DNA from: a virus
Strand: one strand, 5' to 3'
Virus record (IMG/VR): IMGVR_UViG_3300042731_001024
Coordinates: 1-35,003 of that record
DNA: 35,003 bases
In this document: piece by piece, positions 1-35,003 of the stretch
How positions within the stretch are numbered: the first letter of the stretch is position 1
Layout of the letters: each line of letters starts with the position of its first letter
Position numbers and translations under genes: made by a program
The notes under the pieces: generated by a model
Seen by the model: the letters and a program-made list of their open reading frames with translations, nothing else
Told to the model about the DNA's origin: nothing
Database searches by the model: none

Positions 1-382
1 CATTTATATTCGCCTTTCTTATTTTTGAACCAGCACCTGAAGCGAATCGTGCTGTACCTCTTGCCATCCGAATCGCCATTTTTGATTTAGATGGGTCGGG
101 GTCATAATATGCTTCGTCAATATAGACGATGGAATGTTCGGTTAGTGCGAGTTCCTCTTCGTCTAAGAATTCGATGAGCATTCTACCGTTACCAGTTCGT
201 GCTTCATCGTATATGAGTACATCACTTCCTTGTGACACTTCAGTGTCATTGTTGTCACGAATTAACGTACCAACACCTGAGTACTCTTTAACATCACCTA
301 TGGGGTTAGCGTGAACTAACCCCACCAATGATAAATTAAGAATCGTTAGCTGAATCTTTTTGATTAAGTTGGATAACTGCAT
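1..382 (-). CDS. FecR-domain exported protein (3' end outside window)
   Basis: The reading frame opens with an ATG at 382 and stays open to base 1, giving 127 codons without a stop. It overlaps the end of the curlin-like gene by 47 nt in another frame. Residues 1-25 look like a signal peptide with a basic start (SNLIKK), a hydrophobic core and a VHA cleavage site. The following residues, roughly 30-120, match a FecR domain: GTLIRDN, a TGNGRMLIEF segment, EHSIVYIDE, then a YDPDPSKSKMAIRMARGTARF stretch. In bacterial FecR proteins these segments form small beta repeats in the periplasm. I infer a periplasmic partner of the CsgG/CsgF/curlin-like set because it is last in that gene run. Its function is unknown, and no cognate FecI sigma factor is visible. 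Confidence 0.72.
   Translation of the reverse strand, partial: MQLSNLIKKIQLTILNLSLVGLVHANPIGDVKEYSGVGTLIRDNNDTEVSQGSDVLIYDEARTGNGRMLIEFLDEEELALTEHSIVYIDEAYYDPDPSKSKMAIRMARGTARFASGAGSKIRKANIN
301..324 (-). other. Perfect 9-bp hairpin inside the FecR-like gene
   Basis: TGGGGTTAG and CTAACCCCA flank a 6-nt loop. The hairpin lies within the codons for the end of the predicted signal peptide, about 60 nt after the start codon. No T-run follows on the minus strand, so it is not an obvious terminator. It could slow translation or attenuate transcription (inference). Confidence 0.45.
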
Positions 383-1070
383 TGTCTGAAGTAACATCTA
401 ATACAATGATACCAGCAGGACTTGAACATCCTGTTGCACCTGTTGGACAAGTACCTGATATCTGATTTATATCTACGTCAGCACTATCACCAGTTAAGTC
501 AACTGTAAGTGAATGTGCTTCGTCATTCTGCAATGTGTTAATGTTATTTGAATCTCCAGTAACTTCGAAGTTCCATACAACATCATCACTCTCCCAATCT
601 ATATCAAAAACGTTTGAACTACCGATTAGAATCAAATCTGCATCTAATCTTTCTGCACTAAAAGCATAACCTTGGTCAAGGTCGAATGTATTACTCGAAC
701 CTGTAACGTCAAAGTTAATATCTGAACTGTCAGCACTTCCGATATATCCAATATTCCAATCGACTTCATTTGAGTCACCAGTAAAGTCCAATTTATAGAC
801 TGAACTATCTGACACAACAGGCCCAAATAGAACGTTGTTATTTCCTACGAAATCTAAATCAAATTCTAAACTAGAACCAGTGATACTCATTGCAGATAAA
901 CTACCTGAACTTGCATCGTCACCACCAACTTTGTTACCAAAACCTATTTGGTCTACGTAAAGTTTTAAGGTGTCACCAGTCTGAGTGATTTTGATTTCGT
1001 TATCATCAGTGGATTGTGCGAAAACTAAAGATGTCGACATTAATAAAATTAAACTAATTAGTTTCTTCAT
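336..1070 (-). CDS. Secreted curlin-like (CsgA/CsgB-like) repeat protein, candidate amyloid substrate
   Basis: The 244-aa protein starts at an ATG with an AAGGA ribosome site and begins with a signal peptide (MKKLISLILL..., cleavage near VFA at residue 18). The mature part is acidic and made of about eight imperfect units of 20-27 residues. Each has alternating hydrophobic residues around a G-x-x-N or G-x-S turn: GFGNKV, GNNNVL, GDSNEV, GSSNTF, GSSNVF, GDSNNI, GDSADV. Curlin repeats of CsgA/CsgB share this G-x-x-N core but normally carry flanking Gln/Ser ladders. Here Q appears mainly near the C-terminus (INQ, QLNQ). A CPTGATGC loop holds the only two cysteines. It sits directly after csgG and overlaps it by 17 nt. 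I infer that it is the substrate of the phage CsgG/CsgF pore; amyloid formation is not proven. A generic beta-solenoid is the alternative. Confidence 0.68.
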   Translation of the reverse strand: MKKLISLILLMSTSLVFAQSTDDNEIKITQTGDTLKLYVDQIGFGNKVGGDDASSGSLSAMSITGSSLEFDLDFVGNNNVLFGPVVSDSSVYKLDFTGDSNEVDWNIGYIGSADSSDINFDVTGSSNTFDLDQGYAFSAERLDADLILIGSSNVFDIDWESDDVVWNFEVTGDSNNINTLQNDEAHSLTVDLTGDSADVDINQISGTCPTGATGCSSPAGIIVLDVTSDNAVIQLNQKDSANDS

Positions 1071-2034
1071 TTTCGATTTCCTTTTCGATTAAAGGATGTT
1101 TAGCATTTGCACCGTTATATTGATGTGGGTGCCTATGTCCATCCTCGATTACCCAATAGCCTCTATCATGCCCTTGGTATATTAATTCCAGCACCGCCGC
1201 TTCAATTGCAGTTCTCACTGCATATGTTACGGATTCATTATTACCCACACCGTCTTCATACTCCACTAGTTGAGTACCTTGTTCTATAAACCTGAAGACA
1301 TCTCCAGTAGAACCATAAGAAAGGATAGTCTTTCTTGTTTGGACGTTCAATAATACTTCACCAGTTAAAACAGACACAGCTCTCATAGAAACGGTTACTG
1401 CATCTCTCCTATACTGTTTTACATATCCAATGCCAAGTGTCCTTGCGCCTCGTCCACCTGACTCTAAATTGGTATCATAACCAATTACTCCCCCTTCTAT
1501 TATCATACCAGCGAATAGAAGTGGTTGTAAACCTTGTGGGGTTTCCCCCGTTGACCTTGCGTAGTCGTCTCTTGCACTACGTATAATTTGTCTCTCACGA
1601 ACTAGATGGTCAATCCCGTTCCTTTCTGCAACTCTAAACCATGTACCACCACCTGCTGTCTTGAGTGCATCGATAACCATCTCGACACCACCTTGCGTGA
1701 CTGCAGTTGAGAAGTCTGCAATTCCTTCTCTTGCCTTTCGTTGACCAGTCTTATCTTGAAACTGATACACTGCAACGATAGGTCTTTCTTGTGCTTTAGG
1801 TAAAGCAAGAAGTTCTAGATAACTTGGTAGTTTTACAACTTCGGGATTATCGACACAAATATATTTTCTTGCCATCGATTTTTGTACACCCGTTACTACG
1901 TCCTTATTCCATCCTTCAGCATACTTTCCAGCACGGTCATTACAATCTCTAGGTTGGTCACTCCACTGAGGGAATGAAGCACAGCCTGTCAACAAAATGA
2001 CACTCAGTAGTAGGGAATGCAATTTACGTACCAT
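1054..2034 (-). CDS. csgG: CsgG-like outer-membrane curli secretion lipoprotein
   Basis: The 326-aa protein starts at an ATG with a GGAGG ribosome site 6 nt upstream. Residues 1-18 form a lipoprotein signal with lipobox LTGC (Cys18). The body follows the CsgG family closely: VAVYQFQDKTGQ, the FSTAVTQG segment, VERQ-like VRERQIIRSARD, an IIEGGVIGYDTN strand, the SGGRGARTLGIG hairpin, KTILSYGSTGDVFRFIE and a C-terminal GHDRGYW motif. In Escherichia coli, CsgG is a nonameric lipid-anchored beta-barrel pore that exports curlin subunits across the outer membrane. The length is about 50 residues over the usual, through an N-terminal insert rich in charged residues and a longer C-terminus. It lies between csgF and the curlin-like gene, as expected for a working export unit. 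A phage role in lysis, superinfection exclusion or cell aggregation is possible but unproven. Confidence 0.93.
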   Translation of the reverse strand: MVRKLHSLLLSVILLTGCASFPQWSDQPRDCNDRAGKYAEGWNKDVVTGVQKSMARKYICVDNPEVVKLPSYLELLALPKAQERPIVAVYQFQDKTGQRKAREGIADFSTAVTQGGVEMVIDALKTAGGGTWFRVAERNGIDHLVRERQIIRSARDDYARSTGETPQGLQPLLFAGMIIEGGVIGYDTNLESGGRGARTLGIGYVKQYRRDAVTVSMRAVSVLTGEVLLNVQTRKTILSYGSTGDVFRFIEQGTQLVEYEDGVGNNESVTYAVRTAIEAAVLELIYQGHDRGYWVIEDGHRHPHQYNGANAKHPLIEKEIENEETN

Positions 2035-2036
2035 TT

Positions 2037-2516
2037 CTAGCCTCCATCGGGGTCTTGTGCAAAATTACCAGTTCCTACAGGTATTTCTACAATAGTTTCA
2101 GAACCATCTTCTGCAACGATTGTTAGTCTGATAAACTCAGCACCTGATTCATCGGTAATAACTTCCCATGTGATAGTGTTTCCTTCTAGAATAAAGGAAC
2201 CGAATCCAGCAGGATTATCATTTGCAAACATAGACTCAACTAATTGTTTTGCAAACTGAGCATAGATTCTGCTTTCTAGGTTACGTATAAATTTAGCGAG
2301 TGTAGAGTTTTCTGCTTCTCTCTCTGCTGCTTTACGAGCAGCCTCAAGAGAATCCTCTATCGCCTTTTTACGTGAATGTTCTTGGTTCTCGATTGTAAGA
2401 TAATGGGCACCAGTGCCTATTCCCGAGAAACTTGGGTTTTTAAACTTATGAACGATTTCCGTAGCGGATGCGTTTACCCCTACGAACATCATTGTGATTA
2501 ATAGTATCTTTTGCAT
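2037..2516 (-). CDS. csgF: CsgF-like curli assembly factor
   Basis: I chose the ATG at 2516 (159 aa) because it has a GGAG site 8 nt upstream and gives a clean signal peptide (MQKILLITMM..., cleavage near NASA at residue 18). The mature N-terminus reads IVHKFKNPSFSG, the CsgF hallmark F-x-N-P-x-F segment that plugs the CsgG pore, followed by an alanine- and glutamate-rich helix (about 45-85) and a beta-rich C-terminal half (ITWEVITDE, FIRLTIVAEDG, TIVEIPVGTG) as in CsgF. In E. coli, CsgF binds CsgG and couples secretion to nucleation at the cell surface. The stop is 2 nt before the csgG start, so the pair is translationally linked. Its first 71 nt overlap the end of the radical SAM gene. Confidence 0.9.
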   Translation of the reverse strand: MQKILLITMMFVGVNASATEIVHKFKNPSFSGIGTGAHYLTIENQEHSRKKAIEDSLEAARKAAEREAENSTLAKFIRNLESRIYAQFAKQLVESMFANDNPAGFGSFILEGNTITWEVITDESGAEFIRLTIVAEDGSETIVEIPVGTGNFAQDPDGG

Positions 2517-3312
2517 ATAAAATCTCCACAGCATTAATAAGTTCTACACCTTTTTTGTAATTCTTAGAATCAACTTCGGGTTTTAGACTTGACCAATTCT
2601 CCATCTTCGGAGGCCATGGACATTTCTTACACATGTCTAAAGGAGTGTCACGTTCTACATAACTTACAACATCCTCTAAGTTTTCATAACTACACAAATC
2701 TGATTTTTCATTCATCGAGATTGTGCAATGATATAATCCCTCATTGGTTAATGTTAGGCAATTATCTTTTTGCCAACATGCATTCCAATTTTCTTCTGCC
2801 GTATTCTGTTTACCTTCCCCATATTGTTCAAACATATTCTGAGGCCAGTATTCAATGTCGACATACTTTTTTAAATGTTCATGTAATCCTGAATGTACAA
2901 TCTTTTCATCGATTGGCATATTTGGATACACCGACATTATTACATTATCAAACAATTTAGTTGTTTCTATTACACTAGGTGTAAAATTCAATCCGTTTGT
3001 TACAAGAGTCAGTTTCTTGTATAGCCCCTTTTGAGTTCTCAAGTAGGTAACTATATCGTTAAACTGTTTGTGTAGTGTCGGTTCACCACCCAAAATTTTT
3101 AACTCTTGAACAGTAACACATAATCTGTTCAAGTTTGCAACTATGTCTTTGACATCTTGTAGTGTCATAAGACCTATTGTTACTTTACCCTTATAATCTA
3201 AAACACTACATCCTTTGCAGTTTAGATTACAAGCATTAATAATGTATAAGTCGTAACTACCTTTTAGTAGTTTTCTTTTTTGTTTGTTCAAGGGCTTTCT
3301 CTGCTTCTGCAT
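2446..3312 (-). CDS. Radical SAM protein with SPASM-like C-terminal cysteines
   Basis: The protein carries the radical SAM cluster motif CNLNCKGC (C-x3-C-x2-C, about residues 28-35 from the ATG at 3312), an ILGGEPTLH segment for SAM binding and a TNGLNF strand. This is the expected order of a radical SAM barrel. The last third has extra cysteines (ACWQKDNC, HCTIS, LCSY, MCKKCPW), resembling SPASM or Twitch regions that hold auxiliary iron-sulfur clusters in peptide-modifying enzymes. No substrate is identifiable. The start is uncertain. An upstream GTG/TTG-type start would extend it to about 3354, and ATG 3312 already overlaps the previous gene by 56 nt. The 3' end overlaps csgF by 71 nt. The position in the curli-like run suggests modification of a co-encoded protein, which is inference. 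Confidence 0.82.
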   Translation of the reverse strand: MQKQRKPLNKQKRKLLKGSYDLYIINACNLNCKGCSVLDYKGKVTIGLMTLQDVKDIVANLNRLCVTVQELKILGGEPTLHKQFNDIVTYLRTQKGLYKKLTLVTNGLNFTPSVIETTKLFDNVIMSVYPNMPIDEKIVHSGLHEHLKKYVDIEYWPQNMFEQYGEGKQNTAEENWNACWQKDNCLTLTNEGLYHCTISMNEKSDLCSYENLEDVVSYVERDTPLDMCKKCPWPPKMENWSSLKPEVDSKNYKKGVELINAVEILYAKDTINHNDVRRGKRIRYGNRS

Positions 3313-3559
3313 CCTTGAGTACTTCTTGTCTTGCACGATACTCAAGAACGACATCGACTTTCTGTTGTAACCTAATCATATCTTGGTCTAACATACGAGT
3401 TTGGTCGATAACACGAATCAATGCCATATGCATTTCTTCCATTTCGGGGTCTATCTTTTCTCCGATAAACCACCACACATAATATATGAAATAACCCATG
3501 CCCATCGCCATGACGATTGGGAATCCGTACTGAGAGACTAAACTAATTACATCTTCCAT
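3257..3559 (-). CDS. Small membrane protein, UviB/BhlA-like (paralog 2)
   Basis: The 100-aa protein starts at the ATG at 3559, which shares bases with the TGA of the preceding gene (TGATG). It begins MEDVISLVSQYGFPI, followed by one membrane segment (about residues 13-33, with MAMGMGYFIYYVWWFI). A charged helical, probably coiled-coil region follows (MIRLQQKVDVVLEYRA), ending in a lysine tail (KKKTTKR). The N-terminal GFP-then-transmembrane pattern resembles UviB/BhlA holin-like proteins. It shares start sequence, length and architecture with its upstream neighbour, so the two look like a tandem duplication. A lysis role fits the location near a holin-like gene but is not demonstrated. Confidence 0.72.
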   Translation of the reverse strand: MEDVISLVSQYGFPIVMAMGMGYFIYYVWWFIGEKIDPEMEEMHMALIRVIDQTRMLDQDMIRLQQKVDVVLEYRARQEVLKDAEAEKALEQTKKKTTKR

Positions 3560-3855
3560 CAATCTCTCCTTACGTCAAGTTTTCCATCTTCTATAAAATT
3601 TTCAGCACGTGCAACTCTCTCGATGTCGGGTCTAAGTTCTAATGCGGCTGATACCAACATATCAATCTTAATCATTTCATTCGACATCGTTCTTGCACGA
3701 TTTTCTAGAGACTTACAGAACATAGTTAACGTTTTTATTTGGTCAACTATACCCTCTAGTATCTGCTTGATTACTAGGAATATAAAGAATCCCATAACGA
3801 GACCACCCGCTACTGGAAATCCTAATTCACTTATCAATAATACTACGTCTTCCAT
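3559..3855 (-). CDS. Small membrane protein, UviB/BhlA-like (paralog 1)
   Basis: The 98-aa protein starts at ATG 3855. It begins MEDVVLLISELGFPVAGG and has a single hydrophobic segment (about residues 10-38, GLVMGFFIFLVIKQIL). A helical region with alternating charges follows (ENRARTMSNEMIKIDMLVSAALELRPD). It is the first gene after a terminator and a TATAAATA late box. That box ends only 6 nt before the ATG, so there is no room for a normal Shine-Dalgarno site, only a weak AGG. It pairs with the following paralog. Hetero-oligomer formation or a holin/antiholin relation are possible readings, neither shown by sequence alone. Confidence 0.7.
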   Translation of the reverse strand: MEDVVLLISELGFPVAGGLVMGFFIFLVIKQILEGIVDQIKTLTMFCKSLENRARTMSNEMIKIDMLVSAALELRPDIERVARAENFIEDGKLDVRRD

Positions 3856-3861
3856 ACCTAC

Positions 3862-3869
3862 TATTTATA
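3862..3869 (-). promoter_or_regulatory. Late promoter box TATAAATA
   Basis: The sequence is a perfect match to the T4 late consensus. It directly follows the T-run of the terminator at 3870-3899 and lies 6 nt upstream of the ATG at 3855. With T4 spacing, the transcript would start 1 nt before the start codon. Confidence 0.75.
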
Positions 3870-3899
3870 TAAAAAAAGGGGCAACCGAAGTCGCCCCTT
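3870..3899 (-). terminator. Rho-independent terminator with UUCG tetraloop
   Basis: On the minus strand, AAGGGGC and GCCCCTT frame an inner G-A-C / G-U-U helix capped by C(UUCG)G, giving about 10 bp. A T7 tract follows. It ends transcription coming from the holin-like and SAP-like genes, and the late promoter box begins at once after the tract. Confidence 0.9.
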
Positions 3900-3927
3900 A
3901 AGGTTTGTCATATTTACTTTATAGTAT

Positions 3928-4179
3928 TTACTTAGCAGATGATATCTGTTTGATAACTTCTGCTTTTGTACCTGACTTCTTAACCTTAATATTCTTCTTT
4001 TCAGCAAGGTCGAACAACTGTTGCTTTGTCAATTTCTTGAGTTGTGCAACACTTGGGACATCACTTTTTGGTTTTGGAGCAGGTTTAACTGGTACTTCAG
4101 GCACCTCTTTGGTGTCTTGGTACAGTTTAAAGCCGACTGCGATTATTATCACAACGACTAATCCTATCAAAAATTCCAT
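3928..4179 (-). CDS. Membrane-anchored small protein with SAP/HeH-like helical domain
   Basis: The 83-aa protein has a start ATG preceded by a TAGGAG-type site. Residues 2-19 form one membrane segment (FLIGLVVVIIIAVGF). A proline-rich linker follows (EVPEVPVKPAPKPK), then a lysine-rich domain from about residue 45: LKKLTKQQLFDLAEKK, then KKSGTKAEVIKQI. This LxKLTxxELxxLAxxxxI...TKAExIxxI pattern is typical of SAP, HeH or Rho N-terminal-like helix-extension-helix folds that bind nucleic acid. The combination suggests a membrane-tethered DNA- or RNA-binding protein, or a structural lysis accessory. Its function is unknown. It lies between the holin-like gene and the UUCG terminator. Confidence 0.68.
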   Translation of the reverse strand: MEFLIGLVVVIIIAVGFKLYQDTKEVPEVPVKPAPKPKSDVPSVAQLKKLTKQQLFDLAEKKNIKVKKSGTKAEVIKQISSAK

Positions 4180-4198
4180 AATATTCTCCTAGTTATAA

Positions 4199-4405
4199 CT
4201 ACTTATCCAATAGTGGATTTTTATCCTTCGCTTTACCAATTGCTAAAGCAAGAACTTCTAAATATTTATACACTTTTGCCCACAACTTATCGTCTGCAGG
4301 TGTTGGTGTTAATGCTACTATGACTGAACAAATTGATATTACAACTGGTACAATCATTAATAGATTCCAAATTCCCATAATAAAGTCTATAATTCCTTGG
4401 AACAT
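4199..4405 (-). CDS. Holin-like small membrane protein
   Basis: The 68-aa protein starts at an ATG with a strong AGGAGAGG site. It has one long or two short hydrophobic segments (about residues 2-32, MFQGIIDFIMGIWNLL then IVPVVISICSVIVAL). A short TPTPADDK turn follows, then an amphipathic helix, LWAKVYKYLEVLALAIGKAKDK. The ALTPTPxDDxxWxKxYKxxxxLALxIGKAKD pattern resembles small putative holins of marine phages. That resemblance is from memory and the assignment remains tentative. It is transcribed from the CTAAATA box just upstream and starts the envelope island downstream of regA. Confidence 0.62.
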   Translation of the reverse strand: MFQGIIDFIMGIWNLLMIVPVVISICSVIVALTPTPADDKLWAKVYKYLEVLALAIGKAKDKNPLLDK

Positions 4406-4433
4406 ATCCTCTCCTATTTTAATATTTGCATAT

Positions 4434-4440
4434 TATTTAG
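4434..4440 (-). promoter_or_regulatory. Probable late promoter box CTAAATA
   Basis: CTAAATA lies 28 nt before the ATG of the holin-like gene and 3 nt after the regA stop. The same heptamer recurs upstream of gp55, UvsY, the 73-aa gene after gene 23, and a 44-aa gene, which supports a variant late box. Confidence 0.55.
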
Positions 4441-4443
4441 GGT

Positions 4444-4848
4444 TTATGAGTTACCAATAGAGTATTTAGTGGTCAATTTCCAGTCGCCTTTCTCCTTGAA
4501 AGGTATGATTTTTATCTGACTTAGAGGTGCAACTGGGTCTAAAATCTTTGATTTGTCGACAACTTTCACTAAGTTCCATTGTTCTAATAATCCTATAATC
4601 GTATTACGTCTAGCGATGTCACTCTCTACAAGGTTTGATGGTTTGCCATCTAACTGAAACAGTTCCTTGAAGTGTACGATGTAGTACTTACCTCTCTTGT
4701 GTAAGATGTGACATGATTGAAAGAGTTCTTGTTCTCTACGTGAAGCGATTCCTATTCGTGATAAGGTTTCCCTTATTTTTAGGAAGTCATCTTTTTCGGG
4801 AAAGGTAACCTCGATTAGGTTCCCTATTAATTGTTCTTGGTCATTCAT
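4444..4848 (-). CDS. regA: RegA translational repressor
   Basis: I chose the ATG at 4848 (134 aa) because GGAG lies 5 nt upstream; a GTG at 4860 is less likely. The protein aligns along its length with T4 RegA (122 aa): IEVTFPEKDDFLKIRETLSRIGIA, FQSCHILHKRGKYYIVHFKEL, RRNTIIGLLEQWNLV, and a C-terminal DWKLTTKYSIGN. RegA binds translation-initiation regions of early mRNAs, including those of clamp and clamp-loader genes in T4, and blocks ribosome entry. The start overlaps the end of gp62 by 8 nt, as in the conserved 45-44-62-regA order. DNA polymerase gene 43, which follows regA in T4, does not follow here. Confidence 0.94.
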   Translation of the reverse strand: MNDQEQLIGNLIEVTFPEKDDFLKIRETLSRIGIASRREQELFQSCHILHKRGKYYIVHFKELFQLDGKPSNLVESDIARRNTIIGLLEQWNLVKVVDKSKILDPVAPLSQIKIIPFKEKGDWKLTTKYSIGNS

Positions 4849-5236
4849 TATCTCCACCACCAGTGTTCATTCTTTTCTTCAAATTTTGTACTTCTTTATC
4901 AGATAGCAGTTCCATATATTCTTTTGCTTTGTTATTACTTATCTGATAATAGTTTTTTATAACGTCAAGTTTTTTACTCACATATGGTTTTTGCCATTGT
5001 GAAAACCTTTGTCGTTTCCTAAGAGTATTTAGGAAAAACAGGTATTGAAGACGGTTCCCCGTCCCATGCCTGACGTTCATTTCATTTGAGAAATGAATAG
5101 AATCTTGGTGGTAGGATAAGGACTTATTTACGAGAAAAGGTTTGTAATCCTTTTCCTCGTATCCCTCTTCCATCAAGTCTTTCTTGGTGTAAGAAACTGA
5201 TTTGACAAAGTCAAACGGACTAGCCAAGTCTCTCAC
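4841..5236 (-). CDS. 62: Clamp-loader small subunit gp62
   Basis: The protein is 131 aa if the GTG at 5236 is used. A TTG at 5227 (128 aa) has a better spaced AGGGG site and is equally possible. Similarity to T4 gp62 (187 aa) is recognisable in SPFDFVKSVSYTKKDLM, KPFLVNKSLSYHQD, LRKRQRFSQWQKP and the C-terminal LSDKEVQNLKKRMNTGG. The shortened length is usual for marine T4-type phages. gp62 joins four gp44 subunits in the clamp loader that places gp45 on primer-template DNA. It overlaps the preceding 97-aa gene by 17 nt and regA by 8 nt. Confidence 0.85.
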   Translation of the reverse strand: MRDLASPFDFVKSVSYTKKDLMEEGYEEKDYKPFLVNKSLSYHQDSIHFSNEMNVRHGTGNRLQYLFFLNTLRKRQRFSQWQKPYVSKKLDVIKNYYQISNNKAKEYMELLSDKEVQNLKKRMNTGGGDNE

Positions 5237-5513
5237 CCCTATCTGCGAGTTGACCTTCTACTAATGATACAAGGTCTGTTCCTTTCTTGCCTTCGACAAG
5301 AACCATCTTACTGCCATCATCGAGTGTACGTTCAATACGTCCATCCATGTATTCAGTATCGACAACACCGTCTTTTACGGTGTGTTTCGTTTCTTCGGTT
5401 TCATACCACATAGAATCTAATCTATGAGCATGAATCGCTTTAACGTGATTTACATATTCTTCTGCTTTGAGAATCTTACGTTGGAGTTCTACTTTATCAT
5501 CATACTGACCCAT
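5220..5513 (-). CDS. Unknown 97-aa protein between gp44 and gp62
   Basis: The protein starts MGQYDDKVELQRKILKAEEYV. The ATG at 5513 overlaps the preceding stop (TAATG) and has a GGAG site. The N-terminal half is predicted helical. The middle has short charged strands (HTVKDGVVDTEYMDG, IERTLDDGSKMVLVEG), and the C-terminus is acidic to neutral. There are no cysteines, signal peptide or membrane segment. I do not recognise a family. Its position inside the clamp-loader operon suggests a replication-time role, which is inference only. Confidence 0.7.
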   Translation of the reverse strand: MGQYDDKVELQRKILKAEEYVNHVKAIHAHRLDSMWYETEETKHTVKDGVVDTEYMDGRIERTLDDGSKMVLVEGKKGTDLVSLVEGQLADRGERLG

Positions 5514-5638
5514 TATGTATTATCTCCATCCGTAGTTTTTACTTGGTGTTTCATAAACATTCTATTTGCTTGTTTTTGAAACGACCTCTCAATTATTTTA
5601 TCAAAAAACTTTTTAATCCGCTTTATAATTTTACCCAT
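5513..5638 (-). CDS. Unknown 41-aa basic protein
   Basis: A short ORF, MGKIIKRIKKFFDKIIERSF..., has its ATG sharing bases with the upstream TAA (TAATG) and its TAA overlapping the downstream ATG (TAATG). The first 20 residues form a strongly basic amphipathic helix; the tail is polar. Tight coupling on both sides supports translation. It could bind nucleic acid or membrane; no family is recognised. Confidence 0.6.
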   Translation of the reverse strand: MGKIIKRIKKFFDKIIERSFQKQANRMFMKHQVKTTDGDNT

Positions 5639-5814
5639 TATGACCATCCCCCGTCAATCTCTTGTAAGACTTCGTTGGTTGCACCTAGGATATCGGTAAG
5701 AGGTTCGTCAAAGATTGCGATATCTTCATGACCCTCATCCATTAATGCTTTGACTATTTCACCAGCATCAACAATGATTTGTAACTGGTATTTCATTTCT
5801 TCTGATATACTCAT
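5638..5814 (-). CDS. Unknown 58-aa acidic protein
   Basis: The protein starts MSISEEMKYQLQIIVDAGEI and ends EVLQEIDGGWS. The ATG overlaps the gp44 stop (ATGA) and its TAA overlaps the next ATG (TAATG). It is acidic and mostly helical by eye, with no cysteine or membrane segment. It forms, with the next two genes, an insert between gp44 and gp62, which are adjacent in T4. Its function is unknown. Confidence 0.62.
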   Translation of the reverse strand: MSISEEMKYQLQIIVDAGEIVKALMDEGHEDIAIFDEPLTDILGATNEVLQEIDGGWS

Positions 5815-6752
5815 TTGAATTTACACTCCGTCATTATTTCAGTGAGACATGCAACAAAGTTTATCTCACTATCCATTGCGAAAGCAGACTTGTATTGGAA
5901 GTCTGCAATAATAAGAACTGATGCTGGGATGGAACTAGGTTCCAATCTTTTCTCCAATGCATCAAACACTTTCCTGTATAGAGTGTTGAAGTCGTTGTCG
6001 GAGTTTGCACCGACCCACTTTCTCATACCACTCCAGTTCTTGTCCTGTAACATGTCAATAAGAGGTGTAAGTTTCTCTTCACTAAGTGTCGCAAGTAGAC
6101 CAGTGTCTATCTCACCACCAACACCATAGCGTTGTACTTCGTTTAGACAACGTCTGAAGTCGGGAAAGAATTTGAGAATTAGTTCAACGAGAACTTTATC
6201 GTCATACTTGATTCCCTCTGATTCACAAATCTCACACAATCTTCTATGGAATTGTGTAGCAAGTAATTGTTTATCTTTAGGTGTTAAAGAGAAATCGATT
6301 ACTGTTGTTCTAGAATGAAGTGGTGGGATAATTCTATTCTTGTAATTACAAGTGAATATAAATCTACAGTTTGAAGAGAACTCTTCAATGAAGTTACGTA
6401 GTGCTGGTTGAACACTATCTGCAGAAATGTAATCCGCTTCGTCAAGGATTACAACTTTAGGCCCACCACCCAATGAAACCGTTGATGCAAAGTTTTTGAT
6501 TTTGGTTCTGAGTGTATCAATCAATCTACCCTCATCTGAACCATTAATGACTATGTAATCAGCACCAAGTTCATTACATAATGCTTTTGCGACTGTAGTC
6601 TTACCGACACCAGCAGAACCACACAACATGAGATTAGGAATCTCATTTTGTTTTACAAATTCTTGGAAAGTGTCTTTGAGTCTTTTAGGTAGTATCGTGT
6701 CCTCAATTGTTTGAGGACGATACTTTTCAACAAATAAAAATTCTGTATTCAT
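5811..6752 (-). CDS. 44: Clamp-loader ATPase subunit gp44
   Basis: The 313-aa protein is close to T4 gp44 (319 aa). It begins with the VEKYRPQTIEDTILP segment of clamp loaders. Walker A GSAGVGKT is at about residues 45-52, Walker B VILDEAD at about 101-107, and the SRTT segment near 148 corresponds to the arginine-finger SRC motif. The DFRRCLNEVQRY helix also matches. It is a AAA+ ATPase that opens and loads the gp45 clamp together with gp62. The start ATG has no well-spaced Shine-Dalgarno site. The 120-nt leader upstream can fold and may be the site of RegA or other control. Confidence 0.94.
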   Translation of the reverse strand: MNTEFLFVEKYRPQTIEDTILPKRLKDTFQEFVKQNEIPNLMLCGSAGVGKTTVAKALCNELGADYIVINGSDEGRLIDTLRTKIKNFASTVSLGGGPKVVILDEADYISADSVQPALRNFIEEFSSNCRFIFTCNYKNRIIPPLHSRTTVIDFSLTPKDKQLLATQFHRRLCEICESEGIKYDDKVLVELILKFFPDFRRCLNEVQRYGVGGEIDTGLLATLSEEKLTPLIDMLQDKNWSGMRKWVGANSDNDFNTLYRKVFDALEKRLEPSSIPASVLIIADFQYKSAFAMDSEINFVACLTEIMTECKFK

Positions 6753-6872
6753 AATTAAAGGTGTAAACTCCCCACCGAATTTACAGTGTTATCCACCCTT
6801 GAGGTTGATGAGTTATGGACAACTCCCGTGTGCATTGCAGAGACTGGCACAATACTCACACTAATATATAGG
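6753..6872 (-). promoter_or_regulatory. Structured leader between gp45 and gp44
   Basis: These 120 nt hold no convincing gene. On the minus strand, two stem-loops can form. GTTGTCCA/TGGATAAC (6816-6823 with 6788-6795) has 8 bp with one G-U and a 20-nt loop. TGTAAA/TTTACA (6780-6785 with 6762-6767) has a 12-nt loop that contains GGGGAG, the only SD-like sequence near the gp44 ATG, but 15 nt away from it. This fits translational control of gp44, possibly by RegA (inference). Confidence 0.4.
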
Positions 6873-7538
6873 TTAAGCACCATACTTTGAATCAGGCTCC
6901 AGTGCAATAAAATACTCTAAATCGATATCTTTATTTTTGAAGTGTGAAATACCCTTCGATGATACCGATACAGTATAGTTACCTTCCAATACTTTGAGGT
7001 TCTCAATCTTAAAGTTCATAGAGAAAGGTGTTCCGTTTCCTTCACCGACAATCCTTGAGAATGTATTCGATGTTGTATTCTTCTTATCAGTCACTTCAAG
7101 TGTCATGGTTGTACCATCTGACCTAAGAACCAAATCATTTACACTCAAGACACTTGCGGCCTTTTGTAATTCATTCAACAATGAGGATGAGATATCAAAC
7201 GTTACCTCAGTCTCTGGCATTGTAATCATCTTGTCGGGAGCAGTAACCATCCCTTCACTTGCAAAGAAGTAATTCATGGATGAGTGTGTATCCGTTATAG
7301 ACAAAGATGTATCATTGAACTGAAAGTCGGGGTCTTCTAATAGAGAAGTTGCACCCAAGAATTCAGGCAAATTATAGATACTAAAATCTTGTGGGAACGA
7401 TTCATTAATCGTTGCAACAGCAAGAATGTTTTTCATGTTAGAGATTGTCTCTAACTTGTTTCCAGTTTTAACTCTAATACCCGAGTTAATTGTAGAGAAA
7501 TTCTTCAGAATATCCCTAGTATTATCACTTATTTTCAT
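6873..7538 (-). CDS. 45: DNA polymerase sliding clamp gp45
   Basis: I chose the ATG at 7538 (221 aa) because AGGAGG precedes it and the protein then begins like T4 gp45 (228 aa): MKISDNTRDILKNFSTINSGI. Other shared features are the DFSIYNLPEFLGATSLL segment and the C-terminal LEYFIALEPDS, matching the T4 ending. gp45 is the trimeric ring that tethers polymerase. In T4 it also activates late transcription with gp33 and gp55, so it links to the late boxes seen across this window. The start overlaps the preceding DUF3310-like gene by 14 nt. Confidence 0.93.
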   Translation of the reverse strand: MKISDNTRDILKNFSTINSGIRVKTGNKLETISNMKNILAVATINESFPQDFSIYNLPEFLGATSLLEDPDFQFNDTSLSITDTHSSMNYFFASEGMVTAPDKMITMPETEVTFDISSSLLNELQKAASVLSVNDLVLRSDGTTMTLEVTDKKNTTSNTFSRIVGEGNGTPFSMNFKIENLKVLEGNYTVSVSSKGISHFKNKDIDLEYFIALEPDSKYGA

Positions 7539-7839
7539 CACGTTCAGCCTCCTGTTTATCGTGTACGTGTAACATAAACAGTGCATAGTGTAATACCTTT
7601 AAGATATCTGCCCTGTTTTTACCATTCTTTTTCCCGTATCTTTGTGCATACTTGAGTATGTTTCCGATACAGAATCCTTCACCATGTCCACTATCAATAA
7701 TAAATTCAGTGGACTGGTATTTGTTTAAACTATAGTGCTGGTCATACGTTTTATCGATGTACTGGGCGAACTCTTTTAGGAGTTCACCCTCGTTGTACTT
7801 GTAATCGATTGTAGACTTTTTCTTAAACATCTTAATCAT
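7525..7839 (-). CDS. DUF3310-like (SaV-like) nucleotide-kinase-associated protein
   Basis: The start at ATG 7839 overlaps the end of the MoxR gene by 8 nt (104 aa); an ATG at 7830 in the same frame is an alternative. The core GFCIGNILKYAQRYGKK...RADILKVLHYALFML matches the DUF3310 pattern GxxxGNxxKYxxRxGKK...DLxKAxxYL. This family of small phage proteins is often annotated as nucleotide kinase. Its biochemical role is uncertain. It is sandwiched between the MoxR ATPase and the clamp, so it is probably transcribed early or middle with replication genes. Confidence 0.75.
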   Translation of the reverse strand: MIKMFKKKSTIDYKYNEGELLKEFAQYIDKTYDQHYSLNKYQSTEFIIDSGHGEGFCIGNILKYAQRYGKKNGKNRADILKVLHYALFMLHVHDKQEAERDENK

Positions 7840-9070
7840 TATACTCTGAAGATTCTGTTTCGTCAACAGGGTTTTCTGCATTAAGGTCTACCCCAGCATC
7901 AATCTTGGAGTAGAGGTCTAACACTGCATTTCTAGTTTCTTCATCGAACCTTGAAATACACATTGTGATTGACTTGAGTTTGTCACCAAACATTCTGTAA
8001 GCATTCACAATGTGAACAAGTCTTCTTGTTGTAATGACATCATCAATCGCACCTTCGTAGAAAGTCTTTCTGATAATGTCTGCCCAATCGACAAGTTTAC
8101 CCACAAAATCTGAATCAACATCACCAGTCAATTCCATTTCTTTTGTGAGAATCTTCTTCTCAATCGCAACAGCAGGATACTCTTGTTGCATTGTAATCGC
8201 AAATCTCTCGAGCATCGCCTCGTTCATGATTTGAGTTCCGATGAACTTACCATCATCTGAACCTTGTCCTTTGGTGTTTGCAGTAGCAAGGATAGTGAAA
8301 CCTTCTTTAGGTGTCACCCACTCACCAGTCTTCTTGATAAGGTAACCTTTACCCTCAAGAACTGATTGTAAACACATCAACTTGTTTGAACCCAAGTCAA
8401 CTTCGTCAAGAAGAAGGACAGCACCTTTTCTCATCGCCTTGATAACAGGGCCTTCTCTGTAGACAATGTTACCATTGACTAGAGTGTGACCACCCATCAA
8501 ATCATCTTCATCGGTCTCGATGGTGATGTTGACTCTATAGAGTTCTCTCTTCAGTTGGGCACACACTTGTTCAATCATAAGTGTTTTACCGTTACCACTC
8601 AAACCAGTAACAAAAACTGGGAAGAAGATTTTGGACTTGATGATGTTCTTGACATCTTTGAAGTGTCCAAAAGGAACATAGTTCGACATCTTCTCGGGAA
8701 TGATTTTCACATTGTCTTCCATGACATTGACAACAGTCTCAGTCTTAGCAGCGACTGGCATATTCTGTTGAGGTGCAACAGCAGGAATCGGTTGTGAAAT
8801 AGGAACAACGTTTTCGGGTTCGTACCCACCGTTGTAACCTTGGATGATAGCGGTCAAATTGAACACACCATCATTTTTGAAACTGTACCTTGAGTGTTTC
8901 ACCCAGTAAGGTACATGACCAATCGCATCAAAATCTTCCTTCGTGAAGGAAGTCTGATTAGGGAACGCCTTGGTTAAGGTCGATAGGAACTCCTTCCTAT
9001 CTGGCGTAAAGTGGAAGTCTTTGCCATTAACGACAATTGACTCCGACCTATCATAACTTCTTTTATCCAT
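7832..9070 (-). CDS. cobS: MoxR-type AAA+ ATPase (CobS-like)
   Basis: The 412-aa protein starts at an ATG with an AAGGAGAC site. Walker A GLSGNGKT is at about residues 156-163, the DLMGGH segment near 190, Walker B LLLDEVD at 219-225, the sensor ATANT at 262-266 and the arginine finger in NEAMLERF near 289. This order is that of MoxR/CobS ATPases. Cyanophage homologs are annotated CobS, the ATPase subunit of aerobic cobaltochelatase. The N-terminal 130 residues are a phage-type extension with a proline/glutamine linker. No CobN is seen. The neighbouring vWA protein makes a classical MoxR-vWA chaperone pair, so a remodelling role is as likely as a cobalamin role. Confidence 0.88.
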   Translation of the reverse strand: MDKRSYDRSESIVVNGKDFHFTPDRKEFLSTLTKAFPNQTSFTKEDFDAIGHVPYWVKHSRYSFKNDGVFNLTAIIQGYNGGYEPENVVPISQPIPAVAPQQNMPVAAKTETVVNVMEDNVKIIPEKMSNYVPFGHFKDVKNIIKSKIFFPVFVTGLSGNGKTLMIEQVCAQLKRELYRVNITIETDEDDLMGGHTLVNGNIVYREGPVIKAMRKGAVLLLDEVDLGSNKLMCLQSVLEGKGYLIKKTGEWVTPKEGFTILATANTKGQGSDDGKFIGTQIMNEAMLERFAITMQQEYPAVAIEKKILTKEMELTGDVDSDFVGKLVDWADIIRKTFYEGAIDDVITTRRLVHIVNAYRMFGDKLKSITMCISRFDEETRNAVLDLYSKIDAGVDLNAENPVDETESSEYND

Positions 9071-9112
9071 TTACAGTCTCCTTATTAATAAAAGTTTTTC
9101 TCATCAGTTTCT

Positions 9113-9149
9113 AGTATACAAAAAAGTGCGGCCTATTGTCAAGTACTTT
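9113..9149 (-). promoter_or_regulatory. Composite promoter element, copy B
   Basis: TTGACA (9137-9142), an 18-bp spacer ATAGGCCgcACTTTTTTg and TATACT (9113-9118) form a strong sigma70-type promoter. The transcript would start near 9106 and give a leader of about 36 nt before the MoxR gene. A short AAAGT/ACTTT stem (9145-9149 with 9123-9127) is a weak version of the terminator stem seen in the other copies. Confidence 0.8.
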
Positions 9150-9417
9150 ATTCAATGATTCTTAAAATCCTTGTGCAGTCTTGTTCAATCGACACTTCAG
9201 TTTTGACACCGTTGACTTTTCTCATGGTAGTCAATGAACCATTGTTCACCCAATATCTGAATGCTTTACACTCAACTTTTTCTTTTGCACAAGCATCAAC
9301 TCTTGAGCAATCGAACTTCATGCAGGGCGAAGGCCCGACATCCATAATCGCATCTGCAAGAGCAGAGAAATTAGGTGTCGAGGCGTAATACGCTGGGTCT
9401 ACTTGAATTGTTTCCAT
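9148..9417 (-). CDS. Unknown 89-aa protein with four-cysteine cluster
   Basis: The ATG at 9417 overlaps the vWA stop (TAATG). Cysteines 32, 37, 43 and 50 form C-x4-C-x5-C-x6-C within PCMKFDCSRV and DACAKEKVEC, a likely zinc or iron-sulfur site. This is followed by KAFRYWVNNGS and a strand-rich end. Coupling to the vWA gene suggests they are made together. No family name is assigned. It sits just before composite promoter B. Confidence 0.75.
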   Translation of the reverse strand: METIQVDPAYYASTPNFSALADAIMDVGPSPCMKFDCSRVDACAKEKVECKAFRYWVNNGSLTTMRKVNGVKTEVSIEQDCTRILRIIE

Positions 9418-11771
9418 TATGCAATCTCCTTAATAAATTCGTTAGTTAAAAATCTTGATGTAGTCTTTGACTTCTGATTCTTTTTGAAAGCACTCAGAAT
9501 TCTAGACTTGTTAGCATCAACTAGTTCATCTGATAGTGAGTCTTCACCGTCAGCACCCATGGTTGACAACTGAGTTAGGAACAACTTGTTGTAACCCTTG
9601 ATGTTCATTACCAAACCTTCCTTTCTGATTTGAGCCCACTCAGACTTAGTGTCCTTGTAGTAATCATGCCCAGGCAGTTGAGAAAGTAAAACGTCATAGT
9701 CTCTCTTCTTCGCAAGTGCAAAGTAACCAGTCACTGTAACACCTGTAGTGTCACTAACCCACTGTAACAAGTTCTGAGTTCTATCGAAGGAAGTTCTTGA
9801 GTAACCATCTGACTCTGAAATTGTGTAAGTCTTCTTGTTGTATGGGTCAACAATCTTGGTCACTACTGTAGTTCTCCATCTTCCATCTTCACCGAACTGT
9901 TCATAGAGGTCTTCATTCTCTTTTTCGTTTCTCTCTAGAATGTCAGCAGAGTGTGAGTAACCATCTGTAATTACAGTCAAGATTGACTTCTCGATACCGT
10001 ATGCCTTGTTGAACTCGGGAAGTAACTTTCTCAAGTAAACGATAGACTGGTCAAGAGGTGTTCCACCTAGTCTATATTTCCAAGGTGTCCAGTGAGACAT
10101 ATCCATGTCCCAGTAGTCGGACACACTGAACTGACCATCGAACCACTCGTTGTGTCTCTCGATACACTTCTCAGAGTTTCTCCAAGAGTTGTTGAAATTA
10201 GCGTAACTATTCCAAAGAGCACCAATGATAATCATCATCTTCTTGAACTCTCTGTTGTTCATTTCGTTAGTCATGAACTCAACTAATTTTGGAGTGTCTC
10301 TATATCCATAATCATCACTCTTGTGTGACACTTGGTCTGAGAAAGCATAGATTCTGAAAGGAATGTTTACCTTTCTGCAGAACTCAGCAAGAATCACTGA
10401 CTGTTCAAGCAAGTCACCAACTGCATCGTGGATAGAACCACTCCAGTCTAGAAGAACAGTGACACCATGGTTCTTACCATCGGGTAAGTATGTTGCCCTC
10501 TTGAACACATCATCAACAATCTGATACTTAGCAAGTCTGTTCATGTCTAACTTACCAGTCTTACCAGTAAAAGCATGAACACTTCTTTGAGCAGTTTGTT
10601 TCATGTCGAATTCTTTTGCCATGTGAGCGACAAGATTCTTGTTCTTTGAAATTAACTTACTACCAGTGAAGATTGCTTTGTCATAGTTCTTTTGAGAAGA
10701 AGGAGATTCCAACTTCTCACCGAAGAACTTATCCCAATCAGCAAAAACATCTTTGTAACCATGAACTGCATTCTGTAAAACTTCTTTGTGAGTTTTGAAT
10801 CTCTCACTCATGTCGATGTTTACGATTGCAACATTGTCTTCTGATACGAACTGACCTTCGTTGTTGTGAGCAGCGTGTTCAGTTAGTGACTCTCTAGCAC
10901 CGTCTTCATCGTCATAGTCACCACCACCAGCACCGTTTTGGAAAACCTTAGCACCAGTTTCTTTTTTCTCTTCTTCACCTTCTTCTTGTTTAGTGTCTTG
11001 AGACTCACCATCTTCGAACTCAGCATCAGTCGCTTCTTGTTCAGTTTCATCATCTTCTTCAGTGTTGATGTCAGGCATAGAATCTTCTGAAGATTCGAAG
11101 TCGTCTTCGTTGTAATCTTCCATATCTCCGAAGTCTTCTTCACCTTCTTCTTCATCACCTAGGTCGAACATCTGAGGAACAATCGCTTGGTCGTCTTCAG
11201 TTCTTGTCTCGTTTTCTTTTGACCACTCGTAGATTTCTTTTGCAACTACTACGACATCATCCCAAGTCTTACATCCGTAACACTTGTTTAGAAGAACCTC
11301 TTCTTCTGCAGTGAATTGAATACCAAGAGAAGAACCCACCTTAGTTGTAAGGTTGATTCTATCAATCAGTGAAAGTTTGTTTAGGTCTTTACCTTTAAGT
11401 TGGAAGAAGTCCATTCCCATCAACTCTTTATAAGCAGCGAAGAATGACTTCCTTAGACCTTGATATTTGTTCTTGATAAAGGATTCAATCCTAACGTCCT
11501 CTACAACGTTCAGATATCCTTTAAGAGTTCTGTTTTCCTTAAGAGTAGAGTGAAGACCCTCGTAAGGTGTATACAGAGCATGACCAACTTCGTGACCCAT
11601 GAATAGGTCATAGAGTTCAGATGAAATATCATCCTTTAGAATAGGACAAGCAAGTATCCTATTCTGAACATCGAAGTAAGCGGTAGGGATTTTCTTGTGA
11701 ATGATGGTGAGGTCTTCAGTCGCCATCAATTTCGCAAGGGTGTCTTTTTGGTTTCTAAGTTGATTTGTCAT
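9417..11771 (-). CDS. CobT-like protein: HExxH metallopeptidase-like domain plus vWA domain
   Basis: I chose the ATG at 11771 (784 aa). The N-terminal domain has GHEVGHALYTP (HExxH at residues 60-64) followed by NVVEDVRIE, which could supply the third metal ligand. A long Asp/Glu-rich stretch runs from about 190 to 300. The C-terminal half is a von Willebrand A domain with MIDAS motif LLDWSGS near residue 441 and a TVITDGYS strand. CobT in cobaltochelatase has an acidic middle and a C-terminal vWA domain and works with CobS. The HExxH domain suggests extra peptidase chemistry. It forms a MoxR-vWA pair with the ATPase gene downstream. Composite promoter A places its +1 on this ATG, so the mRNA may be leaderless. 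Confidence 0.85.
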   Translation of the reverse strand: MTNQLRNQKDTLAKLMATEDLTIIHKKIPTAYFDVQNRILACPILKDDISSELYDLFMGHEVGHALYTPYEGLHSTLKENRTLKGYLNVVEDVRIESFIKNKYQGLRKSFFAAYKELMGMDFFQLKGKDLNKLSLIDRINLTTKVGSSLGIQFTAEEEVLLNKCYGCKTWDDVVVVAKEIYEWSKENETRTEDDQAIVPQMFDLGDEEEGEEDFGDMEDYNEDDFESSEDSMPDINTEEDDETEQEATDAEFEDGESQDTKQEEGEEEKKETGAKVFQNGAGGGDYDDEDGARESLTEHAAHNNEGQFVSEDNVAIVNIDMSERFKTHKEVLQNAVHGYKDVFADWDKFFGEKLESPSSQKNYDKAIFTGSKLISKNKNLVAHMAKEFDMKQTAQRSVHAFTGKTGKLDMNRLAKYQIVDDVFKRATYLPDGKNHGVTVLLDWSGSIHDAVGDLLEQSVILAEFCRKVNIPFRIYAFSDQVSHKSDDYGYRDTPKLVEFMTNEMNNREFKKMMIIIGALWNSYANFNNSWRNSEKCIERHNEWFDGQFSVSDYWDMDMSHWTPWKYRLGGTPLDQSIVYLRKLLPEFNKAYGIEKSILTVITDGYSHSADILERNEKENEDLYEQFGEDGRWRTTVVTKIVDPYNKKTYTISESDGYSRTSFDRTQNLLQWVSDTTGVTVTGYFALAKKRDYDVLLSQLPGHDYYKDTKSEWAQIRKEGLVMNIKGYNKLFLTQLSTMGADGEDSLSDELVDANKSRILSAFKKNQKSKTTSRFLTNEFIKEIA

Positions 11772-11777
11772 GTTTAT

Positions 11778-11820
11778 AGTATATAAAAAAGTTGGGCCTA
11801 TTGTCAAGTCCTACCCAACT
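11778..11820 (-). promoter_or_regulatory. Composite terminator-promoter, copy A
   Basis: TTGACA (11802-11807), the 18-bp spacer ATAGGCCcaACTTTTTTa and TATACT (11778-11783). The spacer carries the right arm of a stem AGTTGGG/CCCAACT (11814-11820 with 11790-11796) followed by T6, so the same DNA can terminate the upstream small genes. The left arm lies in the last codons of the 73-aa gene. Only 6 nt separate TATACT from the ATG at 11771. Confidence 0.85.
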
Positions 11821-12032
11821 GGGGTAGGTTCTGACATCAATGAACTGTAGACTAACTCAGTCAATTTAATCCTTTTTGACTCCATCCAGTTATCTACGTT
11901 AAGACCATCCCCGTCCAATGGTGAAGGGATGCCATAGTTAATGAACAGTACTTGCAAGACCTTTTGGTCTGACATTTCTGCCACTATATCAATCGCCTCA
12001 TCTGCGATTGCATCGTTGTAAACGTTACTCAT
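11811..12032 (-). CDS. Unknown 73-aa protein
   Basis: The start is the ATG at 12032, behind AGGAG at about 6 nt; this choice removes a poorly supported longer N-terminus. The protein begins MSNVYNDAIADEAIDIVAEM and is acidic and helical in its first half. The DQKVLQVLFINYGIPSP segment and the VYSSLMSE end show no known motif to me. It overlaps the 32-aa ORF upstream (ATGA), and its last codons form part of the terminator in element A. Its function is unknown. Confidence 0.72.
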   Translation of the reverse strand: MSNVYNDAIADEAIDIVAEMSDQKVLQVLFINYGIPSPLDGDGLNVDNWMESKRIKLTELVYSSLMSEPTPVG

Positions 12033-12127
12033 ATCACTTCTCCTATAAAAATTAACATTAAAATTCCACCCAAAGATGAGACAAAGTCCCAATCTAAGAG
12101 TCCGTTCTTTTGTAATATCTTTATCAT
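12029..12127 (-). CDS. Putative 32-aa membrane peptide
   Basis: A short ORF starts MIKILQKNGLLDWDFVSSLG and continues into a hydrophobic stretch (GGILMLIFIGEVI) that could span the membrane. Its TGA overlaps the ATG of the next gene (ATGA). The region also provides the AGGAG site for that gene. It starts 1 nt after a TATAAT sequence in element D, so translation depends on the true transcript start. Plausible but unproven. Confidence 0.45.
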   Translation of the reverse strand: MIKILQKNGLLDWDFVSSLGGILMLIFIGEVI

Positions 12128-12133
12128 GATTAT

Positions 12134-12173
12134 AGGCTAACAAAAAAGTAGGCCCATTGTCAAGGCCTACTTT
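12134..12173 (-). promoter_or_regulatory. Composite terminator-promoter, copy D
   Basis: AAAGTAGGCC/GGCCTACTTT (12164-12173 with 12145-12154) is a perfect 10-bp stem whose 9-nt loop holds TTGACA with three flanking bases (the hexamer is 12158-12163). A T6 tract follows. The T-tract lies in the spacer of a promoter with TTGACA and a -10 of TAGCCT at 18 bp (12134-12139). A TATAAT at 12129-12134 is 23 bp away. It ends the tRNA operon and probably starts the two small genes that follow. Confidence 0.82.
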
Positions 12174-12184
12174 AAAGTTTTTTT

Positions 12185-12271
12185 TGGTGCCCTCGCCCAG
12201 ACTCGAACTGGGATGCTAAAAATAGCGAGAGATTTTAAGTCTCTTGTGTCTACCAATTCCACCACGAGGGC
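12185..12271 (-). tRNA. tRNA-Leu (anticodon TAA)
   Basis: The 87-nt gene has a GCCCTCG/CGAGGGC acceptor stem, discriminator A and an encoded CCA. The anticodon arm GAGA-CTTAAAA-TCTC gives anticodon TAA, reading UUA. A long variable arm (CGCTATTTTTAGCA region) confirms a type II leucine tRNA. The T arm is CCCAG/CTGGG with TTCGAGT. UUA is a common codon in this AT-rich genome. Confidence 0.97.
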
Positions 12272-12276
12272 GAAGA

Positions 12277-12495
12277 TTAAGCAGCAGAGTATTCTTCGAT
12301 GATTACTCGTTCTAACGTCACCAATCCATCCTCATCTACCTTTAGGATGTAGGGTTCGTAAGGTTTAATTAGATTACTCCCACCCTGAAGGTTTGATATT
12401 TTGAGTTCTGAATCGAATACGATATCACCGTTTGCTTCTACTTTGAATAGGTAGTCTGCAAAAATCATCCCACCTTTTTTGTCGAACCGTGCCAT
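12277..12495 (-). CDS. Unknown 72-aa protein encoded between two tRNAs
   Basis: The protein starts MARFDKKGGMIFADYLFKV with ATG 12495 behind GAGGAG. It is beta-rich by eye, with alternating hydrophobics: FKVEANGDIVFDSELKI, YILKVDEDGLVTLERVII. It ends EEYSAA, only 5 nt from the tRNA-Leu 5' end. No cysteines or membrane segment. It must be on the same transcript as tRNA-Arg and tRNA-Leu, from promoter C to terminator D. Its function is unknown. Confidence 0.75.
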   Translation of the reverse strand: MARFDKKGGMIFADYLFKVEANGDIVFDSELKISNLQGGSNLIKPYEPYILKVDEDGLVTLERVIIEEYSAA

Positions 12496-12515
12496 GTCGG
12501 TCTCCTCTTTGAATT

Positions 12516-12592
12516 TGGCCTCCCCGAGAGGACTCGAACCTCTAACCTACGGTTTAGAAGACCGTTGTTCTATCCAGTTGAACTACGGGGAG
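12516..12592 (-). tRNA. tRNA-Arg (anticodon TCT)
   Basis: The 77-nt gene has a CTCCCCG/CGGGGAG acceptor stem, discriminator G and an encoded CCA. The anticodon arm CGGT-CTTCTAA-ACCG gives TCT, reading AGA. The T arm is AGAGG/CCTCT with TTCGAGT. AGA is frequent in the phage genes here. Composite promoter C begins transcription just 3-4 nt upstream of the mature 5' end. Confidence 0.97.
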
Positions 12593-12601
12593 AGAATGTT
12601 T

Positions 12602-12641
12602 ATATTAGAAAAAAGTGTGGCCTATTGTCAACAACTTTTTT
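12602..12641 (-). promoter_or_regulatory. Composite terminator-promoter, copy C
   Basis: TTGACA (12626-12631), the 18-bp spacer ATAGGCCacACTTTTTTc and TAATAT (12602-12607). An AAAAAAGT/ACTTTTTT stem (12634-12641 with 12609-12616) surrounds the -35 region. Its left arm overlaps the stop codon of the oxygenase gene. It drives the tRNA-Arg, 72-aa gene, tRNA-Leu unit. Confidence 0.8.
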
Positions 12642-13278
12642 AGATATTTCTTAACTTATAGTGGTCTAACTCTAAGTCTTTCGTCCTCTCATCCGTAATT
12701 ATCATGTCGGGGTTCGTTGAGAACCACATTGAGATAGTGTGCCTTGAATTCCTTCGAACAGGAAACACACCGTGTTCATGATACAGTCCTTGAAACAAGA
12801 TACCTTCTCTTGCTTTAGGTTCATGTATATGATTGTTTTGTTCGGGAAAGTATGTCTCTCCCCCTTTGAAATTTTCATTGAGATATAAAATAAGTGTCCA
12901 CTCTCTACTTGGTTTATCTTCTACTGCATCATTGTTTAGTTCTACTGTAGAGTAAGTGTCAAGATGTGGGTCTTGTACTCCACCTATTTCCCACTCGTTT
13001 ATAGCAATCATTTCAGGATATACAGTTTGGTCTGATTCTTTTTTGATGTGACCCACAGCATTATATCCAACACGATTGAATACGTCACGAACCCACTGGG
13101 TGTGAATATGGATATAATCTATTGCTCGGTAGTCTGAACCGTCACCGACACTACGTAGATGCTTGTGTGTCTTGTGATACTGTATCAGATTCTTCGCTTC
13201 CCACTCCGTCACCATGTTCGGCACCTTTATCAGCCTGAACTCTTTGGATGTACTTTGCGAGTGCTTGTCTTTTTTCAT
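12640..13278 (-). CDS. 2OG-Fe(II) oxygenase, prolyl-4-hydroxylase-like
   Basis: The 212-aa protein has the iron-binding HxD in PHLDTYS (H105, D107) and a distal histidine in YHEHGVFPV (H169). R179 in RRNSRHTISMWF would bind 2-oxoglutarate. The central GGETYFPEQ segment is typical of P4Hc-fold enzymes. Such genes recur in marine T4-type phages, with unknown substrates. The ATG at 13278 keeps the usual N-terminal strand (FRLIKVPNMVTEWEA) but overlaps the deformylase gene by 128 nt. The ATG at 13215 would reduce the overlap to 65 nt and cut that strand. It ends at element C. Confidence 0.88.
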   Translation of the reverse strand: MKKDKHSQSTSKEFRLIKVPNMVTEWEAKNLIQYHKTHKHLRSVGDGSDYRAIDYIHIHTQWVRDVFNRVGYNAVGHIKKESDQTVYPEMIAINEWEIGGVQDPHLDTYSTVELNNDAVEDKPSREWTLILYLNENFKGGETYFPEQNNHIHEPKAREGILFQGLYHEHGVFPVRRNSRHTISMWFSTNPDMIITDERTKDLELDHYKLRNI

Positions 13279-13774
13279 ACTCTATTCTCTTCGCTTTTTC
13301 CTTCGGTCTTGCTTTGAGGGCACGTTCAAGTTTTAATCTTGATGCCCTTTGAAGGAATATAATACCATTCAAGTGGTCTAGTTCATGTTGGGCACATCTA
13401 GCACCGACACCGTCCAACATGGTCACGTGTTCATTACCATCACTATCTTGGTATTTAAGTTCACATACTTTTGGTCTTTTAATCATGAGGTATAAATCGG
13501 GAAACGATAAACACCCCTCTTTCATTAAATCTGTTTCTTGTGATAACTTTGTAAGTTCAGGGTTGAAGAATGCTTTAATTCCATCTTGTGTTCTCATTAC
13601 GAACACCCTTGCATCGAGTCCCACTTGATTTGCAGATAGTCCGATACCACCGAACTTCTCCATTGCTTCACTTAATTGTTTTTCTACTTCTTTCGCATCT
13701 TCTCTCTTTTCGAAATCAAATGGTTGTGGTGGTTGTCTTAAAACCTTACTCGCTTCTTCTACCAATTCATACAT
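13151..13774 (-). CDS. def: Peptide deformylase
   Basis: The 207-aa protein has all three deformylase motifs: GIGLSANQ (residues 43-50), EGCLS (86-90, metal ligand C88) and QHELDH (129-134, ligands H130 and H134, catalytic E131). It removes formyl groups from nascent proteins. Phage versions are known in marine T4-type phages, where they are thought to support host or phage protein synthesis late in infection. The catalytic core ends near residue 155. A charged tail of about 50 residues follows (KRIEYEKRQALAKY, then SEESDTVSQ), mostly encoded in the overlap with the oxygenase gene. The start ATG overlaps the preceding stop (TAATG). Confidence 0.95.
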   Translation of the reverse strand: MYELVEEASKVLRQPPQPFDFEKREDAKEVEKQLSEAMEKFGGIGLSANQVGLDARVFVMRTQDGIKAFFNPELTKLSQETDLMKEGCLSFPDLYLMIKRPKVCELKYQDSDGNEHVTMLDGVGARCAQHELDHLNGIIFLQRASRLKLERALKARPKEKAKRIEYEKRQALAKYIQRVQADKGAEHGDGVGSEESDTVSQDTQAST

Positions 13775-15162
13775 TATTTAATCCTCAATCCCGATGATGT
13801 CATATACAAAGCACGTCCCTGCCATCCACCAGCAGAACGTGTTCTCATGGTAATAGGCAGTTCACACTTAAGTTTCAAAGGTTTATATGTAAACCTCATA
13901 GTAAATGACTGTTGACCTTCCTTATAGTCTACACTAATATTTCCATAATTACTAGACTTTTTATTAAGAAATATCGCCTTAAGTTCTTCGTTGTCACCAA
14001 CATCTTTGATTGTGGATTTTGATTCAGACCCTACCAGTAACTTGTATGGACATGGTGTTGAGTCTGCATCGGGATATGTATAGAATCCCATTGTGTTTAA
14101 CATGTATTGTAGATTTTGAGGTTTCTTCAAATGATTCTGCATCTGAACTAAGATAAAATTTCTATATGGATAATAGAAATCTTGAGCATAGAAGTTGAGT
14201 CCGTATTTTGTAAACAATTTACCTAACTCGAAGAATGTTTTCTTTGACCCACCTTCTGTATACTTTTCTCTTTTTACTTTACCCTCGTATTTTACTTTTA
14301 AAATCTTTTGTAATTCTTTGTCTTTAACTGTTGATACTGCATGAGGGAATGCATCATCAATGTGTTTTAAAACTGCTTTGAGTTGTTTTGAATCTTTTAG
14401 TTTTGCGTATTGAGCTGGAACTGCAGAATTCATTTTAGGTGTCATATCTTTACCAGCAGATATCTTATTAGAGTATCCGATGAAACTACCATCTGATAAT
14501 TCTACCATAACATCTGAAGGATTGTTTGCACTGATATCAGCAGGTTTACCACGAGGTGTCCAGTACACCTTACTGACACTCTTTCCACGTAAGTCATTTG
14601 TAATTGCAACTGCATTCGCCATCCCAATCTTGATATCTCTCTGTGCTGTTTCATCTGCATCTAGATATCCTACGATGTCTTCATAGGTCAAATCAGAACC
14701 GTCACCCAGTAATACACCACTCTTACCTTTCTTTCTTGATATCTGCATTTCCCACTCTAGGGAATCCATCTTCATTTCACTTTGATGTAAGAAGAAATAG
14801 ACCGTTAGGAATTCGTTAACATTAGAAGAAGCGGTAGAGTTCTTTCTAGAACTCATACCAAAGTGTGACTTAACTACGGACTTGGTTGTTCTTATGTAAT
14901 AGGGTGTATCTTGTCCGTCTTTTTCAATCTGAAAAAAGAATTTACCGTTACCCAGTGAAAGCAACTCTTGACCACTAGGACTTTCGACATTCTTATATTT
15001 GATTTCTCCGTCACCAACTGTTTGTCTGACTACATCATCCTTAAAATCGATTACGTAATATGGATTCGCTTGACCTTTTTGAGTGTAATATGGTGACACT
15101 GTAAGTTCAAGTAAGTCTAACTTAACTTCTTCGGGTTCTAAGAATTGTGAAAATGTTTTCAT
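13774..15162 (-). CDS. Unknown 462-aa protein, possible PD-(D/E)XK-like core
   Basis: The protein begins MKTFSQFLEPEEVKLDLLEL and lies directly after gp46. A central block, NPSDVMVELSDGSFIGYSNKI (about 205-225), has the spacing of a nuclease-fold D...E/S-x-K strand pair. However, the usual E-x-K reads SNK, so activity is doubtful. Other blocks are basic (VKREKYTEGGSKKTFF). The C-terminus is beta-rich (FTMRFTYKPLKLKCELPI). No known family is recognised with confidence. A GATAAATA box with 5 nt to the ATG predicts a leaderless late transcript. Alternatives are a capsid- or DNA-packaging-associated protein. Confidence 0.7.
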   Translation of the reverse strand: MKTFSQFLEPEEVKLDLLELTVSPYYTQKGQANPYYVIDFKDDVVRQTVGDGEIKYKNVESPSGQELLSLGNGKFFFQIEKDGQDTPYYIRTTKSVVKSHFGMSSRKNSTASSNVNEFLTVYFFLHQSEMKMDSLEWEMQISRKKGKSGVLLGDGSDLTYEDIVGYLDADETAQRDIKIGMANAVAITNDLRGKSVSKVYWTPRGKPADISANNPSDVMVELSDGSFIGYSNKISAGKDMTPKMNSAVPAQYAKLKDSKQLKAVLKHIDDAFPHAVSTVKDKELQKILKVKYEGKVKREKYTEGGSKKTFFELGKLFTKYGLNFYAQDFYYPYRNFILVQMQNHLKKPQNLQYMLNTMGFYTYPDADSTPCPYKLLVGSESKSTIKDVGDNEELKAIFLNKKSSNYGNISVDYKEGQQSFTMRFTYKPLKLKCELPITMRTRSAGGWQGRALYMTSSGLRIK

Positions 15163-15167
15163 AATAC

Positions 15168-15175
15168 TATTTATC
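15168..15175 (-). promoter_or_regulatory. Late promoter box GATAAATA
   Basis: One base differs from TATAAATA. It overlaps the gp46 stop and lies 5 nt before the ATG at 15162. With T4 spacing (box at -13 to -6), +1 is the A of that ATG. No Shine-Dalgarno sequence lies between. Confidence 0.6.
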
Positions 15176-16890
15176 TATTCTGCAACACGACTAAAGTTTT
15201 TATGTTTCTCAAATCGTATTACATTCTCAAATTTATCGTATAAGGCATCACCTTTATGTGATATGATAAATGCATTTGTCTTTTCAGTCAAGGTGTTTAG
15301 TAACTTCAAGAATTCATCTGTTCCGTTTACATCCAAAGATGAGTCAAAAACTTCGTCTAAAATCAATAAGTTAGTGTTCACTGAGTTCTTCATACGTGCA
15401 ACTGCTCTCCAAGTAAACAAAAGTGACAAATCGATTCTCATCTTTTCGCCTTGTGAGAAGTTATCGTATTTAAACACGTCTCTGAACCTTGACTTGATAG
15501 TCTCTTCGAAACTTTCGTTGAGTTCAAACCCGACATAGAATTCTAACTGAGCAAGATACTTGTTGATTAACTTGTTCATGATAGGAACGTACTGTTTAAT
15601 GATTCGTTCTTTAACACCTTGGTCTCTTAGAAGTGTCGTAGCGATATCATAGTAGTGTCCCTGTTCTACAAGTGTCTCTTTTTTCTTGTGTAGAATTTCT
15701 AGTTTGTCTTCACTATCTTCTATTCTAGAATGAACGTCACTGTTTCCACTGACCTCTTGTTCTAAGTCTTTGATGATACCTTGCAGTTTAGTAACATACT
15801 TTTGATTAGAAAGGATTTCAGTTTGTAATATACCTATCTTCTTTTGAATAGTATCTATTTGAGCTTGGACATGATTGATTTCTTCAAGTCTTGTATTGAT
15901 GGTTGTGATTCTCGACTCAAGGTCTGTAATCGCCTTCTTGATTTCTGTTGTCTTTGCAGTCTTCTTCGCAATGTGTTCCTTTTTGTGTTCATCATCTAGA
16001 CCCTGTTGACATGTCGGACATTCATCATGGTTCTCATAGAATTCGATTTCCTTAATTGCTTTCTTTCTAGCTCCTTCGAGTTGTTTCTCCAACTCAATTG
16101 CTTGTTGCATTCGAGTTTTCTGAGTTTCTTTATCATCGATGAGGGATTTTTTCTCCACCACATTTTCCGTCTTTTCATCTACTTCTCCTAAAAGTTTATT
16201 GATGTTATCTTCCGTTTCTTCAATAGTCTTATTATATTTGGAGATTTTCTCTTCACGGTTTTCACGTAGTGCATTCAATTGTTCATTCAAACCATTGATT
16301 CTTTCTTCCATGAGTTCTACCTCATGTGCTGTTTCTTTCAATTCAATTCCATGTGTTGATACTTTCTTACGAAGGATATCTCTCATGGTACTGAAGATTG
16401 AAATATCCAAAAGGTCTTCTACAAGTTTACGTCTTTCTACTGCTTTTAACTGCATGAAAGGTGTAAAGTTTGCAGACCCTAGGATTGCTACTTGAGTAAA
16501 AGAACGATAACTCATTTTGAGGACGTTCTTCTCCAAGTGTTCTTGATAGTCTTTGACGGTTGCATCTTGATTGACCAATACGTCATTGACATACAATTCA
16601 AACTTGTTTGGTTTTGCTCCACGGATTACTTTGTATTGTTTCTTACCAATAGAAAACTCCACCTCTACTAGAAGGTCTTTCTGATTGATAGAATTGATGA
16701 GAAGGTCTTTCTTAAGATTACGGAATCCCTTTCCGTATAGACCAAAACATAAAGCATCCAACAACGTGGATTTACCAGCACCATTCTCACCTAGAATCAG
16801 TGTGGTTTGATGTTGGTTTAGTTGAATTTCAGTAAATTTATTTCCCGATGAAAGTAAGTTCTTCCATCTAACTTTTTCAAAATTTATCAT
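15175..16890 (-). CDS. 46: Recombination endonuclease subunit gp46 (Rad50/SbcC-like)
   Basis: The 571-aa protein (T4 gp46, 560 aa) has Walker A GENGAGKS at residues 34-41 and a long central coiled coil. A CPTC zinc hook lies near residue 290. The ABC signature region SQGEKMRIDLSLLF is near 480, followed by Walker B/D-loop ILDEVFDSSLD. It works with gp47 to resect DNA ends for recombination-dependent replication and to degrade host DNA. The ATG overlaps the gp47 stop (ATGA). Confidence 0.96.
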   Translation of the reverse strand: MINFEKVRWKNLLSSGNKFTEIQLNQHQTTLILGENGAGKSTLLDALCFGLYGKGFRNLKKDLLINSINQKDLLVEVEFSIGKKQYKVIRGAKPNKFELYVNDVLVNQDATVKDYQEHLEKNVLKMSYRSFTQVAILGSANFTPFMQLKAVERRKLVEDLLDISIFSTMRDILRKKVSTHGIELKETAHEVELMEERINGLNEQLNALRENREEKISKYNKTIEETEDNINKLLGEVDEKTENVVEKKSLIDDKETQKTRMQQAIELEKQLEGARKKAIKEIEFYENHDECPTCQQGLDDEHKKEHIAKKTAKTTEIKKAITDLESRITTINTRLEEINHVQAQIDTIQKKIGILQTEILSNQKYVTKLQGIIKDLEQEVSGNSDVHSRIEDSEDKLEILHKKKETLVEQGHYYDIATTLLRDQGVKERIIKQYVPIMNKLINKYLAQLEFYVGFELNESFEETIKSRFRDVFKYDNFSQGEKMRIDLSLLFTWRAVARMKNSVNTNLLILDEVFDSSLDVNGTDEFLKLLNTLTEKTNAFIISHKGDALYDKFENVIRFEKHKNFSRVAE

Positions 16891-17954
16891 AGATAGTTGT
16901 GTTCATCCAATGCTTCATTATACAAGGTAGTCATCAAATTGTTAAGAGACTTTTTCTTTCCTTGTATTTCTAAACCATCGATGTACTTAGATAGTATAGT
17001 TAGTGTATCTTCTACATCTTCGATTTCATCATCATCAAAGAAGTCCATGTGTTTATTGTCATCTACTACAGAAACATGTAGTGGACTTTGACTATGGATT
17101 TTATCTAAGAACGAATCGAACCAGTAAGGATTGTCTTTGTTTACGACCACTACCTTTACAAACTTACCTTCATACTTACTGTAATCAGCGTTTGAGATAG
17201 TTTCAAATGTCTCCTTTGCATCATCATAAAATGCCTTTTCAAACATAGTAAGAGGATTGTGTACAGGTGTCATTGATTGGTCTTCTGTATCAAAGATGTG
17301 AAAGTATTTGTTATCGCCGTAATCAGACCATGTGAATTGCATCTGAGAACCTAGATAACGAATATTTTTGACCTCGGATTTTTGGTGGAAGTGTCCACTG
17401 TATACCTTATCAAATCTTTTTAAGTAAGTATGGTCTAGTCCATGTTGACACGTCATGCCTGGATGCATCAATGCACCTTCAATCTCAAAGTGTCCCATAC
17501 AAACTGAAGCGGGAGCAGACATCATAAACTCTACTGAGTCTGCATAATTCTCGTTGTTTATCCACGGAACTAAAGCGATATTGGTTCCATCATACTCTTT
17601 AACTTGACACTCTGAAATCACATTGATTTGTGCTTCATTGAATAGTAACAACTCGGGTGCATTCACATCGTTGGTGTTCTTATAATAAGTGTCGTGATTA
17701 CCAATAATCAAGTCCATAGAGATTCCTCTCTCAATAAGAGGTTCAATAAAGTGTGACCTGTTTGCTTTGAGACTTGCAAAGTTTATATACTTACGTCTAT
17801 CGAAGTAATCACCTAAGTGAATAATGTGTTTGATATCATGCTCGTCTAGATATGGGAAGAAGATTTCTTCGTAGAAACGTCCTTGGTATTTGGACATTTC
17901 AATCATATCACCTCTGACACCAGCATGGGTATCATTCAGTATCGCTATTTTCAT
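16887..17954 (-). CDS. 47: Recombination nuclease subunit gp47 (Mre11/SbcD-like)
   Basis: The 355-aa protein (T4 gp47, 339 aa) has the metallophosphoesterase motifs in order: NDTHAG (D8, H10), HLGDYFDRR, IGNHD and SGHFHQKSE. The C-terminal 130 residues are acidic and probably contact the Rad50-like partner. Together with gp46 it forms the end-processing nuclease. Its ATG overlaps the gp55 stop (ATGA), and its stop overlaps gp46, so the three genes form one unit. Confidence 0.96.
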   Translation of the reverse strand: MKIAILNDTHAGVRGDMIEMSKYQGRFYEEIFFPYLDEHDIKHIIHLGDYFDRRKYINFASLKANRSHFIEPLIERGISMDLIIGNHDTYYKNTNDVNAPELLLFNEAQINVISECQVKEYDGTNIALVPWINNENYADSVEFMMSAPASVCMGHFEIEGALMHPGMTCQHGLDHTYLKRFDKVYSGHFHQKSEVKNIRYLGSQMQFTWSDYGDNKYFHIFDTEDQSMTPVHNPLTMFEKAFYDDAKETFETISNADYSKYEGKFVKVVVVNKDNPYWFDSFLDKIHSQSPLHVSVVDDNKHMDFFDDDEIEDVEDTLTILSKYIDGLEIQGKKKSLNNLMTTLYNEALDEHNYL

Positions 17955-18496
17955 TCAGTAAATTTCTCTAAGTTATTCGCTTCTTTCTTTTTCCTTTTTG
18001 ACCTTCTTGGTTCGTACTCAACACGAGTCATGTTTTCTTGCATCCACTCGATGTTGGTATTGGTGAGTGCTGGGTCATGAACTCCATCTATAGTATCGAA
18101 TGCTTCTAGGGTAATGTTTGATGCATCAATAGCTTGTTGCTTAATGTATACCTGTTTTTTCTCCTTTTGAATTCTTCTAAGAAAGGCATAGTAACATATC
18201 TGAGTTACATAAGCAAATGCATTGTTTGATTTTTCAACATTGAAGTTACCTAGGTACTGGATACAATTCTCGATTGCATCACAAATCATTTCGTCCCTAT
18301 AGGTGTAGTTGATGAAGTTGGGTCTTGTAGATAGTCGAGTTGCAATCTTATAGATACACTCTCCTATGTACTCTGACATTTTGGGTGGAGTTTTGTCTTT
18401 TGCTTTTGCCTCGTTTATCTGACCTACATATTCGGCAACAGCAGCAGTAAAGTCCTTGTTGTTAACGTAATGTTCGTTTACTTTTTTTGCAGTCAT
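17951..18496 (-). CDS. 55: Late sigma factor gp55
   Basis: I chose the ATG at 18496 (181 aa; T4 gp55 is 185 aa); an upstream GTG at 18511 is possible. Similarity to T4 gp55 includes HYVNNKDFTAAV, YIGECIYKIATRLSTRPNFINYTYRDEMICDAIENC, and AYVTQICYYAFLRRIQKEKKQ, the sigma region 2-like core that reads the late -10 box. The tail is basic. gp55 directs host RNA polymerase to TATAAATA promoters with gp33 and the gp45 clamp. The boxes listed here are its expected targets, including one upstream of its own gene. Confidence 0.93.
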   Translation of the reverse strand: MTAKKVNEHYVNNKDFTAAVAEYVGQINEAKAKDKTPPKMSEYIGECIYKIATRLSTRPNFINYTYRDEMICDAIENCIQYLGNFNVEKSNNAFAYVTQICYYAFLRRIQKEKKQVYIKQQAIDASNITLEAFDTIDGVHDPALTNTNIEWMQENMTRVEYEPRRSKRKKKEANNLEKFTE

Positions 18497-18542
18497 GTAA
18501 CTATTATACACAAAAACCGTGATATTAAAAGGGGCTTTTTAG

Positions 18543-18549
18543 TATTTAG
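18543..18549 (-). promoter_or_regulatory. Probable late promoter box CTAAATA
   Basis: CTAAATA lies 46 nt before the gp55 ATG and just downstream of a weak stem-loop with a T-run. It would allow gp55 to be made late, possibly autoregulated. Confidence 0.5.
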
Positions 18550-18566
18550 TTTTTTGATTTTTTTTG

Positions 18567-18593
18567 AAAAAGTCTCTTTTCAGATTTGACTTT
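18567..18593 (-). terminator. Weak stem-loop terminator
   Basis: AAAGTC/GACTTT (18588-18593 with 18569-18574) with a 13-nt loop overlaps a T5 tract on the minus strand. It follows the small membrane gene and precedes the CTAAATA box, repeating the terminator-then-late-box order seen at 3.9 and 23.3 kb. Confidence 0.35.
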
Positions 18594-18630
18594 CTATGAT
18601 ACCCTAGCTTATGTCCCGTTAGGGAATAGC

Positions 18631-18825
18631 TTAGAATAGATATTGATTTAGATACATTACCCCAAACATAAACAACACCGCCCCGATTTGGATAAGAGTC
18701 GGAACCAAAACAAACAATTTCATTACATCGAAATCTCCCTTACGGAAGTAATCTGTTTGCTCCCATTCCTTAACCTCTTCGGGGGATGCATCTCTACATT
18801 TATTTAGTGGTAACTCTAACTGCAT
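18631..18825 (-). CDS. Unknown 64-aa protein with C-terminal membrane segment
   Basis: I chose the ATG at 18825. The longer frame begins at a TTG (18861) with no better support. The protein starts MQLELPLNKCRDASPEEVKEW, carries charged residues to about 33, then one long hydrophobic segment (KLFVLVPTLIQIGAVLFMFG...) reaching the C-terminus. It looks like a tail-anchored membrane protein, N-terminus in the cytoplasm by charge. No family is recognised. It lies in a run of three small envelope genes. Confidence 0.62.
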   Translation of the reverse strand: MQLELPLNKCRDASPEEVKEWEQTDYFRKGDFDVMKLFVLVPTLIQIGAVLFMFGVMYLNQYLF

Positions 18826-18877
18826 TATTTGTAGGGGATAGGTGCCCAAGGGGCAATCCAATACTTATAAATTATGC

Positions 18878-19129
18878 TTAAGACCTTGGACATTTGTTTC
18901 TGAAGATTAATGTAGACGCTTTACGTGCCTCAAGTCTGTTGAGGACACCGTCACCATTTTTATCTGCATGGTCAAAGATGTAATCACTTACATTACATCC
19001 CATTTCTCTCAACTCAGATAGTTCGATTACGCTGTCGTAATTCAAGTCGTACTTTCTAAGTCTCCAGTCATCAGCAAAAGATTGTGTTGCGAATAGACAT
19101 AACACTAAAGTTGCAAAATATTTTTTCAT
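18878..19129 (-). CDS. Exported EF-hand protein
   Basis: The 83-aa protein begins with a signal peptide (MKKYFATLVL..., cleavage near SFA at residue 19), then two EF-hand loops. Loop 1 is D28-x-N30-x-D32...E39 (DLNYDSVIELSE). Loop 2 is D56-x-N58-x-D60-G...E67 (DKNGDGVLNRLE). All calcium-ligand positions fit the 12-residue consensus. Two cysteines (C45, C80) could form a disulfide. A periplasmic or surface calcium-binding protein encoded by a phage is unusual; a role at the cell envelope is likely. The ATG has an AGGA site that overlaps the stop of the 44-aa gene. Confidence 0.85.
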   Translation of the reverse strand: MKKYFATLVLCLFATQSFADDWRLRKYDLNYDSVIELSELREMGCNVSDYIFDHADKNGDGVLNRLEARKASTLIFRNKCPRS

Positions 19130-19139
19130 AGTAATTTCC

Positions 19140-19274
19140 TTATACTATTGGGGATACAGCGTAGATACAAAACATAAATGTACCGATTAGAACAGTCATC
19201 TCGAAGATGTTGTCCCACTCCACTTTGCTTAGTTCGTCTACTTTATCCATTATATGATTAACTAATTCAGTCAT
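19140..19274 (-). CDS. Putative 44-aa membrane protein
   Basis: An ORF of 44 residues starts MTELVNHIMDKVDELSKVEW, then a hydrophobic segment (MTVLIGTFMFCIYAVSPIV) reaches the C-terminus. Its TAA overlaps the ribosome site of the EF-hand gene, suggesting coupling. A CTAAATA box lies about 60 nt upstream. The Shine-Dalgarno site is weak (GGAG, 13 nt away), so translation is not certain. Confidence 0.5.
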   Translation of the reverse strand: MTELVNHIMDKVDELSKVEWDNIFEMTVLIGTFMFCIYAVSPIV

Positions 19275-19333
19275 TATCGTATTATAAACTCCATTGATAA
19301 TAAATTATAAAGGTTGAGTATATTACTCGCAGT

Positions 19334-19340
19334 TATTTAG
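19334..19340 (-). promoter_or_regulatory. Possible late promoter box CTAAATA
   Basis: CTAAATA lies in the 124-nt gap after the 151-aa gene, about 60 nt before the 44-aa gene. It may drive the small envelope genes. Chance occurrence is possible in this AT-rich gap. Confidence 0.4.
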
Positions 19341-19398
19341 TAAACAAATGAACCTAACCTATTGTTATAATTTAACATTATATTGGTCAAAAATTGGA

Positions 19399-19854
19399 CT
19401 AGTGAATTATCTTATCTTCGTCAGCAAGGTCATCCCATTCATCGAGTTCGTACTCTTCATAAGACTCAGCAGATTTGCGAATGATATCATCAATAGTATC
19501 TTTGATGAGGTCTTTTGTGTTTGCACGATTTATAATTGGGATGTTACCCGACTCTACCATGTTACTCCACTTAGCAGATGCTTCATCATAAAAATCGATG
19601 AACTGTTCGTTCATGTTATTTCTATGCATGATACAATCAAAGGGTAAGAAGATTTGATAGTCTGAGGTAAGAGGTGCATAAGGAATGAATGTAGCAAGTG
19701 TCTGTAGTTTGTTTACAGGTGACAATTGACATGTCATAGGAAGTGTAATTTCAATACCATCTTTAAGCTCACGAGTCATACCACAAACTTCTGCGCCTGT
19801 GATAAGCTTTACAACTTCGTATCTGTTTGGTACTAAATCTGAAGGACTTGCCAT
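19399..19854 (-). CDS. Unknown 151-aa protein, possible Sm-like barrel
   Basis: The start ATG is 1 nt after the UvsW stop. The first 90 residues are beta-rich with a pattern like small Sm/Hfq barrels: YEVVKLITGAEVCGMTREL, IEITLPMTCQLSP, FIPYAPLTSDYQIFLPFDCIM. The remainder is helical and very acidic at the end (YEEYELDEWDDLADED). The Sm-like reading is by eye and tentative. Its function is unknown; constant proximity to UvsW would suggest recombination-time expression. Confidence 0.65.
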   Translation of the reverse strand: MASPSDLVPNRYEVVKLITGAEVCGMTRELKDGIEITLPMTCQLSPVNKLQTLATFIPYAPLTSDYQIFLPFDCIMHRNNMNEQFIDFYDEASAKWSNMVESGNIPIINRANTKDLIKDTIDDIIRKSAESYEEYELDEWDDLADEDKIIH

Positions 19855-19855
19855 A

Positions 19856-21313
19856 TTACTTTAAATCGAACTGTTTAATTTCGTAAGGAAAACTTTCCTC
19901 GTTATAAGTATTTATTCTTTCTTTTAGGTGATTCAACGTATAATTATCACATTGTAAGTCGTCTGCAATATCGAATAATCTCATAGATTCTTTACCCTCA
20001 GTCTTACGTAGACCTCTACCAATCGACTGTAGATTACGTATACGAGACTTAGAAGGACTTGCGAATATGATATTATCTATACGTTTAATATTTACCCCTG
20101 TTGAGAAAGTACCATATGAGGCAAGAATCACATGGTCTTTATTATTTTCTACGATAGTTCTAACACCTTCTCTATCTTCAGTATCAGTTCCACCGTACAC
20201 ATAGTGTAGTCTATCTCCTAGTCTTTTAGACATCTTATCATGTAATACAACACCATGCTTCTCTACGTACTGAAACAATACAAGTGTATTACCTTTCAAA
20301 GAATACACTAGATTGCATATAAATTCATTTCTCTTTTCATGACTTACAAGGTAATCCATTTCTTCTTGATAAGTCATTTTCTTTTGTTTGGTATGACGAA
20401 GTATGACACAATCGATATTGATATTTGCGATTGTACCTTCTTCCATAAGTTGGTATGACGATATTACTTTCTTGACAGGCCCGAACAATCCTTCGAGTTG
20501 TAATCTATGAACTTCGGTTCCATCAAGTGTTCCTGTAGTTCCGATACGAACTGCAGTAGTCTTCATTTTTTCTAGAATACCTTTTAGTGTTTGTGCTTTG
20601 AAGAGGTGTGCTTCGTCTCCGATGACAACATCGAAACTTTCCATGACATTTTTAGGAGCCTTAGCAAATGACTGCCAAGTGGTGATGGTGATGTTCGAAT
20701 CAAAAACAGGCTGACCCGAATAAATTTTACAAATCTTTTCATCATATCCATACTCCTCGAAGTCTTTCGCCATTTGTTCTACTAATGAAGTAGTAGGAAC
20801 GATGATAATTGTTTTACAGTTTGGTAGAGACATTTCTCCCTCAAACCATCTACATATCATATATATGATTAATGACTTCCCACTTGCAGTAGGTGAGAGT
20901 AATAATTGTCTACCATATTGCACTGCAGTCTTGAATGCATCTATCTGATAATCACGTGGTTGAAATGGAAGTCCAAGGCCTGGAATTAAGTCGTCACCAT
21001 TAATAAAGAAATCAACATCCTCATCTGACATTCTGTTTTTATCACCGATAACATCTTCAATACCCTCGAAGTTATATCCTCTTTCTCTACAAAATGCATC
21101 TACGTATGGTAAGAGACCAATGTAAATTTTATTTGTTTTAATTGAAAAGAGTCTCACCTTACCATCCCAAAACTTATTCTTGTAGGAAGGCATGAACTTT
21201 GCATTCGGAACTGTATAAGAAAAGAAATCATGTAAGTCTCTTGCAAGTCCACTGTCACAATGAACTTTCATAAAGACTTCATCTATTTTGGATACTCTAA
21301 CTGTTTCAGACAT
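19856..21313 (-). CDS. uvsW: UvsW helicase
   Basis: The 485-aa protein (T4 UvsW, 503 aa) has an N-terminal domain of about 110 residues typical of UvsW, then superfamily 2 helicase motifs. These are Walker A PTASGKS (141-147), IVPTTSLVEQM, DEAH (233-236), the TTGTLDG motif III, GVNIKRIDNIIFASPSKS, and motif VI QSIGRGLRKT. UvsW unwinds R-loops and branched recombination intermediates and switches origin-dependent to recombination-dependent replication. It overlaps the oxygenase gene by 8 nt. Confidence 0.95.
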   Translation of the reverse strand: MSETVRVSKIDEVFMKVHCDSGLARDLHDFFSYTVPNAKFMPSYKNKFWDGKVRLFSIKTNKIYIGLLPYVDAFCRERGYNFEGIEDVIGDKNRMSDEDVDFFINGDDLIPGLGLPFQPRDYQIDAFKTAVQYGRQLLLSPTASGKSLIIYMICRWFEGEMSLPNCKTIIIVPTTSLVEQMAKDFEEYGYDEKICKIYSGQPVFDSNITITTWQSFAKAPKNVMESFDVVIGDEAHLFKAQTLKGILEKMKTTAVRIGTTGTLDGTEVHRLQLEGLFGPVKKVISSYQLMEEGTIANINIDCVILRHTKQKKMTYQEEMDYLVSHEKRNEFICNLVYSLKGNTLVLFQYVEKHGVVLHDKMSKRLGDRLHYVYGGTDTEDREGVRTIVENNKDHVILASYGTFSTGVNIKRIDNIIFASPSKSRIRNLQSIGRGLRKTEGKESMRLFDIADDLQCDNYTLNHLKERINTYNEESFPYEIKQFDLK

Positions 21314-21980
21314 AAGGATTTCCTACACACCAACTTACTAGAGACCTTCTAGTTCCTTTAAGCACAGGGGTCACTTGGTGGTATAGGAACGATGGAAAAA
21401 CAATCATACTACCAAGTTCCTTACAAGAAAAAGGAACGGTTCTAACTGCATTCTCCATATTGACTTTGCAATCTGATTGCATTTTGTTGAATTCTTGTTG
21501 TGGTTCTAACCACTGAAAGTGTCCACCTTCATACTCATCGGGTGTACTTAATTGAATAGAGAAACTTAATTTTCTATGCATACCATTCTGATATACACCA
21601 TCACCAGCATCTGTATGCCATGTGTAGAAGTCTCCCTTCTTGTTTGGTTGTTCATTGTAGATAGTGTACTGTAGGTTCTCAACATACTCGTAGGTATGTC
21701 CCCATCCACACTCTTGACTTGCTAGTTGCACTCCTTGATTAATCTTATCGATTAACCATGGTAGTTTATCGATACGTCCTTGATGAACAAACCATTTAAC
21801 AGTAGAACTTCTGATAGCGTCGTTTGTTTCACCAGTTTCGTTTTCCCCATCGGGGTCAGCGTCACCGTTACCGACCATACCACCTTGTTCTTCTATTGAT
21901 TGTGCGACACGATGAATCTCATTACACTCATGTGGTGTAAAGAAGTTTTGTGCCTGCCAGACGTAATTTCTTAATAACAT
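21306..21980 (-). CDS. 2OG-Fe(II) oxygenase (PKHD-type-like)
   Basis: The start ATG at 21980 overlaps the UvsY stop (TAATG) and gives 224 aa. The metal site is H122-x-D124 in WHTDAGDG with distal H201 in FLYHQVTPV. Arginines in KGTRRSLVSW (about 211-212) would bind 2-oxoglutarate. YEGGHFQWLEP is the conserved strand before the core. It is a cupin-like dioxygenase of the PKHD/P4H kind. Homologs sit between UvsY and UvsW in marine T4-like phages. The substrate is unknown. This is the second such enzyme in the window; the two are not close in sequence. Confidence 0.88.
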   Translation of the reverse strand: MLLRNYVWQAQNFFTPHECNEIHRVAQSIEEQGGMVGNGDADPDGENETGETNDAIRSSTVKWFVHQGRIDKLPWLIDKINQGVQLASQECGWGHTYEYVENLQYTIYNEQPNKKGDFYTWHTDAGDGVYQNGMHRKLSFSIQLSTPDEYEGGHFQWLEPQQEFNKMQSDCKVNMENAVRTVPFSCKELGSMIVFPSFLYHQVTPVLKGTRRSLVSWCVGNPYV

Positions 21981-22423
21981 TATTGACCCGCCATAAACTT
22001 TCTCCAATCAATCGTATTTTTGATTGTTTGGTGTCTCCAAGTGATATTCTGCATACACTCTTTTAGGAAGTCGATACAAATTTTAAGATATTCGATTTTT
22101 GCTTTCAGTGTTTGTAAGTCTTTATCTGCATTATAGAACACTTGCATATCATTCTTCATAATCTTAAGACCATCAAATGGGTCATGAGACCATCCCAATT
22201 CATTGATACGTTCAGCATCCATCTTACCGTTATACCATAACCACTTGTCCTTTAACAAATCATCATACTTCATCTGATGTTGCTTAAGAACTAATAGTTT
22301 ACTGGTAAGGTAATCTTGATATTTTGCATGGAGTTTAGGGACTTCAAGTGACGATTTATCTAACTCGATATCATCGATTTCACAATCCTTTTCCCACTCC
22401 GCTTTCAATTCATCTAAAGTCAT
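21980..22423 (-). CDS. uvsY: UvsY recombination mediator
   Basis: The 147-aa protein (T4 UvsY, 137 aa) shows the family pattern: MTLDELKAEWEKDCEID, a helical KYQDYLTSKLLVLKQHQMKYDDL, the LWYNGKMD turn, and a C-terminal LKICIDFLKECMQNITWRHQTIKNTIDWRKFMAG. UvsY helps UvsX load on gp32-covered single-stranded DNA. A CTAAATA box overlaps the stop of the upstream gene, so it has its own possible late start. Confidence 0.92.
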   Translation of the reverse strand: MTLDELKAEWEKDCEIDDIELDKSSLEVPKLHAKYQDYLTSKLLVLKQHQMKYDDLLKDKWLWYNGKMDAERINELGWSHDPFDGLKIMKNDMQVFYNADKDLQTLKAKIEYLKICIDFLKECMQNITWRHQTIKNTIDWRKFMAGQ

Positions 22424-22450
22424 AATATACCATTATACCACTAATATAGG

Positions 22451-22457
22451 TATTTAG
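22451..22457 (-). promoter_or_regulatory. Probable late promoter box CTAAATA
   Basis: CTAAATA includes the TAA stop of the upstream tail-tube-fold gene and lies 27 nt before the UvsY ATG. Confidence 0.5.
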
Positions 22458-22996
22458 GAAGTGGATTTTATGTCGTAATATGTAAACCTAAATGACACTG
22501 AACATACTACAGGTTCTGCTTCTGCACCCGATTGTAGTTCGATACTACCTAATGATGTTGGGAAACAATCATAAAAGTTAAAGAATTTATTAGGTAGGTT
22601 TTTATTAGTGTTAGTGATAAGTGTAATCTGAGAATACTCTGCAAGAGCATTATTGATTGATGATAATTGACCTGTACTAATTCTTTCTGAATCGGTTAAC
22701 GTTTTATAATCATCACCCGACTTGATAGGTAGAATTGCATCCATCCAATCATACATCTCTTTGTAGTTTTCTAAATCCTCATCTACAAGAAAGGTTACAT
22801 CCAGTGTACCAAACTCAATTTTATCGCCAGGGAAGTACGCATCAACACCCACCCTTGATGGCATGATAGTTTCTGCAAACGTCAAGCCTGGTATGGTTAC
22901 TGATTGTACGTAATACTCAACAGTGGGAACTTTATCCACTAACATACGGAAGTTGTTCTTGTTAAGTATCGACCTATTGATTGTTGTTTCAGTCAA
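22454..22996 (-). CDS. Tail-tube-fold protein in gene 3 position (tail completion or tube-related)
   Basis: The 180-aa protein uses a TTG start at 22996, with GAGG 10 nt upstream; no in-frame ATG lies before conserved sequence. It has the tube/initiator pattern VTIPGLTFAETIMPSRVG, PGDKIEFGTLDVTFLVDEDLENYKEMYDWM and a final SVSFRFTYYDI strand. The same F-x-V-DE...NYKxMxDWM block occurs in T4 gp54, and the fold resembles gp19. In marine T4-type phages the gene between 23 and uvsY is usually annotated gp3, tail completion. Both readings place it in the tail. Its start overlaps the 73-aa gene stop. Confidence 0.75.
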   Translation of the reverse strand: MTETTINRSILNKNNFRMLVDKVPTVEYYVQSVTIPGLTFAETIMPSRVGVDAYFPGDKIEFGTLDVTFLVDEDLENYKEMYDWMDAILPIKSGDDYKTLTDSERISTGQLSSINNALAEYSQITLITNTNKNLPNKFFNFYDCFPTSLGSIELQSGAEAEPVVCSVSFRFTYYDIKSTS

Positions 22997-23210
22997 GTTT
23001 TATAATCCTCTTATGGGTGGTGACATCATGATAGTCCTCACCATCCTTTGTGTAAGTTCTTGTGACACTCATTTCACAAAGGTAACCATCTTGTTTATAC
23101 ATGGTTACAGTTTTCCTAGAAATAACATCTGTAGACTCGACTCCGTTTGGAAAGGTTTGTCTTTCCCATGGGCCTTCGAGAACCTTCACTTGCTTTGCAT
23201 AATCACTCAT
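22989..23210 (-). CDS. Unknown 73-aa protein after gene 23
   Basis: The protein begins MSDYAKQVKVLEGPWERQTF and has alternating strand residues (ESTDVISRKTVTMYKQDGY, CEMSVTRTYTKDG) with a basic end (THKRIIKLD). It is small, beta-rich and soluble. The ATG has a GAGG site and lies 16 nt after a CTAAATA box. Its downstream neighbour is a tail protein, so a virion or assembly role is possible. No family is recognised. Confidence 0.72.
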   Translation of the reverse strand: MSDYAKQVKVLEGPWERQTFPNGVESTDVISRKTVTMYKQDGYLCEMSVTRTYTKDGEDYHDVTTHKRIIKLD

Positions 23211-23226
23211 TGTTTTTCCTCTATAG

Positions 23227-23233
23227 TATTTAG
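23227..23233 (-). promoter_or_regulatory. Late promoter box CTAAATA (second in gap)
   Basis: It lies just after the GC-rich hairpin at 23236-23269 and 16 nt before the ATG at 23210. The predicted +1 (near 23221) leaves a leader of about 11 nt that begins with the GAGG ribosome site. Confidence 0.6.
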
Positions 23234-23235
23234 GT

Positions 23236-23269
23236 AAAAGACGGGGGTATCGTACATGTCCGACCCCCC
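23236..23269 (-). terminator. GC-rich hairpin terminator
   Basis: GGGGG-T-C-G pairs with C-G-A and CCCCC, with a 2-nt bulge and a loop around ACATGT. It is followed by GTCTTTT. It sits about 22 nt after the predicted +1 of the upstream late box, so a transcript of about 55 nt would be made if both are active. Confidence 0.55.
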
Positions 23270-23298
23270 TGGCCTACTATCTCTTGTAGACTTCCTTA

Positions 23299-23305
23299 TA
23301 TTTAG
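23299..23305 (-). promoter_or_regulatory. Late promoter box CTAAATA (first in gap)
   Basis: It begins 2 nt after the T8 tract of the gene 23 terminator, the same terminator-then-late-box order as at 3862-3899. Confidence 0.55.
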
Positions 23306-23307
23306 AC

Positions 23308-23337
23308 AAAAAAAAGAGGTCTAAAAAGACCTCTTTT
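23308..23337 (-). terminator. Rho-independent terminator after gene 23
   Basis: On the minus strand, AAAAGAGGTCT / AGACCTCTTTT is an 11-bp stem with a 4-nt TTTT loop and a T8 tract. It closes the head and tail module 18 nt after the gp23 stop. The stem is symmetrical, but the T-run is stronger on the minus strand. Confidence 0.92.
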
Positions 23338-23355
23338 AAAATCAGTAATGATTTT

Positions 23356-24657
23356 TTACAGAATGTTGGATACTGCCATTTTTCTGAAGTATTGGTTGTT
23401 ACCTCTACCACCTGACACGCCGTCAAGAGGAGTTGAAGTTACAAACGGATTAGGAATCATTCCATATCTTGTTTTGAAACCAATCTTAGGTTGGAAAGTA
23501 TTCTCTCCAACTGCACGTACCATTTGTAATGGAACGTAAGGGCAATAGAATAAACCAGCATCATAAGGGTTAGAACCTCTGTAACCAACTGTCATGTAGT
23601 CTGAACTTGCATATGGGTCAATATAAACTTTGACTCTACCGTTCAATAAACCAGCAAAAGTATTACCAGTGTCATCTACGTTGATGTTAGTGTTAAGAGC
23701 AGGAGTGTAATCTAACACACCAGCCATTGAAAGAGCACTTGCTACGTCTGAAGAACATAGGATAAAGTTACCTTTACCTCTTCTTGTGTCTTTAGCGATG
23801 AAGTTTGATTCTCTTTCGATTTGGAATAATAAACCTTTGAACTTCTCAACAGACCATCTACCGTTAGCATCAACGTCTAGGTTGAATGTACCAGCAGAAG
23901 CAGTAGCAGCCGCACCAGTTTTAGCTTGGTTGTTGACTTCTCTGATTACTTCTCTGTTGATTTCTGCAAGAATCTCACTTGACAAAATGTTTGCAAGTTC
24001 TGATTCAGCATCAAGACCATGAATTGCTTTAAGGTCTTGTGCAAGTTCGATTGTGTATTCTGCTTTCAATGCTCTGGAAACTGCTGTAACAGTTGACTTC
24101 TCAATTGTGAAACTCATTTCTGCGAAATGGTTACCAGCGGCATCACCTAAAGCTTCCGCTTCAGCTGTTGTCATACCACTTTCAGTTTGAGATGCGTATG
24201 AACCGTTAAATGGGTCACCTGAATGATTTGAACCAGCAGGGCCTGCAGTTGCACCAGCGTTTGCTGAGAACCCAGTTCTTGCTTCGTTATGAAGAGCTTC
24301 TGAGTTACTTAGTCTAGCTGCTGATGGATAATCTGCATATCTTGCCTTCATGGCAAAGATAAGACCAGTTGGGCCTGTCATTGGTTGAACACCACAAATG
24401 TCGTAAGCAACGAGATTTGGCATAGCACGTCTAACTAGTGAAATTAGGATTGGGTCCCAATTACTAATTTGAGTACCACCAGTAGCATTTAAAGGTGCTG
24501 CTTCTTCAAGAGTAGCTCTTTCTTCTTTAAGAGCTCTTTCTTGGTTTTCAAGAATCACAGCAGTAACAGCCTTCTTGTAGTTATCCTCGATTTTTGGTAA
24601 ATCGGAATGTTCTAGAATCGGACTCCACTTTTCTTGTAAGTTTTCTGATTGAAACAT
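23356..24657 (-). CDS. 23: Major capsid protein gp23
   Basis: The 433-aa protein is shorter than T4 gp23 (521 aa), as in marine T4-type phages. It opens with FQSENLQEKWSPILEHSDLP, a T4-like propeptide. A gp21 cleavage site of type L-x-E is visible at LEE|AAPLN (after residue 52). Later blocks include DPILISLVRRAMPNLVAYD, GVQPMTGPTGLIFAMKARY, and the C-terminal QPKIGFKTRYGMIPNPFV. It forms the icosahedral shell. No late box is seen in the 18-nt gap upstream, so it probably shares the gene 22 promoter. Confidence 0.97.
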   Translation of the reverse strand: MFQSENLQEKWSPILEHSDLPKIEDNYKKAVTAVILENQERALKEERATLEEAAPLNATGGTQISNWDPILISLVRRAMPNLVAYDICGVQPMTGPTGLIFAMKARYADYPSAARLSNSEALHNEARTGFSANAGATAGPAGSNHSGDPFNGSYASQTESGMTTAEAEALGDAAGNHFAEMSFTIEKSTVTAVSRALKAEYTIELAQDLKAIHGLDAESELANILSSEILAEINREVIREVNNQAKTGAAATASAGTFNLDVDANGRWSVEKFKGLLFQIERESNFIAKDTRRGKGNFILCSSDVASALSMAGVLDYTPALNTNINVDDTGNTFAGLLNGRVKVYIDPYASSDYMTVGYRGSNPYDAGLFYCPYVPLQMVRAVGENTFQPKIGFKTRYGMIPNPFVTSTPLDGVSGGRGNNQYFRKMAVSNIL

Positions 24658-24675
24658 TATAGTTTTTCCTTTAAA

Positions 24676-26022
24676 TTAACCTAATGGTTTTAGTTTTGAA
24701 ATTGCAGAAGAGTAAACGTTCATGTTAGGGTCAAGGATTTTTTCTTCAGAGTCAGACTCTTCAGTTAAAGTACCTGTTCCTTCTTCCACGATTGTTTCTT
24801 CTTCCAAACTCTCACCATCTACACGGAAGTATGCATTCTTAACTTCAGAAATCTTCTCAGCGAAGTCTTCCTCGTTTTTGTAATCCACACCTTCTGCAAG
24901 TGATTCAAGTTTCTCTCTTTGTGATTCAGTTAGGTCTTCACCTGCTGATTTCACAATGTTGCCTCTTTTGAGAGTTTCCAACTCTTCGGTGACTTCCATA
25001 TTTCTTGAAACTTCACCGTCAAGTTTTTGTTCCATCTCATCGAGACGATTTGCGAGTTCGTCAATAACATCATACTTATCTTCAGGAACATCAACGTAGT
25101 GTTCTACGAATAATGTTTTTAGACCTTCGATGAAGTTCTCAGTCATTTCAGACCTCAAACCTCTCTCAATTGCGAGTTCGTTTTCTTTCGTCCACTCTTC
25201 AGCACAATATGTTAGATACTTGTCAACTGCTTCCGATAGGTCGCCTTTAACTTTTTCTACTGAGGTTTTTAATTCTTCTGAGTATTGAGACTCTAATTGT
25301 TCTTTAATTTCTGAAACTTTTGAAGACACAGCAGCCTTAAAGATTGTTTTTGCTTTTTCGGCGTTTTCTTCTGAAAGTTCTAATGATTCAGAAATCTTTG
25401 ATAGGTCGTCATCTACCTCGATTTCGACTAATGAAGATTCAAGTTCTGCAGAAACTTCTTCTTCAACTTCAGTTTCTTCTTCAGTTGAAACTTCTTCTTC
25501 TACCTCTTCTTTCTTCTTCATTTTGTTCATGTATTCAGCAACTTTCTCTTCGTCCATACCTTTAAGTGTGTCTACGATTTTTCTTGCTGTTTCAGCTTTT
25601 GTCAAACTTTCGTCAACTTCTTCTTCCGATATTTCACCGAAAGCTGTTTGAAGTTCTTCCTTAGTCATTTCCTTCATATTGTTGACGATAGCTTTGATAG
25701 ATTCCATTTTAGAAAGTTTGACTTCGTCTTTCTTAGACTCTTCTTCACCTTCCTTTAATTTGTCACCTTTATCAGACTTACCAGCGTTCTTCTGTTGAGC
25801 ATCACCACTAACTGGTTTTACTTCGTCGCCCGCTTTGTTTACTGAATCGACAGCTTTGTCAACAGGATTTTCTTCAGGTTTAACGACTTCAACGTTACCG
25901 CTTTCAATAGATTCGGCATCAGATGAACCTTGTTTGACTGGTTTTGAATCACCTTTTTCAGCTTTAGAATCAGGTTGACCTGCCTCTAATACTGTTTCTT
26001 GGTTATTTTCTAACTCTGCCAT
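24676..26022 (-). CDS. 22: Prohead core scaffold gp22 (enlarged)
   Basis: The 448-aa protein is much longer than T4 gp22 (269 aa). The first 110 residues are a low-complexity Lys/Glu/Ser region (VDKAVDSVNKAGDE, KEGEEESKKDEVKL), followed by an LSKMESIKAIVNNMKEMTKEEL helix pair and an extreme acidic tract (EEVEEEVSTEEETEVEEE, near 170). The core from 200 to 400 is helical and scaffold-like (LTESQREKLESLAEGVDY). The end NVYSSAISKLKPLG fits the gp22 family. It forms the prohead core and is degraded by gp21. A TATAAATA box precedes it. Confidence 0.88.
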   Translation of the reverse strand: MAELENNQETVLEAGQPDSKAEKGDSKPVKQGSSDAESIESGNVEVVKPEENPVDKAVDSVNKAGDEVKPVSGDAQQKNAGKSDKGDKLKEGEEESKKDEVKLSKMESIKAIVNNMKEMTKEELQTAFGEISEEEVDESLTKAETARKIVDTLKGMDEEKVAEYMNKMKKKEEVEEEVSTEEETEVEEEVSAELESSLVEIEVDDDLSKISESLELSEENAEKAKTIFKAAVSSKVSEIKEQLESQYSEELKTSVEKVKGDLSEAVDKYLTYCAEEWTKENELAIERGLRSEMTENFIEGLKTLFVEHYVDVPEDKYDVIDELANRLDEMEQKLDGEVSRNMEVTEELETLKRGNIVKSAGEDLTESQREKLESLAEGVDYKNEEDFAEKISEVKNAYFRVDGESLEEETIVEEGTGTLTEESDSEEKILDPNMNVYSSAISKLKPLG

Positions 26023-26050
26023 TTTTTTCTCCTGTTTGAGTTTACTTTTA

Positions 26051-26058
26051 TATTTATA
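26051..26058 (-). promoter_or_regulatory. Late promoter box TATAAATA
   Basis: A perfect late box lies between gene 21 and gene 22. The predicted +1 gives a leader of about 23 nt containing the AGGAG ribosome site of gp22. It probably drives 22 and 23. Confidence 0.85.
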
Positions 26059-26060
26059 TA

Positions 26061-26714
26061 TTATAGATTCTCAACGAACTGTTTCCATAAGTTGAGTTTA
26101 GTTTCTTCAAGTTTAGAAGACCTTGCAGACTTCATTTTTCTCTGCATGTCCTCTACTTGCATAGCAGTAAGTATACCATTATTGTATACCCACTCAGTTC
26201 CTTCCATAATTCCATTCACAAATGCTTCAGGAGCAGAAGGGTCAGCAACGATATCACCTGCTGTTGCAAGTTGGAAATCGTCCTTAACGTATTGAGCGCC
26301 ACCTTTTTGTTCTAGAGAACCAAGTCCTCTTGAAGAAACACCCAATTTCGCACCGTCATCTATCAAATTTCTAACAATTTGACCGTTTGGTGTTGATAAA
26401 ATCTTTGCACGTCCCACATAATTATCACCATCTTCTTCTAACTTAGTGATTAAGTGAGACACTTTGTCTAAATTAATTGTCGGGCCATCGGGGTGTCCTA
26501 ACTCACCGAATGCCCTATCCTTTTCTACGAACTCTTTAACGTAACGATTAACTTCTTTTTGCATCACTTCTTTGGGATACACTCTGCCATTACGGTTTTT
26601 AATTTCGGATTGCATAAAAATACCTTCGATAAAGTATTCTTTTTTACCGTTCTCGTTCTCCTCTATAATAACTGGAGATACGCCGTAATCATTAAACTCT
26701 GATATTAATTTCAT
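26061..26714 (-). CDS. 21: Prohead protease gp21
   Basis: The 217-aa protein (T4 gp21, 212 aa) has the herpesvirus-type assembly protease pattern. GELGHPDGPTINLDKVSHLI (H74 and H88) and the catalytic serine segment LGVSSRGLGSL (S127/S128) are both present. The IEGIFMQSEIKNRNGRVYP opening is typical. It cleaves prohead proteins at L/I-x-E sites, including gp23 and gp22. The ATG overlaps gp68 by 23 nt. Confidence 0.95.
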   Translation of the reverse strand: MKLISEFNDYGVSPVIIEENENGKKEYFIEGIFMQSEIKNRNGRVYPKEVMQKEVNRYVKEFVEKDRAFGELGHPDGPTINLDKVSHLITKLEEDGDNYVGRAKILSTPNGQIVRNLIDDGAKLGVSSRGLGSLEQKGGAQYVKDDFQLATAGDIVADPSAPEAFVNGIMEGTEWVYNNGILTAMQVEDMQRKMKSARSSKLEETKLNLWKQFVENL

Positions 26715-26991
26715 TTAAAATTTCCCCTAATGATATCCCTTCGTTAATCATTTCATTCATCATATTACGGATATTCTTAAATTCTTCTTTTGCAGACTTC
26801 ACACTTGAGAAGTCTTCATCCAATAACTTGTTGTTTAAAAAGATATTAACGTTCTTACCTTCTCTGGCAAACACAACGTTTAATACCTCTTCACCCAATC
26901 TAAAAGAATCTCTTTCTAATATAAAGAAATTCTCAGGAATAACTGAGACTGATTCGACTAATTCTTTTCTGACCTCAGAAAAACTTCTCAT
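26692..26991 (-). CDS. 68: Prohead core protein gp68
   Basis: The 99-aa protein lies between gp67 and gp21, the gp68 position (T4 gp68, 141 aa). It starts MRSFSEVRKELVESVSVIPENF, has an FKNIRNMMNEMIN segment, and ends LNEINIRV. Sequence similarity to T4 is faint, so the assignment rests on order and size. Its ATG shares bases with the gp67 stop (TAATG). Confidence 0.75.
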   Translation of the reverse strand: MRSFSEVRKELVESVSVIPENFFILERDSFRLGEEVLNVVFAREGKNVNIFLNNKLLDEDFSSVKSAKEEFKNIRNMMNEMINEGISLGEILNEINIRV

Positions 26992-27161
26992 TATTCCTTC
27001 TCTTCTGCCTCTTGAGCCATCCAGTCTACTTGCATTTCGACTCTTTTCATGTCTACGGCGTCAGCAGCCTTTTGTTTAATTCCTGTAAAGATACTATCTT
27101 TAGCATCCTGTAACTGACCTTTTTCAATTTGGTCTACAATTTTATTTGCTATTTCACTCAT
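26991..27161 (-). CDS. 67: Prohead core protein gp67
   Basis: The 56-aa protein starts MSEIANKIVDQIEKGQLQDA and continues with an AxDSIFTGIKQKAADAVDMKR helix and a WMAQEAEEKE end. It resembles T4 gp67 (80 aa) in its first half, including the (Q/A)DAxxxFxxxxxxKAxDxxxxxR pattern, but lacks the long Asp/Glu tail. It starts 3 nt after the portal stop. gp67 is part of the prohead core. Confidence 0.8.
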   Translation of the reverse strand: MSEIANKIVDQIEKGQLQDAKDSIFTGIKQKAADAVDMKRVEMQVDWMAQEAEEKE

Positions 27162-27164
27162 TTA

Positions 27165-28700
27165 TTAAAAACTCCCGAACTCATCACCATCATCTTCTCC
27201 GTCTCCTTGTGACTTTTCGTCTTCAATTTGACCGTCAATGATTCTGATATCATCTTCTGTTTGTCTTAGTATATACTTTCTCACGTAATCGTGTGAATAG
27301 TATTTACCCACATAATCTACTACTTGACCCAATGTATCCATTCTCTCTCTAAGAATTTCTGCATCCTTCAACTCAGTGAAGTGGTTATCAGTAGCATAAT
27401 CAAACTGTAAGAAGTCTTTGAATTCATCAAACTCTTCTGCAGTTACAATCTCTTTGAGTACTAGTTGAGTTCTTAACATATCAACGAATACTCTTCCAAA
27501 TTTCTTCTGAAGTCTATTAGTAAACTTATTAAACTTCAGTTCGTCTCTAGTAATCTCTGAAGACTTACCAAGGTTGAAACCATTGTCACTCTCCATTCTA
27601 GAGACTGGAACGTTTAAAGCACGATATAACTTCTTCTTGAAGTATTCGATATCTTCAATCTCTGATAGGTTTTGTCCGCCTGGCAGAGTTGAGATTTCCG
27701 TTCCTCTACCACCTTCTCTACGTGGTAACCAAAAATCTTCAAGCATAGACATATGTTTTCTGTCGTCTTTAATCTCACCTGTTTGAGCATTATAGACTAA
27801 CTTATTTCTATACTTATTCATTACATCTGCAAGATATTGTTCTGCTTTCGCCTTAGGTAAGTTACCTACGTCAATGTAGAAGATTCTTCTTTCAGGCGCC
27901 CTTGATATCCTATAGATAACAAGTGCATCTTCCATCATTGACAACTGATTTGCAGTTTTCAATGCCTTATGCAGATACCCAACTACTACGTTTTTAGTGT
28001 AGTCGAGTAATCCTGAAGTAGTATAAGATACTGCCTCAGGAGCAATTTTAACTGTTGTACCCTCTGTTGTGGTACTTTTATCGAATCCTTTATCACTAAA
28101 GATATAGAATTCTTCGACTTTTTTAATTACATCGATTTTGGTTTTTGGGTCTTTACCTTTCTCAACATTTCTAACCTTCTTGATTTTAAGAGGGTCAATG
28201 TTTCTGATATCTTGAATACCTGCTTTAGGACGTTTGGAATCTACCACCTTATGGAAATAGATTCTTCCATCAACGTACCACTTTCTGAAAATTTCATGAG
28301 AGTTCTGATTGAACTTCATTTTTGATAAGATATATGCAAACTCGTCTTGTATCTTGTTTTTGATACTATCAGAGAGTTTAACATCTCTGAGGTCAAGTGC
28401 AACTATTCTATCTGAAGTGTCAGATGTGATACACTCATTTACAACGTCTTCAATTGCCGAGTCGCACTCGGGTATTAAAGATACTTCACGGTATCTTCGA
28501 ATGAGCTCAACCTCATTCTTAATACCACCTTCCATGTCAACGTAAGCACCATAAGCAGCGCCAGTAACGTAACCACTCTGTTGTTGAATAACGGGGGTGC
28601 CGTCATCGTCAACAGGTGGCACGAATGACTTTGCATTCGGTGCCTCTGTTGTTCTTAACTCGTCTTTTTTACGAGTTATTTCAAACCCAAAAATTTCCAT
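27165..28700 (-). CDS. 20: Portal protein gp20
   Basis: The 511-aa protein (T4 gp20, 524 aa) aligns throughout: RYREVSLIPECDSAIEDVVNE, KWYVDGRIYFHKVVD, GYLHKALKTANQLSMMEDALVIYRI, RAPERRIFYIDVGNLP, SRMESDNGF and TRDELKFNKF. It is the dodecameric DNA entry ring that docks the terminase and neck. A TATAAATA box with 5 nt to the ATG puts the T4-type +1 on the A of ATG, and there is no Shine-Dalgarno site. Confidence 0.97.
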   Translation of the reverse strand: MEIFGFEITRKKDELRTTEAPNAKSFVPPVDDDGTPVIQQQSGYVTGAAYGAYVDMEGGIKNEVELIRRYREVSLIPECDSAIEDVVNECITSDTSDRIVALDLRDVKLSDSIKNKIQDEFAYILSKMKFNQNSHEIFRKWYVDGRIYFHKVVDSKRPKAGIQDIRNIDPLKIKKVRNVEKGKDPKTKIDVIKKVEEFYIFSDKGFDKSTTTEGTTVKIAPEAVSYTTSGLLDYTKNVVVGYLHKALKTANQLSMMEDALVIYRISRAPERRIFYIDVGNLPKAKAEQYLADVMNKYRNKLVYNAQTGEIKDDRKHMSMLEDFWLPRREGGRGTEISTLPGGQNLSEIEDIEYFKKKLYRALNVPVSRMESDNGFNLGKSSEITRDELKFNKFTNRLQKKFGRVFVDMLRTQLVLKEIVTAEEFDEFKDFLQFDYATDNHFTELKDAEILRERMDTLGQVVDYVGKYYSHDYVRKYILRQTEDDIRIIDGQIEDEKSQGDGEDDGDEFGSF

Positions 28701-28705
28701 ACTAA

Positions 28706-28713
28706 TATTTATA
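28706..28713 (-). promoter_or_regulatory. Late promoter box TATAAATA
   Basis: A perfect late box. It ends 5 nt before the gene 20 ATG. By T4 geometry the mRNA begins at the start codon. Confidence 0.8.
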
Positions 28714-28743
28714 CCCCAAAATCAAGGGTATAACTCACTTGTT

Positions 28744-29241
28744 TTAAAGAACTCTTTCCCAGTGAGAGAATTCAAATGTTACCTGAAATGTTTCGATTGC
28801 AGTTGCTTCTTCTGTTGAAAGTTCAATAGCAGCGATATTCTGAGGGAACATGTTCATGAATTCATATCTCGCAAGGACTGAGTCGTCTTTGTGTAATTGT
28901 TCTACGAAAGCACGTGATAATAGGTAATCTGTATTAAGAGCACCATCACTTGTTCCGTAACCTTGAATCTCTTCTTGCCATGCCTCTAAAGCAGTTCTTG
29001 AAGAAAACTCTACGTCATTCATAATTGTTACAGTCCAAGGTTCGAAAGTTCTATCTCCAGCGAGTTTTAGAACTTGACCTCTAAACGGAACTGCCAATGT
29101 ATTAATGTTTGCAGAAGGTATCTGAGCAGCAGTACACAAAAACTCAATCTTCTCTCCCGCTCTTGGGATAAAGACTCTGAATCGGTTAGCTCTTGGGCCA
29201 CCACCGATTAGTTGTGCTTTAAATTGGTCTATTGTTGCCAT
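28744..29241 (-). CDS. 19: Tail tube protein gp19
   Basis: The 165-aa protein (T4 gp19, 163 aa) shows the tail tube pattern: ATIDQFKAQLIGGGPRANRFRV, QIPSANINTLAVPFRGQVLKLAGDRTFEPWTVTI, and a final TFQVTFEFSHWERVL. It polymerises as stacked hexamers inside the gp18 sheath. AGGAG precedes the ATG. Confidence 0.95.
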   Translation of the reverse strand: MATIDQFKAQLIGGGPRANRFRVFIPRAGEKIEFLCTAAQIPSANINTLAVPFRGQVLKLAGDRTFEPWTVTIMNDVEFSSRTALEAWQEEIQGYGTSDGALNTDYLLSRAFVEQLHKDDSVLARYEFMNMFPQNIAAIELSTEEATAIETFQVTFEFSHWERVL

Positions 29242-29254
29242 TTATATTCTCCTG

Positions 29255-31264
29255 TTATACTGCACCGTAGATTTCTTCAAACTCTACACCACTTCTAGCA
29301 GCGACAAAGTTCAAGGTTATGAAGTTAATTGACCTAGCAGGTTTGACAAAGATTGAACATACAAATTCATTTCTGTCAATCACTGAATCAGTGTTATTTG
29401 TTTCGTCACAAATTACTGAGAAGTCAACTAAACCTCTTCTGTTCTTTACGTCTCTTAAGAAAGGTTCTACAGCAGCACGGAACTGAGCTCTTGTGAATGC
29501 ATCATTGAATTCAAAGAGTTGTGCCTTAGCAGCAGTAGCAATTGCTTTCTCTAGGACTATGAATAATCTTCTAACGTTTATTCTGTCAAAAGCAGAAGGT
29601 GTTGAAAGACCAGTCTTGTCTCCAAATAATACAGTACCTTGGCCTGGGAATGTACAAATTGGGTTGACTCTACCTCTATATAGGTCGTCTCTTGAACCCT
29701 TGCCTGGATTTAAAGCAAGTTTTGTAATTCCTAAGTATTGTCCTCTTGAGAAACCAGCAGGTGAATACCATGGGTCTTGTAAGAGGTCTGACCTTGCCAT
29801 AATACCAGCGGTGTGTCCGTTGCCTGGTATCCAGCAATATTTGTCATTGTATCTATCGTATTGATAAATCCATCCTGACTCTAGGACTGCATATGAAGAT
29901 GAAGATACTGAAGAGTAATCTGCAAGTACATTTACTACTGCAGTAGACTCAACTGCGACACCAACTACTGATGCACGTCTAGGTGATGCAATCACCATAC
30001 AGTCTTTTCTTCTTTCTGCGATTAAAATTAATTGGTTAACGATTGTGTTATGGTCTGCCAAAATGTCTTGGTCTGTACCTGAACCGTTATCTGTTCTTGT
30101 TGAACCAGCGATAAGGAATGAAACATCTGAAGTTTCTCCATCACCGAAGTGTGTGTCATATGCACCCCACTTCTGACCTGCTGTTGGACTTCTACCATCA
30201 GCACCATTTGCTAATGAATCAGCAACTGGTAGGTTAGGTTGTGAGAATACAGTTGATACTGCACTTAGTAATGTTCTATGTTCACTACTTGTTGTCATGA
30301 TGTCTGTTGAGTGTCCTGACCACCATACCCACTTAGACTCTCTTGCGATAACGTCTCTATAGTAGTTTGATTGTCCTACACTGTTTTTTGCATCTGAACC
30401 TAATGAACAGAAACCGTGTGTCTCTAATACTTCGCCTGGTGTACCTGAAATTGAACCATCTTCGTCAATAACAACTACGTGAACTTCGTCATTTACAGCA
30501 CCAGCTTTTACTGCAGAAGCAGATGTGCCTGGAGCTTTATCGAATAAACCAGCAAATTCCCATTGTCTTGACACTGTCACTGCATCTGGCACAGCGGCTT
30601 GAAGTGTTTTACTTGGTGAGTTTAACGCTTCAATTGTAAGTGTGTCATGGTCTGTTGTTGTAGCTGTATCGATTGCTGTTACTTTATATTCTGTAGTGTG
30701 ATTAGAGAATGTTACGATGTCACCGACTACAAAGTCTGCACCATCACCTTCCTCAATATTCACAGAAACACCGCCCTCTGGGTTTGTACCCTCAACAACT
30801 GCCATAGCAGATTGTGAATAAGCGTTTGGTGTAGAACATAAAGAAACTTTTAACGAATTACCTAATGCACCAGCGTGTCTAGCGACCCAGCGACCTGCTG
30901 TACCACTTGAACCACCACTTCTTAGGTTGTCAACGTAATCGTCCTCTCCTTTGATTAATAAGTCAACGTCACCACCACTATTCGCACTGAATAGACCAGT
31001 TGAGTTGATTCTTACTACTCTTAAAGATGAACCATATTTCAAGAATGACTCTGCTGAAAAGAAGTCTTCTGCCCCAGCATTTGAGTCAGCAGGTTGAAAA
31101 AATACATCGACCAAGCCTTTCGCATCTGAAACTGTTATTACTTCATCAACAGGGCCCCATTGGAATGTTCCAGCAAAAGCACCTGTAGTACTTGAAACTG
31201 CTGGCACAACATTTGTTAAGTCAACTTCCTTGACTTGAACGCCTGGTGATACTTGAAATGCCAT
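29255..31264 (-). CDS. 18: Contractile tail sheath gp18
   Basis: The 669-aa protein (T4 gp18, 659 aa) begins SPGVQVKEVDLTNVVPAVSSTTG, the typical N-terminal sheath segment. It ends with the conserved C-terminal domain (FCRVNPI-like VNPICTFPGQGTVLFGD, RRLFIVLEKAI, FEFNDAFTRAQFRAAVEPFL, ARSGVEFEEIYGAV). The middle (about 170-350) is a variable, surface-exposed region. It has its own TATAAATA box and an AGGAG site. Confidence 0.96.
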   Translation of the reverse strand: MAFQVSPGVQVKEVDLTNVVPAVSSTTGAFAGTFQWGPVDEVITVSDAKGLVDVFFQPADSNAGAEDFFSAESFLKYGSSLRVVRINSTGLFSANSGGDVDLLIKGEDDYVDNLRSGGSSGTAGRWVARHAGALGNSLKVSLCSTPNAYSQSAMAVVEGTNPEGGVSVNIEEGDGADFVVGDIVTFSNHTTEYKVTAIDTATTTDHDTLTIEALNSPSKTLQAAVPDAVTVSRQWEFAGLFDKAPGTSASAVKAGAVNDEVHVVVIDEDGSISGTPGEVLETHGFCSLGSDAKNSVGQSNYYRDVIARESKWVWWSGHSTDIMTTSSEHRTLLSAVSTVFSQPNLPVADSLANGADGRSPTAGQKWGAYDTHFGDGETSDVSFLIAGSTRTDNGSGTDQDILADHNTIVNQLILIAERRKDCMVIASPRRASVVGVAVESTAVVNVLADYSSVSSSSYAVLESGWIYQYDRYNDKYCWIPGNGHTAGIMARSDLLQDPWYSPAGFSRGQYLGITKLALNPGKGSRDDLYRGRVNPICTFPGQGTVLFGDKTGLSTPSAFDRINVRRLFIVLEKAIATAAKAQLFEFNDAFTRAQFRAAVEPFLRDVKNRRGLVDFSVICDETNNTDSVIDRNEFVCSIFVKPARSINFITLNFVAARSGVEFEEIYGAV

Positions 31265-31304
31265 ACTTTTCTCCTGTTAATGTAAAAAGTTTGTTTTACT
31301 GTTA

Positions 31305-31312
31305 TATTTATA
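31305..31312 (-). promoter_or_regulatory. Late promoter box TATAAATA
   Basis: A perfect late box lies between gp17 and gp18. The predicted leader of about 34 nt carries the AGGAG site of gp18. It probably drives 18 and 19. Confidence 0.85.
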
Positions 31313-31324
31313 ACTTTATTAATT

Positions 31325-32908
31325 CTAAGACTTATCTACGAACCATCTATCACCTGTAGAATCTACAAATGATGTATCATCAGCGTGTTTACCGAATACT
31401 CCAACGGGTAGAATATCATCTTCTATTAGTTTTTGTTGTTCCGAATAAAGCAAATTCTTAACTTGATAATCAGTTAGGTGGGTAAAATACTCTGTAGTAA
31501 TAAACCATGAAAACAATACACAATTCATAACCATATCATCATTATATCCCCTATCTGCTTCATAGGACATCCCTTTATTTATAAAAGTCATAAGTTCCGT
31601 GATAGTAACCCTATCTACGATACTTAATCTGTTTTCTTCTAAAATCTCTTTAAATGTGGAACATCCGACTCTTTTAATCTTTTTGGTCATCTTGACACCC
31701 ACATCTTCTGCTTTGGTCAGACCCTGTACAAACACATTGTTGTATTCTATATCATAGTGTAACTGTTGTGACACCATAGCACCCTCAGCATTGTTTTCTA
31801 TAATAACTAGTGCATCGTTGTATGCAGTTGCATATTTGTTGATGATATCGGGAAATAACATAGGGGATATCATGTTATCTCTGTAGGTTGCGACTTGTTC
31901 AAACATCTCCGTAGATACATCGAAGATAGTAAAGGTTGAGTAATCCAGTCCTCTACCTTGTGATACATCGACTGTACAGATATAAGTGTGACCTTCGACT
32001 GGTCTTTTATACATTATAAAGTTGTCTTTTGACCACTCACCATCCCATGCTTTAAGACCTAGAAGTGTATTACTGTTGATAAGTGTATTACCTGTTCCTA
32101 AGAAACTGTTACCATATTCTTGTTCAAATTGTGCTTCTGAGGTGTTTGCAATGGTCTCTTTCTTCCATTCTTCGTCTCTGCCTGGCACATCATACCAGTT
32201 GATTGTGAATGCTCTATACTCAGACTGTTCATGAACTGCACTTTCGTATATCTTATGGAACATATTACCAACACCGTTTGCAGTTGAGGTAATAATAACC
32301 TTTGAATCTTTACCCGATGTAACCACGGGATATGTAGCAGTATAGAATGTCTCTGCATCATCTACGAATGCAAACTCATCGAGATATAGTAAGTTAATTG
32401 ACAATCCACGAATCGATGATGATGACGTTGCGGCTGCTACAACTTTAGAATCATTTGCGAATTCGATTGAACCTTTATTTAAAATCTTGACACCTGGCTG
32501 TAAAAAGAATGGTACACTTTCTAACATAGTGACAAGACGTGCAATCATTTCTCTTGCAATTGCACCTTTGTTAGCGAGGATTGCAACTGTAACTTCGGGT
32601 TTAAACAATAAAAACCACAAGAGATATGCACAAGAAGTGATTGATTTACCACTCTGACGGGATGCAAGAACCACATTAAAACGATTCTTATTATAGTGTT
32701 CTATCAGTTTATCTTGATATCCACGTAATTTAAACGGAACCATACCCTCATCTAGGGATATGATTTGTGTGTAATTCTCAATAAAATGACAAGGGTCTTC
32801 AGAACACTTCAAGTATTCTCTCATCTCCTTATCGGTGTATTGGGTTTCTATTCCAGCACGCTTGATAAGTGCATTACCCAAGTAACCTTCGTTCTTATTG
32901 ATTGTCAT
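31325..32908 (-). CDS. 17: Terminase large subunit gp17
   Basis: The 527-aa protein has the ATPase Walker A SRQSGKS (83-89), Walker B LLYLDEF near 173 and a coupling TSTANG motif. The nuclease domain has a TVDVSQGRGLDYSTF strand, IIENNAEGA and a C-terminal NDDMVM acidic site. This is the standard T4-type DNA-packaging motor (T4 gp17, 610 aa). It overlaps gp16 by 14 nt. The length difference lies mostly at the termini. Confidence 0.97.
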   Translation of the reverse strand: MTINKNEGYLGNALIKRAGIETQYTDKEMREYLKCSEDPCHFIENYTQIISLDEGMVPFKLRGYQDKLIEHYNKNRFNVVLASRQSGKSITSCAYLLWFLLFKPEVTVAILANKGAIAREMIARLVTMLESVPFFLQPGVKILNKGSIEFANDSKVVAAATSSSSIRGLSINLLYLDEFAFVDDAETFYTATYPVVTSGKDSKVIITSTANGVGNMFHKIYESAVHEQSEYRAFTINWYDVPGRDEEWKKETIANTSEAQFEQEYGNSFLGTGNTLINSNTLLGLKAWDGEWSKDNFIMYKRPVEGHTYICTVDVSQGRGLDYSTFTIFDVSTEMFEQVATYRDNMISPMLFPDIINKYATAYNDALVIIENNAEGAMVSQQLHYDIEYNNVFVQGLTKAEDVGVKMTKKIKRVGCSTFKEILEENRLSIVDRVTITELMTFINKGMSYEADRGYNDDMVMNCVLFSWFITTEYFTHLTDYQVKNLLYSEQQKLIEDDILPVGVFGKHADDTSFVDSTGDRWFVDKS

Positions 32909-33308
32909 CTTTTTTTGATTTCTTTAGAAATTTCTGTAGTTCAGAAGTCGAACCGACATATAAGTGATTGTGTTGTGTACCTATCTTCTGTTCGTCTTCC
33001 TTTTCTAGGTCTTTAATTTTCTTCTGAACATCTAATAGTTTCTCTGCAACGTCAGCAGTAGTCTTTAAAATCTGACCAGCGACCTCATAAGCACGTGGAT
33101 TTTCCATTTCTTTTGATAACTGGAGTATTCCATCCAATGCATCTTGACCTCGTTCTACGAGGTTGTAGAGGTTCTCACGTGCATACTTATAGTCTGTTTC
33201 TATGTTCTCAGAACGAGAAGGAAGTTTAACTACTTGTGCTGTTTCTTTTTTAATATCGCTGTCGATATCTAAAAGATTATTTAATTGTTGGTCTATATCT
33301 TTTGCCAT
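32895..33308 (-). CDS. 16: Terminase small subunit gp16
   Basis: The 137-aa protein (T4 gp16, 164 aa) has the family helical core: IETDYKYARENLYNLVERGQDAL, NPRAYEVAGQILKTTADVAEKLLDVQ, and the VGSTSELQKFLKK end that matches T4 VFMGSPTELMD. It forms a ring that aids packaging initiation and regulates gp17. It lies 2 nt after gp15. Confidence 0.92.
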   Translation of the reverse strand: MAKDIDQQLNNLLDIDSDIKKETAQVVKLPSRSENIETDYKYARENLYNLVERGQDALDGILQLSKEMENPRAYEVAGQILKTTADVAEKLLDVQKKIKDLEKEDEQKIGTQHNHLYVGSTSELQKFLKKSKKDDNQ

Positions 33309-33310
33309 AA

Positions 33311-34360
33311 TTAACTCGAATCACTTGTTGTATCCTCTGAATATGTAGAATCTGTACCATCGTCATAGAAGGTTACGGTTTCTGCAACTACGAATGTATC
33401 GTTAGGGTCTACAGAACCTACAAATTTAAGTTTAGTATTCGCATCTATTGTTATAGCAGATGACAATACAATTGATAATTTGTCTTCTGCAATAGATGAT
33501 ACAGTTGGATTTGTATCTTCTCCTGTTCCGAATACTTCGTCTCCAGTACTAATACTACTATTTATTGCACTTGCAAAAGTTACAGTAGTTGAGTTGGATA
33601 CTGCATTTGCTGTTTCAGCAAATGCTGGTTCATAATGTTTCACTTCTTTCACAAGACCACTATTATCAATTGCAGTCGATGTAAATCCTGCTGTGACACC
33701 ATCGGTTATATAATCTCTTTCTATTACAGAATTGATTATACCACCAGTGTAAACAGGGCCGAAGAAATAGAGTTTCATTGTAAATTCTAAAGTATACTCT
33801 ATAACTCTTCTAGTTAAATAATCTGATTCATATTCATCCGAAAATGATACACTTGATAACACTATGGGAACATCTCTATGGTCTGCCATGTCATCAATCA
33901 TCTTCATTGTGACTGTATATTCGGGTTGGAAATAAGGTAAAATCTGTTCAACAATCTGCAAAGCATCGTTCATATTCTTCGCAAGGATACTTAATTGAAA
34001 TGATAAATCGTATGGAGCAGGGTTATACTGATATTTTCTATTAGAACCACCCGTCTCTAACGTTGTTTTTGAATGTCTTATTAATTTGTTTTGTTGTCTA
34101 TTTGCATCGTATGAGAATCCATTTAATTGAAATGCCATACGTGGTAATGAAATTGCACTTCTATTACCATCTGATAAGTCTGCTTCTTCAGCAAGTCTCT
34201 GTAAAAACTTTTGTTTTGGGCCGTATGAGATTGGTACTAACTGTTCAGTTAATACTGTACCATCTGCTTTTGTTTTCTTGACCTTGATATTATTAAACAA
34301 TGTACCAAAGATAGATACTGCTCTTTTGATTGTTTCATTGTAAAAATGGGTTCCAAACAT
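33311..34360 (-). CDS. 15: Tail sheath stabiliser gp15
   Basis: The 349-aa protein (T4 gp15, 272 aa) begins like T4 gp15: GTHFYNETIKRAVSIFGTLFNNIKVKK, and shares YNPAPYDLSFQLSILAKNMNDALQIVEQILPYFQPEYTVTM. It forms the hexamer capping the tail. The C-terminal extension of about 80 residues after 265 is Ser/Thr/Asp-rich (STVTFASAINSSISTG) and ends in TSDSS. It may be an exposed, Ig-like decoration (inference). The ATG overlaps the gp14 stop. Confidence 0.95.
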   Translation of the reverse strand: MFGTHFYNETIKRAVSIFGTLFNNIKVKKTKADGTVLTEQLVPISYGPKQKFLQRLAEEADLSDGNRSAISLPRMAFQLNGFSYDANRQQNKLIRHSKTTLETGGSNRKYQYNPAPYDLSFQLSILAKNMNDALQIVEQILPYFQPEYTVTMKMIDDMADHRDVPIVLSSVSFSDEYESDYLTRRVIEYTLEFTMKLYFFGPVYTGGIINSVIERDYITDGVTAGFTSTAIDNSGLVKEVKHYEPAFAETANAVSNSTTVTFASAINSSISTGDEVFGTGEDTNPTVSSIAEDKLSIVLSSAITIDANTKLKFVGSVDPNDTFVVAETVTFYDDGTDSTYSEDTTSDSS

Positions 34361-35003
34361 TATGTCACCTCACCGAAAGGGTTTGTCTCAGAGAAATCTA
34401 GATAGTTATCTGCAGTTGTTTCAAAGTCTTTGTTATCTGCTTGTGGGTCTTGTGCCATTGTCATTACATCGTCAATTGATAATATTTCTCTTGCAGTTCC
34501 GTTTGCACCAGTGACCGTATCACCCACTTGAAGTGTCCTAGTGTTATCCTTAATCATAAGTTTTCTAGTTTGTGGTGACCAACTTACAACTTCACCAACA
34601 ACTGTTGCAGTTCCATCGATTGTTACTGATACATCTTCATTAACATAATAAGCACCATCACCACCACTGTAAGTGTTTGCAAGTGTAAGTCCAATTTGAT
34701 ATGCTTGTTCGTCTTCGATTTGGTCGATGAGATTACTTCCAGTATCAAAGTCTTCACCACTATATTCAAACAGTTCACATTGCATTTTAAAGGTGAATAG
34801 TTTACCGACTTGATAGAAAGGATTTTCATGTTCTACAAATTTGATTTCAAACATAGAACCACTGAGAGGGAAGTAAATTAAATCTCCCTCGTTAGGTCTT
34901 AATGATGTTGCAAGGTTTGAATCTAGCGATATAAATCTCTCCCATGAACGTAGAGATATGATAAAGGTTGCTTGGTCTCTTACCTGTACACCAAACTTAC
35001 TGA
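34360..35003 (-). CDS. 14: Neck protein gp14 (5' end outside window)
   Basis: The frame is open from 34360 to the window edge, adding SKFGVQVRDQATFIISLRSW and ERFISLDSNL upstream of an internal ATG at 34854. The visible 213 residues include RPNEGDLIYFPLSGSMFEIK and HENPFYQVGKLFTFKMQCELFEYSGED, which identify T4 gp14 (256 aa). The internal ATG is therefore not the start. gp14 forms the head-tail neck with gp13. The C-terminal part carries a repeat-like VGEVVSW/VGDTVTG region. Confidence 0.92.
   Translation of the reverse strand, partial: SKFGVQVRDQATFIISLRSWERFISLDSNLATSLRPNEGDLIYFPLSGSMFEIKFVEHENPFYQVGKLFTFKMQCELFEYSGEDFDTGSNLIDQIEDEQAYQIGLTLANTYSGGDGAYYVNEDVSVTIDGTATVVGEVVSWSPQTRKLMIKDNTRTLQVGDTVTGANGTAREILSIDDVMTMAQDPQADNKDFETTADNYLDFSETNPFGEVT

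Follow-up and report, generated by a model that had tools for sequence, protein, structure and literature searches.

A probable late-expressed curli (type VIII) secretion operon in an uncultured T4-like marine phage

Results

Curli genes at the low end of the phage contig

The window (the whole stretch of DNA that was analysed, a virus record of 35,003 bp on a single contig) belongs to an uncultured T4-like marine phage, whose capsid protein has its nearest isolates in Melnitz (66%), HTVC008M (64%), and Mosig (63%). Curli genes lie at its low end on the minus strand, with the following features:

2-382 (ATG; ORF to 397), minus strand: FecR-domain exported protein with an N-terminal signal peptide, cut by the contig end
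336-1070, minus strand: curlin-repeat protein CRL1 (244 aa, signal peptide; PF07012), candidate secreted fibre subunit
1054-2034, minus strand: CsgG outer-membrane pore lipoprotein with lipobox LLTGC (PF03783)
2037-2516 (ORF to 2534), minus strand: CsgF adaptor with signal peptide, FKNPSFSG docking segment, and inserted helix (PF10614)
2446-3312 (ORF to 3354), minus strand: radical SAM protein (PF04055), an optional insert
3257-3559, minus strand: TMa, ~100 aa with one N-terminal membrane span (phrog_18771, 4.3e-26)
3559-3855, minus strand: TMb, TMa paralogue and first operon gene (phrog_18771, 6.4e-26)
3862-3869, minus strand: T4-type late promoter TATAAATA, 14 nt ahead of the TMb start codon
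3876-3899, minus strand: intrinsic terminator, immediately ahead of the late promoter, for the transcript that comes from upstream

All five minus-strand genes listed in the first-pass annotation, from the FecR to the radical SAM gene, are present. CsgG (E=5.5e-49, 166.8 bits, cut-off 20.8), CsgF (2e-12, 47.8 bits, cut-off 25.8), the curlin repeat (7.8e-05, 23.0 bits, cut-off 20.7), and the radical SAM domain (1.5e-10) all scored above their Pfam cut-offs. The FecR fragment, at 18.0 bits, remained under the PF04773 cut-off of 24 only because the contig stops within the gene: its complete orthologue, from the nearest relative (L002), reached 37.6 bits, and the fragment itself matched phrog_37870 with 8.6e-16. 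Chance ORFs are excluded because every gene of the module is under purifying selection, with dN/dS of about 0.04-0.26 across the six relatives in which dS could be estimated.

The core of this module is already known from SAR11 phages, and the present locus is a further member of this known kind. CsgF and csgG were reported in pelagimyophages together with a co-occurring cluster in 2020 (PMC7029224). A 2022 study (PMC9599517) described csgF, csgG, csgA/B, FecR, another csgA/B gene, and an adenylate cyclase in pelagiphages, both podoviruses and myoviruses, with one or two 'histidine kinases' ahead of them; it also reported expression of the module in metatranscriptomes, which counts in favour of curli-like export. 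A description of csgGF in phage Melnitz from the same year stated that csgA/B was missing and proposed a pinholin or secretin role (PMC9004378); the GenBank records of HTVC008M (KC465899) and Methylophilales phage Melnitz (MZ577097) both list curlin proteins, and that of Melnitz also lists FecR and the cyclase. New here are the limits and timing of the operon, the association with TMa/TMb, and the retained CsgG-CsgF contacts.

Gene order is shared from close to distant phages

Comparison of 243 viral csgG loci, which include near-identical contigs and are not independent of one another, yielded the consensus order TMb-TMa-csgF-csgG-curlin1-FecR-curlin2-CHASE2 cyclase, with pieces missing mainly at contig ends. 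That this order is kept from close to distant phages counts for a curli-like export function. The earlier proposal of a CsgG/CsgF pore with a co-encoded secreted curlin and an exported FecR protein is supported by the family matches and by this order, and nearly all 243 loci carry the repeat and FecR genes alongside CsgG and CsgF. Of the five-gene export unit proposed before, pore, adaptor, curlin, and FecR protein thus hold, but membership of the radical SAM gene in the set is not supported: it lies between TMa and csgF in only 16 of the 81 closest loci and in none of the remaining, less close 162. On this distribution, the radical SAM protein as a curlin modifier was rejected as a core part of the system. 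In addition, the operon starts at 3855 and not at 3312. Its far end, judged from the relatives, lies past base 1; since a second curlin and an adenylate cyclase follow in those relatives with sufficient sequence, and the contig stops inside FecR, both genes are expected beyond the window.

The order csgF, csgG, curlin, FecR is common to the window and the pelagiphage T8SS module (PMC9599517; PMC7029224), the second curlin and adenylate cyclase also follow in the window's relatives, and small upstream genes, probably those named histidine kinase, occupy the same position. The window differs from that module in its radical SAM insert, in being cut inside FecR, and in an upstream pair that was not kinase-like by any test run. 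The operons of HTVC008M and Melnitz read TMb-TMa-csgF-csgG-curlin-FecR-curlin-cyclase as in the consensus order, but without the radical SAM insert. With enterobacterial curli (csgBAC/csgDEFG) the phage module has in common CsgG, CsgF, a curlin-repeat substrate, and most pore-docking residues; it differs in having no CsgE and, in the neighbourhood, no visible CsgC or CsgD, in adding the FecR protein, the CHASE2 cyclase, and TMa/TMb, and in an Asp-rich curlin without the N22 segment. A genome scan for a bacterial source of the operon turned up mainly csgG contigs that carry phage-like modules and sit in metagenome bins. CsgF matches occurred in 4 of 190 genomes from the class of a Xanthobacteraceae MAG, 3 of them over the cut-off, and the short loci in these genomes held neither FecR nor cyclase.

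CsgG and CsgF retain their docking contacts

The phage CsgG matched the E. coli CsgG chains in the PDB (6.3e-47), and the phage CsgF gave a profile match to E. coli CsgF 6l7a (6.1e-08). The window CsgG is 49% identical to that of HTVC008M and 43% to that of Melnitz, both of which have an N-terminus about 40-50 residues shorter. In E. coli, CsgG contacts CsgF through Asn148, Gln168, Asp170, Phe206, and Phe208 (PMC7304575). Four of these five contacts are kept in the phage protein (N189, D211, F247, and F249) and are invariant in five phage CsgGs, the sole change being R209 for Gln168. On the CsgF side, F31, N33, P34, F36, and G38 match the pore-lining segment, so that F-x-N-P-x-F-x-G is kept, and alignment and profile match place an added helical stretch in the protein. 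The kept contacts therefore speak against a proposed loss of pairing between CsgG and CsgF in phages. Two observations speak against an export function. In the CsgG constriction, R102, D107, and F108 stand for Tyr66, Asn70, and Phe71, so that two of the three residues differ, and the CsgE gate (PF10627) was absent from 12 related large phage records, including two complete isolates, in a search whose E. coli control was found. The window is itself partial, and CsgE is an accessory part that has been described as not essential (PMC7029224).

CRL1 is predicted to be a secreted beta-solenoid

The N-terminus of CRL1 is signal-like by sequence, the motif Q-x-G-x2-N is invariant in 44 homologs, and the structural model is a beta-solenoid (pLDDT 83, pTM 0.77). 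The first-pass annotation would have given up its reading for a repeat protein lacking any secreted or beta-solenoid behaviour, and CRL1 is predicted to have a signal peptide and to fold as a solenoid. Matches to the NCBIfam CsgA/CsgB models were weak. A Foldseek search with the CRL1 model gave nothing at E<=0.001, which speaks against curli-like export; a second structural comparison placed the CsgA crystal structure 8c50 on top (Z 17.1, 197 aligned residues, rmsd 8.9), with SufB/SufD beta-helices close behind (Z 15-16.6) and at lower rmsd. The modelled fold is consistent with a curlin, but a solenoid alone is not specific, because SufB/SufD score nearly as high as CsgA. E. coli CsgA carries a glycine-rich N22 targeting segment. 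No N22-like glycine-rich segment was visible after the CRL1 signal peptide, a further point against export by a curli-like route.

A terminator and a T4-type late promoter precede TMb

Reading along the minus strand, the terminator (3899-3876) is followed by TATAAATA (3869-3862) and the TMb ATG at 3855. The terminator has a 10-pair stem, a UUCG loop, and a T tract, and folds within 51 nt at -17.5 kcal/mol (z -4.3). The phage has an ORF at 17951-18511 that we take to be the gene of the sigma-like gp55. The promoter motif is the T4 late promoter sequence and has been used as such (PMC9004378). Because terminator and T4-type late promoter precede TMb, the module is predicted from sequence to be a late operon.

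In a set of 82 loci, the motif stood ahead of TMb in 60 of 78 cases and never ahead of TMa, CsgF, CsgG, or FecR. Across all loci, 120 of 205 TMb genes and, outside the window's close group, 67 of 236 CsgF genes had it in the 60 nt upstream, compared to 0.012 expected per 60 nt; TMa, CsgG, and FecR had none there. The first T of the motif was most often exactly 13 nt ahead of the start codon (87 of 333 distinct promoter-ATG pairs). The geometry of T4 late promoters puts the transcription start at or near the ATG at such spacing, and leaderless late messages are therefore predicted.

TMa and TMb accompany the viral curli genes

TMa and TMb are tandem proteins of ~100 aa each with a single N-terminal membrane span and a common family, phrog_18771. 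TMb has the lowest dN/dS of the module (0.04-0.07), and the two proteins nearly always accompany csgG, TMa at almost all csgG loci in the close sets. In the reciprocal direction, csgG was nearby in 54 of 56 TMb loci with enough sequence; of the two exceptions, one is a 25-kb fragment and one has its csgG at another place on the contig. In a wider set, csgG was present at all 59 further TMb loci with room for it. Among distant phages, 12 of 18 records searched whole had the pair, in two copies each, and 6 shorter records did not, most of the 18 having been picked because their csgG neighbourhood seemed to miss TMa/TMb. HTVC008M and Melnitz carry the pair, and both TMa/TMb and csgG are absent from six related complete phages (Mosig, S-H38, P-RSM6, C48C1, P-TIM40, and S-CAM1). 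A TMb search of five bacterial genomes, run without a positive control, was empty. Taken together, these data favour TMa/TMb as a partner of the curli module in viruses.

Histidine kinase activity was rejected for both proteins: no kinase family matched any of 59 TMa/TMb members, no Pfam kinase domain was found in 29 TMa homologs, and the TMa/TMb alignments contain no invariant His, the best columns reaching 30% and 55%. Calling the genes at this place 'histidine kinase', as has been published, thus looks wrong, the genes of that report being equated with TMa/TMb by position, size, and number. Other families gave weak signals. The best E-values to YvrJ (PF12841) were 0.0041 for TMb and 0.044 for TMa, below the family cut-off (window TMa 13.3 bits, cut-off 29.5), and the BhlA model did not match either protein. 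Similarity to the holin family phrog_4898 was weak (1e-4 to 0.03); in five csgG-bearing large phage records, all phrog_4898 matches lay ~1-2 kb from csgG, in the TMa/TMb position.

Discussion

We consider it likely that the window holds the 5' portion of a curli (type VIII) secretion operon that the phage expresses late and that has a curli-like export function. This reading builds on gene content, gene order, promoter motif, conservation of domains and contacts, and co-occurrence. From these we infer assembly, secretion, fibre formation, and timing in vivo as follows. Late in infection, host RNA polymerase altered by phage late factors would transcribe the operon from the promoter before TMb. 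By way of Sec, CsgG, CsgF, the curlins, and the FecR protein would reach the periplasm; CsgG would form an outer-membrane pore, with CsgF docked in it through the FKNPSF segment. The solenoid-forming curlins would then exit via this pore and build up on the outside of the infected cell, while TMa/TMb would act in the inner membrane. As to the latter, TMa/TMb may be a dedicated, so far unrecognised inner-membrane component of viral curli systems, carried along with CsgF/CsgG in widely different phages and perhaps taking on the gating or sensing done in bacteria by CsgE and others, in a system in which curli is switched on only late from predicted leaderless mRNAs; to this suggestion we give slightly less than even weight.

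What the phage would gain is a tentative guess. Our preferred benefit, itself doubtful, is adhesion or aggregation, by which siblings or debris would be stuck together; that no aggregation was seen in Melnitz cultures (PMC9004378) speaks against curli export. An unlikely alternative is that a curli-like coat masks the receptors of infected cells and so excludes superinfection, as suggested for pelagiphages (PMC9599517). Surface export is what the gene set leads one to expect, but the conserved promoter belongs to the late class, whereas most exclusion functions come earlier.

The CsgG pore might instead be a device for lysis or membrane permeabilisation, in line with the pinholin idea (PMC9004378) and with TMa/TMb as holin-like partners. 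The late promoter, the weak similarity of TMa/TMb to phrog_4898 with its matches near csgG, and the missing CsgE gate would all fit. However, CsgG, as a lipoprotein of the outer membrane, would leave the inner membrane polarised, the curlins, FecR, and the contacts with CsgF are retained and under purifying selection, and 4 of 8 large phage records have a separate SleB-type cell-wall hydrolase elsewhere; we regard a lytic device as improbable. Late outer-membrane permeabilisation, one of the roles considered at the outset, is possible but not the best reading. A gateless CsgG serving as an uptake pore for nutrients or cofactors, as has been proposed (PMC7029224), would suit the lack of CsgE in the 12 phage records, but leaves CsgF, the curlins, and the late promoter unexplained and is very improbable. 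To an accidental neighbourhood of unrelated cargo we give practically no credence: it would suit the radical SAM gene, an optional insert, but the order and co-occurrence of the other genes in 243 loci already contradict it.

With a predicted late operon whose first gene is defined, whose pore-adaptor contacts are intact, and which encodes a fibre protein of its own, the curli-export reading leads to clear tests of timing, secretion, lysis, and adsorption. The view that Melnitz-type CsgF and CsgG drifted apart and are without substrates is weakened. Two literature labels are questioned: that of the upstream genes as 'histidine kinase' and that of the FecR protein as 'iron regulator'. The L002 FecR model starts with a signal-like hydrophobic helix (residues 2-20), followed by a FecR domain resembling the periplasmic domains of anti-sigma/FecR regulators (Foldseek 4m0h and 6ovk, about 1e-3), and Pfam found no domain besides FecR in this orthologue. 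A classical regulator of the iron-citrate anti-sigma type was rejected for lack of a cytoplasmic N-terminal anti-sigma part. The C-terminal half of the model (pLDDT mostly below 60) has no interpretable fold; in relatives, the protein is about 385 aa long. The cyclase of the relatives combines CHASE2 and guanylate-cyclase catalytic domains. In the Polaromonas MAG L339, a FecR-domain gene is directly followed by a CHASE2 adenylate cyclase, as in the phage relatives, but this pair lies apart from the csgF-csgG-curlin operon, unlike in the phages. The FecR-CHASE2 pair may thus be a ready-made bacterial unit that was joined to the curli genes.

Curlin genes and csgG modules in phage and bacterial records

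Melnitz was described as lacking csgA and csgB, the curlin (fibre subunit) genes (PMC9004378), but its GenBank record (MZ577097.1; locus L083) carries two annotated curlin-repeat proteins beside csgGF, together with a cyclase and a FecR protein. In HTVC008M, the second curlin (L082:9453-10778) has a PA14 domain ahead of the curlin repeats, and this PA14 domain is possibly a binding module on the fibre.

Modules of the order csgF-csgG-curlin-FecR-cyclase were also present in virus contigs of up to 337 kb (loci L194-L243); these contigs appear to be more distant than the pelagiphages already described. Bacterial MAG bins assigned to Sphingobacteriales, Rhodobacteraceae, Flavobacteriales, and others likewise hold csgG contigs with phage-like modules (L325-L334, L338), and these contigs are probably binned phage DNA. 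A 43% CsgG match was found in OR851715.1 (1,499 bp), an unannotated entry under the name Salmonella phage S.Kent 1-2-1, which may represent host DNA.

In two loci, L304 and L310 (3896-6643), the tandem single-span membrane proteins TMb-TMa immediately follow a TonB C-terminal-domain protein and lie close to a SleB-type cell-wall hydrolase, with curlin and cyclase on the opposite strand. In the L310 contig, csgG is located ~17 kb from TMb-TMa.

Late promoter spacing and predicted leaderless mRNAs

Among loci L002-L322 and the window, the distance from the T4-type late promoter TATAAATA to the start codon was most commonly exactly 13 nt (87 of 333 distinct cases). This spacing predicts that late mRNAs of these phages, including that of the portal gene of the window, would be leaderless. 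Late promoters and tRNA genes of the window are listed below.

Features of the window
28713, late promoter TATAAATA, gene at 28700
3869, late promoter TATAAATA
12185-12271, minus strand, tRNA-Leu(taa)
12516-12592, minus strand, tRNA-Arg(tct)

Follow-up and report, generated by a model that had tools for sequence, protein, structure and literature searches.

The window (the whole stretch of 35,003 nt that was analysed) belongs to a T4-like myovirus, based on matches to major head, portal, sheath, terminase and helicase proteins. Among the matches listed for its sheath protein, the closest cultured phages are the pelagimyophages Mosig and HTVC008M and the OM43 phage Melnitz, and these related phages point to a SAR11-type host. 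At the beginning of the window, on the minus strand, is a predicted CsgA/B-like subunit gene (336..1070, ATG start, 244 aa, referred to as curlin 1), assigned from Pfam PF07012, the AlphaFold (AF2) model and annotated homologues. The original prediction had placed a curlin-like gene at exactly these coordinates, immediately behind csgG, and the two ORFs overlap by 17 nt. The predicted signal peptide also looks Sec-type as judged by eye (MKKLISLILLMSTSLVFA followed by Q; residues 1-18, 1017..1070, minus strand), with cleavage at about A18/Q19; A18 is kept in 66 of 67 homologues, and residues 1-21 have a pLDDT < 50 in the AF2 model. The by-eye signal peptide and the linkage to csgG and csgF are both features of the curlin class.

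The csgG gene (1054..2034, minus strand) encodes the outer-membrane curli secretion channel lipoprotein, with a lipobox LTGC (PF03783, E 5.5e-49; E about 1e-46 against the E. coli CsgG structures 3x2r/4uv3), and csgF (2037..2534, minus strand; PF10614, E 2e-12) encodes the surface chaperone of the CsgG pore. Both genes are intact and adjacent, and CsgG and CsgF of a type VIII (curli) secretion system are present. The window CsgG also weakly matches NCBIfam HfaB, the Caulobacter holdfast anchoring protein (E 4e-6). Within the module csgE is absent, with every gene between csgF and the FecR gene assigned otherwise. Just upstream, a radical SAM protein (2446..3354, minus strand; PF04055, E 1.5e-10) adjoins the module as at most a putative member; few of the fetched relatives have it. 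An intrinsic-terminator-like hairpin followed by a T run (3876..3899, minus strand) lies upstream of the gene run. Between this hairpin and the curli genes are two small, adjacent and overlapping minus-strand ORFs (3257-3562 and 3559-3855) with an N-terminal membrane-like segment and similar size and start, possibly the result of a duplication. On the other side of curlin 1, a secreted-looking FecR-domain protein (2..397, minus strand) runs off the contig end (PF04773, E 0.004 for the fragment and 7e-9 for the full-length FecR of the relative L001); due to this truncation, the C-terminus of the window FecR is taken from relatives.

The complete order csgF-csgG-curlin1-FecR-curlin2-cyclase is invariant across the 80 fetched loci in which it was recovered, and most of the remaining csg loci have the same order interrupted by contig ends. 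Second curlins are far more variable than curlin 1. Compared to ten relatives, curlin 1 has a dN/dS of 0.09-0.16, with csgG similar, and is under strong purifying selection.

Repeats, surface and predicted fold of curlin 1

Comparison with curlin-repeat profiles, suggested as a check in the original prediction, places curlin 1 in Pfam Curlin_rpt (PF07012; 23 bits, curated cutoff 20.7), a profile matched by 47 of its 51 relatives (E <= 0.01), while the NCBIfam CsgA and CsgB profiles match weakly. Judged on its sequence, the product of 336-1070 is a curlin-repeat protein. The approximately eight repeats that had been predicted can be placed, in a register set by hand, as eight strand-arc-strand units in which motif b begins at residues 35, 68, 101, 127, 153, 175, 197 and 231; the spacing of 22-34 residues and the predicted fold agree with the strand-arc-strand repeats of ~23 residues and the beta-solenoid of the curlin class. 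The claim that the repeats share a G-x-x-N turn holds for six literal instances (G43, G76, G98, G124, G150 and G172; 1.75 expected from shuffles of the same protein, p = 0.0035), but the other turns read G-D-T-L, G-S-S-L, G-D-S-A and S-D-N-A.

The full canonical N-x-I-x-I-x-Q kernel is present in the first repeat only (residues 24-41, NEIKITQ-TGDT-LKLYVDQ; 948..1001, minus strand), a canonical curlin repeat. Across 16 divergent phage and bacterial homologues, including the chromosomal Caulobacteraceae, N24, Q30, G32, Q41, G43 and N46 are invariant, as are G49, G76, N79, G98, G194, Q203 and S205, and 11 of these thirteen residues occupy curlin turn or ladder positions of the hand-set register (the exceptions being G49 and S205). 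Identity to distant clades is highest in the first repeat (46%), lowest in the middle (25%) and 34% in the last repeats. The last repeat (residues 222-237; 360..407, minus strand), with AF2 strands at 221-227 and 232-238, ends in x-I-x-L-x-Q, and its Q237 is present in all 67 close homologues. The first repeat is likely the exposed N-terminal edge of the protein and the last repeat likely the C-terminal edge.

Between these ends the Gln ladder is sparse. In the curlin 1 register Gln occurs at position 7 in repeat 1 only and at position 18 in repeats 1, 4, 6, 7 and 8, as opposed to the E. coli-type full Ser/Gln/Asn ladder, in which every repeat has Gln at both positions. Among 81 relatives from the window clade, Gln fills position 7 of the G-x-x-N units in 14% of cases and a hydrophobic residue in 75%, compared to 74% Gln in a set of two curlins from one alphaproteobacterial locus. 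In the degenerate curlin class the N/Q columns may carry hydrophobics (PMC10192328), and the Gln-poor phage curlin 1 fits this class. The acidic surface noted in the original prediction is borne out by a pI of about 4.05 and a net charge of about -34 for the mature protein, with D/E at 47% of the outward positions flanking the G-x-x-N turns. Outward positions are acidic in 37% of cases among the 81 window-clade relatives, 19% in one alphaproteobacterial locus and 13% in the Caulobacteraceae. The proposed contrast with bacterial curlins therefore stands in degree, with the Gln ladder largely replaced and the face acidic, but does not extend to the single Cys pair, as the chromosomal Caulobacteraceae relatives also have one.

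The Cys pair forms a disulfide-capable arc (C208-PTGATG-C215, CPTGATGC; residues 208-215, 426..449, minus strand), and both Cys of the C-x6-C loop are kept in 65 of 67 distinct close homologues. A pair peculiar to the window protein was considered and rejected: one is present in every curlin-1 (96 of 96) and curlin-2 (51 of 51) protein, in different arcs in different or distant clades. E. coli CsgA engineered to carry a long-range disulfide (63-140) no longer forms amyloid (PMC7264389), but both Cys of the phage pair sit in a single arc, and so local a bond need not have that effect.

An AF2 model built on 51 relatives predicts a beta-solenoid (mean pLDDT 73.7, pTM 0.71), the fold that had been put forward with structure prediction as its check, and the predicted strands coincide with the hand-placed curlin register. 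The best matches amongst predicted viral structures are phage proteins annotated as ‘Curlin associated’ (E 1.3e-7, TM 0.74). Sequence searches of the PDB with the single protein and with a profile matched no chain, including no solved curli structure, a Foldseek search of the PDB with the model returned only E-values above 0.1, and PHROGs holds no family for curlin 1. Against unrelated beta-helices, VIA-align gives Z 13-16, which indicates a shared solenoid arrangement and nothing more. A left-handed solenoid is expected for the curlin class; the model, which derives from a shallow alignment and is unreliable as to hand, superposes at 2.5-5 A on right-handed parallel beta-helices such as SufB/D and pectate lyases, and poorly, at about 11 A, on the left-handed LpxD/GlmU. 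Shallow alignments are known to yield wrong-handed AF2 curlin models (PMC10192328).

The same likeness to monomeric parallel beta-helices (Z 13-16), together with the hydrophobic core, the Asp-rich face and the disulfide-capable arc, is what would be expected if curlin 1 were a monomeric, non-amyloid surface solenoid acting as a secreted adhesin or decoy. We consider this unlikely, as the protein has curlin motifs at both ends with no obvious capping structures, and its first repeat is the most invariant.

Export, assembly and the module FecR

Curlin 1 is probably an exported phage curlin that would pass through Sec and then the phage-encoded CsgG/CsgF pore, fold extracellularly into a beta-solenoid of eight rungs and stack, via curlin-type end rungs, into surface fibres. 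In the middle rungs a hydrophobic core and an Asp-rich face have taken the place of the Gln ladder, with the curlin signature retained in the first rung and the last strands. The combination of a degenerate middle and curlin-type ends suggests that selection has acted on a folding monomer whose ends can polymerise. The most plausible role for such a fibre, on an infected host presumed to be of SAR11 type, would be to capture cells or exclude superinfection, both of which have been put forward in published work. Counting against a fibre, amyloid formation could suffer from the missing Gln ladder, the module has no csgE, the hand of the AF2 model is unreliable and no solved curli structure matched by sequence. 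Infected cells have shown no fibre, and the Melnitz authors observed no clumping (PMC9004378).

Curlin 1 could instead be a minor or nucleator subunit (CsgB-like) that caps or seeds fibres consisting mostly of a Gln-richer curlin 2, an alternative that we regard as less probable but deserving serious weight. Its middle repeats are degenerate, Gln at ladder positions is higher in curlin 2 (37-49%) than in curlin 1 (14-28%), and the HTVC008M homologue is annotated as CsgB, though annotation by itself cannot separate CsgA from CsgB. Against a nucleator role, some loci with sequence beyond FecR yielded no identified curlin 2, whereas curlin 1 always follows csgG.

A module devoted to the pore has also been proposed for Melnitz and the pelagimyophages (PMC9004378, PMC7029224). 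Here CsgG would be a gated pore that times lysis or serves uptake (a pinholin or importer) and the curlin a plug or remnant. The lack of a CsgE gate in the module is in keeping with this proposal; yet dozens of phages retain two curlins and FecR beside the pore, all strongly constrained, although a pore function needs none of them, and this is the least probable of the explanations for curlin 1.

The least expected feature of the module is the FecR protein encoded between the two curlins. Module FecRs have a signal-peptide-like N-terminus and a curlin half-repeat at the C-terminal end (e.g., GGQENAITINQTN in HTVC008M and NGGGTVINVTQD in the Caulobacteraceae). The strict half-repeat pattern occurs in 93 of 93 distinct module FecRs and, with the addition of L165 (for which the csg genes lie beyond the fetched stretch, with a curlin and a cyclase beside its FecR), in 94 of 94, a count that is not independent evidence since these proteins are homologous. 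Identity amongst module FecRs drops to 30-35% between distant members. The pattern is found in none of 74 other FecR proteins (without csg genes) and in 19 of 1796 other ORFs. In the model of one module FecR, a linker of low confidence (about residues 214-304) separates the FecR domain from six C-terminal strands (pLDDT about 84), the N-terminal part resembling the signalling domain of the FecR-family PupR (Z 15.4) and, more weakly, the ‘cell surface anchoring domain’ 5ix9 (Z 7.3, 1.8 A over 72 residues).

The module FecR has been interpreted as an iron-citrate regulator (PMC9599517), but its architecture would be better suited to anchoring or sensing a fibre. The cyclase of the HTVC008M module carries a CHASE2 domain, and in Burkholderia a biofilm operon is known to combine a secreted FecR protein with a CHASE2 sensor (PMC5192318). 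We offer as a tentative and rather doubtful proposal that the module FecR is a structural part of the fibre system, not an iron regulator, in which a folded periplasmic FecR domain is joined by an acidic, flexible linker of ~90 residues, able to thread CsgG, to a C-terminal beta-domain whose half-repeat docks on the fibre; its function might then be that of a retention plug or an anchor, or it might signal the fibre load to the neighbouring CHASE2 cyclase. If true, FecR would represent a curli anchoring arrangement that is absent from the cited descriptions and common to phages and Caulobacteraceae.

Relation to known curli systems

A predicted surface-amyloid system is thus carried by phages that infect the most abundant bacteria of the ocean, while the hosts themselves lack it. 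The host as supplier of the system was considered and rejected, with CsgF detected in just two of 147 genomes, in the family of one Pelagibacter-labelled MAG; each lies on a short contig (14.6 and 23 kb) whose module is phage-like in its low GC and gene order, and which is therefore probably misbinned phage. Further low-GC contigs with the curli module (L164, L165, L166, L168, L169 and L172-L174), assigned to MAGs of Flavobacteriaceae, Pirellulales, Rhodobacteraceae, Maricaulis, Sphingobacteriales, Saprospirales and Planctomycetaceae, also look like misbinned phage. The locus offers a well-constrained candidate fibre subunit for direct testing. Specific testable handles beyond those in the cited descriptions are its register, the conservation of the first and last repeats, the disulfide that shifts position between clades and the half-repeat of FecR.

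A cellular version of the phage module, chromosomal and with FecR and cyclase, is represented by two Caulobacteraceae MAG contigs (L170:5028-11085 and L171:5095-11115; 54-57% GC) on which it is flanked by ordinary bacterial genes. These share csgF-csgG-curlin-curlin-FecR with a CHASE2/cyclase-type gene, the Cys pair and the FecR half-repeat, but differ in having both curlins before FecR and an outward face of Ser/Thr, not Asp. FecR as a general feature of alphaproteobacterial curli loci was rejected, as none of four other csg loci has FecR or a cyclase within about 9 kb.

Amongst phages, csgF, csgG and a ‘curli-associated protein’ have been described in pelagimyophages (PMC7029224), the curli module in Melnitz (PMC9004378), and the full module (CsgA/B, FecR and cyclase) in podo- and myophages, where it is expressed in metatranscriptomes and hypothesised to function in sibling capture or superinfection exclusion (PMC9599517). 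Phage-module curlins were published from 2020 to 2022 for pelagimyophages, pelagipodophages and the OM43 phage Melnitz. The original suggestion of a new class of phage-encoded amyloid or solenoid is not sustained, because homologues in HTVC008M, Melnitz phages and uncultured phages are already annotated as curlin, the phage module is published and the degenerate class is recognised (PMC10192328). The HTVC008M protein (AGE60350, ‘curlin minor subunit CsgB’) has the same module order, the same size and 31% identity over residues 24-203, and differs in a Cys pair located in another arc and in slightly less Asp; in the HTVC008M module, curlin 2 (L081:7708-9033) has a PA14 domain N-terminal to the curlin repeats, which suggests an adhesive tip. 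The curlin associated repeat proteins of Melnitz belong to the same module, with 28% identity and a different Cys position. With the degenerate (D-class) CsgA homologues (PMC10192328) the window curlin shares incomplete motifs, hydrophobics in the N/Q columns, arc insertions and a beta-solenoid, though it is phage-encoded and its outward face is more acidic than in the bacterial curlins compared. The window curlin is a strongly acidic, Gln-poor version of the kind known from SAR11 and OM43 phages.

Follow-up and report, generated by a model that had tools for sequence, protein, structure and literature searches.

A likely promoter family filling whole gene junctions in marine T4-like phages, with a subset predicted to double as terminators

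Four short minus-strand elements of a marine phage genome belong to a family that is likely to consist of host-sigma70-type promoters, probably early ones, which fill the whole gene junction and in a subset of copies double as terminators. The proposed order is an upstream stop codon at or inside TTGACA, the TTGACA hexamer itself, a spacer of 18 bp that contains an A/T tract (about -19 to -14), then TANNNT, a gap of six bases, and finally ATG or a tRNA. The predicted +1 coincides with this ATG (or tRNA), which would make the mRNA leaderless; other copies would provide a short leader with an SD sequence. In the subset (element C clearly, B probably, and many relatives), the sequence 5' of the -35 would pair with the spacer, and RNA of the upstream gene would fold with the -35 in the hairpin loop and the spacer T-tract as the U-tract. 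One DNA segment could then end the upstream transcript and start the next.

The four elements and their gene neighbourhood

The window, i.e. the whole stretch of DNA analysed, is a complete IMG/VR record of 35,003 bases from a marine T4-like myovirus. All of its larger genes lie on the minus strand. The nearest relatives of the tail sheath are those of Pelagibacter phage Mosig (50%), Methylophilales phage Melnitz and Pelagibacter phage HTVC008M. The neighbourhood of the elements consists of a 2OG-Fe(II) oxygenase gene, tRNA-Arg, a small ORF, tRNA-Leu, small ORFs, a peptidase-like gene and a MoxR/CobS-like ATPase. The sequence-only reading was made without this minus-strand gene context, the stop codons beside the -35 and the start codons that coincide with the predicted +1. 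The features are as follows.

9113..9142, minus strand: element A; TTGACA 9142-9137, 18-bp spacer with T6, TATACT 9118-9113 (TTGACA-ATAGGCCGCACTTTTTTG-TATACT); no stem
9417..11771, minus strand: large peptidase-like gene (phrog_459); ATG at 11771, exactly 36 nt from the start of the -35 of element B, at the predicted +1 (putatively leaderless)
11778..11820, minus strand: element B; -35 at 11807, TATACT ending at 11778 (TTGACA-ATAGGCCCAACTTTTTTA-TATACT); upstream stop codon 11813-11811
11820-11790, minus strand: possible terminator stem of element B, AGTTGGGT/GCCCAACT, followed by T6
12029..12127, minus strand: small ORF of 32 aa (MIKILQKNGLLDWDF...), putatively leaderless, opening at the predicted +1 of element C with the same offset as the peptidase-like gene
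12134..12173, minus strand: element C; perfect stem 12173-12145 with TTGACAAT in the loop, T6, weak -10 TAGCCT (TTGACA-ATGGGCCTACTTTTTTGT-TAGCCT)
12185..12271, minus strand: tRNA-Leu(TAA), directly upstream of the predicted terminator of element C
12516..12592, minus strand: tRNA-Arg(TCT), tentatively assigned to element D as its promoter
12602..12641, minus strand: element D; -35 at 12631, TAATAT ending at 12602 (TTGACA-ATAGGCCACACTTTTTTC-TAATAT); stem of A/T only
12640..13278, minus strand: 2OG-Fe(II) oxygenase gene; stop codon 8 nt before the -35 of element D

The string TTGACAATRGGCC occurs exactly four times in the window, on the minus strand only (9142-9130, 11807-11795, 12163-12151 and 12631-12619). 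All four copies are without mismatch, while 0.97 occurrences are expected in shuffled sequence even with two mismatches allowed. The core TTGACAAT(A/G)GGCC-n-ACTTTTTT is common to all four elements, and T6 follows TTGACAATRGGCC in each of them. The four elements with a shared core and a T6 tract described in the sequence-only reading were thus recovered, as was the 18-bp distance from TTGACA to TATACT (A and B) or TAATAT (D). Sigma70-type -35 and -10 hexamers at 16-18 bp were found in all four, with a poor -10 in C, where TAGCCT is the only candidate at 18 bp.

Transcription is predicted to start at about 9106, 11771, 12127 and 12595. The last of these positions leaves a 3-nt leader before tRNA-Arg. 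Element C lies about 11 nt downstream of tRNA-Leu, and counterparts of its small ORF, 31-32 aa long, are present in relatives. The MoxR/CobS-like AAA gene (ATG 9070) is probably transcribed from element A, with a leader that contains an SD sequence. A leader peptide downstream of A (ATGAGAAAA...) was considered and rejected, since its frame and length vary in relatives; the SD sequence and the conserved AAA-ATPase start that follow also speak against it. TATAAAT boxes of the T4-late type are found just 5' of the sheath, tail tube, portal and scaffold genes. Together with the type of the -35 and -10, these boxes suggest that the TTGACA elements probably form a separate, early class of promoters.

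The family in relatives and its gene junctions

The exact GGCC core gave only one further match in IMG/VR. Its letters are genome-specific, and it was rejected as a signature of the family. Diverged copies of the element are present at the same place in relatives of the peptidase-like protein, and a scan with a relaxed pattern found element-like sequence in at least 119 stretches of viral contigs, a sample biased by the pattern itself towards 18-bp spacers. An unbiased sample was therefore anchored on the peptidase-like protein, which has no match in Pfam, and not on the motif; it gave 76 usable loci with 40 unique sites. TTGACA was present upstream of the gene at 39 of the 40, of which 35 passed an automatic promoter filter and four (L252, L261, L264 and L274) were added by inspection, where TTGACA-18-GATAAT-6-ATG was counted by eye. 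The spacer measured 18 bp at 38 of these 39 sites, a T-tract was found at 36, and at 30 a gap of exactly 6 nt separated the -10 from the ATG, which puts this codon 36 nt from the first base of the -35. Conservation in relatives, named by the sequence-only reading as a test of its own claim, thus holds for the tract, for the length of the spacer and partly for the stems, and fails for the GGCC letters. Taken together, the relatives point to a promoter family that would be clade-wide.

The motif gave no convincing match in named phages by short-query BLAST. The T-tract family was not found in number in Mosig, nor in the examined parts of Melnitz and HTVC008M. A scan of host genomes gave scattered single matches, apart from one 121-kb contig in a Sphingobacteriales MAG, which is itself a phage of the marine T4-like group carrying the elements.

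A gap of 6 nt after the -10 places the A of ATG at the usual +1. That the ATG at offset 36 is the true start of the peptidase-like gene follows from two observations on its N-terminus. In the first codons, changes at the third position (758) outnumber those at the other two (453 and 357), and the distance from the ATG to the first conserved motif varies by whole codons only (6, 7 or 8). Of 27 starts at offset 36, 21 lack an SD-like sequence, whereas 58 of the 60 at offset 50-75 have one, which indicates that leaderless and leadered copies both occur. With the start codon at the predicted +1 and, at sequence level, no SD before it, a leaderless mRNA may be expected at such junctions. At the other end of the element, the upstream gene ends close to the -35: in 62 of 77 loci its stop codon is found at -3, -2 or +4 of that hexamer, and in 20 of those 62 it is the TGA within TTGACA. 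With a stop codon at one end and a start codon at the other, the promoter would make up the whole intergenic gap of about 36 bases. The motif predicts many gene starts and small ORFs.

The presence of several copies per genome beside small ORFs and tRNA genes could also indicate PeSL-type recombination cassettes, whose main role would be the swapping of small gene modules between phages. Several non-homologous upstream genes do occur at the same site, and spacers are more alike within than between genomes (0.456 vs 0.546, 1/2000). However, homology is limited to about 30 bp, the same upstream family is kept at most sites (54 of 71), and the geometry is unlike that of RB49. Such a main role is considered very unlikely, while recombination at the elements is possible. 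Because the spacer's variable portion changes from genome to genome, there is no need to assume a conserved regulator site, which the sequence-only reading had proposed from spacer conservation among the four copies.

The hairpin and the spacer tract

For the four elements, hairpin energy was computed with the hairpin constrained to end at the T-tract and was compared with 400 random flanks on the same strand. Element C forms a hairpin of -16.0 kcal/mol, equalled by 0.25% of random flanks (P 0.0025). Element B reaches -9.6 kcal/mol, equalled by 4% (P 0.04); this plausible stem was left out of the text of the sequence-only reading. The B stem has a competitor in the upstream hairpin CCTACCC..GGGTAGG and in practice could turn out weaker. 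No constrained hairpin formed in A, and the hairpin of D (-2.5 kcal/mol, equalled by 47% of random flanks) is no better than chance. A G+C-rich stem followed by a U-tract, as in intrinsic terminators, is thus present in C, probable in B and lacking in A and D. Of the stems proposed earlier in A, C and D only that of C stands, and the label of a textbook 10-bp terminator given to D belongs, on these energies, to C (10-11 bp stem, 12173-12145). Element C is a clear predicted terminator with a promoter-like core.

Pairing in the family as a whole was assessed by a swap test, in which 5' flanks were exchanged between elements and it was asked whether the own flank fits the own spacer better. For 120 non-redundant elements, the own energy was -2.39 against -1.88 +/- 0.15 for swapped flanks (1/5000); a simple stem score gave z 3.7, and 2.45 for 61 strongly different elements. 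At orthologous sites of the peptidase gene, own flanks gave -3.95 and swapped flanks -2.42 +/- 0.28 kcal/mol (0/5000). This covariation of arm and spacer is kept after collapse to 20, 12 or 7 dissimilar sites (14, 23 and 42 of 10,000). Complementarity of own flanks above all 5000 swaps argues that many sites have a real hairpin that holds the -35 in its loop. The composite terminator-promoter of the sequence-only reading is thus upheld at the level of the family and in element C, and lost for two of the three stems it had named.

The same tract also occurs as A. Before a HAD-type phosphatase gene and at two peptidase-like sites, A5-A6 stands instead of the T-tract at nearly the same position, with the 18-bp spacer and the ATG at +1 retained. 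A scan for A-tracts with an 18-bp spacer gave 23 matches, about 15 of them before HAD or peptidase genes; with a 17-bp spacer it gave 10, none in the gene context of the family. The A-tract copies, a small and partly related set, show no stem excess (-1.36 vs -1.39 swapped), and three HAD orthologues with a T-tract have stems of -4.4, -5.4 and -8.9. As an A-tract is unable to act as a U-tract, the tract has a promoter role, and the T6, read earlier as both promoter spacer and terminator tract, is not solely a terminator U-tract. AT-tracts just upstream of the -10 are known to stimulate sigma70 promoters (PMC7229825). Since the A-tract sites lack hairpins, termination would be an added function of a subset. 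In this small sample, the A/T pattern is as expected of a promoter with an optional terminator, and such natural A-tract/T-tract pairs separate the promoter role from the terminator role of the same bases.

A pure promoter family, with incidental hairpins, a T-tract serving RNA polymerase only, and termination at most at C, is regarded as unlikely. It would account for the many copies of the family without a stem, including A and D, for the T-tract retained in such copies and for its replacement by an A-tract at orthologous sites; it also agrees with the broad set, in which stems of -9 or lower, the very strong ones, show no excess (4 vs 2.9 expected). However, it does not explain why own flanks pair better than swapped ones at orthologous sites, in the collapsed sets too, or why the excess is missing where the tract is A. 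Nor does it account for near-perfect stems at single sites, such as TGAGGCC-TTGACAAT-GGCCTCA-GCTTTTT at L261 and AAAAGGTGATGC-TTGACAAT-GCATACGCTTTTTT at L272, the latter pairing AAAAGGTGATGC with GCATACGCTTTTT.

The inverted repeat around the -35 might instead be an operator for a DNA-binding regulator, with no RNA structure involved. Much of the pairing adjoins the -35, and spacer letters are common within a genome. An operator should keep its letters, whereas the arms differ in sequence, length and register between copies, and the stem excess goes with T-tracts and not with A-tracts (a small sample), which makes this reading highly improbable.

The promoter with an optional terminator may be extended to a clade of marine T4-like phages that uses one cassette of about 40 bp, uniting a stop codon, an intrinsic terminator with the -35 in its loop, a sigma70 promoter with the U-tract as spacer, and a leaderless start; a T-to-A change of the tract would switch termination off in evolution while the promoter is kept. 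The probability of this extension is about evenly balanced.

Relation to known systems

PeSL (promoter-early stem-loop) cassettes are known from the T4-type phages RB49/phi1, PST and nt-1, and RB49 is reportedly the phage in which they were described. The likeness consists of a short sigma70-type early promoter with a stem-loop, repeated between small T4-like phage genes. Among 74 TTGACA promoters of RB49, a dyad of 6-9 bp lies inside the spacer or across the -10 in 20, arms flank the -35 in one, and T5 occurs in the spacer in one. In contrast, the present family has arms flanking the -35, a T-tract in the spacer and ATG at the predicted +1. The PeSL likeness noted earlier thus extends, by sequence, to the sigma70-like early promoter and not to the placing of the stem-loop. 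The present elements would function like composite terminator-promoters without the RB49 geometry, and the family appears to be a variant of the known promoter/stem-loop kind with a differently positioned dyad.

The early promoters of T4 (sigma70 'uber' promoters) combine a near-consensus -35 and -10 with extra conserved positions (PMC2988021). The present family resembles them in this respect but lacks their TGn extended -10; its spacer of 18 bp carries a T- or A-tract, and ATG is often at +1. The AT-tract element of Warman et al. (2020) was reported for spurious E. coli promoters, at -17 to -23, and canonical promoters are not enriched in it; it stimulates sigma70 RNA polymerase (PMC7229825). 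Both share an A/T run just 5' of the -10; in the present phage promoters, which look canonical, the run is placed at about -19 to -14. The early promoters of pelagiphage-like myoviruses have so far been called by E. coli-trained predictors only (PMC9004378, PMC7029224), and the element family offers a specific, searchable motif with a predicted start site. Widespread leaderless translation in marine T4-like phages is also suggested. In Deinococcus-Thermus, TANNNT a few bases before an ORF leads to leaderless mRNA, the -10 alone being sufficient (PMC12340547). Unlike these genes, the present phage family has a full -35, which overlaps or abuts the upstream stop codon.

Elements of the predicted promoter family in the window and in relatives

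Behind element C, the copy of the TTGACA-type promoter family that follows tRNA-Leu, lies a short reading frame:

12029-12127, minus strand: unannotated membrane-type small ORF of 32 aa (MIKILQKNGLLDWDFVSSLGGILMLIFIGEVI), with counterparts in relatives

In several relatives, these counterparts are preceded by the same promoter. Among the 120 non-redundant elements from relatives, the -10 hexamer was TATACT in 44, TACCAT in 25, TATAAT in 17 and TAGGAT in 13. TACCAT and TAGGAT are common in this set and unusual for sigma70.

Four elements of the family, as well as peptidase-like (phrog_459) and MoxR genes, were found on JAAXIF010000105.1 (loci L174 and L177). The contig is 121 kb long, was assigned to a Sphingobacteriales MAG and is apparently a phage of the same clade as the window phage, included in a bacterial assembly.

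Other predicted transcription signals in the window

31312, 29246, 28713 and 26058, minus strand: T4-late-type TATAAAT boxes
3899-3876, minus strand: strong intrinsic terminator of the ordinary type, AAGGGGC..GCCCCTT followed by T5

A TATAAAT box stands immediately 5' of each of the tail sheath, tail tube, portal and scaffold genes.

A recurring copy upstream of a conserved sequence

L036:1800, minus strand: element copy upstream of conserved sequence GTAGGAAATCGAGACGGAAGTAAG..; also in the relatives' loci L075, L076, L089, L092 and L149

The conserved sequence contains no ORF and is possibly a non-coding RNA. In L036, a glutamine riboswitch occupies 1223-1286 on the strand opposite to the element copy; ARAGORN detected no tmRNA in this neighbourhood. 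In the Methylophilales phage Melnitz, a tmRNA is located in the neighbourhood matching that of the L036 element copy and riboswitch.
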